A stretch of DNA of 64,000 nt from Rhodanobacter sp. C03 (GTDB taxonomy: Bacteria > Pseudomonadota > Gammaproteobacteria > Xanthomonadales > Rhodanobacteraceae), in assembly GCF_002001175.1 (NCBI RefSeq), contig NZ_MUNT01000006.1, forward strand, positions 744,001 to 808,000. The letters are read 5' to 3'. The notes beneath the pieces are model-generated. The model worked only from the letters and a program-made list of their open reading frames with translations, was not told the origin of the DNA and ran no database searches. The position numbers were made by a program, and so were the translations under genes. This document shows, one piece after another, positions 1-64,000 of this stretch; the first letter of the stretch is position 1; every line of letters starts with the position of its first letter.

Positions 1-1354
1 GTGTCACGATCTGCGCCAGCATGGTCGCACCGCCCACCTTCTGTGCGCGCATGGTCAGCGCGCCATCTTGATTCACCGTACCGCCGGTGAGCGGGTCGCC
101 CATCGCCTTGGCCACCGGCATGGGTTCGCCAGTAAGCATCGATTCGTCGACATGGCTCCCGCCTTCCAGCACCACGCCATCGACCGGCACTTTCTCGCCG
201 GGGCGCACGCGCAGCACGTCACCGGCTTGCACCTCATCCAGCGATACCTCGTTTTCGCTGCCATCGTCAGCGATTCGCCACGCGGTCTTCGGCACCAGCC
301 CCAACAGTGCCTTGAGCGCCGTACCCGTGCGTCGGCGCGCACGCAGCTCCAGGAAATCGCCCAGCGTGACCAGGGTGATGATCACCGCCGCCGATTCGAA
401 ATACACGCCAACCTGGCCGTGCATGTCGCGGAAGCCGGGCGGGAAGAGCTGTGGCGCGACGAAGGCCACCGCGCTGTACAACCAGGTGACGCCCGTGCCC
501 AGCCCGATCAGGGTGTACATGTTCGGCGACCACGGCCGCAGCGAACGCCAGGCGCGCACGAAGAACGGAATACCGCCCCAGATCACCACGATGGTGGCAA
601 GCATGCCCTCGGCCCAACCGGTGCTGAGCGCCCAAGACGCAGGCAGCTGCCAGCCGAACAGATGCGGCCCCAGCGCCAACAGGAACACCGGCAGGGTCAA
701 CGCCACCAGCGTCCAGAAACGCCGCGTCATCGTCGATAGTTCACCACCATCGTCCTCATCCAGGCTCGGCATCATCGGCTCCAGCGCCATGCCGCACTTC
801 GGGCAATCGCCAGGACCGACCTGCTGCACTTCCGGATGCATCGGGCACGTATAGACCGCGCCGGGTACTACCGGTAACGGGATTGCGCGGCCTTCCAGAT
901 AAGCAGACGGCTCCGCTACGAACTTTTCGCGGCAACGCGCCGAGCAGAAGTGGTAGGTATCGCCGTCGTGCTCGGCGTGATGCTTCGCGGTATGCGGATC
1001 CACCGTCATCCCGCAGACGGGATCCTTCACCGTGTGCGCATGGCCGTGATGGGCATGATCGTGCTGAACGTGGCCATGGCCTGCATGCGGATGATCATGA
1101 GCCTCGATCGCCGCGGACTTCGCGGCGCAGCAACCCGTCGATGCCACCTCCGAGCCAGACGCACCCAGATACGTCACCGGTGCCGCCTCGAACTTCGTCT
1201 TGCAACCGGCGCAGCAGAAATGGAATACCTGCCCGTCATGCGTGGACTGATGTTTCGATGTGGTCGGATCCACCTGCATGCCGCAGACCGGATCAGTCGT
1301 CATCGCAGCTGGAATCTTGTCGCTGCCAGCGCAGCAAGACGCGTGCTCGCCCAT
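1..1354 (-). CDS. Heavy-metal (probably copper) translocating P-type ATPase, N-terminal 451 residues, cut by window start
   Basis: Inner-membrane P1B-type ATPase that exports soft metal ions, most likely Cu(I). The N-terminus lacks the usual ferredoxin-like HMA domain. It carries instead a YHS domain (about residues 20-64, DPVCGM), a His-rich linker (about 84-109), a second YHS domain (about 110-154, DPVCGM) and a heavy-metal-binding domain (about 168-195, YTCPMHPE then CPKCGM). Membrane helices follow, then the actuator domain with the TGEP motif. The phosphorylation DKTGT motif and the ATP-binding domain would lie beyond base 1 and are not visible. The ATG shares one base with the stop of the MerR gene upstream (TGATG), so the two form an operon. 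Substrate (Cu versus other soft metals) is inferred from the cysteine-rich N-terminus and the MerR type. Confidence 0.93.
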
Positions 1355-1776
1355 CACGACACTGCCTCATCGCTCAGCGCGCGCAGGATCGGGCACTCTT
1401 CAGGCTTGCCATGCCCCGGGCACGACTCGACCAGCTGTGCCAGCCCGTCACGCACGCGCTGCAGTTCCGTAATTCGCAGCTCGATCGCCGCCAGCCGCTG
1501 CTGCGCCCGCTGCTTCACTGCTTTCACCCCGCGCTGGCGATCCGCTGACAAGGTCAGCAGCTCGCGAATTTCGTCCAGCGTGAAACCGAGATCCTTGGCG
1601 CGGCGGATAAAGCGCAGTTGCGCAATCGTGCTATCGCCATAACTGCGATAGCCCGAGGCACGCCGCACCGGCTCGGGCAGCAGCCCCTCGCGCTCGTAAT
1701 AACGGATCGTATCGATCGCCACACCGACGCGCTTGGCGACGGCACCGATGGTAAGTGAGGTGTGTTTTGCATTCAT
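1354..1776 (-). CDS. MerR-family metal-responsive transcriptional regulator (CueR-like)
   Basis: A 140-residue MerR regulator. The N-terminal winged helix-turn-helix (about 8-75) has the typical [13 protein letters not shown] segment, followed by a dimerisation coiled coil and a C-terminal metal loop with two cysteines ([10 protein letters not shown], about residues 119-128). Paired cysteines in this place bind Cu(I) in CueR and Zn(II) in ZntR. The loop alone does not decide the metal; the linked ATPase favours copper. MerR proteins activate promoters with an over-long 19-20 bp spacer by distorting the DNA, and such a promoter is visible just upstream. The gene is translationally coupled to the ATPase, so the regulator probably controls its own operon. 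Confidence 0.93.
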
Positions 1777-1782
1777 GCGACA

Positions 1783-1814
1783 AGTCTAGACCCAGGATCC
1801 AGGTCAAGAGTCAA
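1783..1814 (-). promoter_or_regulatory. Candidate MerR-type promoter/operator
   Basis: On the minus strand a -35 TTGACT (1809-1814) and a -10 TAGACT (1783-1788) are separated by exactly 20 bp, the long spacer typical of MerR-controlled promoters. The spacer contains an imperfect dyad with GACC and GGTC arms (1789-1805). The site ends 7 bp before the merR ATG, so the leader would be very short. The -35 hexamer is supplied by the adjoining heptamer repeat. Confidence 0.55.
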
Positions 1815-1837
1815 GAGTCAAGAGTCAAGAGTCAAGC
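1803..1837. repeat. Heptanucleotide tandem repeat, (GTCAAGA)x5
   Basis: Four perfect GTCAAGA units followed by one GTCAAGC, 35 bp in all. On the minus strand the unit reads TCTTGAC, so each junction recreates TTGACT, a near-perfect -35 hexamer. It lies immediately upstream of the merR-ATPase operon. Slippage would change the number of -35 copies but not the copy nearest the -10. Confidence 0.9.
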
Positions 1838-1913
1838 GTTACATCCGTACGCTGCCCGCAGCCTGCGACTATCGGGATGCCGTCGCTCCTACCGGTGCCG
1901 ATAGATCCGCCAC

Positions 1914-2096
1914 CTATCGGGGTGTGCGCAGCATGGACTCGCGTAGCGCGGCTTCGTGCAGAACTTCGTCAAGACAGGCCGTTTCTTCAGTGTCCAGAGC
2001 ACAGTGCGGTGGGCGATGCATGCCTGTCGGCGAAGTCGTGGTTTCCGCCATGCCGCTCTTGTTGAGGTCGGCATCGACCGTGGCTTTTGTACTCAT
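1914..2096 (-). CDS. Possible small hypothetical protein (60 aa)
   Basis: An open frame of 60 codons with a protein-like composition (acidic and polar, with LDEVLHEAALRESM near the C-terminus). It lies in the otherwise empty space between merR and murJ, on the same strand as both. No Shine-Dalgarno sequence stands out before its ATG and no family is recognised. It may be a random frame. Confidence 0.3.
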   Translation of the reverse strand: MSTKATVDADLNKSGMAETTTSPTGMHRPPHCALDTEETACLDEVLHEAALRESMLRTPR

Positions 2097-2154
2097 GGTT
2101 CAGCCCTGGAGGTTATGAGCGTCTTGCAGATTATTGCAGCATGAAAGCCGTCGG

Positions 2155-2307
2155 CTATGGATGCGGATTGAGTGCATGAAAGGGAGTCATCAACATGACT
2201 TCTGTGATGATCAAATAACCCACGGCAGCTAGTAATACGCATCCAAGAACAGTGAGCACCAGTCGCAAGATGCCACGACCAATCCAGAGAAACATCTTGT
2301 AACTCAT
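2155..2307 (-). CDS. Possible small single-pass membrane protein (50 aa)
   Basis: A 50-residue frame starting MSYKMFLWIGRG, then a continuous hydrophobic stretch of about 20 residues (LVLTVLGCVLLAAVGYLII) and a short polar C-terminus. A charged start plus one clean transmembrane helix is unlikely by chance in such a short frame, so a small membrane protein is plausible. Only a weak ribosome-binding sequence is seen. No family is recognised. It lies downstream of murJ on the same strand. Confidence 0.4.
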   Translation of the reverse strand: MSYKMFLWIGRGILRLVLTVLGCVLLAAVGYLIITEVMLMTPFHALNPHP

Positions 2308-2347
2308 CGGAGTTTTCTCTGGGCCAATTCATCCATGTGCATGAATC

Positions 2348-2389
2348 TTATCTCGTGCCGATAAATCTTCTCTGCACTGAAAAGAGCAT
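2348..2389 (-). other. Mini-ORF (13 codons) with a perfect Shine-Dalgarno sequence
   Basis: Overlapping the murJ stop codon is AGGAGG (minus strand, 2397-2402), 7 bases before an ATG that opens a 13-codon frame, MLFSVQRRFIGTR, ending in TAA. The match to the anti-Shine-Dalgarno is perfect and the spacing ideal. Nothing is known about such a peptide; it could also be fortuitous. Confidence 0.3.
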
Positions 2390-2400
2390 ACGGACACCTC

Positions 2401-3981
2401 CTATCCGATACCCGCGCGACGCAGCAGCTTGCCCAGCAGCTCCACACATTCCTTGATGCGCATCAGGTAGGTCACCGCGAAATAGGCCGCGCCGTAAATG
2501 CCAAGCACGTAGACCGCTGTCAGTATCGGACCGTGGTTCGGCACCAGATATTCGACTGCGCATGCTGCGATGGCAGCCAGACACGCGGCCGACCAGAGCT
2601 TGAACATGATCGGGACCGGAACACCGGTCGGCCCAAGCTTCCTGTTCATCTTCCGCCGCAACAGATAGAACTCGATCCAGCCAGCCACGCCGGCCGAGGC
2701 TGTGAGGCCCACGGCACCCCATTGCGCGGGTATCCCGAGCAACCCAGGCAGCAAGAAAGCACTGGCCAGACCAAGCGCTGCCGTGACGGCCAGCCGCACC
2801 AGCGCGAAACGCAAAGGTGTCCGCGTGTCACGTATGGCGTAATAGGTCGACGAATACAGACGGCCAAACGTCGAGGCGAGCAGGCCCACACCCGAACCGG
2901 CGAGGATCGCCCACACGTAGTAGGAATCCTTGCTGGTGAACTCGCCGGACTGATAGAGCGCCGCCACGATCACGTTGCCCAGGGCAAAAAATGCCACGGC
3001 CGAGGGGACGACGAAGAACGCAATGCGCTCCAGGCCGCTATCCAGTCGCGCGGAAAGACTTGCTGCGGTGGCCTCGTCGAACTCCTGCCCGGCCATCCGC
3101 GACAAGGTCGGCAGCTCCGCGGCCGATACCGCCATGCCGAACAGGCTGATCGGCAACATGTTGATCGAGGCCGCGGTGGTCATCGCCGCCATCGCGCCGC
3201 GGCCAAGCAGGGTCGAGATCGCCTGGTCCACGAAGGCACTGATCTGAACGACACCGCGTCCTACCGCCACCGACATGAAGCTGCCGACGACCTGCCGCAC
3301 ATGGAGGCTGCTCATATCGAGGCGAAACCGCATGTCGGGCACCAGCTTCAGCACCGAGGGCAGCTGAACCAGGAACTGCAGCAGGCAACCCAGCACGGTC
3401 CCCCAGGCCAGGTACACGATCAGCTTGTCGGACGGCAGGTCCCTGAAGACCAGCAGCGTCACGATCATCGACAGGTTCCACACCACTGGCGCGACGTAGG
3501 ACAGGAAAAACTTGTGGTGGCTGTTGAGGATGCCCAGGCACCACGCCGACCAGACCAGGACGCCGGTACCGGGAAACAGGATCCGCACGATCAGGATCGT
3601 CAGCTCGCGCTTCTCGCCGGTGTAACCGGGTGCGATAAGCCACAGCAGCCATGGCGTCGCCACGACGCCAATGGCGACGATGATGGAAATGACCAAGGCC
3701 AGGATGGTGGCGATCGCCCCGGCCAGACGTCCAGCCTCCTCGCGCTTGCCTTGGCCAAGCAGGCCGGCATAGACCGGAATGAAGGATGCCGAGAGCACGC
3801 CTTCGCCGAACAGGTTCTGCAGGAAGTTGGGTACGCGCAGTGCCGAACTGAAGATGTCGGCAGCGTCGGACAGGCCGAAGTAGTGCGAGAAAACCCGCTG
3901 GCGCACCAGACCGAAGATGCGGCTGCAGAGGATGCCCGCCCCGACCAGTACGGCGTGCTTTCGACCAGCCTCCTTCGCCAT
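2401..3981 (-). CDS. murJ: Lipid II flippase MurJ
   Basis: A 526-residue polytopic membrane protein of the MOP/MviN family, which moves lipid II across the inner membrane for peptidoglycan synthesis. The conserved N-terminus is clear (RIFGLVRQRVFSHYFG, then SDAADIFSSALRVPNFLQN and FGEGVLSASFIPVY). The rest alternates hydrophobic segments consistent with 14 helices; the length is normal for the family. The frame can be extended to a TTG at 3999, but the ATG at 3981 (MAKEAGRKHAV) fits homologues better. Neighbouring minus-strand genes are unrelated in function. Confidence 0.95.
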   Translation of the reverse strand: MAKEAGRKHAVLVGAGILCSRIFGLVRQRVFSHYFGLSDAADIFSSALRVPNFLQNLFGEGVLSASFIPVYAGLLGQGKREEAGRLAGAIATILALVISIIVAIGVVATPWLLWLIAPGYTGEKRELTILIVRILFPGTGVLVWSAWCLGILNSHHKFFLSYVAPVVWNLSMIVTLLVFRDLPSDKLIVYLAWGTVLGCLLQFLVQLPSVLKLVPDMRFRLDMSSLHVRQVVGSFMSVAVGRGVVQISAFVDQAISTLLGRGAMAAMTTAASINMLPISLFGMAVSAAELPTLSRMAGQEFDEATAASLSARLDSGLERIAFFVVPSAVAFFALGNVIVAALYQSGEFTSKDSYYVWAILAGSGVGLLASTFGRLYSSTYYAIRDTRTPLRFALVRLAVTAALGLASAFLLPGLLGIPAQWGAVGLTASAGVAGWIEFYLLRRKMNRKLGPTGVPVPIMFKLWSAACLAAIAACAVEYLVPNHGPILTAVYVLGIYGAAYFAVTYLMRIKECVELLGKLLRRAGIG

Positions 3982-4043
3982 GCTCACACGCCCGCTCAAA
4001 ACGCCGAGCCTATCATTTACGCGACTGGTGCCTCTACGTCCAT

Positions 4044-4505
4044 CTACAGCAGCTTGCGGTAGACGACGAAGCCCGACTTCTCGGCAACCCGGTCGTAGAG
4101 CTGCATGGCGGTCGCATTGGTCTCGTGGGTCTGCCAGTAGACACGCCGGCAGCCGGCATCGCCTGCCCGCCGGTAGACATCATTGATCAGTGCACGGCCC
4201 GCTCCTTTGCCTCTGGCCGCCTCGATGGTGAACAAGTCCTGCATGTAGCAGCTCGGTTCCAACTGGATGGTGCTGCGGTGATAGAGAAAGTGCGCCAAGC
4301 CAAGCAGCCCACCGGCACTCTCGGCAACCAGCGCATGCACGGGCTCATAGGCATCGAAGAAACGCGACCAGGTCGTCTGCGTGATCTCCGCCGACAAGGC
4401 GGTCAGGCCGCTGCGGCCGTAAAAGGCGTTGTAACCGTCCCAGAGCACTCTCCAGACGGGGAAGTCCTCTTTCGCCACCGGTCGTATCACGATTTTCTGA
4501 TTCAC
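4044..4505 (-). CDS. GNAT-family N-acetyltransferase
   Basis: An acetyl-CoA dependent acetyltransferase of about 153 residues. The acetyl-CoA binding motif A is seen as the QDLFTIEAARGKGAGRALI segment (R/Q-x-x-G-x-G/A type), followed by motif B with TNATAMQLYDRVAEKSGF. The target is unknown. The frame is open upstream to an ATG at 4568, but the GTG at 4505 begins at the normal family N-terminus (NQKIVIRPV) and is preceded by AAGG; the extra 21 residues look untranslated. It lies 75 bp after the ABC exporter gene on the same strand. Confidence 0.82.
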   Translation of the reverse strand: MNQKIVIRPVAKEDFPVWRVLWDGYNAFYGRSGLTALSAEITQTTWSRFFDAYEPVHALVAESAGGLLGLAHFLYHRSTIQLEPSCYMQDLFTIEAARGKGAGRALINDVYRRAGDAGCRRVYWQTHETNATAMQLYDRVAEKSGFVVYRKLL

Positions 4506-4580
4506 GTGGATACCCTTGATTCCCCCGACTGACGGCTTGCAGCAATTCGACACATCAAGCGCGGCCATGATGCAGCACGT

Positions 4581-6425
4581 TCATGCCATGGCATCCTCGG
4601 CCGCCACAAAGCCACCGGTTTGCCGCTTCCACAATCGTGCATACAGTCCCTCGTGTGCGATCAGTTCCGCATGGGTGCCGGTTTCCACGACCTGCCCCTT
4701 GTCCAGCACCACCAGCCGATCCATCCGCGCGATAGTGGACAGTCGATGCGCGATCGCGATCACCGTCTTGCCCTGCATCAGGATGTCGAGGCTGTCCTGG
4801 ATCGCGGCTTCGGCTTCGGAGTCGAGCGCCGAGGTGGCTTCATCGAGCACAAGGATCGGCGCGTCCTTCAGCAGTACGCGGGCGATCGCGATGCGCTGGC
4901 GCTGGCCGCCACTGAGCTTCACGCCGCGCTCGCCGACGAGTGCCTCGTAACCTATGCGGCCTTCGCCATCGACCAGCTGCGGGATGAATTCATCGGCGCG
5001 TGCCTTGCGCACGGCGTCGAGGATCTGCGCTTCGCTGGCATCGGGGCGGCCATACAGCAGGTTGTCGCGGATCGAGCGATGCAGCAGCGAGGTGTCCTGG
5101 GTCACCACGCCGATCTGTGAGCGCAGGCTTTCCTGGGTCACCTGCGCGATGTCCTGGCCGTCGATCAGGATGCGGCCACCTTCCAGGTCGTACAGCCGCA
5201 GCAGCACGTTGACCAGGGTGGACTTGCCGGCACCGGACGGTCCGACCACACCGATCTTCTCGCCCGCGCGCACGGCCAGGTCGAGTCCGGCGATCACGCC
5301 ACCCTTTTTCCCGTAGTGGAAATGGATCTGCTCGAAGTGCACCGCGCCATTGACCACTTCCAGCGGCATCGCACCTTCGCGGTCCTGCACTGCCCGCGGT
5401 TGCGAGATCGTGGTGATGCCGTCCTGCACGGTGCCGACGTTCTCGAAGATGCCGTTGACCACCCACATGATCCAGCCGGACATGTTGTTGATGCGGATCA
5501 CCAGCCCGGTCGATAGCGCGATCGCGCCCACGGTCACCTTGCCCTGGCTCCATAGCCAGATCGCCAGCGCCGAGGTCCCCACGATCAGGAAACCGTTGAG
5601 CGTGGTGATGCTGGCGTCCATCGCGGTAGTGAGCCGGGTCATTCGGCGCAGCTTGCCGGTCTGCTCGGCCATCGCCTCGGCCACGTAGCTTTCCTCGCGT
5701 CGCGTGTGTGCGAACAGTTTCAGCGTCAGCACATTGCCGTAGCCGTCTACGATCCGCCCCATCAGCTTGGACTTCGCTTCCGAGGCCAGCCACGAGCGCT
5801 CTTTGGTGCGCGGAATGAAGAACGCCAGCGTGCCGACATAGGCAAACAGCCACACCACCAGCGGCGCGGCCAGCCAGAAATCCGCCTTGGCAAACAGCAC
5901 GATCGCGCTGCCGGTATAGATGGTGACGTACCAGATCGCATCGACAATCTGCACTGCCGATTCGCGCAACGAAGCCCCGGTCTGCATGATGCGGTTGGCG
6001 ATGCGTCCGGCGTAGTCGTTCTGGAAGAAGCCCAGACTTTGCCGGATCACGTAGCGGTGGTTCTGCCAGCGGATGCGGTTGGTCAGGCTGGGCGCGATCG
6101 ACTGGTTCACCAGCAGGTCGTGCGCGCCGATTGCCAGCGGGCGCGCGACCAGTGCCACGAAGCCCATCCACAGCAGCGCGTGGCCGTGCTGCCGGAAGAA
6201 ATCCGGCGCTGGCACGCCCTTCGCCATGTCGACGATGCTGCCGATGAAACCGAACAGCGATACCTCGATGATCGCCACCACAAAACCCACCACCGTCGCC
6301 ACCGCGAACACTGGCCATACCTGGCGCAGATAGAACAGGTAGAACCGCCCCACCGACGACGGCGGCATGTCGTCGACCGGTTCCTTGAACGGATCGATGA
6401 AGGATTCGAACCAGCGGAAGATCAT
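4581..6425 (-). CDS. ABC-type exporter, fused permease and ATPase (ABCB/MsbA type)
   Basis: A 614-residue half transporter. The N-terminal transmembrane domain (about residues 30-330, six helices) is followed by a nucleotide-binding domain with Walker A GPSGAGKST, Q-loop, signature LSGGQRQR, Walker B ILVLDEATSALD and the H-loop AIAHRLST. It works as a homodimer in the inner membrane, exporting a lipid, drug or metal conjugate; the substrate cannot be told from sequence. The C-terminus is rich in Ala/Glu. It belongs to a different subgroup from the ABC exporter at 19.7-21.6 kb, with little similarity in the membrane part. Confidence 0.93.
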   Translation of the reverse strand: MIFRWFESFIDPFKEPVDDMPPSSVGRFYLFYLRQVWPVFAVATVVGFVVAIIEVSLFGFIGSIVDMAKGVPAPDFFRQHGHALLWMGFVALVARPLAIGAHDLLVNQSIAPSLTNRIRWQNHRYVIRQSLGFFQNDYAGRIANRIMQTGASLRESAVQIVDAIWYVTIYTGSAIVLFAKADFWLAAPLVVWLFAYVGTLAFFIPRTKERSWLASEAKSKLMGRIVDGYGNVLTLKLFAHTRREESYVAEAMAEQTGKLRRMTRLTTAMDASITTLNGFLIVGTSALAIWLWSQGKVTVGAIALSTGLVIRINNMSGWIMWVVNGIFENVGTVQDGITTISQPRAVQDREGAMPLEVVNGAVHFEQIHFHYGKKGGVIAGLDLAVRAGEKIGVVGPSGAGKSTLVNVLLRLYDLEGGRILIDGQDIAQVTQESLRSQIGVVTQDTSLLHRSIRDNLLYGRPDASEAQILDAVRKARADEFIPQLVDGEGRIGYEALVGERGVKLSGGQRQRIAIARVLLKDAPILVLDEATSALDSEAEAAIQDSLDILMQGKTVIAIAHRLSTIARMDRLVVLDKGQVVETGTHAELIAHEGLYARLWKRQTGGFVAAEDAMA

Positions 6426-6535
6426 CAGGCGTTCCCGTCACGCGTAGGCCGACATTGTGCTTGAAGCACGCCCGCAGCGGTGTGAGGATATCGCGTCATG
6501 CATCACCTCATCGACGCGATACGGGAGAGCCGGCC

Positions 6536-7021
6536 GTGACGACCGAAGCACTGGAAGGCGCCTGCACCTGCGGCGCGATCCGTTACCGACTGAGCAGCGA
6601 ACCGATGTTCGTGCATTGCTGCCATTGCAGCTGGTGCCAGCGCGAAACCGGTACTGCATTCGCGTTGAACGCAGTGATCGAAACCGATCGGGTGATCCTG
6701 CTGCAGGGTGAACCGGTGCTGGTGGACACACCGTCGCTCAGCGGCAAGGGCCAGCAGATCGCGCGCTGCGCGCAATGCCACGTCGCGTTGTGGAGTCACT
6801 ATCCCGGCGGCGGCAAGGCGATGGCCTTCGTGCGCGTGGGTACGCTGAAGGAACCGGGCCGGTTACCGCCGGACATCCACATCTTCACCTCGACCAGGCA
6901 ACCATGGGTGGTGCTTCCGCCAGGCGTGCCCGCCGTGGAGGAATTCTACAAACTCAGTGAGTACTGGCCTGCGGCGAGCCTCGCACGGCGCGAGGCACTG
7001 CTGGCCAGCAGTCAGCGCTGA
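6536..7021 (+). CDS. GFA (glutathione-dependent formaldehyde-activating enzyme-like/CENP-V) family protein
   Basis: A 161-residue zinc protein of the GFA/CENP-V fold. The metal cysteines are in CTCGAIRY, CCHCSWCQ and RCAQCH, as expected for two zinc sites. Family members include a proposed formaldehyde-glutathione condensing enzyme, but most have no proven reaction, so function stays open. The GTG at 6536 was chosen because GGGAGAG precedes it by a good distance and the family starts here; an ATG at 6455 would add 27 unrelated residues. It is divergent from the ABC exporter. Confidence 0.85.
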   Translation: MTTEALEGACTCGAIRYRLSSEPMFVHCCHCSWCQRETGTAFALNAVIETDRVILLQGEPVLVDTPSLSGKGQQIARCAQCHVALWSHYPGGGKAMAFVRVGTLKEPGRLPPDIHIFTSTRQPWVVLPPGVPAVEEFYKLSEYWPAASLARREALLASSQR

Positions 7022-7138
7022 ACTGCCGGACCGAATTACGGCTAGGTCGATCGCCAAGCCTGAACCCCACGTCAAAGCCGGAACGCCGTGCCGGTCATTT
7101 CGATTGACCCGTCACGACGTGGCCGTGATCATCGGCGG

Positions 7139-9553
7139 ATGCCTATCCTGTCCCGTTATCTCCTCGTCCTGCTGTTGGCGCTGTCCAGCAGCCATTTGCT
7201 GGCGCAAGACACCACGAATGCCGCTGCAGCCGCCTCGGCGCCAGCACAGACTTCCGCGCAGACACTCACCCAGTTGCGCTCCCAGCTGGACAGCATCAAG
7301 GCCACAGTCGATGCCAGCAAAGGCGATGTGCCACTGACTGACGTGCGTGCCAGCGCGCTCGCCATACAGCAACAAGCGGAGCAAGTGGGCTCGACTCTGT
7401 CGCCGCAATCGGCCAGCCTGCAGGCGCGGCTGGATGTACTCGGTCCACCACCCGCCAAGGGAGCGCCGGCCGAATCCGCCGAACTCAGCTCGCAACGCCG
7501 GCAGCTGGGCAAAGCCAAGAATGACCTGGATGGCCAGATCAAGCAGGCCAATTCGCTCAGCACGGAAGCCACCCAGCTGGCGGCCCACGTCGCCGAGTTG
7601 CGGGTGGACCAGTTCCAGGCCCAGCTCGCCTCACGCACGGCCACGCCATTCAGCCGCGCCTTCTGGGCCGACCCGATCCGGGCATTTCCGGACGACGCGA
7701 CGCGCGCCGCGCGGCTGGGCAGCGATGCCTCGGACGCAGTCAGACAAGCCTGGCAACCGCCCAATCGCACGCCGTTCGTGCTGTGCCTGATCATTGCCGT
7801 GCTGCTGCTCAGCGTAGGGCGCTGGCTGATCGAACGCTTCCTCGTGGACGTGACCACCAACCGCATGCCCGCCGGCCGCCTGCGGCGCAGTGCGCTGGCG
7901 GTCGCGATAACGCTGGCCTATACGCTGGCGATCGGTCTGGCGGCACATTTCGCCTATCTCGCGCTGAACTGGAACGATCTGCTCAACGACGACCTGGATG
8001 CGCTGGCGCGGAAGATGGTGCGACTGGTGACTTTCGCCGCCTTCATGACCGGACTTGGCCGCGCCATGCTGTCCAACAAGCGACCGTCATGGCGACTGTC
8101 CACCTTGTCCGACGATGCGGCACACCGGCTGCGTGCATTCCCCTGGTTGCTCGGAGCGGCAGCATTGCTGCTTGGACTCGTCGAAAGCGTCAACAGTGCG
8201 ATCGGTGCCAGCCTCGCGATCACAGTGACGACGCGCGGGCTGCTCTCCGTGATGATCGGGCTGCTGGTAGGCAGTGCGCTGCTCCACCTGGGCCGGTCGC
8301 GACGCGCCACGCTGGCTGCTGGCGAGTTGCCCGGGCAACGCCCGCTGTGGGTTGGCCTGGTGGTGGCGGCGGCCTTCGTCTGTGTCGGCATCACCTTGCT
8401 CGGCGTGGCCACGGGCTACATCGCTTTCGCGTTCTTCATCGCGCGGCAGATGCTGTGGGTCGGGGTGATCCTCACGACGCTGTACCTGCTGATGCACCTC
8501 GTCGGCGACATCTTCGACACCGTGTTCGCCCCCAAGGGACGCACCGGCAAGCGCATGCAGAGCAGTTTCGGCCTGCCCGCCAGTGCGCTGGAGCAAACCG
8601 GCACCCTGCTCTCCGGCATCACCCGCGCCATCCTGCTGATCCTGGCCGTGGCAATCGTGCTGGCACCGTTCGGCGCAGGACCGCAGGAACTGGTGGGGCG
8701 TGTCGGTCAGCTGTTCTCGGGGAACCATACCCTGGGCTCGCTCCCGATTGTTCCCGGCAACATCTTCCAGGCCGTGGTGATGTTCGCGCTGGGCCTGATC
8801 ATCCTGCGCGTGCTCAAGCGCTGGCTGAGCGATCAGCTGTTGCCGAAGACCTCGCTCGATCTCGGCATGCAGAACTCGATGGTCACCCTGCTTGGCTACG
8901 TCGGCTGGGTGCTGGTGTTCGTGCTGGCACTGGCCAGCCTGAACGTGGATCTGCAGAGCATCGCCTGGATGGCCAGCGCACTCTCGGTCGGCATCGGCTT
9001 CGGGCTGCAGGCGATCGTGCAGAACTTCATCTCCGGGCTGATCCTGCTGGCCGAGCGGCCGGTGAAGGTGGGCGACTGGGTCAGCATCGGCGGCGTCGAG
9101 GGTGACATCCGCCGGATCAACGTGCGCGCCACCGAGATCCAGATGAGCGACCGCTCGACCATGATCGTGCCGAACTCGCAGTTCATCACGCAGAACGTGC
9201 GCAACGTGACCCTGGCCAACGCACAGGGCCGCGTGCAGATCAAGCTGCCGATGCCGCTGGATACCGACGCGAGCAAGGCGCGCGAGCTGATCCTGGAGGT
9301 GCTCCGCGCGCACCCTGGCACGCTCGGCACGCCGGCACCCAGCGTGCAACTGGATAACCTCGATGGCGGCTCGATGCTGTTCAGCTGCACCGCCTACGTC
9401 AACAGTCCGCGGGAAGTCAGCGGTGTGAAGAGCGACCTGCTGTTCGAGACGCTTGAGCGCCTGCGCGACGCCAAGCTGCCGATGACAAGCCCGCAGAGCA
9501 TGGTGGTGCGCAACCTGCCGCCGATTGCCGAGAGCAATGACGACAAGGATTGA
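7139..9553 (+). CDS. Large MscS-type mechanosensitive channel with DUF3772 periplasmic domain
   Basis: An 804-residue protein. It has a signal peptide (about 1-23, LVLLLALSSSHLLA), a periplasmic helical region (about 24-200, Gln/Ala-rich, DUF3772 type), a series of transmembrane helices (about 210-590) and a C-terminal MscS pore helix and beta domain (about 610-790: ALSVGIGFGLQAIVQNF, then PVKVGDWVSIGGVEG and MIVPNSQFITQNVRN). Such large MscS relatives (MscK/YbdG/YjeP-like) open on membrane tension and protect against osmotic downshock. The ATG at 7139 starts directly at the signal peptide. The gene stands alone between GFA and VOC genes. Confidence 0.9.
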   Translation: MPILSRYLLVLLLALSSSHLLAQDTTNAAAAASAPAQTSAQTLTQLRSQLDSIKATVDASKGDVPLTDVRASALAIQQQAEQVGSTLSPQSASLQARLDVLGPPPAKGAPAESAELSSQRRQLGKAKNDLDGQIKQANSLSTEATQLAAHVAELRVDQFQAQLASRTATPFSRAFWADPIRAFPDDATRAARLGSDASDAVRQAWQPPNRTPFVLCLIIAVLLLSVGRWLIERFLVDVTTNRMPAGRLRRSALAVAITLAYTLAIGLAAHFAYLALNWNDLLNDDLDALARKMVRLVTFAAFMTGLGRAMLSNKRPSWRLSTLSDDAAHRLRAFPWLLGAAALLLGLVESVNSAIGASLAITVTTRGLLSVMIGLLVGSALLHLGRSRRATLAAGELPGQRPLWVGLVVAAAFVCVGITLLGVATGYIAFAFFIARQMLWVGVILTTLYLLMHLVGDIFDTVFAPKGRTGKRMQSSFGLPASALEQTGTLLSGITRAILLILAVAIVLAPFGAGPQELVGRVGQLFSGNHTLGSLPIVPGNIFQAVVMFALGLIILRVLKRWLSDQLLPKTSLDLGMQNSMVTLLGYVGWVLVFVLALASLNVDLQSIAWMASALSVGIGFGLQAIVQNFISGLILLAERPVKVGDWVSIGGVEGDIRRINVRATEIQMSDRSTMIVPNSQFITQNVRNVTLANAQGRVQIKLPMPLDTDASKARELILEVLRAHPGTLGTPAPSVQLDNLDGGSMLFSCTAYVNSPREVSGVKSDLLFETLERLRDAKLPMTSPQSMVVRNLPPIAESNDDKD

Positions 9554-9658
9554 GTGCGGCCTGCATTGATAGGTAGTGACTGACGGAACAGCTTCACATG
9601 ACGGCAACCTGCCACGGCGCTAGCCTGATGTCCGGTTCCCGCCCCCGGAGTCACCGCC

Positions 9659-10087
9659 ATGGCCACATCCGCGACAACCGGCAGCACGATCATCCCCGGC
9701 CTGCGCTACCGCGACGCCCACGCCGCGATCGACTGGCTGTGCAAGGCCTTCGGTTTCGAAAAGCATGCCGTGTACGAGAACGAGCAAGGCAGCGTCGAGC
9801 ACGCCCAACTTTCTTTCGGCAACGGCATGATCATGCTCGGTGAAGTGCGCGACACTGATTTTGGTCGGCACATGGCCCAGCCCGAAGAGGTCGGTGGCCG
9901 CGAGACGCAATGCCCCTATGTGGTCGTCGCCAACTGCAAGTCGCACTATCAGCAGGCCAAGGACATGGGCGCGGTGATCGTCGACGACTACGCCGAGAAG
10001 GATTACGGCGGCGCTGGCTACAGCTGCCGCGACCCGGAAGGCCATCTATGGTCTTTTGGCAGCTACGATCCGTGGCATGCGTCGTGA
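9659..10087 (+). CDS. VOC (glyoxalase/bleomycin-resistance/dioxygenase) superfamily protein
   Basis: A 142-residue single-domain VOC protein of the PhnB-like type. Typical elements are PGLRYRDAHAAIDWLCKAFG at the start and DPEGHLWSFGSYDPW at the end; the latter holds the metal-ligand Glu/His region. The middle DDYAEKDYGGAGYSCRDPEG segment is common to uncharacterised members. No substrate can be assigned. A hairpin follows the stop codon and separates it from the convergent gene. Confidence 0.85.
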   Translation: MATSATTGSTIIPGLRYRDAHAAIDWLCKAFGFEKHAVYENEQGSVEHAQLSFGNGMIMLGEVRDTDFGRHMAQPEEVGGRETQCPYVVVANCKSHYQQAKDMGAVIVDDYAEKDYGGAGYSCRDPEGHLWSFGSYDPWHAS

Positions 10088-10094
10088 AGCAGGA

Positions 10095-10122
10095 CAACGG
10101 GCCGGCATGAGCCGACCCGTTG
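10095..10122. terminator. Hairpin between convergent genes, likely bidirectional terminator
   Basis: A 12-bp stem (CAACGGGCCGGC / GCCGACCCGTTG, one mismatch) with a 4-base loop, just after the VOC gene stop and before the end of the convergent DUF3761 gene. No clear T-run on either side, so termination strength is uncertain. Confidence 0.5.
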
Positions 10123-10149
10123 TGGATACCTAGCGGCCGAAACCGCGGA

Positions 10150-10644
10150 TTACGAGCACTTCTCGCCCTTGGCCGCGTGATAACCCGCTGCCTGCGCGTC
10201 CGATGCGCTCATGTACTTGCCCTCTTTGGTAGTGCCGTACCACTTGCTGCCCTGGCAGTGATACGCCTTGCTCTTGCTACCGCTATTGACCCACACCTGA
10301 CCTGCACCACCACCTGCAGCGGGCGTGGCGGCCGGAGCCGGCATCGCATGGGACGACTTCATCGCGGTATTCGAAGCCGGAGCGGCGGCGGCAGCGGCCG
10401 GAGCAGCGGCCGCTGCAGGGGCCGCAGCGGCAGCCGGGGCAGCGGCGGCGGCGCCAGCAGCGGCGTACCACTCCTTCACACCCTTGTGACCCTTGCACGC
10501 GCCTTTCTTGCTGGCCTGACTGGAGTAACTGCCGTCCTTGCACTGGCCGGTGGAACCAGCCGGCGCGGAAGCCTGCTGGGCATAAACGGCGGAACCAGCG
10601 AACAGGCAGGCTAGTGCCACGGCAAACAAAGCTGACGATTTCAT
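10150..10644 (-). CDS. Secreted DUF3761 domain protein with Ala/Pro-rich linker
   Basis: A 164-residue exported protein. It has a signal peptide (MKSSALFAVALACLFAGSAVYA), a DUF3761 motif (about 33-60: CKDGSYSSQ, then GACKGHKGVKEW), a low-complexity Ala/Pro linker (about 63-95), and a C-terminal module (YHCQGSKWYGTTKEGKYMSA ... GEKC) of a kind often found at the end of secreted nucleases and calcium-binding proteins. The start at 10644 has GGAGGGAG upstream. Function unknown. The GCC/GCA-rich linker could vary in length by slippage. Confidence 0.85.
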   Translation of the reverse strand: MKSSALFAVALACLFAGSAVYAQQASAPAGSTGQCKDGSYSSQASKKGACKGHKGVKEWYAAAGAAAAAPAAAAAPAAAAAPAAAAAAPASNTAMKSSHAMPAPAATPAAGGGAGQVWVNSGSKSKAYHCQGSKWYGTTKEGKYMSASDAQAAGYHAAKGEKCS

Positions 10645-10916
10645 CTTAGGACTCCCTCCAACGTGAATTCGCATGGCGAAACGGACAACCGGTCAACTCG
10701 TGACGAGCCACCCACCCCGCCTTGTCGACCCCATGCCCGTTGCCTTCCGCATGATGCGGCATGCGACTGCCTGTGACGACACCCAGGCACCCGCAACGGA
10801 ATGCCTGCCGTACGACTATGCCGCAAAATTGTGACGGCGAGGTACTACCGTCACTTGGCGTTCATTTCGCAGACGGCGATATCGCATGAAATTGCGAAAT
10901 AACGATCCATCAGTGC

Positions 10917-12572
10917 TCAGGGTGCCGTTGCCGCTGGCGCTTTCAGCTTCGAATCCGGCCGCGCAATCGCGTACATCTCCCAGCTGATCTGTTTGAGCAG
11001 ACCCTGCCGATCCTTGCCCTGCACGTACAGGTCGAAGTGCGTGCGATCCGGCAGGAAGTGGAACTCGGACTTCGCATGCAGGCCGTCCAGCACCGCCTGC
11101 AGCTTGTGCGCGGCACCGTCCAGGTAGAACGTATCGGCGGTGCCGACGTACAGATGGATCTTGCCGTCCAGATCGGCCTTGAGCTGCGGCCATTGCTGCT
11201 GCAACCGGTACGCGATGTCATAGTGATCGCGCCAGTAGGCGACCACCGCCGGATCGACGACTCCGGTGTCACGATCGAACATCGGTTCGGGCCGGCCGTC
11301 CCTGCCGCGCGGCGAGAACACCCACTCGAACGAGGCCAACTGGCCGCCGTAGGGGCCGAGCACACGCTCGAGTTTCGCGAATTGCTCAAACGTGCCAAGT
11401 ACTTTGGCGTGATCACGCACCAGCGGATACGCCGAGCCATCGGGCCGGTGGTAGGCATTGGCGTCTGGCGCATACAGGTCGATGCCAGTGAAATCATGGA
11501 AATCGCTGGGATCGGGCGAGGTCGACCAGGTGCCGCCGAAGATCTTCGGATAGCGCGTCTGCAGCCATAGCGTGGCCCAGCCGCCGGAGGAGTGGCCGTT
11601 GAGGAAACGCCCGTTCAGGCGACCATCCATCCGGTACTGTGATTCCAGCTGCGGGATCAGCTCCTCGGTAAGCGCGTGGCCCCACGGACCGTTGTTCACC
11701 GAATCGGCGAACTCATGCGTGCCGGTCGGACTCGACTCGTCGAGGAAGACCCAGATCATCGGCGGCATCTCACCCTTCGCCATCGCCGCACTGACGTTGG
11801 ACAACGGTCCCATCACGCGATCGTTGTTGCCGCCGAATCCCTGCGTGTAATACACCGTGGGATAGCGCGTGGCGGCCTTGGCGTCATACCCCGGCGGCGT
11901 CAGTACCCAGCCACGCATATGGATCGAACGCCCCCAGAACGCACTCAGCGAGGGACTGGTGAAATCGACCAGGGTCGCATGCTGGCGCGCCGCCGCCATC
12001 GCGTCACGCATGGCTGCTGGCGCCGATGCGGATGCCACCCACGGATCGCGTGCCGGCAGCGTCTTGACCAGAGCCAACGTCGGAATGCTGGCACTCGGCA
12101 AATGGACCTTCACCACGGCGCTGACCAGATCGCCAGCGCCGCGGCCGGTGTAGTTGTAGCTGTGGTCGACATCGAGCACGGCCTGCACGTAATAGTCGCC
12201 CGACGGCAGTTGCGACCAGCCCGCCGGGAAGGCCAGTCGGTCAGCGTCGATATCGACGCTCTGCCCCGGCACCCAATAATCTACCTCGCGTGCGGCCACA
12301 CTGGTTTCGGTGGCACGGAACGGATTGGCGTCGACTTCGTCGATCACGCTGTTCTTGCCTTTGGACTCGGACTCGGCCTTGGCTTTGGCCTCGGCGGTCG
12401 TCGCATCGATGGCGAATAGCAGCAGCCGGCCTGAGGTCGGCTGTGCCGACGCCGCACCCAGCTGCACGTGGAAGAAGCGGTGAGCGACGATGCTGTCGAT
12501 GCGCGCGTGGGCGACGCCCGTCAGCAATCCAAGCGACAGCAATAAGGCAACAGCATGATGACGGTAACGCAT
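10917..12572 (-). CDS. Exported esterase-family alpha/beta hydrolase
   Basis: A 551-residue protein with signal peptide (about 1-23, ending AHA), an N-terminal beta-rich region and a C-terminal esterase D-like hydrolase domain. The nucleophile elbow is GHSSGG (Ser328), and DRTHFD near the C-terminus offers the catalytic His. The domain resembles the putative esterase family (PF00756), which includes carbohydrate esterases and enterochelin hydrolases; substrate unknown. The chosen ATG at 12572 is preceded by AAGGGGAG; the longer frame to 12620 adds only unrelated residues. It is followed upstream, on the same strand, by the serine hydrolase. Confidence 0.87.
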   Translation of the reverse strand: MRYRHHAVALLLSLGLLTGVAHARIDSIVAHRFFHVQLGAASAQPTSGRLLLFAIDATTAEAKAKAESESKGKNSVIDEVDANPFRATETSVAAREVDYWVPGQSVDIDADRLAFPAGWSQLPSGDYYVQAVLDVDHSYNYTGRGAGDLVSAVVKVHLPSASIPTLALVKTLPARDPWVASASAPAAMRDAMAAARQHATLVDFTSPSLSAFWGRSIHMRGWVLTPPGYDAKAATRYPTVYYTQGFGGNNDRVMGPLSNVSAAMAKGEMPPMIWVFLDESSPTGTHEFADSVNNGPWGHALTEELIPQLESQYRMDGRLNGRFLNGHSSGGWATLWLQTRYPKIFGGTWSTSPDPSDFHDFTGIDLYAPDANAYHRPDGSAYPLVRDHAKVLGTFEQFAKLERVLGPYGGQLASFEWVFSPRGRDGRPEPMFDRDTGVVDPAVVAYWRDHYDIAYRLQQQWPQLKADLDGKIHLYVGTADTFYLDGAAHKLQAVLDGLHAKSEFHFLPDRTHFDLYVQGKDRQGLLKQISWEMYAIARPDSKLKAPAATAP

Positions 12573-12681
12573 GGTGACTCCCCTTGGACGATCCTGCGGA
12601 GCACGAAACTGGCCCATCACGCAGCTCCCCTCGGCGTGATCGGTGGCTCGACCGGGTCGAACCCGGCCAGCCGGCGGTCGA

Positions 12682-14367
12682 TCAATCTTCCGATGTATCA
12701 GGCTTGGCAGCCGCTACCGGCACAAGCCGCAGGTCCTGGAAGTCAAAGCTGAAATCGGTCAACGGCGACATCGGCTGCATGCGCATCTCGCGGATATGGC
12801 CGTCCATATCCAGCGTGAAGTCGACGAATGCATCGGCGTTGAGCGCACGATCGTCCCAACGCACGGTGAAAGTGTCGTGCTGCCACGGCGTCATCGTGCC
12901 GATCAGCTGCGCGGTCTTCGAGAAGCGCAGGCGCAGCTTGCCGTTCTCGTTGCTGATGACGACATCCCCATACCACGGATCGCGATAGGTACCGGCGTAC
13001 TGCGCCAGCGGCAGCGAGGGTTTGCTGTTCTTGTCGCGGGCCGCTTCATGCTTGGTCAGGCTGTCGTCGGCCTTGGCTTCGCTTTGCTTGACTGCCTTGT
13101 CGTACACGGTGACCCAATCCGTCTTCTGGTCCGGATTCAGATAGGCATCGAGCACGCGATAAGTCACCGCGTTGAACGCAGCACCGGATTCCTGGTTGGT
13201 CAGCACCACCACGCCCAGATGCAGTTCCGGCACCAGCGTCACGCGAGAAACCATGCCGGGCCAGCCACCGGTGTGCCAGACCAGCCGCTGGCCGCGGTAA
13301 TCGGACAGGAACCAGCTCTCGCCGTAACCGTAGAAGTGCGGCGTCAGCGGTGCCAGTTCGGGGATCGGCGGTTTGCCGATCGTGATCGGAGTAAGCATCG
13401 ACCACATCTGCCGCTGGCTATCCGCAGAGAACAGCCGGGCCGGCTTGCCATCCGCGCCCTTGGTCGGCAACACGCCACCAGCCAGTTGCACGTTCATCCA
13501 CTTGGCCAGATCATGCACGCTGGCATAGATGCCACCGGCGCCAGGATCGTTGAGCCACGCCATCGGCGGCACCGGTTCGAGATCCTTGAAGCTGGCCTTG
13601 GCGTGGCCGATCGCCACGTCCATGCCTGGTTTGAGGTAAGTCTTGTCGATCAGCGATTCGTCCATGCCGACTGGCTGGAAGATGTGCTCGTGCACGTAGT
13701 CGGCATAACTCTGACCAGAGGCCTGCTCGATCACCAAGGTGGCCACCGCAAACAGGATGTTGTCGTAGGCGTAGTTGCTGCGGAAGCTGTTCTTGATCGG
13801 CACATTGCGCAGCCGTTCGACCACTTCCTTCGTGGTGTAAGAGGTCGGCGGCCAGTACAGCAGATCGCCTGCGCCGAGCGAGAGGCCGCTGCGATGCGCC
13901 AGCAGGTCACGGATGCGCATCTCGTGCGTCACGTACGGATCGGACATGCGAAACCACGGCAGGTGATCGACCACCCGGTCGTCCATCTTCAGCTTGCCCT
14001 GCTCGGCCAGCTGCTGCAGCGACGCGGCGGTGAACGCCTTGGTATTGGAGGCGATCGCGAACAACGTATGTGCGTCGACCGGCTCCGGCTTGCCGATCTC
14101 GCGCAGGCCAAAGCCCTGCTCCATCACCACCTTGCCATCCTTGACGATCGCCACCGCGATGCCCGGCACGTCGAAGGTCTTGCGCGCACTGTCGACGTAG
14201 GCGCCGAAATCCTGCAGCTGCGTCGGCAGCATCGGCTGCACGATGTCATGCGTCGACACCGGCGGCGGCAACGGTTTCGCCGCAGGAGCCTGCGCAGCTG
14301 CGCTGGTGGCGAACACGAACAGTGCGCAGCATCCCGCCAGACGCGGGGAAAGGTATCGCAGGGACAT
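12682..14367 (-). CDS. Serine hydrolase, class C beta-lactamase-like
   Basis: A 561-residue exported protein. A signal peptide (about 1-26, ending AAAQA) precedes a beta-lactamase/penicillin-binding-protein fold domain (about 50-400). The SxxK nucleophile motif is SNTK (Ser107, Lys110), the YxN-like motif lies in YAYDN, and the third motif is HTGG. A C-terminal lipocalin-like region follows (about 440-561), as in DUF3471-type members. These enzymes act as esterases, peptidases or lactamases; the length and C-terminal domain make a classical AmpC unlikely. Start at 14367 chosen for signal peptide and GGAG. Confidence 0.88.
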   Translation of the reverse strand: MSLRYLSPRLAGCCALFVFATSAAAQAPAAKPLPPPVSTHDIVQPMLPTQLQDFGAYVDSARKTFDVPGIAVAIVKDGKVVMEQGFGLREIGKPEPVDAHTLFAIASNTKAFTAASLQQLAEQGKLKMDDRVVDHLPWFRMSDPYVTHEMRIRDLLAHRSGLSLGAGDLLYWPPTSYTTKEVVERLRNVPIKNSFRSNYAYDNILFAVATLVIEQASGQSYADYVHEHIFQPVGMDESLIDKTYLKPGMDVAIGHAKASFKDLEPVPPMAWLNDPGAGGIYASVHDLAKWMNVQLAGGVLPTKGADGKPARLFSADSQRQMWSMLTPITIGKPPIPELAPLTPHFYGYGESWFLSDYRGQRLVWHTGGWPGMVSRVTLVPELHLGVVVLTNQESGAAFNAVTYRVLDAYLNPDQKTDWVTVYDKAVKQSEAKADDSLTKHEAARDKNSKPSLPLAQYAGTYRDPWYGDVVISNENGKLRLRFSKTAQLIGTMTPWQHDTFTVRWDDRALNADAFVDFTLDMDGHIREMRMQPMSPLTDFSFDFQDLRLVPVAAAKPDTSED

Positions 14368-14540
14368 CGGCGACTCCACAGGTTGGAAGCGGGCCACTAT
14401 CGCGGTAAACGTGAATGGAGGCCAGCGCTGGAAGTCACGCACCCCGATGCCGCCTCTCGACGCGTCGAGCGTCAACGCCGATCATGCACTCTATTGACGC
14501 TACGCAAACTGCCGTAGCGCACCGAGGATCGAAGGCCGAG

Positions 14541-15353
14541 ATGAATACCCTGGTGGATTGGATCGCCGTCCATGCGCTGCCGTTGTGGGTCATGTTGCCA
14601 TTGCTGGCCGTGCTGAGCGGCGACCTGATCGGCCAGCGCAGCGCGCACCGACGCATGATCGCCATGGCCGATGGACGCCAGCCGGACGTGATGCAGTCGC
14701 GCACGGTGGCCACGCTGGGCACACTGGCAGCCCTGCTGTTCGCCGTCATCGCTTTCGCCATCGGCACCAGCGAGCCCGGTGCATTGGTGCGCTTCGACAC
14801 CGCCCTTGCCGCCGACATCCACGTACGGCTGCCACCATCCGCCTTGCCCGTGCTTGCCACCGTCAGTCTGCTCGGCAGCACGCCATGGGTGGTCACGGCG
14901 TCCATGCTGATGTTGCTGACTCTGCTGCTGCGCCGGCAATGGAACCTGGCGGTCTGTTGGGCCATCGCGCAGATCGGCATCCTGCCGATCGCCTACGGCA
15001 TCAAGGCCTGCTTCCAGCGAACTCGCCCACCGCATGACCCCCGCTTCGTCACCGATGTCGGCTGGAGCTTTCCGAGCGGCCACGCGATCAGTTCCGCCGT
15101 GTTCTACGGCATGCTTGCCTACGTGCTGTTGCGCCTGCTGCCACCGCGCTGGCATCGCATGGTGATCGCCGCCACCCTGCTGCTGGCCGGCCTGATCGGC
15201 CTCAGCCGCATCCTGTTGCAGGCGCATTATTTCAGCGACGTCGTCGCCGGCTATGCCTGCGGCCTGGCGTGGCTGATGCTGTGCATCGGACTGGCAGAGC
15301 GTCTACGGCGACGCGACATGATGCGAAGTCCTGCCGGGAAATCATTCCGATGA
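14541..15353 (+). CDS. PAP2-superfamily membrane phosphatase
   Basis: A 270-residue inner-membrane phosphatase with about six helices. The three PAP2 motifs are KACFQRTRPP, SFPSGHAIS and SRILLQAHYFSDVVAG. Members hydrolyse lipid phosphates such as phosphatidic acid or undecaprenyl pyrophosphate on the periplasmic side. The ATG at 14541 has GAAGG upstream and begins at the first helix. Its stop overlaps the start of the next gene (ATGA), so the two are co-translated. Confidence 0.88.
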   Translation: MNTLVDWIAVHALPLWVMLPLLAVLSGDLIGQRSAHRRMIAMADGRQPDVMQSRTVATLGTLAALLFAVIAFAIGTSEPGALVRFDTALAADIHVRLPPSALPVLATVSLLGSTPWVVTASMLMLLTLLLRRQWNLAVCWAIAQIGILPIAYGIKACFQRTRPPHDPRFVTDVGWSFPSGHAISSAVFYGMLAYVLLRLLPPRWHRMVIAATLLLAGLIGLSRILLQAHYFSDVVAGYACGLAWLMLCIGLAERLRRRDMMRSPAGKSFR

Positions 15354-16195
15354 GCCCATCGAACGGTGACCTGTTCGCCTCATCGCCGTCGAGTGGTCTG
15401 CGCATCCGCGTCGGCATCGGCGGCTGGAATTACGCGCCGTGGCGCAACAACTTCTATCCGGCCGGACTGGTGCAGCGGCGCGAGCTGGAATACGCCAGCC
15501 GCCAGCTGCGCACGATCGAGATCAACGGCACTTACTACGGCGCGCAGAAGGCAGCGACCTACGCGAAGTGGGCCGCGGAAACGCCGCGCGACTTCATCTT
15601 CTCGCTGAAGGCGCCGCGCTATATCACCGAAGGCAAACGGCTGGCCGAGACCGGCAAGGGTATCGGCAGCTTCGTGCATGGTGGTCTGGCTGAAATGGGC
15701 GATCGATTGGGACCGATCCTGTGGCAGTTGCCACCATCGCGGTCGTTCGATGCCGACGATCTGGCGGCATTCCTGGATGCGTTGCCGCGTGAGCTGGATG
15801 GCCAGCCGCTGCGGCATGTGCTCGAAGTGCGCCACCCCAGTTTCATGGACGAGCGCTATGTGGCGCTGGCGCGCAGCCATGCGGTGCCGACCGTGTTCAC
15901 CGATTCACCGGACTACCCGTCGCTGGCCGATCTCACTGGTGATTTCACTTACGCGCGGCTGATGCGCAGCGCCGACGGGATTCCCACCGGCTATGCACCG
16001 GAAGCGCTGGATCGCTGGGCCGAACACGCACACAACTGGGCCGCGGGCAACGACATCGGCGAACTGCCGCATGCGGCTGCGTTGCAAGCGGCGAGCCAGC
16101 CGCGTGACGTATTCGTGTTCTTCATCAGCAGCGCCAAGCATCGCAATCCGGCCGCGGCGATGGCGCTGCAGTCACGCGTCGACGGCAGCCACTGA
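15350..16195 (+). CDS. DUF72 domain protein (YecE-like)
   Basis: A 281-residue TIM-barrel-like protein of the DUF72/YecE family. Typical are RIRVGIGGWNYAPWRNNFYP at the start, ASRQLRTIEINGTYY, and the C-terminal DVFVFFISSAKHRNPAAAMA. The biochemical role of the family is not settled. It begins inside the stop codon of the PAP2 gene (ATGA), evidence for an operon without an obvious functional link. Confidence 0.88.
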   Translation: MSPSNGDLFASSPSSGLRIRVGIGGWNYAPWRNNFYPAGLVQRRELEYASRQLRTIEINGTYYGAQKAATYAKWAAETPRDFIFSLKAPRYITEGKRLAETGKGIGSFVHGGLAEMGDRLGPILWQLPPSRSFDADDLAAFLDALPRELDGQPLRHVLEVRHPSFMDERYVALARSHAVPTVFTDSPDYPSLADLTGDFTYARLMRSADGIPTGYAPEALDRWAEHAHNWAAGNDIGELPHAAALQAASQPRDVFVFFISSAKHRNPAAAMALQSRVDGSH

Positions 16196-16221
16196 ATGCG
16201 GCGTGCTGCCATTCACATGAC

Positions 16222-16590
16222 TCAACCCATGCAGAACGCATTGAGCTTGTTGCCTTCGAGATCGCGGAAATAACCCGCGTAGAAGCCGTCCCCGCGCTCG
16301 CCAGGCGCACCCTCGTCGCTGCCGCCCAGTGCCAGCGCCTTGGCATGCAGTCGATCCACCTTGTCGCGACTGTTCATCACCAGCGCCACCATGACGCCAT
16401 TACCGACGCTGGCAGGCTGACCGTTGAATGGCTTGATCATGACCAGGCTGGGTTTGTCGAAGGACATACCCCAGAAAATGTAGCGATCGCTTTCCATCAG
16501 GCGTTTGACACCAAGCTCGCCGAACAGCGCGTCGTAGAACGCTGATGCACGCGGCATGTCATTGGTACCCAGAGTGACGTAACCGATCAT
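16222..16590 (-). CDS. VOC superfamily protein
   Basis: A 122-residue glyoxalase-fold protein starting MIGYVTLGTNDMPRASAFYD and ending YAGYFRDLEGNKLNAFCMG. The last element carries the Glu of the metal site. The start follows AGGAG at ideal distance. This subgroup is usually annotated as glyoxalase/bleomycin resistance protein without known substrate. It is convergent with the DUF72 gene, with only 26 bp between them. Confidence 0.85.
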   Translation of the reverse strand: MIGYVTLGTNDMPRASAFYDALFGELGVKRLMESDRYIFWGMSFDKPSLVMIKPFNGQPASVGNGVMVALVMNSRDKVDRLHAKALALGGSDEGAPGERGDGFYAGYFRDLEGNKLNAFCMG

Positions 16591-16722
16591 GGCAATCTCC
16601 TGTGTGATGGTGGATGGCAGCGTGCCAGCATCCTGCAATCACACGCCGCTGTCATCTGCCGGTATATCGAAGGGCGCGGCCTGCATTAAGCTCAATGCCT
16701 GCCCCCACACCGGCCCATCCGA

Positions 16723-17136
16723 ATGCGTCGACTCAATCCGCTGATCCTGCTCGCTGCCCTGGTTGTTGCCGTGGTGCTGTGGCGACAACAGACGCCCGCG
16801 CCAGCCGGCCCGGCGAACCCCGCTACGGCGACCGCGGGCAGCGACGGCACGACCGCGGCACTGCCGGCATTCCTGCCACCTGAAGCGCACACCACGCTGG
16901 ACCTGATCGCCCGCGGCGGCCCGTTCCCGCACAGCCAGGACGGCGTGGTGTTCGGCAACTACGAGCATCTGCTGCCAGAGCAATCGCGCGGCTACTATCA
17001 CGAATACACGGTGGAGACACCCGGCGCGAGTACGCGCGGCACACGGCGCATCATCACCGGCGGCACGCCACCCGACGTCTACTACTACACCGACGACCAC
17101 TACCACAGTTTCCACAGCTTCAAGGTAAACCAGTGA
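16723..17136 (+). CDS. RNase Sa/barnase-family guanyl-specific ribonuclease, exported or membrane-anchored
   Basis: A 137-residue microbial ribonuclease of the N1/T1/Sa fold. An N-terminal hydrophobic segment (about 7-20) works as signal or anchor, followed by an Ala/Pro/Thr linker and the nuclease domain (about 48-137). The catalytic residues of RNase Sa are all present by alignment from memory: Glu94 in YYHEYTVETPG, Arg109 in GTRRII, His126 in DDHYHSF. It cuts RNA after guanine. The stop overlaps the start of the inhibitor gene (GTGA), the classic toxin/immunity arrangement. Start at 16723 gives the charged MRRLN signal start. Confidence 0.9.
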   Translation: MRRLNPLILLAALVVAVVLWRQQTPAPAGPANPATATAGSDGTTAALPAFLPPEAHTTLDLIARGGPFPHSQDGVVFGNYEHLLPEQSRGYYHEYTVETPGASTRGTRRIITGGTPPDVYYYTDDHYHSFHSFKVNQ

Positions 17137-17576
17137 AGGCACATGGCCTCGATCCGGACCTGACCCGCCCGACACAGAGCGGCGTGTATTTCGTCGGCGC
17201 CCACAACCTCGATCGCCTGGCCAAAACCGCCCGGCAGCACGAACTGCATGTCTGTCGTACCGACCTGACCGGCTGTCACGACAAGGACGATTTGCTGCAG
17301 CGTCTTGTGATATCGCTGCCGTTGCCCGCTTCGTTCGGCCACAACTGGGACGCGCTGGCGGACTGTCTGCGCGATCTGCGCTGGATTCCGGCCTGGGGTT
17401 ATGTGCTGCTGTTCGAGCATGCCGACGAACTGCGCCAGGCTGCCGAGACCGACTACAACATTCTGCTCGGCATCCTCGACGACGCGGCGACGTTCGGTGC
17501 CGAGCATGAGATCCCGTGGTTCGCCTTCCTCACGCTGCCCGATGACGCGTTCGACAGCAGCCACACTAACGGCTGA
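17133..17576 (+). CDS. Barstar-family ribonuclease inhibitor
   Basis: A 147-residue barstar-like immunity protein. The core resembles barstar: LHVCRTDLTGCHDKDDLLQRL, then LPLPASFGHNWDALADCLRD, and an acidic, Trp-containing helix that would fill the RNase active site. It is cytoplasmic and would neutralise the ribonuclease encoded immediately upstream before export or on re-entry. Its GTG start overlaps the stop of the ribonuclease gene, enforcing co-translation. It is longer than Bacillus barstar (about 90 residues), with about 30 extra N-terminal residues. Confidence 0.9.
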   Translation: MKAHGLDPDLTRPTQSGVYFVGAHNLDRLAKTARQHELHVCRTDLTGCHDKDDLLQRLVISLPLPASFGHNWDALADCLRDLRWIPAWGYVLLFEHADELRQAAETDYNILLGILDDAATFGAEHEIPWFAFLTLPDDAFDSSHTNG

Positions 17577-17615
17577 AGCTGTCATCCTGTGCAACCCAAG
17601 AACTCCCGGAACACC

Positions 17616-17846
17616 ATGCAAACGATCGAATTCGAACTGGAAGGCACCTACGTCGAGCTCAACATGCTGTTGAAGCTGACCGGCCTGTGCGACAGCGGTG
17701 GCGCCGGCAAGGCGATCGTTGCCACCGGCGCCGTCTCGGTGGACAAGCAGATCGAGCTGCGCAAGACCTGCAAGATCCACGCAGGCCAGGTGGTCACCAT
17801 CGACGACGTCGAGATCCACGTGCTGGCCGATTCGGGCGACGAATAA
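17616..17846 (+). CDS. S4-domain RNA-binding protein, YbcJ type
   Basis: A 76-residue protein made almost wholly of an S4 RNA-binding domain: YVELNMLLKLTGLCDSGG, then GAVSVDKQIELRK and CKIHAGQVVTIDD. The YbcJ/YaaA group binds RNA and is thought to act on ribosomes or structured RNAs; no precise role is proven. A GTG at 17589 would add nine residues, but the ATG at 17616 starts at the normal family N-terminus. It ends 18 bp from the end of the convergent acetyltransferase gene. Confidence 0.85.
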   Translation: MQTIEFELEGTYVELNMLLKLTGLCDSGGAGKAIVATGAVSVDKQIELRKTCKIHAGQVVTIDDVEIHVLADSGDE

Positions 17847-17864
17847 GCCCAGCAGCAACAAAAA

Positions 17865-18680
17865 TCACGCTGGCAGCTCGTCCAGTCGCCGGTCGAGCTC
17901 AGCGTAGTCCGGCACGCGCAACAGGAACTCGCGTTCCATGACATCGCGTATCTCCGCGCTATCGCGCAACGTATGCCGCTCGGGCTCGTGTCCCAGGCGG
18001 CGCACCGTGAACTCGCGGTTGAGCAGGCTCAGGCGCCGATCGGCTGCAGTGCGCGCCATGATCAGGTTGCTGACAAATCGCGACGCTGGATGCGTGGACA
18101 CATAGTGGTTGGCCACCACGTAGTCGACCGGCTGGCTGGGCTTGAGGTCGAAACGGTACAGCGACAACCACTGCCCGCGCACCAGCGACTGCATCCGCCA
18201 GTCGCCATCCCGCAGGATCAACCGGAACGGTTCGTGACCGGTGGCTTGTTCGATGTCGGCCTGCAGTCGCAGTGCGCCGGCAAGCACTTGCCCACCGAAA
18301 CCGACATCGACGAGCCAGCTCTCGCCCGCCAGCTCGACGCGCAACAGCATGTGGGTCTGGCCGGTGACCGCATCTTCCGGCTGGTTCCACAGCACCCGTG
18401 CGATCAACCCCGACACCTCGAAGCCGATCGTCCGCAACACGGCCGCGAACAGCAGGTTCTGCTCGAAGCAGTAACCGCCGCGGCCGTCCTGCACCAGTTT
18501 GCGCTGCAGTGCGGCCAGTTCCAGATCGACCGGCAGGCCGAGCAAGGGATTGAGATTCTCGAATGGAATCGCCGCCACATGGGCCATAGCCAGCGCATGC
18601 AGGGTCGACAGCTGCGGTGCGACGGCGTCTGCATGGCCAATGCGCCGGAGGTAGGCCGCCAAGTCGATGGATTCACTCAT
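17865..18680 (-). CDS. Arylamine N-acetyltransferase
   Basis: A 271-residue cytoplasmic enzyme that transfers acetyl from acetyl-CoA to arylamines and hydrazines. The catalytic triad is visible: Cys71 in RGGYCFEQN, His110 in THMLL and Asp125 in LVDVGFGG. These are close to the positions known from Salmonella NAT. FENLN near residue 40 is also conserved. The start at 18680 (MSESIDL) is preferred over 18701. No metabolic partner lies nearby; a detoxification role is inferred from family. Confidence 0.92.
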   Translation of the reverse strand: MSESIDLAAYLRRIGHADAVAPQLSTLHALAMAHVAAIPFENLNPLLGLPVDLELAALQRKLVQDGRGGYCFEQNLLFAAVLRTIGFEVSGLIARVLWNQPEDAVTGQTHMLLRVELAGESWLVDVGFGGQVLAGALRLQADIEQATGHEPFRLILRDGDWRMQSLVRGQWLSLYRFDLKPSQPVDYVVANHYVSTHPASRFVSNLIMARTAADRRLSLLNREFTVRRLGHEPERHTLRDSAEIRDVMEREFLLRVPDYAELDRRLDELPA

Positions 18681-18909
18681 GCTCGATATCCACAGGTTCA
18701 ATATTCAAGGGAACCGGGACCACGATAGTACCCGCCCGCTGATGGCCGTCATCCAGGTAACCGGGGCCGTGTGACCGGCGAAGAAACAGTATCCGACGCA
18801 TGCAACGGCATTCAGCCGTAGCCGTCGTTGCATCTGTCCTTGGCGCTCCAACGTAACTTCAGGCGTCGAGTGTCGGCCCGATACAAAACCACTGTCCGCG
18901 AGGCACACC

Positions 18910-19620
18910 ATGATTCGTCGAACTGCCTTTCACGTTATCCCGCTGGTCGCCGCCTTGATGGTGGCCGGACTGAGCGCCTGCCAACCCGCTGCGGCCAACG
19001 ATGCGCAGGCGTTGCCCGCACCCACGGTGGATGCGCCAAAAACCACCGCCGCCGGTGAGCAGACCGCGGTATTGGCCGGCGGCTGCTTCTGGGGCATCGA
19101 GGCCGTGTTCGAACATGTCAAGGGCGTGCACAAGGTAGTAGCTGGTTTCTCCGGTGGCGCCGCCGACACCGCGCACTACGACGAAGTCAGCGACGGCAAT
19201 ACCGGCCATGCGGAGTCGGTCAGGGTCCAGTTCGACCCCGCCAAGGTCAGCTACGGCCAGTTGCTGCAGGTGTTCTTCTCGGTCGCGCTCGATCCCACCG
19301 AACTCAACCGGCAAGGCCCGGACAGCGGCACGCAATACCGTTCGGTGGTCTTCTACGGCAACGACGAACAGAAGAAGATCGCCACCGGCTACATCGCCCA
19401 GCTGACCGCAGCGAAGTCCTTCCCGGCACCGATCGTGACCCAGGTCGTGCCGCTCAAGGCGTTCTACCCGGCCGAGTCCTATCACCAGCATTACTTCAGT
19501 GAGCATCCGGACAATCCGTACATCGTCATCAACGATGCACCGAAAGTCGCGAATCTGCAGAAACTGTTTCCGACGCTGTACCAGCCGGAGCAGCAAGTGG
19601 TGGATGTCCAGTTGCACTGA
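18910..19620 (+). CDS. msrA: Peptide methionine sulfoxide reductase MsrA, predicted lipoprotein
   Basis: A 236-residue MsrA, which reduces methionine-S-sulfoxide in proteins. The catalytic motif is GGCFWG (Cys59), followed by YHQHYF near the C-terminus. The N-terminus is a lipoprotein signal with lipobox LSAC (Cys24), so the enzyme should sit in the periplasm attached to a membrane. Apart from Cys24 and Cys59 there is no other cysteine, so there is no resolving cysteine and recycling would need an external thiol. No msrB gene is in the window. Confidence 0.92.
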   Translation: MIRRTAFHVIPLVAALMVAGLSACQPAAANDAQALPAPTVDAPKTTAAGEQTAVLAGGCFWGIEAVFEHVKGVHKVVAGFSGGAADTAHYDEVSDGNTGHAESVRVQFDPAKVSYGQLLQVFFSVALDPTELNRQGPDSGTQYRSVVFYGNDEQKKIATGYIAQLTAAKSFPAPIVTQVVPLKAFYPAESYHQHYFSEHPDNPYIVINDAPKVANLQKLFPTLYQPEQQVVDVQLH

Positions 19621-19710
19621 GCTGGGTCAAGTTTGACTTGCATGAGGCGGCACGAACCCCATGTCTGGACTTCCGCGCCCCTCACGCGCCTGCCCTGACC
19701 TGCTCCCCAC

Positions 19711-21558
19711 GTGCCGCCTCACGCTCATTCATCGCCGGCTGAATCCACCGAACTCACCCGCAGCTTCCTGGGCGTGTTCCGCTACAGCGGGCGGGCGTTG
19801 GAGCTGGTGTGGAGTACCAGCCGCCCGTTGACCGTCGCACTGGCGCTGCTGACGCTGATTGCCGGTCTGCTGCCCGCTGGCGTGGCGTATGTCGGCGCGC
19901 ATATCGTCGATGCAGTGGTGACGGCCAGCCGCCTGTGGGCGAGCAACGGCCGTGCGCCACTGGTCTCGGTGTTCCAGTGGGTAGCGCTGGAAGGCGTCCT
20001 GGTGGCGGCTCTCGCCGGCGCGCAACGCGGCCTGTCGATGTGCCAGTCGCTGCTGCGCGCGCAGCTGGGGCAACGCGTCAACGTGATGATCCTGGAGAAG
20101 GCGCTAACGCTGGAACTGGCGCATTTCGAGGATTCCGAGTTCTACGACAAGCTCACCCGCGCGCGGCGCGAAGCGTCGACCCGGCCGCTGTCGCTGGTCA
20201 CCCGCACGTTCGGGCTGGGCCAAAACGCGATCTCGCTGATCAGCTACGGCACCTTGCTGTTCCACTTTTCTCCATGGGCGGTGGCGGTATTGCTGCTGGC
20301 CGGGCTGCCCTCGTTCCTGTCCGAAACCAAGTTTTCCGGCGATGCGTTCCGGCTGTTCCGCTGGCGTTCGCCGGAAACGCGCATGCAGCTGTATCTGGAA
20401 ACCGTGCTGGCACGCGAAGACCACGCCAAGGAGGTCAAGCTGTACGAGCTTGGCCCGCTGCTGCTGGATCGCTACCGCGAGATTTTCGACAAGCTCTACG
20501 GCGAGGACCGCGACCTGACCGTCCGCCGCGAAAGCTGGGGCTTCGGCCTCGGCCTGCTCGGCACGATCACGCTGTACGGCGCCTATGCATGGATCGCCAT
20601 GACCACGGTGATCGGCCGCATCACGCTCGGCCAGATGACCATGTATCTGTCGCTGTTCCGGCAAGGCCAGTCGGCGGTATCGGCGATGCTGTCGGCGATC
20701 GGTGGCATGTACGAGGACAACCTCTACCTGTCGACCCTGTACGAGTATCTGGAAACCCCGGTGCCACCGTCGCAAGGCACGGCCCAGCGCGGCGCAAAGC
20801 CGGACGACGGCATCCGTTTCGAGCAGGTCAGCTTCACTTATCCCGGCGCCAGCGAACCGGCACTCCACGACATCAACCTGCATATCCGCCCCGGCGAATC
20901 GCTGGCCCTGGTCGGCCAGAACGGCTCGGGCAAAACCACCCTGATCAAGCTGCTGACGCGGCTGTATTCGCCCGACAGCGGCTGCATCCTGCTCGACGGC
21001 ACCGACCTGCGCGACTGGGACGAAAGCACCCTGCTGCAGCGTATCGGCGTGATCTTCCAGGATTTCGCGCGTTACCAGATGCGTGTCGGCGAGAACGTCG
21101 GCGCCGGCGATGTCAGCCATTTCGAGGACGAGGCGCGCTGGCGCGAGGCCAGCGACAAGGGCATGGCCAGCGAATTCATCGACAGCCTGCCCTCCGGCTT
21201 CAACACCCAGCTCGGCAAGTGGTTCCGCGAGGGACGCGAGCTGTCGGGAGGCCAATGGCAAAAGATCGCCCTCGCCCGCGCCTTCATGCGCTCGCGCGCG
21301 GACATCCTGGTGCTGGACGAACCCACCGCCGCGATGGATGCCCAGGCAGAGGCGAATATCTTCGAACATTTCCGCGAGCTGGCCGGCAATCGCATCGCGA
21401 TCCTGATCTCGCACCGCTTCTCCACCGTGCGCGTGGCCGACCAGATCATCGTGATCCAGGACGGCCGCATCATCGAGCACGGCAGCCACGAACAGCTGAT
21501 GGCGCAGGACGGCCACTATGCGCACCTGTTCTCGCTGCAGGCGCAGGGGTATCGCTGA
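19711..21558 (+). CDS. ABC transporter, fused permease and ATPase
   Basis: A 615-residue half transporter. The membrane part (about 30-330) begins after FRYSGRALELVWSTSRPL. The ATPase domain carries Walker A VGQNGSGKTT, signature ELSGGQWQK, Walker B ILVLDEPTAAMD and H-loop LISHRFSTVR. Walker B ends in DEPT rather than DEAT, as in several lipid or peptide exporters. Substrate unknown. It starts with GTG at 19711; no other start is available before the first helix. A 74-bp gap separates it from parE. Confidence 0.9.
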   Translation: MPPHAHSSPAESTELTRSFLGVFRYSGRALELVWSTSRPLTVALALLTLIAGLLPAGVAYVGAHIVDAVVTASRLWASNGRAPLVSVFQWVALEGVLVAALAGAQRGLSMCQSLLRAQLGQRVNVMILEKALTLELAHFEDSEFYDKLTRARREASTRPLSLVTRTFGLGQNAISLISYGTLLFHFSPWAVAVLLLAGLPSFLSETKFSGDAFRLFRWRSPETRMQLYLETVLAREDHAKEVKLYELGPLLLDRYREIFDKLYGEDRDLTVRRESWGFGLGLLGTITLYGAYAWIAMTTVIGRITLGQMTMYLSLFRQGQSAVSAMLSAIGGMYEDNLYLSTLYEYLETPVPPSQGTAQRGAKPDDGIRFEQVSFTYPGASEPALHDINLHIRPGESLALVGQNGSGKTTLIKLLTRLYSPDSGCILLDGTDLRDWDESTLLQRIGVIFQDFARYQMRVGENVGAGDVSHFEDEARWREASDKGMASEFIDSLPSGFNTQLGKWFREGRELSGGQWQKIALARAFMRSRADILVLDEPTAAMDAQAEANIFEHFRELAGNRIAILISHRFSTVRVADQIIVIQDGRIIEHGSHEQLMAQDGHYAHLFSLQAQGYR

Positions 21559-21632
21559 TCCGGCCTTGTCAGCTTGACCCTGCCCGCCCGCGCCCTCCAT
21601 GCTTCGCCGTCTTGACCCACCCGTAGACACGC

Positions 21633-23522
<1,890 letters not shown>

Positions 23523-23564
23523 ATCGCAGCAGCAGTTGCGACCGGTAGCATCCCACCCCTCATA

Positions 23565-23643
23565 TCGTCATCCCGGCGAAGGCCGGGATCGCTTCTACGC
23601 AGCCGTATCGGAAAAGCGTTCCCGGCCTTCGCCGGGATGACGA
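23565..23643. repeat. REP-like perfect inverted repeat
   Basis: Two 24-bp arms (23565-23588 and 23620-23643) are exact reverse complements, 31 bp apart. Each arm is itself a hairpin with CCCGGC / GCCGGG stem around GAAG or CTTC. Such CATCCCGGCGAAGGCCGGGAT units are a widespread dispersed repeat type in proteobacteria. It lies between parE and the first fasciclin gene and may end parE transcription. Confidence 0.85.
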
Positions 23644-23750
23644 CTTGGGCAAGATGCCTGTCGCCACCTGCGTGCATCCGAATCTGTGCTTACGCCGTAT
23701 CTCCACATGCTTCCAATCCGGTAAGCGGAAAAGACCTGGAGATACAGATA

Positions 23751-24350
23751 ATGAAGATGAACCATTCCATGCGAACCCTCGCCATCGGCCTTTGCATCGC
23801 CTTGTCCACCGCTGCCGTAGTGCCGATGGCCTTTGCCCAGTCGGACGCCATGGGCTCGATGGGCATGCACAAGGACCCGATGGTCGGCGGCGCCGCGATG
23901 TATCCGTCGAAGAACATCATCCAGAACGCGGTCAACTCGAAGGATCACACCACCCTGGTCGCTGCGGTAAAGGCTGCTGGCCTGGTCGATACTCTTTCCG
24001 GTACCGGTCCGTTCACCGTGTTCGCGCCGACAAACGAGGCGTTCGCTGCCCTGCCGGCCGGCACCGTCGACACCCTGCTGAAGCCCGAGAACAAGGCCAC
24101 ACTGACCAAGATCCTTACCTACCATGTGGTGGCCGGCAAGATGACTTCGCATGACCTCGAAAAAGCAGTCATGGCGGGCGGCGGCAAGGCTGTGCTGAAG
24201 ACTGTCGAAGGCGATTCGATCACGGTCGCGAAAAGCGGGGGCGCCTGGACAGTCACCGACGACAAGGGCAACGTGGCCAACATCACCATTGCGGACGTGA
24301 TCCAGTCGAACGGCGTGATCTTCGTGATCGACAAGGTGCTGATGCCGTAA
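23751..24350 (+). CDS. Exported fasciclin (FAS1) domain protein, copy 1
   Basis: A 199-residue secreted protein with signal peptide (about 1-30, ending MAFAQ) and one FAS1 domain (about 60-199). Hallmarks are the first FAS1 box GPFTVFAPTNEAFAAL, the second box region LTKILTYHVVAGK and the C-terminal SNGVIFVIDKVLMP. FAS1 domains mediate adhesion or extracellular matrix binding; the exact role here is unknown. The ATG at 23751 follows GGAG. It is a close paralogue of the next gene, sharing leader, signal-peptide start and terminator type. Confidence 0.92.
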   Translation: MKMNHSMRTLAIGLCIALSTAAVVPMAFAQSDAMGSMGMHKDPMVGGAAMYPSKNIIQNAVNSKDHTTLVAAVKAAGLVDTLSGTGPFTVFAPTNEAFAALPAGTVDTLLKPENKATLTKILTYHVVAGKMTSHDLEKAVMAGGGKAVLKTVEGDSITVAKSGGAWTVTDDKGNVANITIADVIQSNGVIFVIDKVLMP

Positions 24351-24380
24351 CTCGTCGAAACGCAACGCTTCACTCTGTCC

Positions 24381-24414
24381 GCCGCCTCGATTCCCTCGTC
24401 GGGGCGGCTTTTTT
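24381..24414 (+). terminator. Rho-independent terminator after fasciclin copy 1
   Basis: A GC-rich stem GCCGCC ... GGGGCGGC with loop containing TCCCTCGTC, followed by TTTTTT. A near-copy follows the second fasciclin gene. Confidence 0.88.
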
Positions 24415-24523
24415 ATGGCGACGGCAACACCATGGCGCTCAATGCACTCATATGGTCAACCACATAGCTGCTGTATCTTCATGTGCTACCGATCCGTGAA
24501 GCGAAGATAGTCTGGAGAGACCC

Positions 24524-25114
24524 ATGAAGATCAATCAGCGCATGCGAACCCTCGCCGTGGGTCTTGCACTGGCATCGGCCATGATGCCGATGGTGGTGAC
24601 CGGCAAGACCAGCACGCCCAAGGTCACCGCGCCCAGGGCCGTGCCGGACAGCGAACCTGCCATGTCGCCGTCGAAGAACATCGCGCAGAACGTCGACGGC
24701 GCGAAGGATCTCGCCACCCTGACTGCTGCGATGAAGGCTGCCGGCCTGCTGGATACTTTATCAGGCACCGGCCCGTTCACCGTATTCGCGCCGACCGACA
24801 AGGCCTTTGCCGCCCTGCCCGCCGGTAGCGTCGACAACCTGATGAAGCCAGAGAACAAGGCCGCGCTGATCAAGATCCTCACCTACCACGTCGTCGCTGG
24901 CCGGTTGACCAGGCACGACCTGGCCAATGCCGTCGAAGCCGGCGGCGGTACCGCCGCGCTGAAAACCGTCGAAGGTGACTCGATCACCATCAGCAGGGAC
25001 GCCCACCGCTGGGCGATCAGTGATGACAAGGGCAATGTCGCGCACGTCACCATCGGCAATGTGATGCAGTCCAACGGCGTGATCTTCGTGATCGATCAGG
25101 TACTGATGCCGTAA
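24524..25114 (+). CDS. Exported fasciclin (FAS1) domain protein, copy 2
   Basis: A 196-residue paralogue of the preceding gene, alike along the whole length. It starts MKINQRMRTLAVGL, has FAS1 boxes GPFTVFAPTDKAFAAL and ILTYHVVAGRLTRHDL, and ends SNGVIFVIDQVLMP. The region between signal peptide and domain differs most: copy 1 is Met/Gly-rich, copy 2 is Pro/Lys/Thr-rich. The 50 bases before the ATG are also similar to those of copy 1, so promoter and leader were duplicated with the gene. Confidence 0.92.
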   Translation: MKINQRMRTLAVGLALASAMMPMVVTGKTSTPKVTAPRAVPDSEPAMSPSKNIAQNVDGAKDLATLTAAMKAAGLLDTLSGTGPFTVFAPTDKAFAALPAGSVDNLMKPENKAALIKILTYHVVAGRLTRHDLANAVEAGGGTAALKTVEGDSITISRDAHRWAISDDKGNVAHVTIGNVMQSNGVIFVIDQVLMP

Positions 25115-25137
25115 GCGGTTTCAAAGCAACGCTTTCC

Positions 25138-25173
25138 AGCCGCCCCGACTCCCTCGGCGGGGCGGCTTTTTTT
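25138..25173 (+). terminator. Rho-independent terminator after fasciclin copy 2
   Basis: Stem GCCGCCCCG ... CGGGGCGGC with a TCCCTCGG-type loop and a run of seven T. Almost the same as the terminator of copy 1. Confidence 0.9.
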
Positions 25174-25222
25174 GCGGCGACATCAGCGCTAAGGTGCTTG
25201 CTGGTTTTTGTGGGAATTTCGC

Positions 25223-25744
25223 ATGGCCCTGCTACCTCCGCTCGACCTCCAGCGCTGGATCGACGAACACCGTCACCTGCTCAAGCCACCGGTCGGCAAC
25301 AAGTGCATCGTCGATGGCGACTTCATCATCATGATCGTCGGCGGCCCGAACGCACGCACCGATTACCACCACGATGAAGGCCCGGAATTCTTCTATCAGC
25401 TCGAGGGCGAGATGGTGCTGAAGGTGCAGGACGATGGCCACGCGCGCGACATCCCGATTCGCGCCGGCGAAATCTTCTACCTGCCACCGCGCGTGCCGCA
25501 TTCGCCGCAACGGATGCCTGCATCGATCGGACTGGTGATCGAGCGCCGTCGCACCCATGGTGAAAAGGATGGCCTGCTGTGGTTCTGCGAGCGCTGCAAC
25601 CACAAGCTGTTCGAGGAGTACTTCGTACTCGACAGCATCGAACAGGATTTCCCGCCGGTGTTCGATCGCTTCTACGGTTCGCGTGAAGCGCGTACCTGCG
25701 ATGCCTGCGGCCACCTGAATCCGGCGCCAGCGAAATACGACTAG
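25223..25744 (+). CDS. nbaC: 3-hydroxyanthranilate 3,4-dioxygenase
   Basis: A 173-residue cupin enzyme that opens 3-hydroxyanthranilate to the precursor of quinolinate (NAD synthesis or tryptophan catabolism). The Fe(II) ligands are expected in [12 protein letters not shown] and VPHSP; the bacterial-type C-terminal rubredoxin-like zinc/iron site is present as CERCN and CDACG. The ATG at 25223 lies after GGGAA. No other kynurenine-pathway gene is in the window. The stop codon overlaps that of the convergent Nudix gene. Confidence 0.93.
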
Positions 25745-26337
25745 ACGCCGAGGGCATCCCGCGCCAACCACTTGCGTGCCATCCGTCGCAGCGAGGCATC
25801 GAAACTGCTGTCAGCTGCCACGTCAGCCACCGGCCGCCACGCCAGTGCCCGTGATTCCCCGTTGAGCACGAAACGATCGTCCGCGCCTGCGCGCAACACA
25901 TAGCGCACGTCGTAATGCCAGTGTTCCGCTTCATCTTCGCGCGCCGGAATGCGATGCCGATCGATATCGAAGATGCCGCCTTCGACGCGCAGATCGCTCA
26001 CGCCGGTTTCCTCTTGCCCCTCGCGCCATGCCACCCGCGCCAGATCGGTATCGCCGTCGGCGTGACCACCCGGCTGCAGCCACCGATCCAGTTTGCGGTG
26101 ATGCATCAGTAGCACCCGTGCACCATCCGCACTGACCAGCCACGCCGAGCCGGTGAAATGCCCCGGCGGATGTGCGCGTTCGAACACCGACGGATGGGAG
26201 TTGAGGAAATCGGTGAACACTGAGGCAGCATCGGCTTCTTCCGGATACCGGGACATATAGTCTCGAAAGCCGACCATTACTCGCGAAACATCTGGTTGCA
26301 TGACTTGTGGCATGGTGCTGTCGGAAATGTCCATCAT
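25741..26337 (-). CDS. Nudix hydrolase
   Basis: A 198-residue protein with a Nudix fold. The Nudix box reads [24 protein letters not shown] in outline: the REx2EExG core is intact (metal-binding Glu residues), but the first Glu of the signature is Thr. The GGHxDGD variant is common among uncharacterised members that hydrolyse nucleoside diphosphate derivatives. Met residues at 2, 9 and 13 are alternative starts. It shares a CTAG stop palindrome with the convergent dioxygenase gene. Confidence 0.87.
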
Positions 26338-26462
26338 AGCTGCGTCGCAGCTTGTTCCCCTTCCCCCGCTCCGTTATGGTTGCGTGTCACATCGGCTCGT
26401 CGCGTCATACTCGTCGCGGTCTCGGACGAGCGTGGTATTAGTTTTTACGGGGAGTCACCGCA

Positions 26463-27947
26463 ATGCTTTTCAAGCGCGTCAAGTCGCTCGACCAGATTCT
26501 CGCCACCGCAGAGAAGAAAGGCCTCACACGCCAGCTCGGTCCATTTCAGCTCACCATGCTCGGTATCGGCGCCATCATCGGCACCGGCATTTTCGTGCTG
26601 ACCGCCGAAGCAGGCCAGAAGGCCGGCCCCGGCATGATGATCGCCTTCGTGATCGCTGCGGTGGTCTGCGCACTCGCCGCGCTGGCCTATGCCGAACTGG
26701 CCTCGATGATACCGGTGGCCGGATCGGCCTATACCTATACCTACGGCGTGCTTGGCGAAGGCATTGCCTGGATAGTCGGCTGGGCGCTGGTGCTGGAGTA
26801 CACCATCGCCGCCAGTACGGTGTGCGCCGGCTGGGCGGGCTACGTCAACGGTTTGCTGACACATGCCGGATTCGGCTTGCCGCACTTCCTGCAGGCAGGT
26901 CCGATGGACGGTGGTAGCTTCAACCTGCTCGCCTGCCTGATCGGCTTGGCGATTACCCTTCTGCTGGTGTTGGGCACCTCGAAATCGGCCAAGGTCAATA
27001 CCGTGCTGGTGCTGGTCAAGATTGCCGCCCTCATCGCCTTCATCTTCGTCGCGCTACCGGCGGTGAAGGATCAGAACTTCACACCTTTCGTACCCAACGG
27101 CTGGGGTAGCCCCATGGGCGGCATCGGCGTACTGGGTGCGGCAGCTTCCATCGTGTTCGCCTACATCGGCTTCGACGCCATCTCCACAGCCGCCGAGGAA
27201 ACCAAGAACCCGAACCGCAACATCCCGATCGCCCTGATCGCCTCGCTGAGCGTATGTACCGTCTTCTACCTTCTGGTGAGCTACAGCGCAGTGGGCTCGG
27301 TGGGTGCACAGCCCATGCTGGGCCCGGACGGGCTGGCTCTTGAGCCGGGTACACCGGCGTTTGCCGCGGCCTGCCAGGGTTCGCAGGCACTGGTGTGCAG
27401 CAAGGAGGCGTTGGCCCATGTGGTCCGCCTGCTCAACCACAACAATATTGGCTCCTTCATCGCCTTCGCCGCCGGCATCGCGTTGCCGTCGGTGATCCTG
27501 ACGATGACCTACGGCCAGACCCGCATCTTCTTCACCATGTCACGCGATGGTCTGCTGCCCAGCAAGCTGGCCAAGATCCATCCGCGCTTCCACACGCCGC
27601 ACATCATCACCCTGATCACCGGCAGCTTTGTCGCACTGTTCGGCGCGCTGTTCCCGGTGGGCATCCTCGCCGACATCACCAATTCGGGCACGCTGTTCGC
27701 ATTCATCATGGTGGCGATAGGCGTCCTGATCCTGCGCCGTACCCAGCCCGATCGTCCGCGTCCGTTCCGCACCCCGCTGCCGTGGCTGATCTGTCCGCTG
27801 GCGGTGATTGGCTGCCTGCTGCTGTTCCTCAACCTGTCGAAGGAAGCCAAGATCACCTTCTTCGTGTGGGGCGCGATCGGCTTGGTTGTGTACTACCTTT
27901 ACGGTTACCGCAAGAGCCATCTGGCCAATGGCACTGAGCCGAGCTGA
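26463..27947 (+). CDS. APC-family amino acid permease, copy 1
   Basis: A 494-residue polytopic transporter of the cationic amino-acid type (about 12 helices). The first helix holds GIGAIIGTGIFVLTA; FAYIGFDAISTAAEETKNP marks helix 6-7. It imports an amino acid with a cation or exchanges amino acids; specificity is unknown. It starts after GGGGAG. A paralogue follows 70 bp downstream on the same strand. Confidence 0.92.
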   Translation: MLFKRVKSLDQILATAEKKGLTRQLGPFQLTMLGIGAIIGTGIFVLTAEAGQKAGPGMMIAFVIAAVVCALAALAYAELASMIPVAGSAYTYTYGVLGEGIAWIVGWALVLEYTIAASTVCAGWAGYVNGLLTHAGFGLPHFLQAGPMDGGSFNLLACLIGLAITLLLVLGTSKSAKVNTVLVLVKIAALIAFIFVALPAVKDQNFTPFVPNGWGSPMGGIGVLGAAASIVFAYIGFDAISTAAEETKNPNRNIPIALIASLSVCTVFYLLVSYSAVGSVGAQPMLGPDGLALEPGTPAFAAACQGSQALVCSKEALAHVVRLLNHNNIGSFIAFAAGIALPSVILTMTYGQTRIFFTMSRDGLLPSKLAKIHPRFHTPHIITLITGSFVALFGALFPVGILADITNSGTLFAFIMVAIGVLILRRTQPDRPRPFRTPLPWLICPLAVIGCLLLFLNLSKEAKITFFVWGAIGLVVYYLYGYRKSHLANGTEPS

Positions 27948-28017
27948 AGCGATTGTTTTTTGCCTGACCCATCAGCCGGCACGGTAATACCGTGCCGGTG
28001 TCATATCCGGAGTACCC

Positions 28018-29478
28018 ATGCTCAAGCAATTGCTCGCCCGCAAGACCGATTTCAGCAATGACGACAGCGTCCACGGTCCGGCGCTTCGCCGTACGCTTGG
28101 ACCATGGGGAATTACCGCGCTCGGTATCGGCGCTGTTATCGGCACCGGCATCTTCGTGGTGACCGGCACGGCGGCGGCGGAACATGCCGGCCCGGCGGTG
28201 CTGCTGTCATTCATCATCGCAGCGATATGCAGCGGGTTCAGCGCCGTGTGCTACGCCGAGTTTGCCACGCTGATTCCGATCTCGGGCAGTTCGTACTCCT
28301 ACGCCTATGCCTCGCTGGGCGAACTGGCGGCCTGGTTCATCGGCTGGAACATGGTCGCCGAGTACGGCATCTCGGCCTCCGCGGTCGCTGCCAGCTGGAC
28401 CGGTTATTTCACCAGCCTGCTTGACCACATGGGCCTCCATCTGCCCATCGCGCTGACCGAAGCGCCGCTGGCCTTCATCGATGGCCACCTCGTCACCACC
28501 GGCCACCTCTTCAATCTGCCGGCGGTAGCCATCGTGCTGGCGCTGACCTGGCTGTGCTACATCGGCATCCGCGAATCGTCAGGCCTCAACGCGTTGATGG
28601 TACTGGTCAAGGTAGGCCTGATCGTGATCGTGGTGGTTGCCGGCTACCGCTATGTGAATCCGGCGAATTGGCACCCGTTCATCCCCGAGGCACAAGGCGA
28701 CGGCAAATACGGCTGGTCCGGCATCATGCGCGGCGCAGCAATGGTGTTCTTTGCCTACATCGGCTTCGAGGCGACCTCGACCGCGGCGCAGGAGTGCAAG
28801 AACCCGCAACGCGACCTGCCTTTCGGCATCATTGTCTCGCTGGTCATCTGCACCGTGTTGTATCTGGCCATGGCCGCTGTGCTGACAGGCTTGGTGCCAT
28901 ATACCGTGCTGGACACTTCGGAGCCGGTAGTCACCGCGGTGGGAGCGCACCCCGAGTTGGGCTGGCTGCGTCTGGTCGTGGAAATCGGCGCGATGATCGG
29001 ACTGTCCTCGGTGATCCTCGTGATGATCATTGCGCAGCCGCGCATCTTCATGATCATGGCCCGCGACGGCATGCTGCCGCGGGTTTTCGCCAAGGTGCAT
29101 CCGCGCTACCGCACGCCTCACATCAACACGCTCATCACCGGCGCGATGATCGCCTTGCTGGCCGCGATATTCCCGCTCGACCTGCTGGCCAACCTGACCT
29201 CGATGGGTACGCTGATCGCTTTCTCCGCGGTCTGTGCCGGCGTGTTGATCCTGCGCCACACGTTGCCGGATCTGCCCAGGACTTTCCGTGTGCCTTGGGT
29301 CTGGTTCACCTGCCTTGCTGGTGTGGTCAGTTGCTTCGCCCTGTTGTTCAGTCTGGACTGGTTCAACTGGGCCATTCTGGGGATCTGGACGGTACTCGGA
29401 TTCGTGATCTACTTTTTCTACGGTCGCCGCCACAGCTACCTCCGGCATCCTCTGGCGTCCCCTGAAAATCAGCGGTAG
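28018..29478 (+). CDS. APC-family amino acid permease, copy 2
   Basis: A 486-residue paralogue of the preceding permease, starting MLKQLLARKTDFSNDD and sharing LGIGAVIGTGIFVVTG and FFAYIGFEATSTAAQECKNP. The two differ mainly in the extracellular loop (copy 1 has a longer loop with two cysteines near residues 304-315). Tandem transporters of this type may have diverged in specificity. The short gap suggests a shared transcript. The gene ends just before an AT-rich stretch. Confidence 0.92.
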   Translation: MLKQLLARKTDFSNDDSVHGPALRRTLGPWGITALGIGAVIGTGIFVVTGTAAAEHAGPAVLLSFIIAAICSGFSAVCYAEFATLIPISGSSYSYAYASLGELAAWFIGWNMVAEYGISASAVAASWTGYFTSLLDHMGLHLPIALTEAPLAFIDGHLVTTGHLFNLPAVAIVLALTWLCYIGIRESSGLNALMVLVKVGLIVIVVVAGYRYVNPANWHPFIPEAQGDGKYGWSGIMRGAAMVFFAYIGFEATSTAAQECKNPQRDLPFGIIVSLVICTVLYLAMAAVLTGLVPYTVLDTSEPVVTAVGAHPELGWLRLVVEIGAMIGLSSVILVMIIAQPRIFMIMARDGMLPRVFAKVHPRYRTPHINTLITGAMIALLAAIFPLDLLANLTSMGTLIAFSAVCAGVLILRHTLPDLPRTFRVPWVWFTCLAGVVSCFALLFSLDWFNWAILGIWTVLGFVIYFFYGRRHSYLRHPLASPENQR

Positions 29479-29922
29479 CCAAATTTCGGCGAACTGCGCC
29501 AAATTTGCCAAAAAATCGTCGAATTTCAGGCTATCGTTACAATTTGTGCCGCGTGATTCACTTCACAAAATTTCTCAAGAAATTTTAGATAACGCATTGT
29601 TTTTTATAAATTTAACGAGAATTTTCCGATAGAAATTCGGTGGCTGGTCGCCCATTCGCCGATCGCGGGAGTATGATCCTCAGTCCGCGGGTTGATCACT
29701 TGGCAGTGGGCCCCGGATCGTGGCTCGGCGTGCCAGGTGGGTAAGCTCCTCAGCCTGTCGCGCCGGGCCGCACTTTTCTCGCAGCGCCCTGCCCGCGTCC
29801 CCATCTCCTTCCTTCAATGCAGATTTGCCGCGCAACGCCTGGCGCATTGAGTGTGCATCAACGCAAAAGGCCGGCGATGAGCCGGCCTTTCTGGTGAGCA
29901 CGCGCATTGGATCGTGATGCGA
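29479..29922. other. Gene-free spacer with an AT-rich half
   Basis: 444 bp without a convincing gene. About 29480-29640 is clearly AT-rich compared with the high-GC surroundings and includes a perfect 8-bp inverted repeat (AAAATTTC TCAA GAAATTTT, 29567-29586). The rest is GC-rich and ends in a hairpin terminator for the HiPIP gene. No tRNA or coding signal was recognised. Confidence 0.6.
29865..29890 (-). terminator. Rho-independent terminator of the HiPIP gene
   Basis: A perfect AGGCCGGC / GCCGGCCT stem with loop GATGA, followed on the minus strand by TTTTGCG. It stands 33 bp past the HiPIP stop codon. The opposite strand has a shorter T-run, so it may also act on plus-strand readthrough. 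Confidence 0.85.
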
Positions 29923-30255
29923 TCAAGCCTTCTTCGGCGTGTGCGACACGCACCAGCCCTGCGCATTCACCGACTTGCCCGGAAACAGCTGGCACGGTCC
30001 GCGACCGCTGGCACCGCCGGAATAAAACTGGCAATTGGCGCAAGCGTCGCCGGCCTTGTGCTTCGCATTGGCGGACTTGCCGGCATCTTCCACATAGCCC
30101 AGAGCCTTGGCGGTCGGATCGGCTTCGGTCACCGGCGGCAGATCGGCAGCGCGTGCAAACCGCGGCAGGCCGCCGATAATCATCGCGGCCGCCGTGGTAC
30201 CGGCCGCCACCTTGAGGAATCGGCGACGCGATTCGATATCTTGTTCATTCGACAT
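29923..30255 (-). CDS. High-potential iron-sulfur protein (HiPIP), Tat-exported
   Basis: A 110-residue periplasmic electron carrier. The Tat signal peptide has the twin-arginine motif SRRRFLK followed by a hydrophobic stretch and cleavage near ARA-AD. The mature part has four cysteines (72, 75, 88, 102) in the order CxxC, C, C that hold a [4Fe-4S] cluster. HiPIPs shuttle electrons between quinol-oxidising complexes and terminal oxidases or other reductases. The start at 30255 has GGAGG upstream. Confidence 0.93.
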   Translation of the reverse strand: MSNEQDIESRRRFLKVAAGTTAAAMIIGGLPRFARAADLPPVTEADPTAKALGYVEDAGKSANAKHKAGDACANCQFYSGGASGRGPCQLFPGKSVNAQGWCVSHTPKKA

Positions 30256-30403
30256 GGGCAAGCCTCCGTCGGGATCTATCCAGCACACCAAGCGCTGAAT
30301 TCTCATTGAATGGTACGCCCGCCAGCGCAATCTGTCCTGACTGGCGAGAATGGCTCTCATTCCAGCAAGGCAGCCGCCCCGCCCATGTTATAGTCGCCAC
30401 TCA

Positions 30404-30417
30404 TTTGGACGTCCAAA
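30404..30417. promoter_or_regulatory. 14-bp perfect palindrome before mtnB (candidate operator)
   Basis: TTTGGACGTCCAAA lies 4 bp before the mtnB ATG. A -10-like TATAGT (30389-30394) is just upstream, so a bound protein would block transcription. The GACGTC core recalls the MetJ box half-site AGACGTCT, and the downstream genes recycle methionine. The regulator itself is not in the window. Confidence 0.5.
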
Positions 30418-30421
30418 CAGC

Positions 30422-31072
30422 ATGAGCCAAGACCTCCCAACCACGATTCCCGCCAGCCTGTTCGACGCCTGCGCAGACGCCATCGCGGACACCGCGCGCG
30501 AGCTGTCGGCCATGGGCTGGACACCGGCGACCAGCAGCAATTTCTCGACGCGGGTCGATGTGGAGCATGCCGCCATCACGGTCTCCGGCCGGCACAAGGG
30601 ACGGCTTGGCCGCAGCGACATCATGCTGATCGACCTGGATGGCAACGCCGTAGGCACGGATGCCCGCCCCAGCGCCGAAACGGCGCTGCACACCCACATC
30701 TATCGGCGCTGGCCGGACATCGGCGCGGTGCTGCATACCCATTCGCACACGCAAAGCGTGGCCTCCCGCCTGTTCGCCAGCGACGGCGTGATTCGCCTGC
30801 AGGGCTGGGAACTGCAGAAGGCGATCACCGGTTACAGCTCGCATGAGGGCGTGCTGGAGATCCCGGTGTTCCCGAACACCCAGCACATGCCTGAGCTGGT
30901 CGCCCAGGTCGACGCCTGGCTGGATACCGGCAAGCCATTGCATGCCTACCTGATCGACGGCCACGGCATCTATACCTGGGGTCGCGACATGGCCGAAGCC
31001 CAGCGTCATCTGGAAGCGCTGGAGTTCCTGCTCAGCTGCGAACTGGACCTGAAAAAACTGAGGGCATCATGA
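30422..31072 (+). CDS. mtnB: Methylthioribulose-1-phosphate dehydratase MtnB
   Basis: A 216-residue class II aldolase-fold enzyme that dehydrates 5-methylthioribulose-1-phosphate in the methionine salvage pathway. The zinc ligands are in HTHSHT (about 105-110). [13 protein letters not shown] and SGRHKGRLG form the typical substrate pocket, and [10 protein letters not shown] is conserved. The start at 30422 was chosen at MSQDLP; the longer frame upstream runs through the regulatory region. It overlaps mtnD by four bases (ATGA). Confidence 0.93.
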
Positions 31073-31635
31073 GCCGCCTGCGCATCTTCGACGAATCCCG
31101 GCCGCTATCACCGCTGACGGAACACCACGAACACGCCGCGATTGCCCGTGAACTGGACTTGGTCGGCGTTCGCTTCGAACAATGGGAAGCCAGCCAGCCG
31201 ATCGTGCCGGGTGCAAGCCAGGACGAGGTGATCGCCGCCTACCGCAGCGACATCGATCGGCTGAAGCATGAGAAAGGCTACCAGGCGGTCGACGTGATCA
31301 GCCTCACGCCCGACCACCCCGAGCGCGCCACGCTGCGCCAGAAATTCCTCAGCGAGCACACCCACAGCGAGGACGAAGTACGCTTCTTCGTTGCCGGCTC
31401 CGGCCAGTTCACCCTGCACATCGCCGGCAAGGTCTACGACATCCTGTGCGAACAGGGCGACCTGATCGGCGTACCGGACGGCACCCGTCACTGGTTCGAC
31501 ATGAGCGAGGCGCCCTACTTCGTGGCAATCCGGCTGTTCACCAACAAGGAAGGCTGGGTGGCGCAATTCACCGGCGACGACATCGCCCAGCGCTTTCCAC
31601 GGATGCAGCCGCGCCAGGCCATGGCTGGCCGATAG
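31069..31635 (+). CDS. mtnD: Acireductone dioxygenase MtnD
   Basis: A 188-residue cupin that oxidises acireductone to the 2-keto precursor of methionine (Fe form) or to a by-product with CO (Ni form). Metal ligands by motif are His97, His99, Glu103 (EHTHSEDE) and His141 (GTRHWFD). It begins inside the mtnB stop codon. Confidence 0.94.
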
Positions 31636-31718
31636 CCGGCCGCCGAAACGGTGACCGCTCACGGCGCAATGCGGCAGCCATTCCTTTATGCTGATCGTCC
31701 TTTACCAGCATCACCGCC

Positions 31719-32405
31719 ATGATCGAAATCCGCGCCATCGTCACCGACATCGAAGGCACCACCAGCTCGATCAGCTTCGTTCGCGACGTGCTGTTCCCTT
31801 ATGCGCGCAAGCGGCTGCCTGCTTTTGTCGAAACCCATGGCGACCAACCCGAGGTGCAGCACTGGCTGCATGAAGCTGCCAGGGAAGCCGGACTGGTCGA
31901 GGCCAGCCGCCAGGACATCATCGAACTGCTGTTGCAGTGGATCGACGAGGATCGCAAATCCACCGCGCTGAAGGCGTTGCAGGGAATGATCTGGAAGGAC
32001 GGTTATGCCGCTGGCGACTACCGCGCCCACATGTACCCGGAAGTCGCCGCGCGACTGCGCGACTGGCGCTCCGATGGACTGCGCCTGTATGTCTATTCCT
32101 CCGGCTCGGTGCCGGCGCAACAGCTGCTTTTCCGCTACAGCGAGGCCGGCGATCTGACCTCGTTGTTTGCCGGCTACTTCGACACCGAGACCGGCCCGAA
32201 GCGCGAGGCCGAATCCTACCGACGCATCGCCGCGGCGATCGACGAGCAGCCACGGCACATCCTGTTCCTGTCCGATATCGTGGAAGAACTCGACGCAGCG
32301 CAGGCCGCCGGCTTCCACACCGGCTGGCTGATCCGTGAGCCGCTGACGTGGCCGATCGAACCGCGCCATCGCGCTTATCGCGATTTCGACGCGATCACTC
32401 CCTGA
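31719..32405 (+). CDS. mtnC: Acireductone synthase (enolase-phosphatase E1) MtnC
   Basis: A 228-residue HAD-superfamily enzyme that enolises and dephosphorylates the diketone phosphate to acireductone. The HAD nucleophile is Asp10 in [10 protein letters not shown]; later motifs are [11 protein letters not shown] and [13 protein letters not shown]. It follows mtnD after 83 bp. With mtnB and mtnD it covers three consecutive steps; mtnA and a methylthioadenosine nucleosidase or phosphorylase must be elsewhere. Confidence 0.94.
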
Positions 32406-32426
32406 ACTCCAGGCACGAGTCCCGCC

Positions 32427-33452
32427 ATGCGCACCATCCTGATCGTCCTGCTTGCCTTTGCCGCCGGCGTGCTGCTGATGCTGTGGCTGCCCGATCATGC
32501 AGGAGTGCCGTCGATCGCCAGCCACTCCGTAGCCACCCCAACCACACCAGGCAGCAGCGCGCCGGACGAGGCATCGTCAACCGAAGCCAATGCCGATAGC
32601 GGCGATGACTGGCCGAACGCTGGTCCGACCCCGGAACAGGTGCTTTACGCGCAACCGCGGATGATCCACGACGCGCTGGCACAGCTCACCCCGCGCGTAG
32701 CCGGCAAGCCGAACCTCTACCTGCTGGCATTTGCCGGCGATGGGGGCGAGGACGTGTTCCGCAATGAAGCCGAATATTCCGCACAGCTGTTCGGCAAGCG
32801 CTTCGGTGCCACCGCCCACAGCCTGATCCTGGAAAACAATCCGGCCAGCCTCGCCACTCATCCACTGGCCAGCTGGAGCAATCTGGATGCCGCGCTCGAT
32901 GGACTGGGCAAGGTGATGCAACCGGGCCAGGACATCCTGCTGCTCTACGTCACCAGTCACGGCAGTCAGGATCACAGCTTGCTGGTCGACATGGACCCGC
33001 TACCGCTGGATCAGATCGGCGCTCCGGATCTAGCCAGCATCCTGGCCAAGCACCCGCTCAAGTGGAAAGTCGTCGTGGTCAACGCCTGTTACTCCGGCGG
33101 CTTCGTGCCACCACTGCACGGCCCCGGCACACTGGTACTCACCGCCGCCCGTACCGATCGCAGCTCGTTCGGCTGCGGCAGTGATTCAGACATCACCTAC
33201 TTCGGCAGGGCATGGCTGGTGGACGCACTGAATCGCACGCCGGATTTCATCGATGCGTTCAAGCAGGCCAGCGGCGAGATCAACCAGTGGGAACAGCAGG
33301 ACAAACTCACCGCGTCGGAACCACAGATCGATATCGGCAGCGGCATCGCGGATCAGCTCGCGTTGTGGCGCAAAGGCTTCACGCCCGGCCCCGCGGTGGC
33401 GTTCAAGCCAGTGGAGCCGGCACAGGCCAGTACGACGGCGATAGCGCAGTAG
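32427..33452 (+). CDS. C13-family (caspase-like) peptidase
   Basis: A 341-residue protein with an N-terminal membrane anchor or signal (about 4-20) and a low-complexity Ser/Thr/Ala linker. A cysteine peptidase domain of the C13 (legumain/caspase-like) clan follows (about 90-300). The catalytic dyad is His178 in VTSHGSQ and Cys221 in VVNACYSGG. It should face the periplasm. Its substrate is unknown. It is 21 bp after mtnC, so it may be co-transcribed with the salvage genes, though a functional link is not evident. Confidence 0.85.
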   Translation: MRTILIVLLAFAAGVLLMLWLPDHAGVPSIASHSVATPTTPGSSAPDEASSTEANADSGDDWPNAGPTPEQVLYAQPRMIHDALAQLTPRVAGKPNLYLLAFAGDGGEDVFRNEAEYSAQLFGKRFGATAHSLILENNPASLATHPLASWSNLDAALDGLGKVMQPGQDILLLYVTSHGSQDHSLLVDMDPLPLDQIGAPDLASILAKHPLKWKVVVVNACYSGGFVPPLHGPGTLVLTAARTDRSSFGCGSDSDITYFGRAWLVDALNRTPDFIDAFKQASGEINQWEQQDKLTASEPQIDIGSGIADQLALWRKGFTPGPAVAFKPVEPAQASTTAIAQ

Positions 33453-33471
33453 GCTACTCGCAAGGCCAACT

Positions 33472-34128
33472 TCACCCGCGCGGTTTACCCCGAGCGCGCT
33501 TTCTGGCACTCACGGAGCGGGCCCCCTCTTTGGCCGCCAAGGCGCCGCCGTCGCTCATCTGTTCCAGCCACGACAAGGTGTCGACGTACGCCAGGAACTG
33601 CTGGAGATACCCTGGCGAAAGCTCGCGCATGAGCGTGAGCGACCGGTGTACGAGGCTGCCTGAGTTGAGCGGACCGGCATTGGCAGGCACGTGCTCCAGC
33701 GACTGCCGCACCTGGCTTTCCGTGCGGACCTCGGACCAGATTTTTCTGAATTCATCGAGCGCCTCCAATGCTGGAAAGGCGGGAGGCTGGGGCGCCACAT
33801 CACGCACGACAGGATAGTCGCCGTGCGTCGCCGCATACTGGGTGATGTGATCGATCAGTCCGCCTAGCGCTCCACGGGAAGGCGCGCATGTCGTCGTCAC
33901 GCTGTCGGCATGGCCGGTGTTGGATGCCGCCATGTCGAGATCGGCCGCATAGGTCTCGATCAGCGTGGACAGCCTGTCGTCCAGAATGCATCGCGTCTCG
34001 CCATCATGACCTGCCGCGCGCCGCTCCAACACCTCGATGAAATGAAATCGCAGGGGATTCAGGCGATCGGCGCCCTGCTCGCGCCACACATCGAGCATCG
34101 CCCGGGCTCGTGTCCCGCTATCACTCAT
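33472..34128 (-). CDS. DUF2894 protein, last gene of the ZorAB-like operon
   Basis: A 218-residue soluble protein of the DUF2894 type; no catalytic motif recognised. The C-terminus is a basic tail (SARKRARGKPRG) that could bind nucleic acid or membrane. Residues about 190-200 include SWLEQMSDGG. It starts 8 bases inside the preceding OmpA-like gene and is thus translationally coupled to it. Function unknown; the constant linkage with a proton-channel-like pair suggests it works with that complex. Confidence 0.8.
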   Translation of the reverse strand: MSDSGTRARAMLDVWREQGADRLNPLRFHFIEVLERRAAGHDGETRCILDDRLSTLIETYAADLDMAASNTGHADSVTTTCAPSRGALGGLIDHITQYAATHGDYPVVRDVAPQPPAFPALEALDEFRKIWSEVRTESQVRQSLEHVPANAGPLNSGSLVHRSLTLMRELSPGYLQQFLAYVDTLSWLEQMSDGGALAAKEGARSVSARKRARGKPRG

Positions 34129-34768
34129 GAGGCGTCATGGTTACTGTCGACTGCTTCGGGATAGGCGAAATTTCCACGCGCCGGTTCCGCGCCCGCCCCT
34201 CGTCATCGGCATTCGAACTCACCGGCTGCTCGGCACCGAAGGCGGCGGCAAATACCGAGGAGGCCGGGAGGCCATCGGCGATCAACGCACGAGTCACGGT
34301 CAACGCGCGCTCGGCTGACAGCTCCCAGTTATCGGCGAACTGCCGGTTGCCATCGCGTACTTGCCGGTCGTCAGTGAAGCCGCTCACCATCAGGATCTCG
34401 TCGCGAGACTTGAGGTAATCGGCAAGCGGAGTCGCCAGGCTCTTCAGTACTTCCCGCCCTTCGGACTGAAGCTGATCGGAGTTCAGCGCGAACAATACGC
34501 TGCCGCGAATACCGATGCGTCCATTGACGAGCGTCACGCGGCCAGCGGCCAGCGGCACCGCCAACGCCTGCTCCAGCGTCATGCGGCGTTGCGCCTCGGC
34601 CTGTCGCTGTTTGACCGCTTCATCCAGCTTGTTCGAGAGTTGCAGCTGCACGCCGATCACGCCCACCAGGATCAGCACGAACACACCCAGCAGCACCGAC
34701 ATCAGGTCGCCGAAGGCGGCCCAGATCGGTGCCGTCGACTCCTCGACGCCATCCACTTCGTCGTTCAT
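34121..34768 (-). CDS. MotB/OmpA-like membrane protein (ZorB-like)
   Basis: A 215-residue protein with a short cytoplasmic N-terminus, one transmembrane helix (about 16-42) and a periplasmic OmpA-type peptidoglycan-binding domain (about 90-210). The helix begins WAAFGDLMSVLLGVF; Asp21 lies where MotB and ZorB carry the proton-binding aspartate. The OmpA part shows SGFTDDRQVRDGN, LSAERALTVTRALI and ARNRRVEI. This fits the stator-plug partner of an ion-driven motor. It starts inside the stop codon of the DUF802 gene (ATGA). Confidence 0.88.
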   Translation of the reverse strand: MNDEVDGVEESTAPIWAAFGDLMSVLLGVFVLILVGVIGVQLQLSNKLDEAVKQRQAEAQRRMTLEQALAVPLAAGRVTLVNGRIGIRGSVLFALNSDQLQSEGREVLKSLATPLADYLKSRDEILMVSGFTDDRQVRDGNRQFADNWELSAERALTVTRALIADGLPASSVFAAAFGAEQPVSSNADDEGRARNRRVEISPIPKQSTVTMTPHE

Positions 34769-36861
34769 GCCGTTTCGGCCTCAGCGAGCACGCGTTGGCC
34801 GGCGAGCTGCTGCATTTCCTCGATAATCTGTTTCTGTGACAGCATGCTCAGGTCGATCACTTCCCTGGCCTGCGCGACGTAATAAGCCAGTTGTTCGTCA
34901 CTGCGCGCGAGCGATTTGTCCAGCGCGACTTCGATGCGCTGCAGGTGATCCATCAACAGGCCGTTCGACTCGCCGAACGTCTGTACGGCCACGCCGAATA
35001 CTTCGCCGAGGCTTGCCACCTCGACGGCACTGCCGGTGACTTGCGCGGCCACCGCGCCGAGCTTGCCAGTCTCGGCCTCGATATGGTCAGTGAACCGCGT
35101 GCCGACACGCTCCAGCAGATCCGCCGACGTGGCCACCAGCGCATCGACGGCCACCCGTTGCTCGGTAGACGCATGGTTCACGGCATCGAGCAGGGTATCG
35201 AGCGTGGCCATCAGGCGGCTACGCTCCTCCAGCATGGCGGTATCGCGGACCATGCTGTCGGAGAGTTTCTGGCGCAGCTCGGCGACAACTTCGGCCGCCG
35301 CCTTGGGCGCTTCGGACGCAGCCTGCACGAGCCGGGAAATCTCGGCGATCGTGCCGCTGGCGTGTGCTTCTGTCTGCGCAGAGATGTCGCGCGCGGTCTT
35401 CGCCAGAGCGTCGCAGATCTCCAGCTGCCGGCTTGCGGCGTGCTCGCCCGCCTGCTCCCACTGCTTGCTCAACGCCGCGCTCATCGAACCGAACGAATCT
35501 GTCCAGACAGTCAACCGTTCCTGATCCCGCGATTCCAGCACCGCCTGCACGTCCGCATGCGACTGATGCACGCTGCGAACCAGCGACGTGGCGTGCTCCT
35601 CGAACGTCGCCACAGCCGCGGTCAAGGCTTGCTGATTGCGGGCCGCCAGATCCGCGTTGACGGCTTCTTGCCGCGACAGCGCGTTGTTCCATGCGTTCGC
35701 CGCGCTGCCCGCCGTGGCGTCGAGACGTGCAGCGACGCCTTCCAACAGACCGGCCGAGCGTTGCTCGAAGGTGTCGGTGAACTGCTGCAGTGAGCTGCGC
35801 TGATCCTGGGCCAGCGCTTCGTTCGAGCGCCGCTGCTCCACCAGCGTATCGTTCCAGATCGCAGCCATGGTCGTGGTGGTCGTCTCCAAGCCGGTCGACA
35901 ACCCCTCCAGCTGACGCTGCACGGCGTGTGTGACCGTGTCGTGCAACGCTGCCGTTTCGCGTGCGAGACCGGCCATCGTGGCCTGCATTGCCGGTTGCAG
36001 CGCCGCCCCGACAGCAACGGCACTCGCGGCGACGCTCTCCTTCAACGACGCCTCCACGGAGGAGGCAAGGCGCGTATAGGTAGCCTCGGTCTTCGCGTGG
36101 AAGGCCTCGTGGTTGGCCATCTGCCGCTCGCTGGTGGCCATGCTCTGTTGCTCGATGGTAGCCATCATCGTCTGCAGGCGATAGATCAGGGTAGGCATTA
36201 GTTCGGTCTGCTGCTGCAGGAGCTTGAACGATTCCTCGCGCTGATGACTCTGCGAATGGATGCGCAACGTCGTCGCGATTTTCATGTCCAGAAGCTGCAC
36301 CGCCTGCAGCCGCTCGCGCCGGCATAACGCAGAAAGCAGCCCAAGCATCGCCGAGCTGGCAACGCCCGCGATCGAGGTGCCGAACGCAAACCCCAGCCCC
36401 TTGACCGGTGCGGCAAGAGATCCACGGATAGCCTCCAAGTCCGTTGCGCTTTCCAGCGCCATGCCGGTGCCTCGAAGCGTCGCCATCATGCCCAGCAGCG
36501 TGCCCAACATGCCCAGCAAGACGAGCAGACCCACCAGATACGGCGTCAGCGCCGGCACCGGCAAGGCCACGCGCTCACCCTCGATGCGCAGGCGTGTCGC
36601 ATTGCGCAGGCTGGGATGCAAGCGGCCCAGCCAGTCACTCAAGCTGGTCGGCGCAACGGACAAATCCGTCACGGCGCGCGTCAGCGTGGACGTGGCTTGC
36701 CGATAGCGATACAGCTCAAGCCCGCCCGCCAGATAGCACGCGCCAATCACCATCGTGACGGCCGTCGCCAGCGGATTGGAGCCGACGTAGCCGGCGCCGA
36801 TCCAGCACACCGCGACCAGACCTGTGAAAAACACCGCGAGATTAAGAAGATTTCTGAACAT
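34765..36861 (-). CDS. DUF802 membrane protein: ExbB/TolQ/MotA-like (ZorA-like) with long helical tail
   Basis: A 698-residue protein. Two N-terminal helices (about 5-50) and two further helices (about 108-130 and 150-185) have the look of MotA/TolQ/ExbB proton channels: LLGMLGTLLGMMATLRG and GLGFAFGTSIAGVASSAMLG. After residue about 190 it is a helical, coiled-coil-like tail of about 500 residues, rich in Ala, Gln, Glu and Thr, with methyl-accepting-like pattern. The layout equals that of ZorA, whose long tail reaches into the cytoplasm. It ends inside the start of the OmpA-like gene and begins 10 bp after the DUF3348 gene. Confidence 0.88.
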   Translation of the reverse strand: MFRNLLNLAVFFTGLVAVCWIGAGYVGSNPLATAVTMVIGACYLAGGLELYRYRQATSTLTRAVTDLSVAPTSLSDWLGRLHPSLRNATRLRIEGERVALPVPALTPYLVGLLVLLGMLGTLLGMMATLRGTGMALESATDLEAIRGSLAAPVKGLGFAFGTSIAGVASSAMLGLLSALCRRERLQAVQLLDMKIATTLRIHSQSHQREESFKLLQQQTELMPTLIYRLQTMMATIEQQSMATSERQMANHEAFHAKTEATYTRLASSVEASLKESVAASAVAVGAALQPAMQATMAGLARETAALHDTVTHAVQRQLEGLSTGLETTTTTMAAIWNDTLVEQRRSNEALAQDQRSSLQQFTDTFEQRSAGLLEGVAARLDATAGSAANAWNNALSRQEAVNADLAARNQQALTAAVATFEEHATSLVRSVHQSHADVQAVLESRDQERLTVWTDSFGSMSAALSKQWEQAGEHAASRQLEICDALAKTARDISAQTEAHASGTIAEISRLVQAASEAPKAAAEVVAELRQKLSDSMVRDTAMLEERSRLMATLDTLLDAVNHASTEQRVAVDALVATSADLLERVGTRFTDHIEAETGKLGAVAAQVTGSAVEVASLGEVFGVAVQTFGESNGLLMDHLQRIEVALDKSLARSDEQLAYYVAQAREVIDLSMLSQKQIIEEMQQLAGQRVLAEAETA

Positions 36862-36871
36862 GACTTCCCAG

Positions 36872-37615
36872 TTAGTTGGTGCGAAGCGCTGCGAGCAGGC
36901 CTTCGACCGGGTGAAAACGAACGTCCAGTTCGGCGAGCAACACGCTCTGCACGTCCTTGCGAAACACGTCCAGCCATGCCCCAGGCGCTATCGCCAAGGC
37001 GCCCTCCGAGACCTGCGCGTCGGCCAGCGCCGTCTGCTCGGCCTGACGCAAGCGTTCGAAGTAGTCCCCGAGTAGCGCAGGCACGTGGGCCAACAGAGCC
37101 TGCTCGCGCGGGCTCAGTGCACGCTCCATCGCCGCATCCACGGCCGCCAGCCGCGCCATGTCGGCCGTCCTCTGCGCGAGCATGTCCCGCAGACGGCCGC
37201 GCAGGTTACCGGCGGCTGCCTGCATCGACCGCTGGATGGCGAGATAGCGCTGACGAAACAGCGAGTAATCGACCACCTCGTTCGCGCCACCTTCCTCGAC
37301 CAACGTGTGCTCAGCCCCGCGCTGGCTTGCGGTGGCGAATGCTCGATCGCCAGTAATGACACTGGCCAACGAGGTACGCACACGGATGTACTCGTTCTCT
37401 TCCGCGCTGCCAAAGGTCGGCACGTCGAAACCCACCTCAGACGGTTTGCCGTCAAGCGTCGTGGACAGCGCAACAGCGTGCGTCCAGTCAAGCCATTGGC
37501 CGAGCCGGTCCGACAGCGATTGTCTGGATGGGGGAACGTCGACGTCCGTCAAGCGAGCAAGCAAGCGTATGAACGTCGGGCCGCGGACATTGGTCCGTTG
37601 AGGAGCTTGCAGCAT
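36872..37615 (-). CDS. DUF3348 protein, first gene of the ZorAB-like operon
   Basis: A 247-residue soluble protein of the DUF3348 type with no recognised catalytic residues. It is mostly helical by composition, with conserved-looking RGPTFIRLLARLTDVDVPPS near the N-terminus and FRKDVQSVLLAELDVRFHPVEGLLAAL near the C-terminus. It leads the operon and lies 10 bp before the DUF802 gene. A coupled DUF3348-DUF802-OmpA-DUF2894 order is, to my knowledge, recurrent in Xanthomonadales and Burkholderiales. The function is not established. Confidence 0.82.
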   Translation of the reverse strand: MLQAPQRTNVRGPTFIRLLARLTDVDVPPSRQSLSDRLGQWLDWTHAVALSTTLDGKPSEVGFDVPTFGSAEENEYIRVRTSLASVITGDRAFATASQRGAEHTLVEEGGANEVVDYSLFRQRYLAIQRSMQAAAGNLRGRLRDMLAQRTADMARLAAVDAAMERALSPREQALLAHVPALLGDYFERLRQAEQTALADAQVSEGALAIAPGAWLDVFRKDVQSVLLAELDVRFHPVEGLLAALRTN

Positions 37616-37808
37616 ATTTCTGGCTGAAAAACCGCCATTTTACATGCTAACGGGGTGGAGGCTGCTGCCTGTCGATTGGCGTGCAAGCGGCCGAGGCGGC
37701 CGGCCGGCATACTGGTGGCGTCCGCTTTCGATCCATAGCGGACAAGGGATAGTCGATCCGGAGCTCATCGCTTCGGCGCTGAAAGCGATTTTCAAATTGA
37801 TCTGATCT

Positions 37809-38480
37809 ATGTTTCCCATCCAGGCGAACATTCTTTACCGAGTCTTCTTCATCAAGGCGGCTAAGTACGGAACGGCCTTCATCATTGATGTCGAAGGCAC
37901 CGAATACCTCGTCACAGCGAAGCACCTGTTCGACCAGGCCGCGGACAATCATGAGATTCAGCTATTCCAAAACAACCGGTGGGTGCCGTATAAGCCGAAT
38001 GCCATCGCCTTCTGTAGGAGTGAGGCGGACATTGCCGTTCTGCGCCTGCATCAGCGGTTGACGCCGCCCGACTTGCCTGTAACGCCCACTGTTGCAGGGC
38101 TGACCTTGGGTCAGGACGTATATATCTTGGGGTTCCCCCACAAAATGCACGAAGACGTCGGGCAGCAACTCGGCGGGAATCCATGCCCCCTGATCAAGCG
38201 AGGCACCGCCTCAAGTCTTGGCGTCGGTGATCCGCAGGTTTTGTTCGTGGACACACTGTCGAATGAAGGTTTTTCAGGAGGACCTGTGGTCTTCCTACCG
38301 CCGAGTTCGCCCCAAGGCGTTCGAATCGCTGCGGTTATTTCGGGTTTCAAGACGCACCCTAAGCCAGTCATCGGAAGCGACGGCGAGCCAACCGGCGCGT
38401 ATGTCGAGATGAACACAGGACTGCTTCGGGCCTATGGAATCGCTTACGCCCTTGACCTGATTAGTCGAATGCCGCGATGA
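37809..38480 (+). CDS. Trypsin-like serine peptidase (cytoplasmic)
   Basis: A 223-residue chymotrypsin-fold peptidase without a signal peptide. The triad is His39 (TAKHLF), Asp74 (EADIAVL) and Ser156 (NEGFSGGPV). It has no PDZ domain, unlike DegP-type proteases. Stand-alone trypsin-like modules of this kind are often found in accessory or conflict-system loci. It is divergent from the DUF3348 operon, with about 190 bp between them. No good Shine-Dalgarno sequence is seen before the ATG. Confidence 0.82.
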   Translation: MFPIQANILYRVFFIKAAKYGTAFIIDVEGTEYLVTAKHLFDQAADNHEIQLFQNNRWVPYKPNAIAFCRSEADIAVLRLHQRLTPPDLPVTPTVAGLTLGQDVYILGFPHKMHEDVGQQLGGNPCPLIKRGTASSLGVGDPQVLFVDTLSNEGFSGGPVVFLPPSSPQGVRIAAVISGFKTHPKPVIGSDGEPTGAYVEMNTGLLRAYGIAYALDLISRMPR

Positions 38481-38569
38481 GAATCGGGCGCGTTTGCCTC
38501 GGCGGATGTCCGCTTCTGGCCGGATAGCGACCATGTCACGCGGCGCTATCTGGCCAGCAAATCCTCCGA

Positions 38570-38659
38570 TCAGACTTCGGTCTGCTCTGCGATCTCAAGA
38601 GCATCCTCCACCTCGATGCCTAGATAACGCACTGTGCTTTCGAGCTTGGTGTGTCCGGG
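38570..38659 (-). pseudogene. Remnant of a tyrosine recombinase/integrase C-terminus
   Basis: The last 29 codons before a stop read PGHTKLESTVRYLGIEVEDA and on to AEQTEV, the typical end of a site-specific tyrosine recombinase (HTKLESTVRYLGIE holds the nucleophile Tyr). Upstream the frame continues with sequence unrelated to integrases, and the catalytic Arg/His/Arg parts are missing. It is therefore a degraded fragment, a sign of past integration here. Confidence 0.75.
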
Positions 38660-38741
38660 TTCTACCCAGTTTGCTGATGGCATGCGTAGAAGGGATACAT
38701 CGAGCTCTTTCATTTTAGGTTGTCGTGCTGTTTGTAAGAAA

Positions 38742-40766
38742 TCACCAAAGCCGAACCCGATCTTCAGGTGCAAGATAAAGTTTGTCGTCCTTGGTCACGT
38801 GCCATGCGTCGTACCAAGCGTCCAGATTGCGAACCGGGCCGTTAACACGCGCCACGGGCGGACTGTGCGGATCTGACGCGAGGTTTTCGCGGAGCCTGTC
38901 GTCGCGTGTCTTATTCCGCCACGATTGCGCCCAGCTCAGGAAAAAGCGCTGGTCGCCGGTGAGGTTATCGATTACCGGCGCAGCCTTGGTTCCCAGCGAA
39001 TCATGATAGGCGGCGAGCGCAGTAGACATACCCGCGAGGTCCGCGATGTTCTCGCCTAGCGTCAGATCACCCTTAATGTGAACACCCGGCAACGGCTGCA
39101 TGGCAGAAAACTGGGCACTTAGGCGGCTTGCCTGCAGCTTAAAGCGCTTGGCATCATCTGGCGTCCACCAGTCTCGCAGCCGGCCGTCTGCGTCGACATG
39201 ACGCCCTTGGTCGTCGAAGCTATGGCTGAGCTCATGGCCGATGACGATCGCAATCGCGCCGTAGTTAACTGCCGGGTCGGCTTTGGGATTAAAGAATGGA
39301 GGCTGCAGCATCGCACCGGTGAAAATCAGCTGCCTATTTTCGGTGTAAGCCGTGGGATATTGGGGCCAAAAGCGCCAGTCGCTCTTGTTCCAAGGGCCCT
39401 TGCGCTGGGCGACCCTTCGATGCCAGTCAAACGCACGTGCGCGAGACACGTTGCCGAAAAGATCGTCGCCTTGAATATCGAGTGCGCCATAGTCAATCCA
39501 TCTGGCCGGATGCCCCACCTGTACCTCAATATTGGCGAGCTTGCGTAGTGCCTCTCGGCGGGTGGACTCACCCATCCAGGATGCAGTACCGATTTGCCGT
39601 TTAAGTGCAGCACGAACGTTTTTTACAAGCTCGACCATTGCTTCCTCCGTCGACGCCGGATAGTAACGCTCGACATAGAGTTCACCCACGGCGGACCCCA
39701 TAAGCGTGTTGAGCATCTCCAATCCACGCTGCCAGCGCGGCAAAATGGTGGGTTGACCTGAAATGGAGCGCCGGAGCTCAAAGCTCGCTTCTACGAAGGC
39801 GTTGGGTAAATATGCCGAAGCGTTATCGGCTGTGCGAAAGGCCAGCCAAGCCTTAAGAACGGGTAAGGGTGTCGTCGAGTACAGCGCGGCAAGCCGCTGC
39901 ACACTGCTAGGTGTTGAAAGGTTGACTTCAGTCAGGTCTTTTAAGTCGGCTGCGGCCCAGAACTGCGCCCAAGGAAATTGAGGAATTTCCTTTGCTAACG
40001 TGCTCATTTTTACTGGGTTGAACGTGGTCGTTGGATCACGCACCTGCTCTTCCGTCCAGCTCGCCGCCGCAATTTGCGCTTCAAAGTTAACGACCGAGTT
40101 GGCCGCAGTAGGTGCGTCGGGCCAATCACAGAGAGCGAGCATCTTTGCGACATACGCCCGATAGGCAGACAGCTTGTTCGCGAAACGGGGATCAACGTAG
40201 TAATCGCGGGCCAGCCGCAAGCCACCCTGCTGTACGTTCACCTCGTACCCGTAGCCACCAGATCGATCGGCGCTAAAATCAACGTCGAAGAGGCTAACGC
40301 CAAAACCTGAGTTGGCTCGCCCCATTAAGGTCGCTACGTCTGCGCGATTCGCAGCAGCGGCGATATGTGCGAGTTCGCCATCCAGCGGATGGCGGCCGCG
40401 CGCCTCGACGACGGGCTCGTCTACGAAGGAGCGATAAAGCTGTCCAACCTTTCCAACTTGGTCGGTGGGAACGAGGCCTTTGTCAGGTATAGATTCAACA
40501 ATCACCTTGGTCCGCTGGCTCGCGTCTCGGGACATATTGGCGAAAGGACCAACGCTCACCCGGTCGTCAGGGATCTTTGTCCTATCCTCCCACGTACCAT
40601 TTGCGAAACGATCGAAATCGTTGCCTGGTCTAACCTGTCGGTCCATCCCGATGAAATCGAGCCCGGACCCTACCGTGACTTTTTCGGTATGAGGCATTTC
40701 GGCCGCCATCGCGGCACACGCCATTGCGACGACAACCAGAGAAATTGAAAAGCGCAATAGGCGCAT
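38742..40766 (-). CDS. M13-family zinc metallopeptidase (neprilysin/PepO type)
   Basis: A 674-residue exported peptidase. A signal peptide (about 1-22, ending AMAA) precedes the M13 N-terminal domain (PGNDFDRFANGTW) and the catalytic domain with HELSH (zinc-binding HExxH), ENIADLAG (third ligand Glu and Asp) and C-terminal YLAPEDRVRLW. M13 enzymes cleave small peptides. Start at 40766 follows AAAGGAT. The gene lies in a visibly lower-GC section, with codon choice unlike the neighbouring his genes. It lies downstream of the two-component genes on the same strand. Confidence 0.92.
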   Translation of the reverse strand: MRLLRFSISLVVVAMACAAMAAEMPHTEKVTVGSGLDFIGMDRQVRPGNDFDRFANGTWEDRTKIPDDRVSVGPFANMSRDASQRTKVIVESIPDKGLVPTDQVGKVGQLYRSFVDEPVVEARGRHPLDGELAHIAAAANRADVATLMGRANSGFGVSLFDVDFSADRSGGYGYEVNVQQGGLRLARDYYVDPRFANKLSAYRAYVAKMLALCDWPDAPTAANSVVNFEAQIAAASWTEEQVRDPTTTFNPVKMSTLAKEIPQFPWAQFWAAADLKDLTEVNLSTPSSVQRLAALYSTTPLPVLKAWLAFRTADNASAYLPNAFVEASFELRRSISGQPTILPRWQRGLEMLNTLMGSAVGELYVERYYPASTEEAMVELVKNVRAALKRQIGTASWMGESTRREALRKLANIEVQVGHPARWIDYGALDIQGDDLFGNVSRARAFDWHRRVAQRKGPWNKSDWRFWPQYPTAYTENRQLIFTGAMLQPPFFNPKADPAVNYGAIAIVIGHELSHSFDDQGRHVDADGRLRDWWTPDDAKRFKLQASRLSAQFSAMQPLPGVHIKGDLTLGENIADLAGMSTALAAYHDSLGTKAAPVIDNLTGDQRFFLSWAQSWRNKTRDDRLRENLASDPHSPPVARVNGPVRNLDAWYDAWHVTKDDKLYLAPEDRVRLW

Positions 40767-40824
40767 TGGTGATGATCCTTTATCAGATACGAATGAGGTC
40801 GAGCTAAAAGTCACGAAGAGATCA

Positions 40825-41562
40825 CTACGCTGTGGGATTGCGCAGCACTTTGCGGACGCCTGGCAGGTAATTAGGGCCTACCTGGACGGTCTCTCCGTCT
40901 GTCATGACAAGCCGGTAAACGCCCGTCTCCGATCTGACTAGACGCTCGACGAAAGCCAGGTTGACGAATGCTGATCGGTGCACGCGTGGCATCGTCGCTG
41001 GCAGTCGTTCTGCCATCTCCAACATCGTGCTGCGAAGTAGATGACTCAGTGCAGCGGTGTGTACGATCACGTAGTCTCTAGCTGCTTCGATCCACTTGAT
41101 GTCACTCATGGCAACATCATGGCCGCCACGGGCGTCCGGTACGTGCAGCATGCGGTGTGCACATAAAGGCTCCGCAACTGCTGTCTCCAACGCGGTGATC
41201 TCGGCGATACGTCGTTGCGCCCGGAACACCGCTTGCTGGAGCCGATGCGGACGCACCGGCTTAAGGACGTAGTCGGTTGCTTCCACAGCAAAGGCTTCGG
41301 TGGCGTAACGGGCGAACGCAGAGACGACGATTACCTGAATCCTCCGCTCAACCGCCAGTATTGAAGCAACTTCGATTCCGTTAAAAGCTGGCATCTCGAT
41401 ATCGAGCACAATCAAGTCAGGTAGCAGCCGCCGGGCTTCAATTAAGGCAGCCGCCCCGTCACTCGCCGTACCAACTAACTCAACATTCGGCATTTCCCCA
41501 ACGATCGCTACGAGTCGTCTCAGCGCAAGTGGCTCATCATCGACAAGTAACACCCGGATCAT
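40825..41562 (-). CDS. LytTR-family response regulator
   Basis: A 245-residue response regulator. The receiver domain (about 1-120) has the acidic pocket LLVDDEP, phosphoacceptor Asp in LIVLDIEMPAFNG, and Lys in YVLKPVRP. The C-terminal LytTR DNA-binding domain (about 140-243) has DIKWIEAARDYVIVHT and MPRVHRSAFVNL. The ATG at 41562 overlaps the kinase stop (ATGA), so kinase and regulator are co-translated. Target promoters unknown; the M13 peptidase gene downstream is a candidate. Confidence 0.92.
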   Translation of the reverse strand: MIRVLLVDDEPLALRRLVAIVGEMPNVELVGTASDGAAALIEARRLLPDLIVLDIEMPAFNGIEVASILAVERRIQVIVVSAFARYATEAFAVEATDYVLKPVRPHRLQQAVFRAQRRIAEITALETAVAEPLCAHRMLHVPDARGGHDVAMSDIKWIEAARDYVIVHTAALSHLLRSTMLEMAERLPATMPRVHRSAFVNLAFVERLVRSETGVYRLVMTDGETVQVGPNYLPGVRKVLRNPTA

Positions 41563-42623
41563 GCTTTTCTCCAATGCGTGCCCTGACTTATGGGCAAGCG
41601 GATTGTTGCGAGAAAGCCGTCGTCAACCTTTTTCGTTTCTAGCGAGCCTGCTTGGCCATATTGTGTCTGAAGGCGCTGTGCGACGTTGCGCAATCCAAGG
41701 CCAGCCCCTGTGCCACTATGCTTGTGATCACGCGGACTTGCCGTCGTGGCGTAGTCCTCCACCGTAATAATAAGTTCCTGCTCAATGACGTGCGCGGTGA
41801 TGACGATCGTTGCCCCGGCTATAGTTGGGGCAACCGCGTATTTAATCGCGTTTTCGACAAGTGGCTGGAGAATGAGGCTTGGAACGGAAGCGACGACACT
41901 CAATTCGTCAAAGCGGTATTCGACGTGGAGTCGGTCACCGAACCGCACCGTCTCGATATCGAGATAGGCCTGTACCGTTTCAAGCTCTCTACCTAGCGGG
42001 ACAAGCGCAGACAGGTCGGCGTGCAGCGTGGCACTGAAAAAGTCTGCGAGTTTGGCAATCATCTCTTCCGCAGCGTCACCATTCCGCTCCGAAATCAGGG
42101 TCGAGATGGCATTCAACGTGTTGAAGAGGAAGTGCGGATTTACTTGGAAGCGCAATGCCGCGAGCTGGGCCTCAACAAGCTCCTTTTCCCGTTGCGCTAG
42201 AGATCGCGTCGATTGGATCAACGCTAGAACGATGATTTGAAAACCAAAAAGCAAGTTGAAATAAACCCAGTTGTAGCGCCGGATCGCGAAGGATCGAAGG
42301 GTCCATCCGCCTACGACGGTAGACGCCTGTAACAGCGTATCTACCAGCCAGAGCAGCGTTCCACTTGCAAATATCGTCAATGCAAGCAATGCCAAACTTT
42401 CTCGCTGCGGTAATGCGAGCGTGCGCTGAGTAAGTTTTGTTACAAAAAAGGACAAGCAGATACCGCATCCGGTAGTTCCGGCCAGCTTTAGCGGAACACT
42501 AGATTCGATCGGAGGCACAAATGAAAGTCCGATACCTAGAAATGCAATCGTCGCCCATAATCCACAGATGAGGTATTGGGGATTGGCATTCTCTAAGGAG
42601 CGCAAAAATGATCTTGTTTGCAT
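41559..42623 (-). CDS. LytS/YehU-type membrane sensor histidine kinase
   Basis: A 354-residue kinase. The N-terminal half has about four to five transmembrane helices (about 20-165). The His_kinase domain (PF06580 type) holds the phospho-accepting His in RFQVNPHFLFNTLNAIS (about residue 185) and the ATP-binding N-box LILQPLVENAIKYAV, then GTGAGLGLRNVAQRL. It partners with the LytTR regulator directly downstream. Low-GC codon use matches the M13 gene. Confidence 0.92.
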   Translation of the reverse strand: MQTRSFLRSLENANPQYLICGLWATIAFLGIGLSFVPPIESSVPLKLAGTTGCGICLSFFVTKLTQRTLALPQRESLALLALTIFASGTLLWLVDTLLQASTVVGGWTLRSFAIRRYNWVYFNLLFGFQIIVLALIQSTRSLAQREKELVEAQLAALRFQVNPHFLFNTLNAISTLISERNGDAAEEMIAKLADFFSATLHADLSALVPLGRELETVQAYLDIETVRFGDRLHVEYRFDELSVVASVPSLILQPLVENAIKYAVAPTIAGATIVITAHVIEQELIITVEDYATTASPRDHKHSGTGAGLGLRNVAQRLQTQYGQAGSLETKKVDDGFLATIRLPISQGTHWRKA

Positions 42624-42846
42624 TCCTGCAGACTATTGACTTTCGGGCTGATATCCAACCCCGTTTTGTCGCATTTTCGAGGCCTTCGTCGAAAACATCC
42701 AAGCCGCCAGCGCCGACCAACGAACGTCCGCCTTTGGGCTTCGAATTGAGCGCAACGAATGTCTCAAACTGGCCGATGGTTGACGTTCAAAAAACGTACC
42801 TAAACCAGATTCGACGAGTCGTGGTCGCCACCTTTCGAAATTCTTC

Positions 42847-43503
42847 TCAATGCTCAATGTGCACGTTGTGCCGCTTGGCCAGCAGCGATGCAACATCGGC
42901 CAGCGATAGTCCGCGTGCCCGCAACACTACCGTGAGATGAAAGATCAGGTCAGCCGACTCACCCAACAGTTCGGCATCGTCCTGCACCACGGCGGCGAGC
43001 GCCGTCTCGACACCTTCCTCGCCGACCTTCTGCGCCATCCGGCGAATACCGCCTTCAAACAGGCTGGTGGTGTAACTCCCCTCGGGGCGTTCGGCATGGC
43101 GTTGCGCAACCAGCGCATCAAGTTCGGCGAGGAAACCGAGTGGCGGTTGCACGGCTTCGCCAAAGCAGCTGGACGTGCCCAGATGGCAGGTCGGTCCATG
43201 CGGCTCGGCCTGCACCAGCAAGGTGTCGGCGTCGCAGTCGATGCGGATCGACTTCAATACCAGTACGTTGCCGGAGCTTTCGCCCTTGGTCCACAGGCGC
43301 TGCTTGCTGCGGCTGTAGAACGTGACCTTGCCGCTGGCCTGCGTCTGCGCCAGCGCTTCGGCATTCATGTAGCCGAGCATCAGCACCTCACCACTCAGCC
43401 AGTGCTGCACGATCGCCGGCAGCAGGCCATCGCCCTTGGCCCAGTCGAGGCGACTGAAGTCGGTAGTGGAATCGCTCATCGCTGCTTGTCCTTGGATGCT
43501 CAC
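42847..43503 (-). CDS. hisI: Bifunctional phosphoribosyl-AMP cyclohydrolase / phosphoribosyl-ATP pyrophosphatase HisIE
   Basis: A 218-residue fusion catalysing steps 2 and 3 of histidine synthesis. The HisI part (about 18-125) has [21 protein letters not shown] and cysteine/histidine zinc ligands at CDADTLL and HLGTSSCF. The HisE part (about 130-218) has [15 protein letters not shown] and [12 protein letters not shown]. It is the last gene of the his operon and starts inside the hisF stop (ATGA). A second Met at codon 9 is an alternative start. Confidence 0.95.
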
Positions 43504-44270
43504 AGGCGGACGGCTACGCCCTGCCCGTGCAGATAATGCTTGAGTGCGGGGATCGCGATCGCGCCGGAGTGGAACACGCTGGCGGCCAGTGCACCGTCCA
43601 CATCGGCGCCGATGAAGGCATCACGGAAATGCTCCGGCGCACCGGCACCGCCGGAGGCGATCAGCGGCACCTGGCAGATCGCGCGAGCTATCGACAACTG
43701 TTCCAGATCGTAGCCCTGTCGTACACCATCACTGCCCATGCAGTTGAGCACGATCTCGCCGGCGCCGCGCTGCTGCGCTTCGATCATCCAGTCCAGCGTT
43801 TTGCGCGGCAGCGCCTGTGTCTTGTCGGGATCGCCGGTGTACTGGCGCACGCGCCATGCGCCGTCCGCATCGCGCAACGAATCGATGCCGACTACCACGC
43901 ACTGCACACCGAATGCGGCGGCCAGTTCGTCGATCAGCGCAGGGCGTTCCAGTGCCGGTGAGTTGACCGAGATTTTGTCTGCGCCGGCATGCAGCACCGC
44001 GCGCGCCTCGTCCACCGAACGGATACCACCGGCGACGCAGAACGGAATGTCGATCACCCGTGCCACCCGCTCGACCCAGGTACGATCCACGCTGCGCCCT
44101 TCCGGGCTGGCGGTGATGTCGTAGAACACCAGCTCGTCGGCGCCCTCGTCGCGATAGCGCAGCGCGAGGTCGACGATCTCACCCATCACCACGTGATCGC
44201 GGAAACGCACGCCCTTGACCACCTTGCCGTCGCGCACGTCCAGGCAGGGAATGATGCGGCGACTCAGCAT
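43500..44270 (-). CDS. hisF: Imidazole glycerol phosphate synthase cyclase subunit HisF
   Basis: A 256-residue TIM-barrel enzyme that, fed with ammonia by HisH, makes imidazole glycerol phosphate and AICAR. Key motifs are [17 protein letters not shown] (catalytic Asp), [21 protein letters not shown] and [12 protein letters not shown]. It overlaps hisA by 7 bases and hisI by 4. Confidence 0.96.
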
Positions 44271-44995
44271 GCCAGCGCCTCCTGCACGGTGAAGCGCCCT
44301 TCCAGCAAGGCACGCCCAAGAATCACGCCCTGCGCGCCGGCCTCGCGTGCCGCACGGATATCGTCCAGCGAACGCACGCCGCCAGAGGCCTGCACAGCCA
44401 GCTGCGGCACACGATCGGCGAGATGGCGATACAGCTCCAGGTTGAAACCGGCCAGCATGCCGTCACGATCGATGTCAGTGCACAGCAGATGGCGCGCGCC
44501 ACGCGCGGCGTACCACGGCGCGAGTTCGTCCAGCGTGCGCGCCTCGACTTCGGTCCAGCCGGCACTGGGCAACGCCCAGCGGTCATCGATATGGCGCGTG
44601 TCGAGTGCGATGGTCAGCCGCTCGGCGCCGTACTTGGCCAGCCAACCGGCGACCAGTTCGGGATCGCGGATCGCTACGCTGCCCAGCACCACGCGACGCA
44701 CACCCGCCTCGAAGAGACGCTGGAGATCGGTCTCCTCGCGCACGCCACCGCCGGCCTGAATCTGCATGCCGTCAGCAGCGATGGCCTGGATGACAGCCAG
44801 ATTGTCGAGGCTGCCGGAACGGGCACCGTCCAGATCGACCAGATGCAGCCAGCGTGCTCCTGCAGCAGCATAGCGTTGCGCCAGTTCGCGCGGATCGGCC
44901 GCGTAGGTAGTCTGCTGTGCGTAGTCGCCCTGCTTCAGGCGCACCACTTGGCCGCCACGCAGATCGATCGCGGGAATCACTTCAAAGATCGTCAT
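44264..44995 (-). CDS. hisA: ProFAR isomerase HisA
   Basis: A 243-residue TIM-barrel isomerase for step 4 of histidine synthesis. Catalytic Asp residues are in [15 protein letters not shown] and [25 protein letters not shown] forms the phosphate site. The ATG at 44995 (MTIFEV) is chosen; the frame upstream runs into hisH. Ten bp separate it from hisH. Confidence 0.95.
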
Positions 44996-45005
44996 CGAGA
45001 TGCCG

Positions 45006-45596
45006 TCATAGCGCGAGAAAATTCTGCAGGAGCTTCGCGCCAACGGCGGCGGAACGCTCGGGGTGAAATTGCATGCCGTGGAAGTTGTCGCGGGCGATCA
45101 CCGCCGAGAACGCCTCGCCGTAGTCGCTGGTGGCAAGACTCCAGTCGCCTACCGGCACCGCATAGCTGTGCACGAAGTAGGCCTGATCGTCATCGCCCAG
45201 CCCGGCCAGCAACGGGTGCGGCTGTTTCGTGCGCAGTTGATTCCAGCCCATGTGCGGCACGCGCAGGCCGGGAGCTTCGACGAAGCGGCGCACTGGCGCC
45301 GGTATCAGTCCGAGGCATGTGGTATCGCCCTCCTCCGAATGCGCGCACAGCAGCTGCATGCCCAGGCATACGCCAAGCACCGGCTGGGTCAGCGTACGCA
45401 TCAGTTCGACCAGCCCCAGCTCACGCAGCCGTGCCATGCCGGGACCGGCCGCACCGACGCCGGGCAGGATCACCTTGTGGGCGGCGCGGATCGTGGCGGC
45501 ATCCGCGGTCAGCGCAGCATCCACCCCCAGCCGCTGCAGCGCATAACGCACCGAGCCGATATTGGTGCCACCCGCATCGACGAGGACCACGCTCAT
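45006..45596 (-). CDS. hisH: Imidazole glycerol phosphate synthase glutaminase subunit HisH
   Basis: A 196-residue class I glutaminase that supplies ammonia to HisF. The nucleophile Cys is in VLGVCLGMQLL; His and Glu are in MQFHPERS; the oxyanion strand is ILPGVGAAG. Its start shares a base with the hisB stop (TAATG). Confidence 0.95.
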   Translation of the reverse strand: MSVVLVDAGGTNIGSVRYALQRLGVDAALTADAATIRAAHKVILPGVGAAGPGMARLRELGLVELMRTLTQPVLGVCLGMQLLCAHSEEGDTTCLGLIPAPVRRFVEAPGLRVPHMGWNQLRTKQPHPLLAGLGDDDQAYFVHSYAVPVGDWSLATSDYGEAFSAVIARDNFHGMQFHPERSAAVGAKLLQNFLAL

Positions 45597-46660
45597 TACA
45601 GCGTACCCTTGGTGCTTGGCAGCTCACTGCCCTCGCGACGAATCGCCTGGCGCAAGGTACGCGCGACCACCTTGAAGCAGGCTTCGACCATGTGATGTGC
45701 ATTGTCGCCCTGCACCGTCAGATGCAGATTCGCGCCCAGCGTCTCGCACAGCGAACGGAAGAAATGTGGCACCAGTTCCGTCGGTACCTCGCCTACGCGT
45801 TCGCGCGGGAAGCTGCCTTCGAACACGAAGTACGGCCGCCCGGATAGGTCCAGGGCCGCGCTGGCCTGCGACTCATCCATGGGAAGCGTGAAGCCGTAGC
45901 GACCGATGCCGCGCTTGTCGCCCAGCGCCTGCTTCAGCGCCTGACCCAGCGCCAGCGCGCAGTCCTCGATGGTGTGATGCTCGTCGATATGGGTGTCGCC
46001 GTCGCAGTTCAGCTTCAGCGCGAAACCGCCGTGCTTGCCGATCTGTTCCAGCATGTGATCGAAGAAGCCCAGCCCGGTATGCGCCTTCGGCTCGGCTACC
46101 TTGTCCAGATCCACGCTGACCGTGATGCGGGTTTCCTTGGTGTTGCGCACCACCGTCGCCGTGCGTGGCGCATCCAGAAGCTGATGTGCCAGTTCATCCC
46201 AGCTCACGCCGAGCGGGCCGACACGGAGGCCACGCACGCCGATGTTCGCGGCGAACTGCAGATCCGTTTCGCGATCGCCGACCATCGCCGAGGCCACCCG
46301 GCTCCAGCTGTCGTCGGCAAGGTAATGGCGCAACATGCCGATGCCCGGCTTGCGGGTGTCCTTGCCCTCATGTGGGAAACTGCGGTCGATCAGCACTTCG
46401 CGGAAACGCACACCCTGCGAGGTGAGGATGCGCATCAGCAGCTCGTGCGGTCCGGTGAAATGCGGCTCGGGGAAACTGTCGGTACCGAGGCCATCCTGGT
46501 TCGTCACCATCACCAGCTCGTAGCCGGCAGCGACAAAGCGCTGCAATGCGGCGATTACGCCCGGCAACAGCGCCAGCTTCTCGTAGCTGTCGATCTGCTG
46601 GTCCGCTGGTTCCTCGATCAGGCAACCATCGCGATCGACGAAAAGAATCTTGCGGCTCAT
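45596..46660 (-). CDS. hisB: Bifunctional histidinol-phosphatase / imidazoleglycerol-phosphate dehydratase HisB
   Basis: A 354-residue fusion. The N-terminal HAD phosphatase (about 1-165) has nucleophile Asp in [14 protein letters not shown] and VTNQDGLGT. The C-terminal dehydratase (about 170-354) has [15 protein letters not shown] and [18 protein letters not shown], the manganese-binding His/Glu clusters. Fused hisB is typical of gammaproteobacteria. It overlaps hisC by four bases. Confidence 0.95.
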
Positions 46661-47769
46661 GCGTAATCACCCGATGCCGGTTTGCCGGCAACACCACGGC
46701 CACCGATGGCCGCCTTTTTCAACTCGCTCAAAACACGATCGTTTTCATCGGGCGTGCCGATGGTGATGCGCAGCGCGTCGCCAAGACTCGAATAGCGGCG
46801 TACATCGCGTACCACGATGCCAGCAGCGAGTAGCTGTTGATATACCGCAGCCGCATCGACGAAACGTACGGCCAGGAAATTGGCCTGCGACGGCAGCACC
46901 TCGCGCACGCCAGGCAGTTGGCGCAACGCTTCCTGCATCCGCGCCCGTTGATTGCGCACGATGGCGACGTGATTACGCGCATTCACCTGGCCCCAGCCAG
47001 ACAACGCAATCAGCGCAGCTTCCACGCATGGCAACGGCAATGGATACGGCGGCATGATCCGCTTGAGCAGCGCTATCACCTCGGCATTCGCCAGCAACGT
47101 ACCGATGCGCGCGCCAGCCAAGGCCCACGCCTTCGACAAGGTGCGCAGTACCGCAAGATTGTCGTAGCGGTCGATCAGGTCAGCCACGCTGGCGTCGCCA
47201 GCATCAGTGAACTCCACATAGGCTTCGTCCACCACCAGCAAGGCACGGCCGGCCAGCGCCTGCGCGAGGCGTTCGACACTCGCCCGCGGCACCAGCTGGC
47301 CAGTGGGGTTGTTCGGGGTGCAGATAAAGACCAGTTTCACCGCAGGTGTCACGGCAGCGAGTATCGCGTCCACATCCAAGGTGAAATCGGCCTGCAGCGC
47401 CACCTCGATCACGCCCGCATTCTGGATCCGTGCACATACCGCGTACATGCCGAAGGTCGGCGGCTGGATCAGGATCGCGTCTTCGCCGGCGCGACAGAAT
47501 GCACGCACGAGCAGATCGATCGCTTCGTCGCTACCACGGCCCACCAAGAGTTGCTCACGGCGCACGCCGTATAGCGCGGCCAGTGCTTCGACCAATGCAG
47601 CTGGCTGCGGTTCAGGATAGCGGTTACAGCCGAGGCCGTCATCGCCCACTGGCGCCCATGCCGATTCATTGGCGTTGAGAAACACTTGGCCGCCGCTAGC
47701 TTCCATGCGCGCGGAAGAATACGGCTGCATGGCGCGAATTTCCGGCCGCGCCAGATCGAGCACGCTCAT
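46657..47769 (-). CDS. hisC: Histidinol-phosphate aminotransferase HisC
   Basis: A 370-residue PLP enzyme. The PLP lysine is in [33 protein letters not shown] and VDEAYVEF are typical aminotransferase class I/II motifs. The ATG at 47769 overlaps the hisD stop (ATGA) and begins [12 protein letters not shown]. Confidence 0.95.
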
Positions 47770-49073
47770 GACTGTGCCTCTAGTGCTGCCAGGCGCAGGG
47801 TCACGGCGCGACGGTGCGCTTCCAGTTGCTCGGCCGCCGCCAGTATCGCGGTGCACGGACCGATATTGCGCAAACCTTCTTCACTCACTTCCTGCACCGT
47901 GATCTGTTTCTGGTAGCTGGCCACCGATACGCCGCTGTAGCTGCGCGCGTAACCGTAGGTCGGGAGCACGTGATTGCTGCCGCTGCAGTAATCGCCCACG
48001 GATTCAGGTGTCCATGCACCAAGGAAAATCGATCCGGCGCTGTCGATGCCATCCAGCAAAGCGCGCGGATCGGCCACCTGCAAAATCAGATGTTCGGGCG
48101 CGTAGCGGTTGCTCACCGCGACCGCCTGGCTCAGCGACTCGACGGCTATCGAGCGGCTCTGTGCCAGCGCCTTCTTCGCGATATCTCCGCGCGGCAGTTC
48201 GGCACATTGCCGATCGACCTCGATAGCCACCTGGTCCAGTAGCGCTGTGGAAGGACTCAGCAGAATTACCTGCGAGTCCGGCCCATGCTCTGCCTGTGAC
48301 AGCAGATCGGCGGCGACGAACGCCGGATTGGCCTCCGCATCGGCAATCACCAGCACCTCGGACGGGCCGGCCGGCATGTCGATCGCCGCGCCGTCCGGAT
48401 CAGTGGATACCTGCAGCTTTGCCTCGGTGACCCAGGAGTTGCCGGGACCGAACAGCTTGTCGCAGCGTGGCACGCTCGCCGTGCCATAAGCCATCGCCGC
48501 GATGGCCTGTGCACCGCCGAGCTTGAATACCTTGTGCACGCCGGTGACACGCGCGGCATACAGCACCGCCTCGTCGCAGCGGCCGTCGGCGCGCGCCGGC
48601 GAACACAGCACCACCTGACGGCAACCGGCGATCTGCGCCGGGATGCCGAGCATCAGCGCAGTCGACGGCAACGGCGCCGTGCCCGCCGGCACGTACAGGC
48701 CGACCCGGCTGATCGGACGCAGGATCCGTTCCACCCGCACGCCGGGAGCGGTATCCACGCCCATTGGCTGCGGCGCGGCGGCACGGTGGAACAGTTCGAT
48801 GCGTGTGGCCGCTTCGTGGATCGCGGCTTTCAGGGTTGGATCGAGCGCCGCCTCGGCCGCGGCGAATTCGGCCTCGTCGACTTCGATCGCGTCCAGCGCG
48901 CAACGGTCATATTTCGCACTGAGTTCCCGCAGTGCGACATCACCTTTTTCACGCACGGCGACGATGATCTGCTCCACACCGCGACGCAGCTCATCCGCAC
49001 GCGATTGCGCGGGGCGTGCCAAGGCCTCGCCTCGCGCGCTCTCGTCCAACGCATTCCAGTCGATACGGTTCAT
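47766..49073 (-). CDS. hisD: Histidinol dehydrogenase HisD
   Basis: A 435-residue zinc, NAD-dependent enzyme that oxidises histidinol to histidine in two steps. Motifs: [46 protein letters not shown] and the C-terminal [16 protein letters not shown]. The ATG at 49073 ([10 protein letters not shown]) sits 10 bp after hisG. Confidence 0.95.
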
Positions 49074-49083
49074 GCGAGCCTGC

Positions 49084-49977
49084 TCATGCCAGCATCTTCT
49101 CCACCGGCAGCACGTACATCTCGCGCGCACCGGCCTTCTTGATCTCTTCCAGCTGCCGCCAGCTCACCTCGCCGGCGCACAGCGCCTGCAGCATCAGCTG
49201 ATCCGGCTGACCGGCGACCGACAGCAGGGTTGGCTGCGGCCCGCCCGGCAGCAGCCGGGTAACTGCCTCAAGCGTGGCTCGAGACGTCTGCAGCAGCAGC
49301 AGGCGTGACTCGCGCACCTGGATCACGCCATCCAGTCGCTTCAGCAGCAGCTCCAGCATGTCACCGCGCTCATCGACCGGCAGCGTCAACGGACCCGCCA
49401 GCACCGCCTCGCTCTCCAACAGCACCTCAGCCTCGCGCAGCTGGTTCGCGACCAGGGTGCCACCGCTCTGCACCAGGTCGCAGATCGCGTCCGCGGTGCC
49501 CAGCTTCGGCGCGATCTCGACCGAGCCGGCCAGCATCACTACGCCGGCATTCACGGCATGCGTGCGCAGCCACTCGCCGAGCAGGCCGGGATACGAGGTG
49601 GCGATACGCCGGCCTTCCAGCTGCTGCGGCCCGTGGTAATCCAGCTCCTGCGGCACCGCGATCGACAAGCGGCAGCGACCGAAACCGAGCGGACGCAGTT
49701 CGCTGAGTGGCGCCAGTTCGCGGCCCGCGGTGAGCTGGAATTCGCTCAGCACATTGCGTCCGACGATGCCGAGGTCGCATACACCTTGCGCGATCAGGCC
49801 GGGAATGTCGTCATCGCGCACCAGCAGCAGGTCGACCGGCTCGCCTTCGCCGAAACAGAACAACTTGTCGCGACTCTGCCGGAAAGTGAGCCCGCAACGG
49901 TTGAGCAGTTCCAGCGCCGGCTCGGTGAGCCGGCCGGATTTCTGCATCGCAATACGCAAACGGTCGCGCGTCTTCAT
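49084..49977 (-). CDS. hisG: ATP phosphoribosyltransferase HisG (long form)
   Basis: A 297-residue first enzyme of histidine synthesis. It has the catalytic region starting [20 protein letters not shown] and DLGIVGRN, the PRPP loop [14 protein letters not shown], and a C-terminal HisG_C regulatory domain (about 225-297), so it is the long, self-sufficient form that needs no HisZ. It starts inside the stop of the TrpR-like gene (ATGA). Confidence 0.95.
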
Positions 49978-50312
49978 GCCTTCGCCTTCTTCGCCGCCAG
50001 CGATTGCCGCCGCGCCGCGCGTGCTGCCGCGGCCAGATAGCCGCCATTGCCCTGATTGAGATAGCGCGCCACCCGCCCGATGGTGGTGATGCTGACCGCG
50101 GTGCGCTCGTGGATCTCGCGGTAGGCGATGCCTTCCAGCAGATACGGCACCACCCGCCAGCGGTCCACCAGTACCTCCAATTCGGCAGGTGTGCACAAGT
50201 CGCCGAGAAAGGCGCCCATCTCGTCGGCGTTCTTCATCGACAGCAGCGCCTCGCAAAGGCTCAGCTTGGCTGACTCATCAGGGGTTTCGGGATCCAGCGA
50301 TCGACGCTTCAT
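49974..50312 (-). CDS. TrpR/YerC-family transcriptional regulator, first gene of the his operon
   Basis: A 112-residue TrpR-like repressor (YerC/YecD group). The helix-turn-helix is in IHERTAVSITTIGRVARYLNQGNGGY, and LCTPAELEVLVDRWRVV matches the TrpR N-terminal helices. Coupling to hisG and a TrpR-type palindrome just upstream suggest it represses the his operon in response to histidine; this is inferred. No Shine-Dalgarno sequence precedes its ATG. Confidence 0.9.
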   Translation of the reverse strand: MKRRSLDPETPDESAKLSLCEALLSMKNADEMGAFLGDLCTPAELEVLVDRWRVVPYLLEGIAYREIHERTAVSITTIGRVARYLNQGNGGYLAAAARAARRQSLAAKKAKA

Positions 50313-50315
50313 AAT

Positions 50316-50333
50316 GTACTAATGCATTAACAC
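50316..50333. promoter_or_regulatory. TrpR-type operator before the his operon
   Basis: GTACTAATGCATTAACAC holds a perfect 10-bp palindrome TAATGCATTA and resembles the TrpR operator GTACTAGTTAACTAGTAC. It lies 3 bp before the ATG of the TrpR-like gene, so binding would cover the start of transcription and translation. Confidence 0.65.
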
Positions 50334-50565
50334 AATGGATCGCATGATACACGGCAGGTGGCGGTGCAGCAAATCGGTTACCGGCGCGCGTGAATCGGCA
50401 TTCAGATTCCAGTGGCCCGCGCGCACTGGCTTGATGCGCAACGAATCAACAGGAGGGCAATGGCGTTCGCTAAGTCCACAGAACTCGCAGCGACACAGGC
50501 ACGCAGCGACACAGGCACGCACGATCAGCAGATCCATGCGGCCCAGACAGATCCACACCCCTGAA

Positions 50566-50592
50566 ACAAAAACCCCCGCCGAGGCGGGGGTC
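50566..50592 (-). terminator. Rho-independent terminator of the Thx gene
   Basis: Stem CCCCCGCC / GGCGGGGG with loop GA(G), followed on the minus strand by TTTTTG. It stands 25 bp after the Thx stop codon. The rest of 50334-50616 shows no gene. Confidence 0.88.
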
Positions 50593-50616
50593 TTCATCAG
50601 TCCGGTGCGGGCTGGC

Positions 50617-50778
50617 TCAGGCCGATTTCTTCTTCGGCGCAGCCTTCTTCGCAGCGGCCGGCTTGGTCACCGTCGGCTTGGCGCCGACGACGGCCGGCAG
50701 CGCGCCGTGCACACGGGTATTGCCGTAGCTGCCGCGGTAGGTCTTGCCGCGACGGGTCTTGCGATCGCCCTTACCCAT
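50617..50778 (-). CDS. 30S ribosomal protein Thx
   Basis: A 53-residue basic protein starting MGKGDRKTRRGKTYRGSYGN, the conserved part of small-subunit protein Thx (S31-like), which stabilises the top of the 30S head. It has a Lys/Ala-rich C-terminal tail (AAKKAAPKKKSA). The ATG at 50778 follows AAGGAG. Confidence 0.9.
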   Translation of the reverse strand: MGKGDRKTRRGKTYRGSYGNTRVHGALPAVVGAKPTVTKPAAAKKAAPKKKSA

Positions 50779-50845
50779 GGGAACTCCTTGATTTATTGGA
50801 TGAACGGTCGTCCATGATAGCAGCGCGGGACCCACGCAGCCAGCA

Positions 50846-51790
50846 TCAGCGATGGCCGTGTCCCGTGCAGCCCGGCGCCTGGTCCAGACATTCGCCCGGA
50901 TCAATCTGCACGGTCACATGCTGGACGCCGAAATGCTCCCGCAGCATCTGCTTGATCGCCCGCAATGCCTGCGCACTGTCGGCATGCTCATGCAGCTCGG
51001 CATGCAGGGTCGCCATGCGCGAACCCGATGCCAGCTGCCAAACGTGCAGATGATGGACATCGCGGATCGACGGATCAGCCCCACGCAACGACGCTTCCAC
51101 CGCCACGCTGTCCAGACCGTCGGGCACGCCTTCCAGCAGGATGTGCGCGGACAGCCGCAGCAATCGCCAGGCGCTGTTGAGGATCAGCAGCGACACCAGC
51201 AGCGACAACAGTGGATCGGCCCACAACCAGCCGAACCAGCGGATCAGCAGCGCGGCCACCACCGCCGCCACCGAGCCCAGCAGATCGCCCAGTACATGCA
51301 GGGTTGCACCGGCCAGGTTGACGTTGTCATGCGCATGCCCGTGCAGCATGCGCAATACCAGCAGGTTCACCAGCAAGCCCATGACGGCCACCACCAGCAT
51401 CGTGCCGGACAGGATCTCTCCCGGATGCATCAATCGGGTAATCGCTTCGTAGATGATCCAGCCGACCAGCACGAACTGGCTCAGCGCGTTGACGAAACCG
51501 ACCAACACCTCGATGCGGCCATAACCGTAACTGCGCCGCGCATCGGCTGGCCGAGTCGCCATCCACGCACCCACCAGCGCCAACAGCAATGCCAGCGCGT
51601 CGACCATCATGTGACCGGCATCGGCCAGCAACGCCAGTGAACCGGACCAGGCGCCGCCGATCACTTCGGCCACCATCATCAGGGTGGTCAGGACGAAGGC
51701 AACCATCAACGGGCGGCTGCGCCCGTCGCCCTGGACGGCATGCTCGTGCACATGCGGGTGATCGTGATCGTGGGTATGCGACATGCTCAT
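50846..51790 (-). CDS. Cation diffusion facilitator (Zn/Co/Cd exporter, CzcD-type)
   Basis: A 314-residue inner-membrane antiporter. It has a His-rich N-terminus (HTHDHDHPHVHEH), six helices, the metal-site pairs HMMVD (helix 2) and HVLGD (helix 5), a His-containing loop (HGHAHDN) and a C-terminal ferredoxin-like domain ending HGHR. It exports zinc or related divalent cations in exchange for protons. It lies downstream of the MerC-like gene and near zur. Confidence 0.92.
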   Translation of the reverse strand: MSMSHTHDHDHPHVHEHAVQGDGRSRPLMVAFVLTTLMMVAEVIGGAWSGSLALLADAGHMMVDALALLLALVGAWMATRPADARRSYGYGRIEVLVGFVNALSQFVLVGWIIYEAITRLMHPGEILSGTMLVVAVMGLLVNLLVLRMLHGHAHDNVNLAGATLHVLGDLLGSVAAVVAALLIRWFGWLWADPLLSLLVSLLILNSAWRLLRLSAHILLEGVPDGLDSVAVEASLRGADPSIRDVHHLHVWQLASGSRMATLHAELHEHADSAQALRAIKQMLREHFGVQHVTVQIDPGECLDQAPGCTGHGHR

Positions 51791-51851
51791 CCGCGCATGC
51801 TAGAAACGGCAGCTGCCGTTACACAATCACCCCGCCGCGGGCACAAGCGAT

Positions 51852-52289
51852 TCAGTGCGCGCATTGCGGACCATGCACATGATCATGATCGGAGCGCCGG
51901 TCACTGCGCAGATTGATGAAATGCGCGGTGGCCAGCAGCAAACCACCGCACGTCACCAGCACGCTGTGCAGGATGATCGAATAGTGTTCCGCATAGGTGA
52001 CGCCGAGCAGCAGCAGCGCCAATCCCGGCGTAGCCAGCAGCAGTGGCAACGTAACCTGGTGCCGACGGTAACCGCGGATCATGGCGAACAAGGCCAGTGT
52101 GCAGGCAAACAACACGAAGCCGCGTTCGAAACGATGGTCGGCCAGGAACTCCAGGCCAACAAAGGGCAGCAGCGCCAACACGAACGGCAGCAGCGCACAG
52201 TGGATCGCGCACAGGAACGAAGCCGTTGCACCGACGCGATCGGCCACACGCCACCAGCGGGATTTGCTTGCCTGTTCGGAGTCCATCAA
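51852..52289 (-). CDS. MerC-domain membrane protein
   Basis: A 145-residue membrane protein with four helices. The first holds FLCAIHCALLP, the MerC-type Cys-x3-Cys signature, and the C-terminus is His-rich (DHDHVHGPQCAH). MerC proteins import mercuric ion, but homologues outside mer operons may handle other metals. Here the context is zinc: CDF exporter downstream, Zur-box-like site and zur upstream. Confidence 0.85.
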   Translation of the reverse strand: MMDSEQASKSRWWRVADRVGATASFLCAIHCALLPFVLALLPFVGLEFLADHRFERGFVLFACTLALFAMIRGYRRHQVTLPLLLATPGLALLLLGVTYAEHYSIILHSVLVTCGGLLLATAHFINLRSDRRSDHDHVHGPQCAH

Positions 52290-52340
52290 CCTGTTCTGGC
52301 ATCGCCAAAGGGGGCGATTCGTTGGTCCCAGTTGCCACGA

Positions 52341-52355
52341 TGTTACTTTATAACA
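52341..52355. promoter_or_regulatory. Zur-box-like dyad upstream of the merC-CDF genes
   Basis: TGTTACTTTATAACA: arms TGTTA / TAACA with AT-rich centre, resembling the Zur consensus (TGTTATA-x-TATAACA). It lies 52 bp before the merC-like ATG, between that gene and the end of zur. Confidence 0.55.
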
Positions 52356-52506
52356 CTGCGGAACGCCACATCGAGTTGCCCATGACTTGAGCGAGCCCGC
52401 TCATGCCACAGGCAAGCTCCATCCACTGACCTTGATCTTGTCCACACAAGGCACACCACTCCGCAACGCGACAAATCACGCATGTCGTCGATTCCAGTAA
52501 CCGGAT

Positions 52507-53016
52507 TCAGGCCTTGCGGCAGTTCTTGCAGGTGCCGTGCACTTCCAGCGTCTGCGCCTGCGGCCGGAAGCCGAGCGCCCTGGCCTGTGCCTCGATCAGA
52601 TCGGCAACGCGCTCATCGCAGACTTCCTGCGCGCTGGAACAAGTATCGCAGATCAGGAACGGCACCTGATGCGCCTCGGCCGGATGGTGGCAGGAGACGA
52701 ACGCATTGATCGATTCCAGCTTGTGGATGAAGCCGTTTTCCAGCAGGAAATCGAGCGCCCGATACACCGTGGGCGGTGCCGCATTGCCATGCTTCTCGCG
52801 CAACAGATCGAGCAGGTCGTAGGCCTTGATCGGCTTTTGCGCGGCGGCAATCAGCTCCAGCACTTCCCTGCGCAGCGGGGTAAGGCGCAGGCCGCGTTCC
52901 TCGCTGGCATGCTCCACCGCACGCACGAAACCCTTCGCATCGTGATGATGGGGGTGATGCGGGTGCGTGTTGTGGGCAGCGTCGTGACTCAAGGGTTTCA
53001 CCTCTGAATGGATCAT
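52507..53016 (-). CDS. zur: Fur-family regulator, probably Zur
   Basis: A 169-residue Fur-type regulator. The winged helix (about 35-100) has RLTPLRREVLELIAAAQKPI and PPTVYRALDFLLENGFIHKLES. The dimerisation domain carries metal sites SCHHPAEAHQ, and CDTCSSAQEVCDE and CKNC, two structural-zinc CxxC pairs. A His-rich N-terminus (NTHPHHPHHHD) is unusual. CxxC pattern and neighbourhood favour Zur over Fur. The ATG at 53016 is preferred to a TTG at 53043. Confidence 0.88.
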   Translation of the reverse strand: MIHSEVKPLSHDAAHNTHPHHPHHHDAKGFVRAVEHASEERGLRLTPLRREVLELIAAAQKPIKAYDLLDLLREKHGNAAPPTVYRALDFLLENGFIHKLESINAFVSCHHPAEAHQVPFLICDTCSSAQEVCDERVADLIEAQARALGFRPQAQTLEVHGTCKNCRKA

Positions 53017-53046
53017 ACACTGGCCTGCGGCGTACCTTGGCAAGCT

Positions 53047-53325
53047 TCACCGCCGCAGCGGTGGCGGCCTGACAGGTGGCTTCGGCCGGGGCTTGGCGAG
53101 GATCACGGCCCAGCCGATCGGACCGAGCACGAGCGCCCAGACGATGCCTTCCGCCGTTCGGCCGCGCCACCAGCCAAGCAGTGCGCCGACAGCGATGAAC
53201 AGCAGGTTCCACCAGAACATGGCGGCCCACGGCAGCATATTCAACAGATTGACGAAGATCTGCCAGAACGCGCCCGGTGCGTCGGGATCGACGCCCTGGG
53301 AGGCTCTGGCGAGCAGTTCATCCAT
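53047..53325 (-). CDS. Small membrane protein of unknown function (92 aa)
   Basis: A 92-residue protein with two hydrophobic segments (about 31-50, MLPWAAMFWWNLLFIAVGAL, and 60-78, GIVWALVLGPIGWAVILA) and a Pro/Arg-rich basic tail (KPRPKPPVRPPPLRR). No family recognised. It lies between gltX and zur on the same strand, 35 bp after gltX. Confidence 0.75.
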   Translation of the reverse strand: MDELLARASQGVDPDAPGAFWQIFVNLLNMLPWAAMFWWNLLFIAVGALLGWWRGRTAEGIVWALVLGPIGWAVILAKPRPKPPVRPPPLRR

Positions 53326-53360
53326 GTCGAAGCAGGTTCGTCATCGACATGGCGACAGGA

Positions 53361-54761
53361 TCAACCCTGCGCCAAGGCTATCGCGGCGTCGATGCGCTTG
53401 AGCGCCTCGCTGCGACCGGCCAGATAGATCGTGTGCTCGATCGAGGGCGATACCTGGGTGCCGGTCATCGCCACGCGCAGCGGCTGGGCGATCTTGCCCA
53501 TGCCCAACTCCAGCTTGGCGGCAACCTGCTCGATCACCTGATGGATCGGCTCGGGCTTCCATGCGCAATCGGCCAGCAGCGATTTCGCCGCATTGAGCAC
53601 CGCTAAGGCACTGTCGTTCTTCAGGTGCTTGGCGACCGCCTTGTCGTCCCATTCCGTGATCGGGCCGTACCAGATCTTCGCGCGCTCGGCCATTTCCTTC
53701 AGCGTGTGCACGCGATCGCGCAGCGCCACGATCACGTCGACCGGCGCCGGGCCTTGCGTGGTGTCGATGCCGGCACGCGCCAGATGCCATTCGAATTCCG
53801 CCACCAGCGACTGTGGCTCGTCGGTCTTCAGGTAATGCTGGTTGAGCCATGCCAGTTTTTCGGTATCGAAGCGCGAAGCGGCCTTGTTGACGTCGGCAAT
53901 GTCGAACAGCGTGATCATCTGCTCGCGCGAAAAAATCTCCTGATCGCCATGCGACCAACCCAGCCGCACCAGGTAGTTCAGAAGCGCATGCGGCACGAAG
54001 CCGTCGGCACGGTAGTCCATCACGCTGACTGCGCTGGTGCGCTTGGACAGCTTCTTGCCTTCCTTGTCGAGGATCATCGGCAGGTGCGCGAACTCCGGCA
54101 CCTTCGCACCGAGCGCGTGGTAAATGTTGATCTGGCGCGGCGTGTTGTTGACATGGTCGTCGCCGCGGATCACCTCGGTGATGCCCATGTCGATGTCGTC
54201 GACCACCACGGCGAAGTTGTAGGTCGGCCAGCCGTCGGAACGGAAGATCACCAGGTCGTCCAGCTCGGTGTTGGCCCATTCGATCCGGCCCTTCACCTTG
54301 TCGTCGAACACCACCGAGCCTTCGCTTGGATTGCGGAAACGGATCACGCGATTGGGATCTTCGCGAAGAGGTTCGCTGCGATCGCGGTAATAGCCGTTGT
54401 AACGCGGCTTCTCGCCCTTCGCCATCGCCGCCTCGCGCATCGCCTCGATCTCGTCCTTGCTCTCGTAGGCGTAATACGCCTTGCCGGCAGCAACCAGCTC
54501 GTCCGCCACCTGCTTGTACCGCTCCAGCCGCTGGGTCTGGTAGAACGGACCTTCGTCGGCATCGAGGTCGAGCCAGTGCATCGCGTCGATGATGGCTTTC
54601 ACCGCCTCGTCGGTCGAACGCTCGCGATCGGTATCCTCGATGCGCAGGATGAACTCGCCGCCGCGACGACGCGACTCCAGCCAGCAGTACAGTGCGGTGC
54701 GGGCACCGCCGATGTGCAGGAAACCGGTGGGGCTGGGGGCGAAGCGGGTGCGGACAGTCAT
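53361..54761 (-). CDS. gltX: Glutamyl-tRNA synthetase
   Basis: A 466-residue class I aminoacyl-tRNA synthetase. The HIGH motif is in [17 protein letters not shown] (about residues 7-23), KMSKS is KLSKRTS (about 240), and the C-terminal anticodon-binding region follows to [15 protein letters not shown]. Full length and a single gene here. It charges tRNA-Glu. It is divergent from the outer-membrane gene, with 28 bp between starts. Confidence 0.96.
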
Positions 54762-54789
54762 GGGTTTTCAAAGGATGCGGAGCGAAGTG

Positions 54790-55605
54790 ATGGATTTTAG
54801 CCGATACCGGGGCACAAACCGTTGCTTGCGCACGCATGCGCGACGAAGCATGTGTCTCGCGGCATTCGGCACGCTCATGCTGGGGGTTGGCCTGCCTGCA
54901 CTGGCCGACAACCCTGGCTACGATCGTCCCGGCTATGGTTTCACCCCCGTCGTACTCGGTGCCGGCGACATCACTGTCGAACAGGGACTACCGGACTGGA
55001 GCCGTGATCGGCAGGCAGGCATCACCAGTTCGCAGTACAGCGCCGACAGTCTGCTGCGCATCGGCATCGGTGGCCCGCTGGAACTGCAATTGAGCAGCTC
55101 GCCGTGGAACTCGCTGCGGCAGAGTGGCGCCGGCAGCGATTACAGCAGCCAGGGGCATGGCGACACGATACTCGGCCTGAAACTGGCGCTACCCTCCTCC
55201 AACCAGGCCTTCAGCTGGGGCCTGCTGGGCAGCGTGGAATTCACCGATGGCGCGAAGGCGTTCCGCAGCGCCCAACGCCAATACCTGCTCGGCACCCAGT
55301 TCAACCTGCAGACAAATGAGCGCAATTCGCTGGGCCTGTATCTCCAAGACGTGCGCAGCGGTGGCGCGGATAGCTCCACCGTGGCGGTCAGCGACAACTA
55401 CGCGCTGAACAAGACGCTGACGCTGTATGCCGAGGCCGCGTGGCTGCACGCGCCGGATCAGGGCGGCGGTACGGTGGCCGGTGGCGGCCTGGCGTGGATG
55501 ATCACACCGCGCGTGCAGTTCGACGCCGGCTTCGATCGGCGGTTGGGTGGCGCGGCGCCCGAATGGCAGACCAATCTCGGCGTCTCGATTTACTTCGGGC
55601 ACTGA
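54790..55605 (+). CDS. Outer-membrane channel-like protein (PF13557-type)
   Basis: A 271-residue exported beta-barrel-like protein. The N-terminus holds a basic stretch (RTHARRS) and a hydrophobic signal (CLAAFGTLMLGVGLPALA). The mature part has alternating hydrophobic strands and many Gly, and ends with an aromatic-type C-terminus (VSIYFGH), as in outer-membrane barrels. It resembles the transporter family named after a phenol-degradation pathway; cargo unknown. The ATG at 54790 follows GGAG. Confidence 0.72.
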   Translation: MDFSRYRGTNRCLRTHARRSMCLAAFGTLMLGVGLPALADNPGYDRPGYGFTPVVLGAGDITVEQGLPDWSRDRQAGITSSQYSADSLLRIGIGGPLELQLSSSPWNSLRQSGAGSDYSSQGHGDTILGLKLALPSSNQAFSWGLLGSVEFTDGAKAFRSAQRQYLLGTQFNLQTNERNSLGLYLQDVRSGGADSSTVAVSDNYALNKTLTLYAEAAWLHAPDQGGGTVAGGGLAWMITPRVQFDAGFDRRLGGAAPEWQTNLGVSIYFGH

Positions 55606-55636
55606 CCACAGCTGGCAAGCCAGCGCCACCCGAGGC

Positions 55637-56071
55637 TCATTTGACGTGGATGGTGATCTTCTTCGACACCAGCGGTGGATCGAACGGGATGTGGTTCTGG
55701 TCGCCAAGTTCCAGCTGCAAGGTATGCGTGCCGGGTTTCAGCTTCAGCGTGGTCTCGGTCTGTCCACCACCGAAGTGGAGATGGTCGTCGTCTTTCGGGA
55801 TCGGCTGACCGGCACCCGGCAGCTCCTTCACGTCGATCAGCAGGTGATGGTGTCCGGTGTGTTCCTTGGCAACCCCAGCCGGCGCCACGCCCATACCCTT
55901 GAGGCCGAAGCGCACGGTGAACTCCTGACCGACGCTGGCGCCATCGCTGGGCGAGATGATGTAGACCGCGGCGTCGGCGGGAGCCTTGGTGACCGGCAGG
56001 GCCGGCGCGTCCGCGGCCATCACGGTGCCGACCAGTCCCGTCAGGGCAAGCGCAAGCAGGATGTGTTTCAT
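55637..56071 (-). CDS. Periplasmic DUF4399 protein
   Basis: A 144-residue exported protein with a signal peptide (MKHILLALALTGLVGTVMAA). The DUF4399 domain has GASVGQEFTVRFGLKGMGV, HTGHHHLLID and DDHLHFGGGQTETTLKL, a His-rich pattern that could bind metal. Function unknown. It starts after GGAG. Confidence 0.88.
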   Translation of the reverse strand: MKHILLALALTGLVGTVMAADAPALPVTKAPADAAVYIISPSDGASVGQEFTVRFGLKGMGVAPAGVAKEHTGHHHLLIDVKELPGAGQPIPKDDDHLHFGGGQTETTLKLKPGTHTLQLELGDQNHIPFDPPLVSKKITIHVK

Positions 56072-56216
56072 CGGTGCTCTCCACGTTGGCAGGAATACTC
56101 AGTGTAGGCGCGCCAGCCCGGACAAGACACCCTGGGCGTAACCGCGGCGTCATGCGCCCGCCATACCGCCGCAACGCCATCTGACGAGGATATGCCAAGC
56201 CAGCACGGGCATCGTC

Positions 56217-57377
56217 ATGCGCATCGGCATCGTCAGCGAAACCTATCCACCGGAAATCAACGGCGTCGCACTGACCGTGCACAGCCTGGCATCCGGCATG
56301 GTTGGTCGCGGTCATAGCGTGGACCTGATCCGCCCGCGGCAACCACACCCGTGTCAGGACGAACCCGGCATCGACGTACTCAGCGTACGTGGCGGCGCAC
56401 TGCCCCGTTATCCCGGTCTGCGCTTCGGCCTGCCAGCAGGTCGCACGCTGCGCCAGCACTGGCAGCGGCAGCGCCCCGACGCGATCTATGTCGCCACCGA
56501 AGGTCCACTCGGCTGGTCGGCGGTGCGCGCGGCGGCGCGACTGGGCATTCCGGTCAGCAGCGGATTCCACACCCGTTTCGACAGCTACGCCGATCATTAC
56601 GGTCTGGGCCTGCTCACGCCACTGGTGCGCGGCTATCTGCGCCGCTTTCACCAGCGCGCTGCCGCCACCTTGGTACCGACCGACGCTCTTGCACAGGAGT
56701 TGCACGCCATGGGTATCTGCAACGCTCGTCTGCTGCGCCGCGCGGTGGACACACAACTGTTCCATCCGAACCAGCGCGATGACCAGCTGCGCGACAGCTG
56801 GGGCGTCGATGCCGCCACCCCGGTCGTGCTGTACGTGGGACGCATCGCACCGGAAAAGAATCTCGAACTGGCAGTACAGGCGTTTCGGGTGATCCAGCAA
56901 CGGGTGCCGCAGGCACGCTACGTCTGGGTCGGCGATGGCCCGGCGCGTGCCGCGCTGGAAGCTGCGCATCCCGACTTCATCTTTGCCGGCGTGCAACGCG
57001 ATGAGGCGCTGGCACGGCACTACGCCAGCGCGGATCTGTTTCCTTTCCCCAGTCTCAGCGAAACCTTCGGCAACGTGATACTCGAGGCGCTGGCCGCTGG
57101 CCTGCCCGTAGTGGCGTATGCCGAAGGCGCGGCACGCGAGCATCTGATCGACGGTGTCAACGGTTACTGCATCGAGTCGGGTAACGCCGCGGCGTTCATC
57201 GATGCGGCCGCCCGACTGGCCGGCAACCCGGGCCTGATCCGGCACATGGGTCGCGCCGCCCATGTCGGGGTGGCCGGGCTATCGCCGGATGCGGTGATCC
57301 GCGACTTCGAAACCCTGCTGCGCGAAATGGCCGAGGAGAATCAACATGAGCACCTTGCCACCGCTGCACACGCCTGA
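56217..57377 (+). CDS. Glycosyltransferase family 4 (GT-B), mannosyltransferase-like
   Basis: A 386-residue GT-B glycosyltransferase. The N-terminal acceptor domain begins RIGIVSETYPPEINGVALTVH; the donor domain has VLYVGRIAPEKNLELAVQAF and FPSLSETFGNVILEALAAGLPVVAY (the E-x7-E region). Close in pattern to enzymes that add mannose to lipid carriers. Its 3' end overlaps the PAP2 gene by 32 bp, so the two are coupled. Confidence 0.88.
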   Translation: MRIGIVSETYPPEINGVALTVHSLASGMVGRGHSVDLIRPRQPHPCQDEPGIDVLSVRGGALPRYPGLRFGLPAGRTLRQHWQRQRPDAIYVATEGPLGWSAVRAAARLGIPVSSGFHTRFDSYADHYGLGLLTPLVRGYLRRFHQRAAATLVPTDALAQELHAMGICNARLLRRAVDTQLFHPNQRDDQLRDSWGVDAATPVVLYVGRIAPEKNLELAVQAFRVIQQRVPQARYVWVGDGPARAALEAAHPDFIFAGVQRDEALARHYASADLFPFPSLSETFGNVILEALAAGLPVVAYAEGAAREHLIDGVNGYCIESGNAAAFIDAAARLAGNPGLIRHMGRAAHVGVAGLSPDAVIRDFETLLREMAEENQHEHLATAAHA

Positions 57378-57921
57378 ATTGTCGATCGGTTCGCCACGTC
57401 TCGCGCTGGATCGTCGCGTCTGCGTGGTGGCAAACCGCTGGGGCACACGACGCGCCGTGGGCCTGTTCTTCGGCGCGATCAGCCGGCTCGGCGATGGCAT
57501 CTTCTGGTATGCACTGATGGCGGTGCTGGCCGTGGTCGGCGGCCAGCACGGACTCGCCGCCGCCGCACACATGGCCACCACCGGACTCGTCGCGCTGCTG
57601 CTGTATCGCCTGCTCAAACGCTGGACTCATCGACCGCGCCCGTACCGGGTCTGTCCCGGTGTGATCGCCCACGTGCCGGCGCTGGACGAGTTCAGTTTTC
57701 CGTCGGGACATACCTTGCAGGCGGTGAGCTTCAGCATCGTCGCACTGGCTTGGTATCCGCAGCTAGCGCCACTGCTGCTCGGCTTCAGCGCGCTGGTGGC
57801 TGCCTCGCGAGTGATCCTCGGGCTGCACTATCCCAGTGACGTGCTCGCGGCGATCGTCATCGGCAGCGGGCTGGGTGCGTCGTCGCTGTGGCTGCTGTCG
57901 CTGGCGACGAAACTCGCATGA
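57346..57921 (+). CDS. PAP2-family membrane phosphatase
   Basis: A 191-residue PAP2 enzyme with about five helices. Motifs: KRWTHRPRPYRV, FSFPSGHTLQA and SRVILGLHYPSDVLA. The 32-bp overlap with the glycosyltransferase gene suggests joint action, for example removal of a phosphate from the lipid product of that enzyme; this is inferred. Confidence 0.88.
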   Translation: MSTLPPLHTPELSIGSPRLALDRRVCVVANRWGTRRAVGLFFGAISRLGDGIFWYALMAVLAVVGGQHGLAAAAHMATTGLVALLLYRLLKRWTHRPRPYRVCPGVIAHVPALDEFSFPSGHTLQAVSFSIVALAWYPQLAPLLLGFSALVAASRVILGLHYPSDVLAAIVIGSGLGASSLWLLSLATKLA

Positions 57922-57992
57922 ACTGGCGCAGCCACTGAGCAGCCTTTGCGCACGCCGTCACAAGCGCCTTTGCGGTCAGGCAGATAGCGCAC

Positions 57993-58326
57993 TTGTCCAC
58001 AGGCTTTACCGCGCACGCTCCACAATCGCTGTGGATTACTCTGCATCGAACAGAGAAGCACTGCGCAAAATATCAGCACGCCGTGCCAAGTGCCTGTCGA
58101 CAAAAGGACTAAGCAAGGTTGTCCACAGGCTTGCAGCGAAGACGTGCACAGATGCTGTGGAAAACTATCGCATCGGTCATGACGACGTCCCTGTGCCACT
58201 CCTCGTCATCGTGCGACGCACCTGTGCAATTCCTGCTCACCGCGTAGCAAGTGTCTGATCGACAAGTGGCAAGCACGGCTTGTCCACAGGCTTTACCGGC
58301 AGGCGTCCACATCGATTGTGGAAAAC
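57993..58326. repeat. Cluster of three inverted DnaA-box-like pairs
   Basis: In a 480-bp gene-free stretch (57922-58400), TTGTCCACAGGCTT occurs at 57993, 58119 and 58280. Each is followed about 27 bp on by an inverted partner: TGTGGATTA (58030), TGTGGAAAA (58156) and TGTGGAAAA (58318). The partners read TAATCCACA and TTTTCCACA on the other strand; the latter fits the DnaA-box consensus TTWTNCACA exactly. The blocks are about 45 bp long, 126 and 161 bp apart, and diverged in between, with a further shared GTCGACAA/ATCGACAA element before copies 2 and 3. Confidence 0.75.
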
Positions 58327-58350
58327 CCGTGCGCCCGAATATCCGGATGC

Positions 58351-58381
58351 AGAAACGACGATGCCGCCTGACGGCGGCATC
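58351..58381 (-). terminator. Hairpin after accD, likely terminator
   Basis: Perfect GATGCCGCC / GGCGGCATC stem with loop TGAC, followed on the minus strand by GTCGTTTCT. The T-run is short. It lies 20 bp past the accD stop. Confidence 0.6.
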
Positions 58382-58400
58382 GCTACGCGCAACAGCAGCA

Positions 58401-59270
<870 letters not shown>

Positions 59271-59320
59271 CGCATCACCCTACCATTCGTGAGCGCACCA
59301 CCCGCAGGCGGTATGTATTC

Positions 59321-60117
59321 TCAATGCGCATCGAGCGCAGTGCGGATCGGCGCGAGAAACGCGCGGACTCGCACGGTTATTTCTTCGGCATCCGTCGCGC
59401 CGGCCAGTCGTTCGACCAGCGCACTGCCGATCACCACGGCATCGGCAAAAGCGGCAATCGCCTTGGCACTCGCCGCATCGCGGATGCCGAAGCCCACCGC
59501 CACCGGCGTTTTTGCATGAGCGCGAATATCCGCCACGCGCGCCGCGATGTCGCCGGTACTCAAGTGTGCCGCACCGGTGATGCCGGCAAACGACACATAG
59601 TACAGGAAACCCTCCGCGGAACCGCACAGCTGCGCCATACGCGCGGGTGCGGTGGTCGGTGCAGCGAGCAGAATCTGCTGCAGGCCGGCGTCGCGCAACG
59701 GCTGCAAGACCGCCGACTCTTCCAGCGGACAATCGACCAGCAGCACACCATCGACGCCGGCCCGCACGGCTTCCTGCGCGAAGCGCACATAGCCGTGGAT
59801 CTCGACCGGATTGAGGTAACCCATCAGCACGATCGGCGTCTCGGCATCACGCTGGCGAAACGCGGCGACCCAGCTCAGCACTTCGTTCAGACCGACGCCT
59901 TTCTCGATCGCCCGCTCGCTGGCGTGCTGGATCACCGGACCATCAGCCATTGGATCGGAAAACGGCACGCCCAGTTCGATCAGGTCGGCGCCGGCATCGA
60001 CCAGTGCATGCATCAGCGCCACCATGTGTTCAGGCGACGGATCACCGGCGGTGACGAACGGAATCAGGCCGGTGCGGCCGGCGGCTTTCAACGCGGCGAA
60101 GCGGCGATCGATGCGAC

Positions 60118-60121
<4 letters not shown>
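59321..60121 (-). CDS. trpA: Tryptophan synthase alpha subunit
   Basis: A 266-residue TIM-barrel enzyme that cleaves indole-3-glycerol phosphate to indole. Catalytic Glu is in [17 protein letters not shown], Asp in [11 protein letters not shown], and the phosphate site in [10 protein letters not shown]. The ATG at 60121 overlaps the trpB stop (ATGA). Confidence 0.95.
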
Positions 60122-61329
<1,208 letters not shown>

Positions 61330-61407
61330 GCTGTCATTCGCGTGTAGGAGCGCACCCTGTGCGCGAAAAGGAACTACCTCGACGTCCATCGCGCTCAGCG
61401 GGCGCTA

Positions 61408-62034
61408 CTACGGGGAGGCTTGCCGCACTGCGGCAATGAAAGCGGCCATCTTAGCGGCATCCTTGATGCCGGGCGAAATTTCGATACCGCTGGCCACGTC
61501 CACCGCCCACGGGCGCGCTGCCTGCACGGCGGCGGCCACGTTGTCCGGATGCAGCCCACCAGCCAGGATCAGCGGTTGCGCCAGCTCGTTCGACAGCAAC
61601 GACCAGTCGAAAGCCTTGCCGCTGCCACCCACCTCACCAGGATCGTGACCATCCAGCAGCAGGCCGGCTGCCTGCGGGTAGTCATGCAGCCGTGGTAGCG
61701 CGGAAATCCCTGCGCCCATCGCGATGGCTTTCAGAAACGGACGATCGAACTGCGCGCACCATTCGTCGGACTCGTTGCCATGAAACTGCAGCAGCGTCGG
61801 GCGCACTTCGTCGAGTACCTGTCGCACCAGGCTCGCCTCGTCGTCCATGAACAACGCGACGGTGGCGACGAACGGCGGCATCGCGGTGACGATCTTCCGC
61901 GCCTGCGCCAGGCTCACCTGCCGCCGGCTGCGCGCGGTGAACACCACGCCGATCGCATCGGCACCGAGCCGGGCGGCCAGCAGCGCGTCCTCGACGCGGG
62001 TCATGCCGCAGCACTTGATCCGCGTCCGCCTCAC
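61408..62034 (-). CDS. trpF: Phosphoribosylanthranilate isomerase
   Basis: A 208-residue TIM-barrel isomerase of tryptophan synthesis. The catalytic Cys is in [13 protein letters not shown], Asp in [20 protein letters not shown], and [10 protein letters not shown] is conserved. The likely start is GTG at 62034, overlapping the truA stop (GTGA); upstream codons in the frame lie inside truA. Confidence 0.94.
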
Positions 62035-62813
62035 GGATCGGCTCCGACCAGGCACACATCCGCTGGCAAACCCCAATAGCTCTCGTAACGCGGGCCGATG
62101 AAGGTCAGTCCGGTGGCTGGTGCCGTTGGCCCGGCCAGCTGGCGGTCGGCGCCCGCAAGCAATTCAGCGATCCATTCGACAGGCTGTTCGCCGCGACCGA
62201 TCGGCAGCAGCGAACCCACGATATTGCGCACCATGTGATGCAGGAACGCATTGGCCTCGATCTCGACGAAGACCTGCTCGCCCTCGCGCAGTACGCTTAC
62301 CGCCAGCACCGTGCGGCGCGGGTGCGCGGCCTGGCAGGACAGTGCACGAAACGCGCTGAAGTCATGTTCGCCCAGCAGCGCCTGCGCCGCCTGGTGCATG
62401 CGCCCGGCATCCAGTGGCAGGCGCTCCCAGGTGACGTAGCGCGCATCCAGCGCCGCGCGTACCGGACGATTGAGGATCTGATAGCGATAGCGACGGCTGC
62501 GCGCGGCGTAGCGCGCGTGGAAACTTTCCAGCACCGGCTGCGCCCACAGCACAGCCACGCTGGTAGGCAGGTTGGAGCACGCACCCAGCACCCAGCCGCG
62601 CATGTCGCGCACAGCTTCGCTGTCGAAATGCACCACCTGGCAACGGCCATGCACACCGGCATCGGTGCGCCCTGCGCAACTGATCTCGACCGGGTGCGCG
62701 GCAACCTTCGACAGCGCCTGTTCCACCGCCCCCTGCACGCTGGCGTCGACTTTCAGGCGCTGCCAGCCGGAGAAATCGGTGCCGTCGTATTCGATGCCGA
62801 GCGCGATACGCAT
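62031..62813 (-). CDS. truA: tRNA pseudouridine(38-40) synthase
   Basis: A 260-residue TruA, which modifies uridines 38-40 in the anticodon stem-loop. The catalytic Asp is in [36 protein letters not shown] and [14 protein letters not shown] are typical. The ATG at 62813 is used; a TTG at 62825 is possible. Upstream of trpF it forms the conserved fimV-truA-trpF order. Confidence 0.95.
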
Positions 62814-62867
62814 GAGGGTGTGCAAGGGATTCGCTGAAAGACCCGAAGATTAGCAGCCCGCCAACGA

Positions 62868-62894
62868 AATCGGGCCGGCAACGCCGGCCCGATT
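62868..62894 (-). terminator. Hairpin after fimV, likely terminator
   Basis: Perfect AATCGGGCCGGC / GCCGGCCCGATT stem with loop AAC, 21 bp past the fimV stop on the minus strand. No T-run follows, so efficiency is uncertain. Confidence 0.55.
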
Positions 62895-62915
62895 GTACGT
62901 ACGCACCTGACTCGA

Positions 62916-64000
62916 TCAGTGCAGACTATCGAGCAGCCGCTTGGCGACGTCCTGCTGCATCTGGCTGCCTTCCTTCAGCACTTCGCTGAGCATGGCGCGA
63001 GCGCCGTCGGCATCGCCCATGTCCAGATAGGCACGGGCCAGATCGAGCTTGGTGTCGACCGGGTCGTCGTTGAATTCACCCAGGTCGCTGCCGTGGTCGT
63101 CCACATGATGTGCATTGGCCGAATCGTCGAAATGCCAGCTCGATGTCGGCTCGGCCTCATGCTTGCCCGAAGCATGAGTGTCGGTCATCAGCGGAGCAAC
63201 CGTCGGCGCATGCTCCGACGCAGTCGCCTGATGCGCTGCGGAATCCGCAACGCCGGCCGGATGGGTCAGGTCGAAGTTGAAGCTGTACTCGCTGACCTTC
63301 TTCGGCGACTGTGACGGCAACGGGGGCATCGACGGGATCGCTGCCGTCGCATCGCTCCCAGCGGCATAGTCGTCGATGTCGAACGGGTGATGGGCGTCGG
63401 TGTCTTCATGCGCCGGCAGTTCGACGTGGTGGTCGAACAGCGGATGACCCGGTACCAGGTCCTCGCCCATGTGCACCACGTCCTGCCACTCGTCCTGCTG
63501 CGGATCGGTGATGTGGGCGTGCATCGCTTCGGCGGCCGCCTCGAAATGATCGACGTCGCGGCGCGAGTAATACAGGGTGACCAGTTCCAGATGCAGGCCG
63601 ATATCGTCCGGATGCTCGGCCAACTGGTCGAGCAATTCTTCCTGATCGATGTCGTCGCCATGGGCAAGGCCCTGATCACCTGAAGGTGACGTGCCGAAAC
63701 GATCGGCCAGCGACGGCGCGGACTTTGCCGCGAACGCTGCGGCCGGCTTGCGCTTGCGACCGCGCAGGCCCAGCAGAAGGAGCAACAGGATGGCACCGGC
63801 ACCCGCCGCCCAGGCCCATGTCTGCATGTACCAAGGCTGCTCGACTACCGCGGTCGGGTTCGACGAAACAGTCGGCTTCGCGGCCGGCTTGACCTCCGGC
63901 TTGATCGCTGCCGGCGCCGCAGCGGCTGCCGTCGACGCGCTGGCTGGTGCGCTGGACGCGGCGACCGCCGGGGTCGCCTTCATCTCGGCGGAGCTTGCTG
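62916..64000 (-). CDS. fimV: FimV-like pilus/polar-assembly protein, C-terminal part, cut by window end
   Basis: At least 361 residues, open to the end of the window, so the N-terminal periplasmic part with a LysM domain is not seen. Visible are an Ala/Pro-rich periplasmic linker, one transmembrane helix (WAWAAGAGAILLLLLLG), a cytoplasmic acidic, His-rich region and the C-terminal FimV domain with a TPR-like segment (DTKLDLARAYLDMGDADGA). FimV proteins connect peptidoglycan with type IV pilus assembly and polar signalling. The acidic region carries many HHVDDH-like clusters. Confidence 0.88.
   Translation of the reverse strand, partial: ASSAEMKATPAVAASSAPASASTAAAAAPAAIKPEVKPAAKPTVSSNPTAVVEQPWYMQTWAWAAGAGAILLLLLLGLRGRKRKPAAAFAAKSAPSLADRFGTSPSGDQGLAHGDDIDQEELLDQLAEHPDDIGLHLELVTLYYSRRDVDHFEAAAEAMHAHITDPQQDEWQDVVHMGEDLVPGHPLFDHHVELPAHEDTDAHHPFDIDDYAAGSDATAAIPSMPPLPSQSPKKVSEYSFNFDLTHPAGVADSAAHQATASEHAPTVAPLMTDTHASGKHEAEPTSSWHFDDSANAHHVDDHGSDLGEFNDDPVDTKLDLARAYLDMGDADGARAMLSEVLKEGSQMQQDVAKRLLDSLH

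Follow-up and report, generated by a model that had tools for sequence, protein, structure and literature searches.

A Zorya type III operon of Rhodanobacter sp. C03: ZorA tail modules and distribution

Zorya type III was defined in 2021 by Payne et al. as a pair of zor genes that lies between genes for DUF3348 and DUF2894 proteins. In the available passages of that paper (PMC8565338) the two DUF proteins are proposed as ZorAB regulators, and a cloned type III system from Stenotrophomonas nitritireducens is reported to lower phage plaquing on E. coli. The available passages of PMC11890865 describe, for types I and II, a demonstrated 5:2 ZorA:ZorB complex, a ZorB residue, D24, that is crucial for defence in both types, and the ZorE nickase as the dedicated effector of type II. 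A 2025 paper presenting structures of types I and II states, in its accessible text, that component size is well conserved within each Zorya family. The operon discussed here is of an already known kind. What is added is the presence of Zorya III, as followed by DUF3348, in all Xanthomonas species genomes searched and a ZorA tail whose length changes by modules.

The operon and its assignment

The window, which is the whole stretch of 64,000 nucleotides of Rhodanobacter sp. C03 DNA that was analysed, contains four coupled minus-strand genes at 33472-37615, separated by a gap of 10 bp and then by overlaps of 4 and 8 bp (Table 1). The ORF list agrees with a preliminary description of this DNA on the spacing and on the 698- and 215-residue proteins, and Pfam identifies the two uncharacterised proteins that had been placed on either side of the zor pair as DUF3348 and DUF2894. 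The ZorA-ZorB architecture that had been recognised is borne out by the PADLOC type III ZorA and ZorB models and by profile matches to 8vvn_C and 8vvn_B. The proposal that this is a distinct motor system has to be given up, since type III was named and phage-tested in 2021 and the PADLOC models for Zorya type III are the best for all four proteins (each best E <= 3.8e-81). The operon is almost certainly a member of Zorya type III.

Table 1. Features of the operon and its surroundings, in positions of the window
Feature	Position	Strand	Remarks
DUF3348 gene	36872..37615	-	247 aa, first gene of the operon; Pfam DUF3348 E 1e-90; PADLOC PDLC00656 E 1.4e-94
ZorA type III gene	34765..36861	-	698 aa; PADLOC ZorA3 models PDLC00649/00650 E 0; Pfam DUF802 E 8.3e-28
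ZorB type III gene	34121..34768	-	215 aa; PADLOC ZorB3 PDLC00651 E 9.6e-117; Pfam OmpA E 2.1e-18
DUF2894 gene	33472..34128	-	218 aa, last gene of the operon; Pfam DUF2894 E 6.5e-60; PADLOC PDLC00652 E 3.8e-81
87-residue tail module, ZorA residues 447-533	35263..35523	-	coordinates computed from the ORF start at 36861; one copy here
Variable stretch, C13-peptidase gene to hisIE	33453..42846	.	Zorya III with trypsin-like, M13 peptidase, LytTR and histidine kinase genes

All four genes were found by tblastn in 92 of the 95 fetched loci, the remaining three being truncated by contig ends, which argues that the make-up of the operon is not due to chance. Gene order is identical in 89 of the 92 complete loci and the other three differ only through over-extended ORF starts. 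The 95 loci represent 91 distinct genomes, as four genomes were entered twice (L017-L020), and the 80 named loci are the best 80 of 148 relatives from one scan and not a random sample. In the locus of a Paraburkholderia symbiont MAG (L090) ZorA has no intact frame and the other three genes are readable. Among the named loci the nearest by DUF3348 are Rhodanobacter sp. C01 (87% identical) and Dyella sp. S184 (86%), which places the window genome in the Rhodanobacter/Dyella group. The labels ZorF and ZorG are swapped between sources: the papers call DUF3348 ZorF and DUF2894 ZorG, and PADLOC-DB 2.0.0 (PDLC00652-00658) does the reverse.

Motor proteins, ZorA tail and accessory proteins

ZorB has an N-terminal helix with Asp21 (WAAFGDLMS) followed by an OmpA/peptidoglycan-binding domain of the MotB type, for which the best PDB profile match is 3khn (E 1.2e-15). 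Asp21 aligns with the aspartate of YWMSFSDLMS in 8vvn_B (E 1.4e-4), which is position 24 when counted from the printed alignment, and weakly with the aspartate of FWISYADLMT in 8qyd_F (position 26, E 0.064). We take 8vvn to be the Shewanella type I complex and 8qyd to be an E. coli complex, judging from their names and the published D24. Residue 21 is an aspartate in all 93 loci with a ZorB match among the 95 fetched, a count in which four genomes appear twice. The intramembrane aspartate pointed out in the preliminary description is thus upheld by the alignment and by its invariance, and it is very probably used by the motor.

Residues 1 to about 215 of ZorA are the MotA-like channel, with a profile match to 8vvn_C at residues 109-191 (E 2.7e-5). 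All 25 ZorA sequences compared, a set that leaves out L025 (stop in the reference), have Thr121, Thr162 and Ser163; in the alignment with 8vvn_C, Thr121 falls on a T and Thr162/Ser163 on a TS. Against the NCBIfam model antiphage_ZorA_2 the window ZorA scores 30.4 bits where the cut-off is 100. ZorA of type III is therefore distant from that of types I and II, which we count against the explanation favoured below. The Pfam DUF802 match sits in the tail, with its best stretch at 321-373, outside the MotA/TolQ-like channel, so that the name DUF802 denotes the tail and not the channel. The protein had been described as a DUF802 protein with a MotA/TolQ-like part; the channel stands, on the PADLOC ZorA and 8vvn_C matches, and the placing of DUF802 on it does not. 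In the literature text that was accessible, DUF802 is mentioned in one 2005 paper.

ZorA length ranges from 643 to 1229 residues in 79 sequences, which are those of the window and of 78 of the 80 named loci (the best 80 of 148 relatives; L027 and L090 have no complete frame). One copy of an 87-residue module is present at residue 447 in 18 of 18 ZorA proteins of 698 residues. There are two copies in the proteins of 785 residues (10/10), three in those of 872 (3/3) and four in those of 959 (2/2), and the proteins of these three lengths all come from Paraburkholderia or Caballeronia. Autocorrelation at 87 residues was found in the tested ZorA of the Paraburkholderia/Caballeronia type, and adjacent copies of the module are 76-96% identical in DNA (seven checked). 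ZorA proteins of other lengths show different patterns, with peaks at 80 residues in Burkholderia sp. SRS-46, at 62 in X. hortorum and, weakly, at 102 in A. marplatensis; some tails, such as those of the Cupriavidus-like locus L023 and of A. pestifer, gave no autocorrelation peak. The end of the last module lies 163-175 residues from the C terminus in 79 of 79 sequences. There are 74 pairs of ZorA with over 88% identity in the part outside the tail. In 24 of them the two lengths are more than 20 residues apart, the difference being 29, 87, 174 or 261 in 15 pairs, 102 or 131 in seven and 22 or 33 in two; these pairs are non-independent and draft assemblies may miscount repeat copies. The ZorA tail grows by whole modules ahead of a conserved far end. 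Inserts that preserve the helical phase of the tail were also tested for and are unsupported. Mean identity to the window ZorA is 77% for residues 1-215, 60% for 216-446, 69% for 447-532 and 79% for 533-698. The far end of the tail is as well conserved as the channel, which suggests that it may be a fixed docking end.

DUF3348 is predicted to be all-helical (mean pLDDT 74.6, pTM 0.70), and DUF2894 is predicted to contain helices only, with low confidence (pLDDT 64.7, pTM 0.35). A Foldseek search with the predicted fold of DUF3348 gave no significant match (best E 0.43), and PDB profile searches gave weak matches only, the best being a myosin coiled coil for DUF3348 (E 0.03) and an apolipoprotein for DUF2894 (E 0.12). 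Pfam found no enzyme domain in any of the four operon proteins, and DUF2894 matches the DUF2894 family alone. The earlier statement that the operon has no known effector agrees with the lack of any enzyme-like match for DUF3348 or DUF2894, the fold search covering DUF3348 only. The two proteins are probably not nucleases. The poor DUF2894 model (pTM 0.35) makes an enzymatic role possible, and this also counts against the favoured explanation. Conservation in DUF2894 is strong around GPLNS and SPGYLQ; S156, R162, S171, Y174, Y181 and D183 are present in 44 of 44 aligned sequences and H161 in 42 of 44, and the C-terminal end is basic as judged by eye.

Of 299 genomes of the order, 91 have DUF3348, and the same 91 have DUF2894 (E <= 0.001; the two genome lists were matched by eye). 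One genome of this comparison, G288, has an extra weak DUF3348 piece, and the DUF2894 profile scored above cut-off in the control genome of Corynebacterium glutamicum, where DUF3348 did not. An adaptor function for the two proteins is the assignment that we lean towards by a small degree.

Distribution and genomic surroundings

In the genus of the window, ZorA was found in 16 of 45 genomes and DUF3348 in 13 of 36, the window's own genome included in both counts. DUF3348 is single-copy and has no internal stop in all 35 Xanthomonas species genomes, and in g63, a genus of the same family, it is likewise single-copy with no internal stop in 20 of 20; DUF3348 alone was sought in these two sets. 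The first genus (g54) is taken to be Xanthomonas since its places in G632 and G629 coincide with those of two named loci, L069 (Xanthomonas sp. LMG 31884) and L074 (X. hortorum). All four genes are present in the 16 fetched Xanthomonas loci. Cas1, the single control for the Xanthomonas counts, was found in nine of the same 35 genomes, with strong matches in four and matches no better than E 1e-10 to 1e-11 in the other five. A mobile defence system would not usually be present in each Xanthomonas species genome examined, as DUF3348 is, and we count this against the favoured explanation. DUF3348 was found in seven of 274 genomes of the class and in 68 of 250 genomes of the family of genome G447, for which the nearest fetched loci are those of Achromobacter and Burkholderiaceae; one of these 68 is below the family cut-off and several are fragmented or partial. 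No phage record was matched by DUF3348. In the gene tree Achromobacter, most Burkholderiaceae and the Xanthomonadales form separate groups, the exceptions being Trinickia terrae, which stands apart, and Dyella sp. S184, which falls among Rhodanobacter genomes. No paper on ZorA tail modules or on a core distribution of Zorya III was found in the open-access titles, abstract openings and passages searched.

The 95 loci were clustered into contexts by at least two shared same-side flank genes of at least 45% identity with single linkage; flank genes were called by a simple script and some loci have one flank only. All 16 fetched Xanthomonas loci are in a single context, as are all 13 Achromobacter loci. 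The 40 fetched Burkholderiaceae loci occupy 15 contexts, with 21 loci in one and the other 19 spread over 14, and about eight contexts were found for the 16 ZorA genomes of the window's genus. The preliminary description had held that conservation in one genomic place in all relatives would speak against defence. This pattern is seen in Xanthomonas, in presence and in context, and it is not seen in the window's genus or in the Burkholderiaceae.

Five genomes (G000, G061, G064, G014 and G035) carry Zorya III at the site of the window, which is bounded by a C13-peptidase gene and hisIE; G030, on a 5-kb contig, was assigned to this site on little evidence. At 14 other C13-site loci (L112-L125), five have a junction of about 30-135 bp and five carry other cargo of 0.9-6 kb, metabolic or membrane genes by their look; in four of the 14 the his genes are outside the view, and five of the 14 come from genomes with Zorya III elsewhere. 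The trypsin-like protease, M13 peptidase, LytTR regulator and histidine kinase genes at 37809-42623 lie inside the variable stretch and have a third-position GC of 0.56-0.65, below most ORFs called in the window. At two sites of the genus (L098/L099 and L104; 10 loci scanned) tRNA genes lie no more than 300 bp ahead of the operon on its upstream side, and in L023, L025 and L050 (28 other loci scanned) the upstream distance is no more than 400 bp. The six tRNA-adjacent operons represent four different sites.

The operon flanks hold mostly ordinary genes, which is a further point against the favoured explanation. PADLOC matches at E <= 1e-10 were found for four of 92 flank proteins (80 of the 116 listed flank ORFs and 12 from C13-site loci and the window), and with no background set alongside, depletion is unproven. 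In a second set of 128 flank proteins, drawn from 133 listed in 23 contexts, three families with one member each matched at the same threshold. One clear defence pair is present among the neighbours, an AbiL-like one in L102. This AbiL/RloB-like pair (L102:2181-4006) belongs to another species of the genus, where some 2.1 kb separate it from Zorya III, and makes up two of the four matches in the first set. The other two of the four are a regulator-like protein (mad2, Csa3) and one that matches REase_II and looks like endonuclease III. Near another Zorya III operon is an ORF of 1132 residues (L100:13566-16964) with no Pfam or PADLOC match.

Role of the system and relation to known motors

On balance we consider it probable that the operon encodes a type III motor with DUF3348 and DUF2894 as helical adaptors at the tail end and that it defends against phage. 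Motor architecture and the proposed trigger are carried over here from types I and II. ZorA and ZorB would assemble in the inner membrane into an ion channel of the MotAB kind, with five ZorA and two ZorB by homology. When a phage disturbs the envelope, the OmpA domain of ZorB may grip the peptidoglycan and ions may then pass Asp21 of ZorB and the ZorA ring of Thr121 and Thr162/Ser163. The ion flow would turn or strain the ZorA bundle, and the helical tail would transmit this motion into the cytoplasm. From conservation, DUF3348 and DUF2894 would most likely dock at the far end of the tail, where they may gate the motor or relay the signal to a factor encoded elsewhere. The preliminary description had named defence as a candidate role, and the plaque reduction published for type III (PMC8565338) accords with this. 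That defence is the main native role appears likely.

Why would a defence system be retained throughout a genus? The system could be a core envelope machine in lineages like Xanthomonas, a housekeeping motor that senses or works the wall like Tol-Pal or Mot, and protection of E. coli from phage could be a side effect of expressing an ion channel that is anchored in the wall. The intact single-copy DUF3348 throughout Xanthomonas and in g63, set against the Cas1 control, is what such a machine would show, as are the single contexts of the Xanthomonas and Achromobacter loci, a gene tree that mostly tracks large taxonomic groups, the few adjoining defence genes (counted with no background set) and a DUF3348 without a phage-record match. 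However, the cloned type III system is published to reduce plaquing (PMC8565338), just 16 of the 45 genomes in the genus of the window have ZorA, and DUF3348 is found in less than a third of the genomes both of the order and of the family of G447. The many contexts within one genus and within the Burkholderiaceae and the tRNA genes close to the operon at two genus sites also argue against it, and we regard a core machine as unlikely. A combined reading, also rather unlikely, is that Zorya III is an ion motor anchored in the wall and kept by vertical descent, which lineages such as Xanthomonas do not lose in nature. Its motor and tip would be fixed, and the length of the shaft would be tuned by the gain and loss of whole modules, of 87 residues in Paraburkholderia and of other lengths elsewhere. 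Defence would then be one output of the motor and perhaps not the original one.

Other readings keep defence and change the way in which the cell is protected. DUF3348 and DUF2894 may hold ZorAB shut until infection opens the channel and the membrane depolarises; the cell would halt before phage release and a downstream effector would be unnecessary. This is in line with the lack of a Pfam enzyme domain in the four proteins and of a significant fold match for DUF3348, and with the regulator role proposed by Payne et al. (PMC8565338). Type II, however, has a published dedicated effector in the ZorE nickase (PMC11890865), and a simple leak would have no need of a long tail whose end is conserved; such an abortive system is improbable. 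An even more doubtful alternative is that DUF3348 or DUF2894 is a cryptic effector acting on nucleic acid. The GPLNS motif of DUF2894, its invariant Ser, Arg, Tyr and Asp and its basic C-terminal end point that way, but Pfam gives the DUF2894 family alone, the best PDB profile match is the weak one to an apolipoprotein, and the weak prediction shows helices only. The type III motor with helical adaptors is the reading that we retain.

A defence system that is present in every searched species genome of a genus is unusual and raises the question of what selects for it. Close relatives with ZorA proteins that are exactly one, two or three modules of 87 residues apart in length form a natural series, and it lets the Zorya tail be examined as a ruler, a torque rod or a spacer.

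The operon has all four components of Zorya type III, zorAB lying between the genes for DUF3348 and DUF2894, and nothing tested speaks against its membership. Types I and II have in common with it the ZorA/ZorB motor, the ion-path aspartate, the Ser/Thr ring, the OmpA domain and the long ZorA tail. In contrast to them, the window operon has neither ZorC/ZorD nor ZorE encoded beside it in the neighbourhood examined: its nearest neighbours are the C13 peptidase gene and the trypsin-like gene, and the four right-side neighbour genes gave no Zor match in PADLOC. The type I and II ZorA and ZorB models score far below those of type III on the window proteins. Assignment to type I or II was rejected on these two grounds. 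The range of ZorA length in type III contrasts with the conserved component size stated in the 2025 paper. MotAB, ExbBD, TolQR and GldLM are families of 5:2 motors. The plan of a two-protein 5:2 ion motor is described in the abstract of PMC11890865, and to this plan Zorya III, which would share it by homology, adds a long cytoplasmic tail and two soluble partners.
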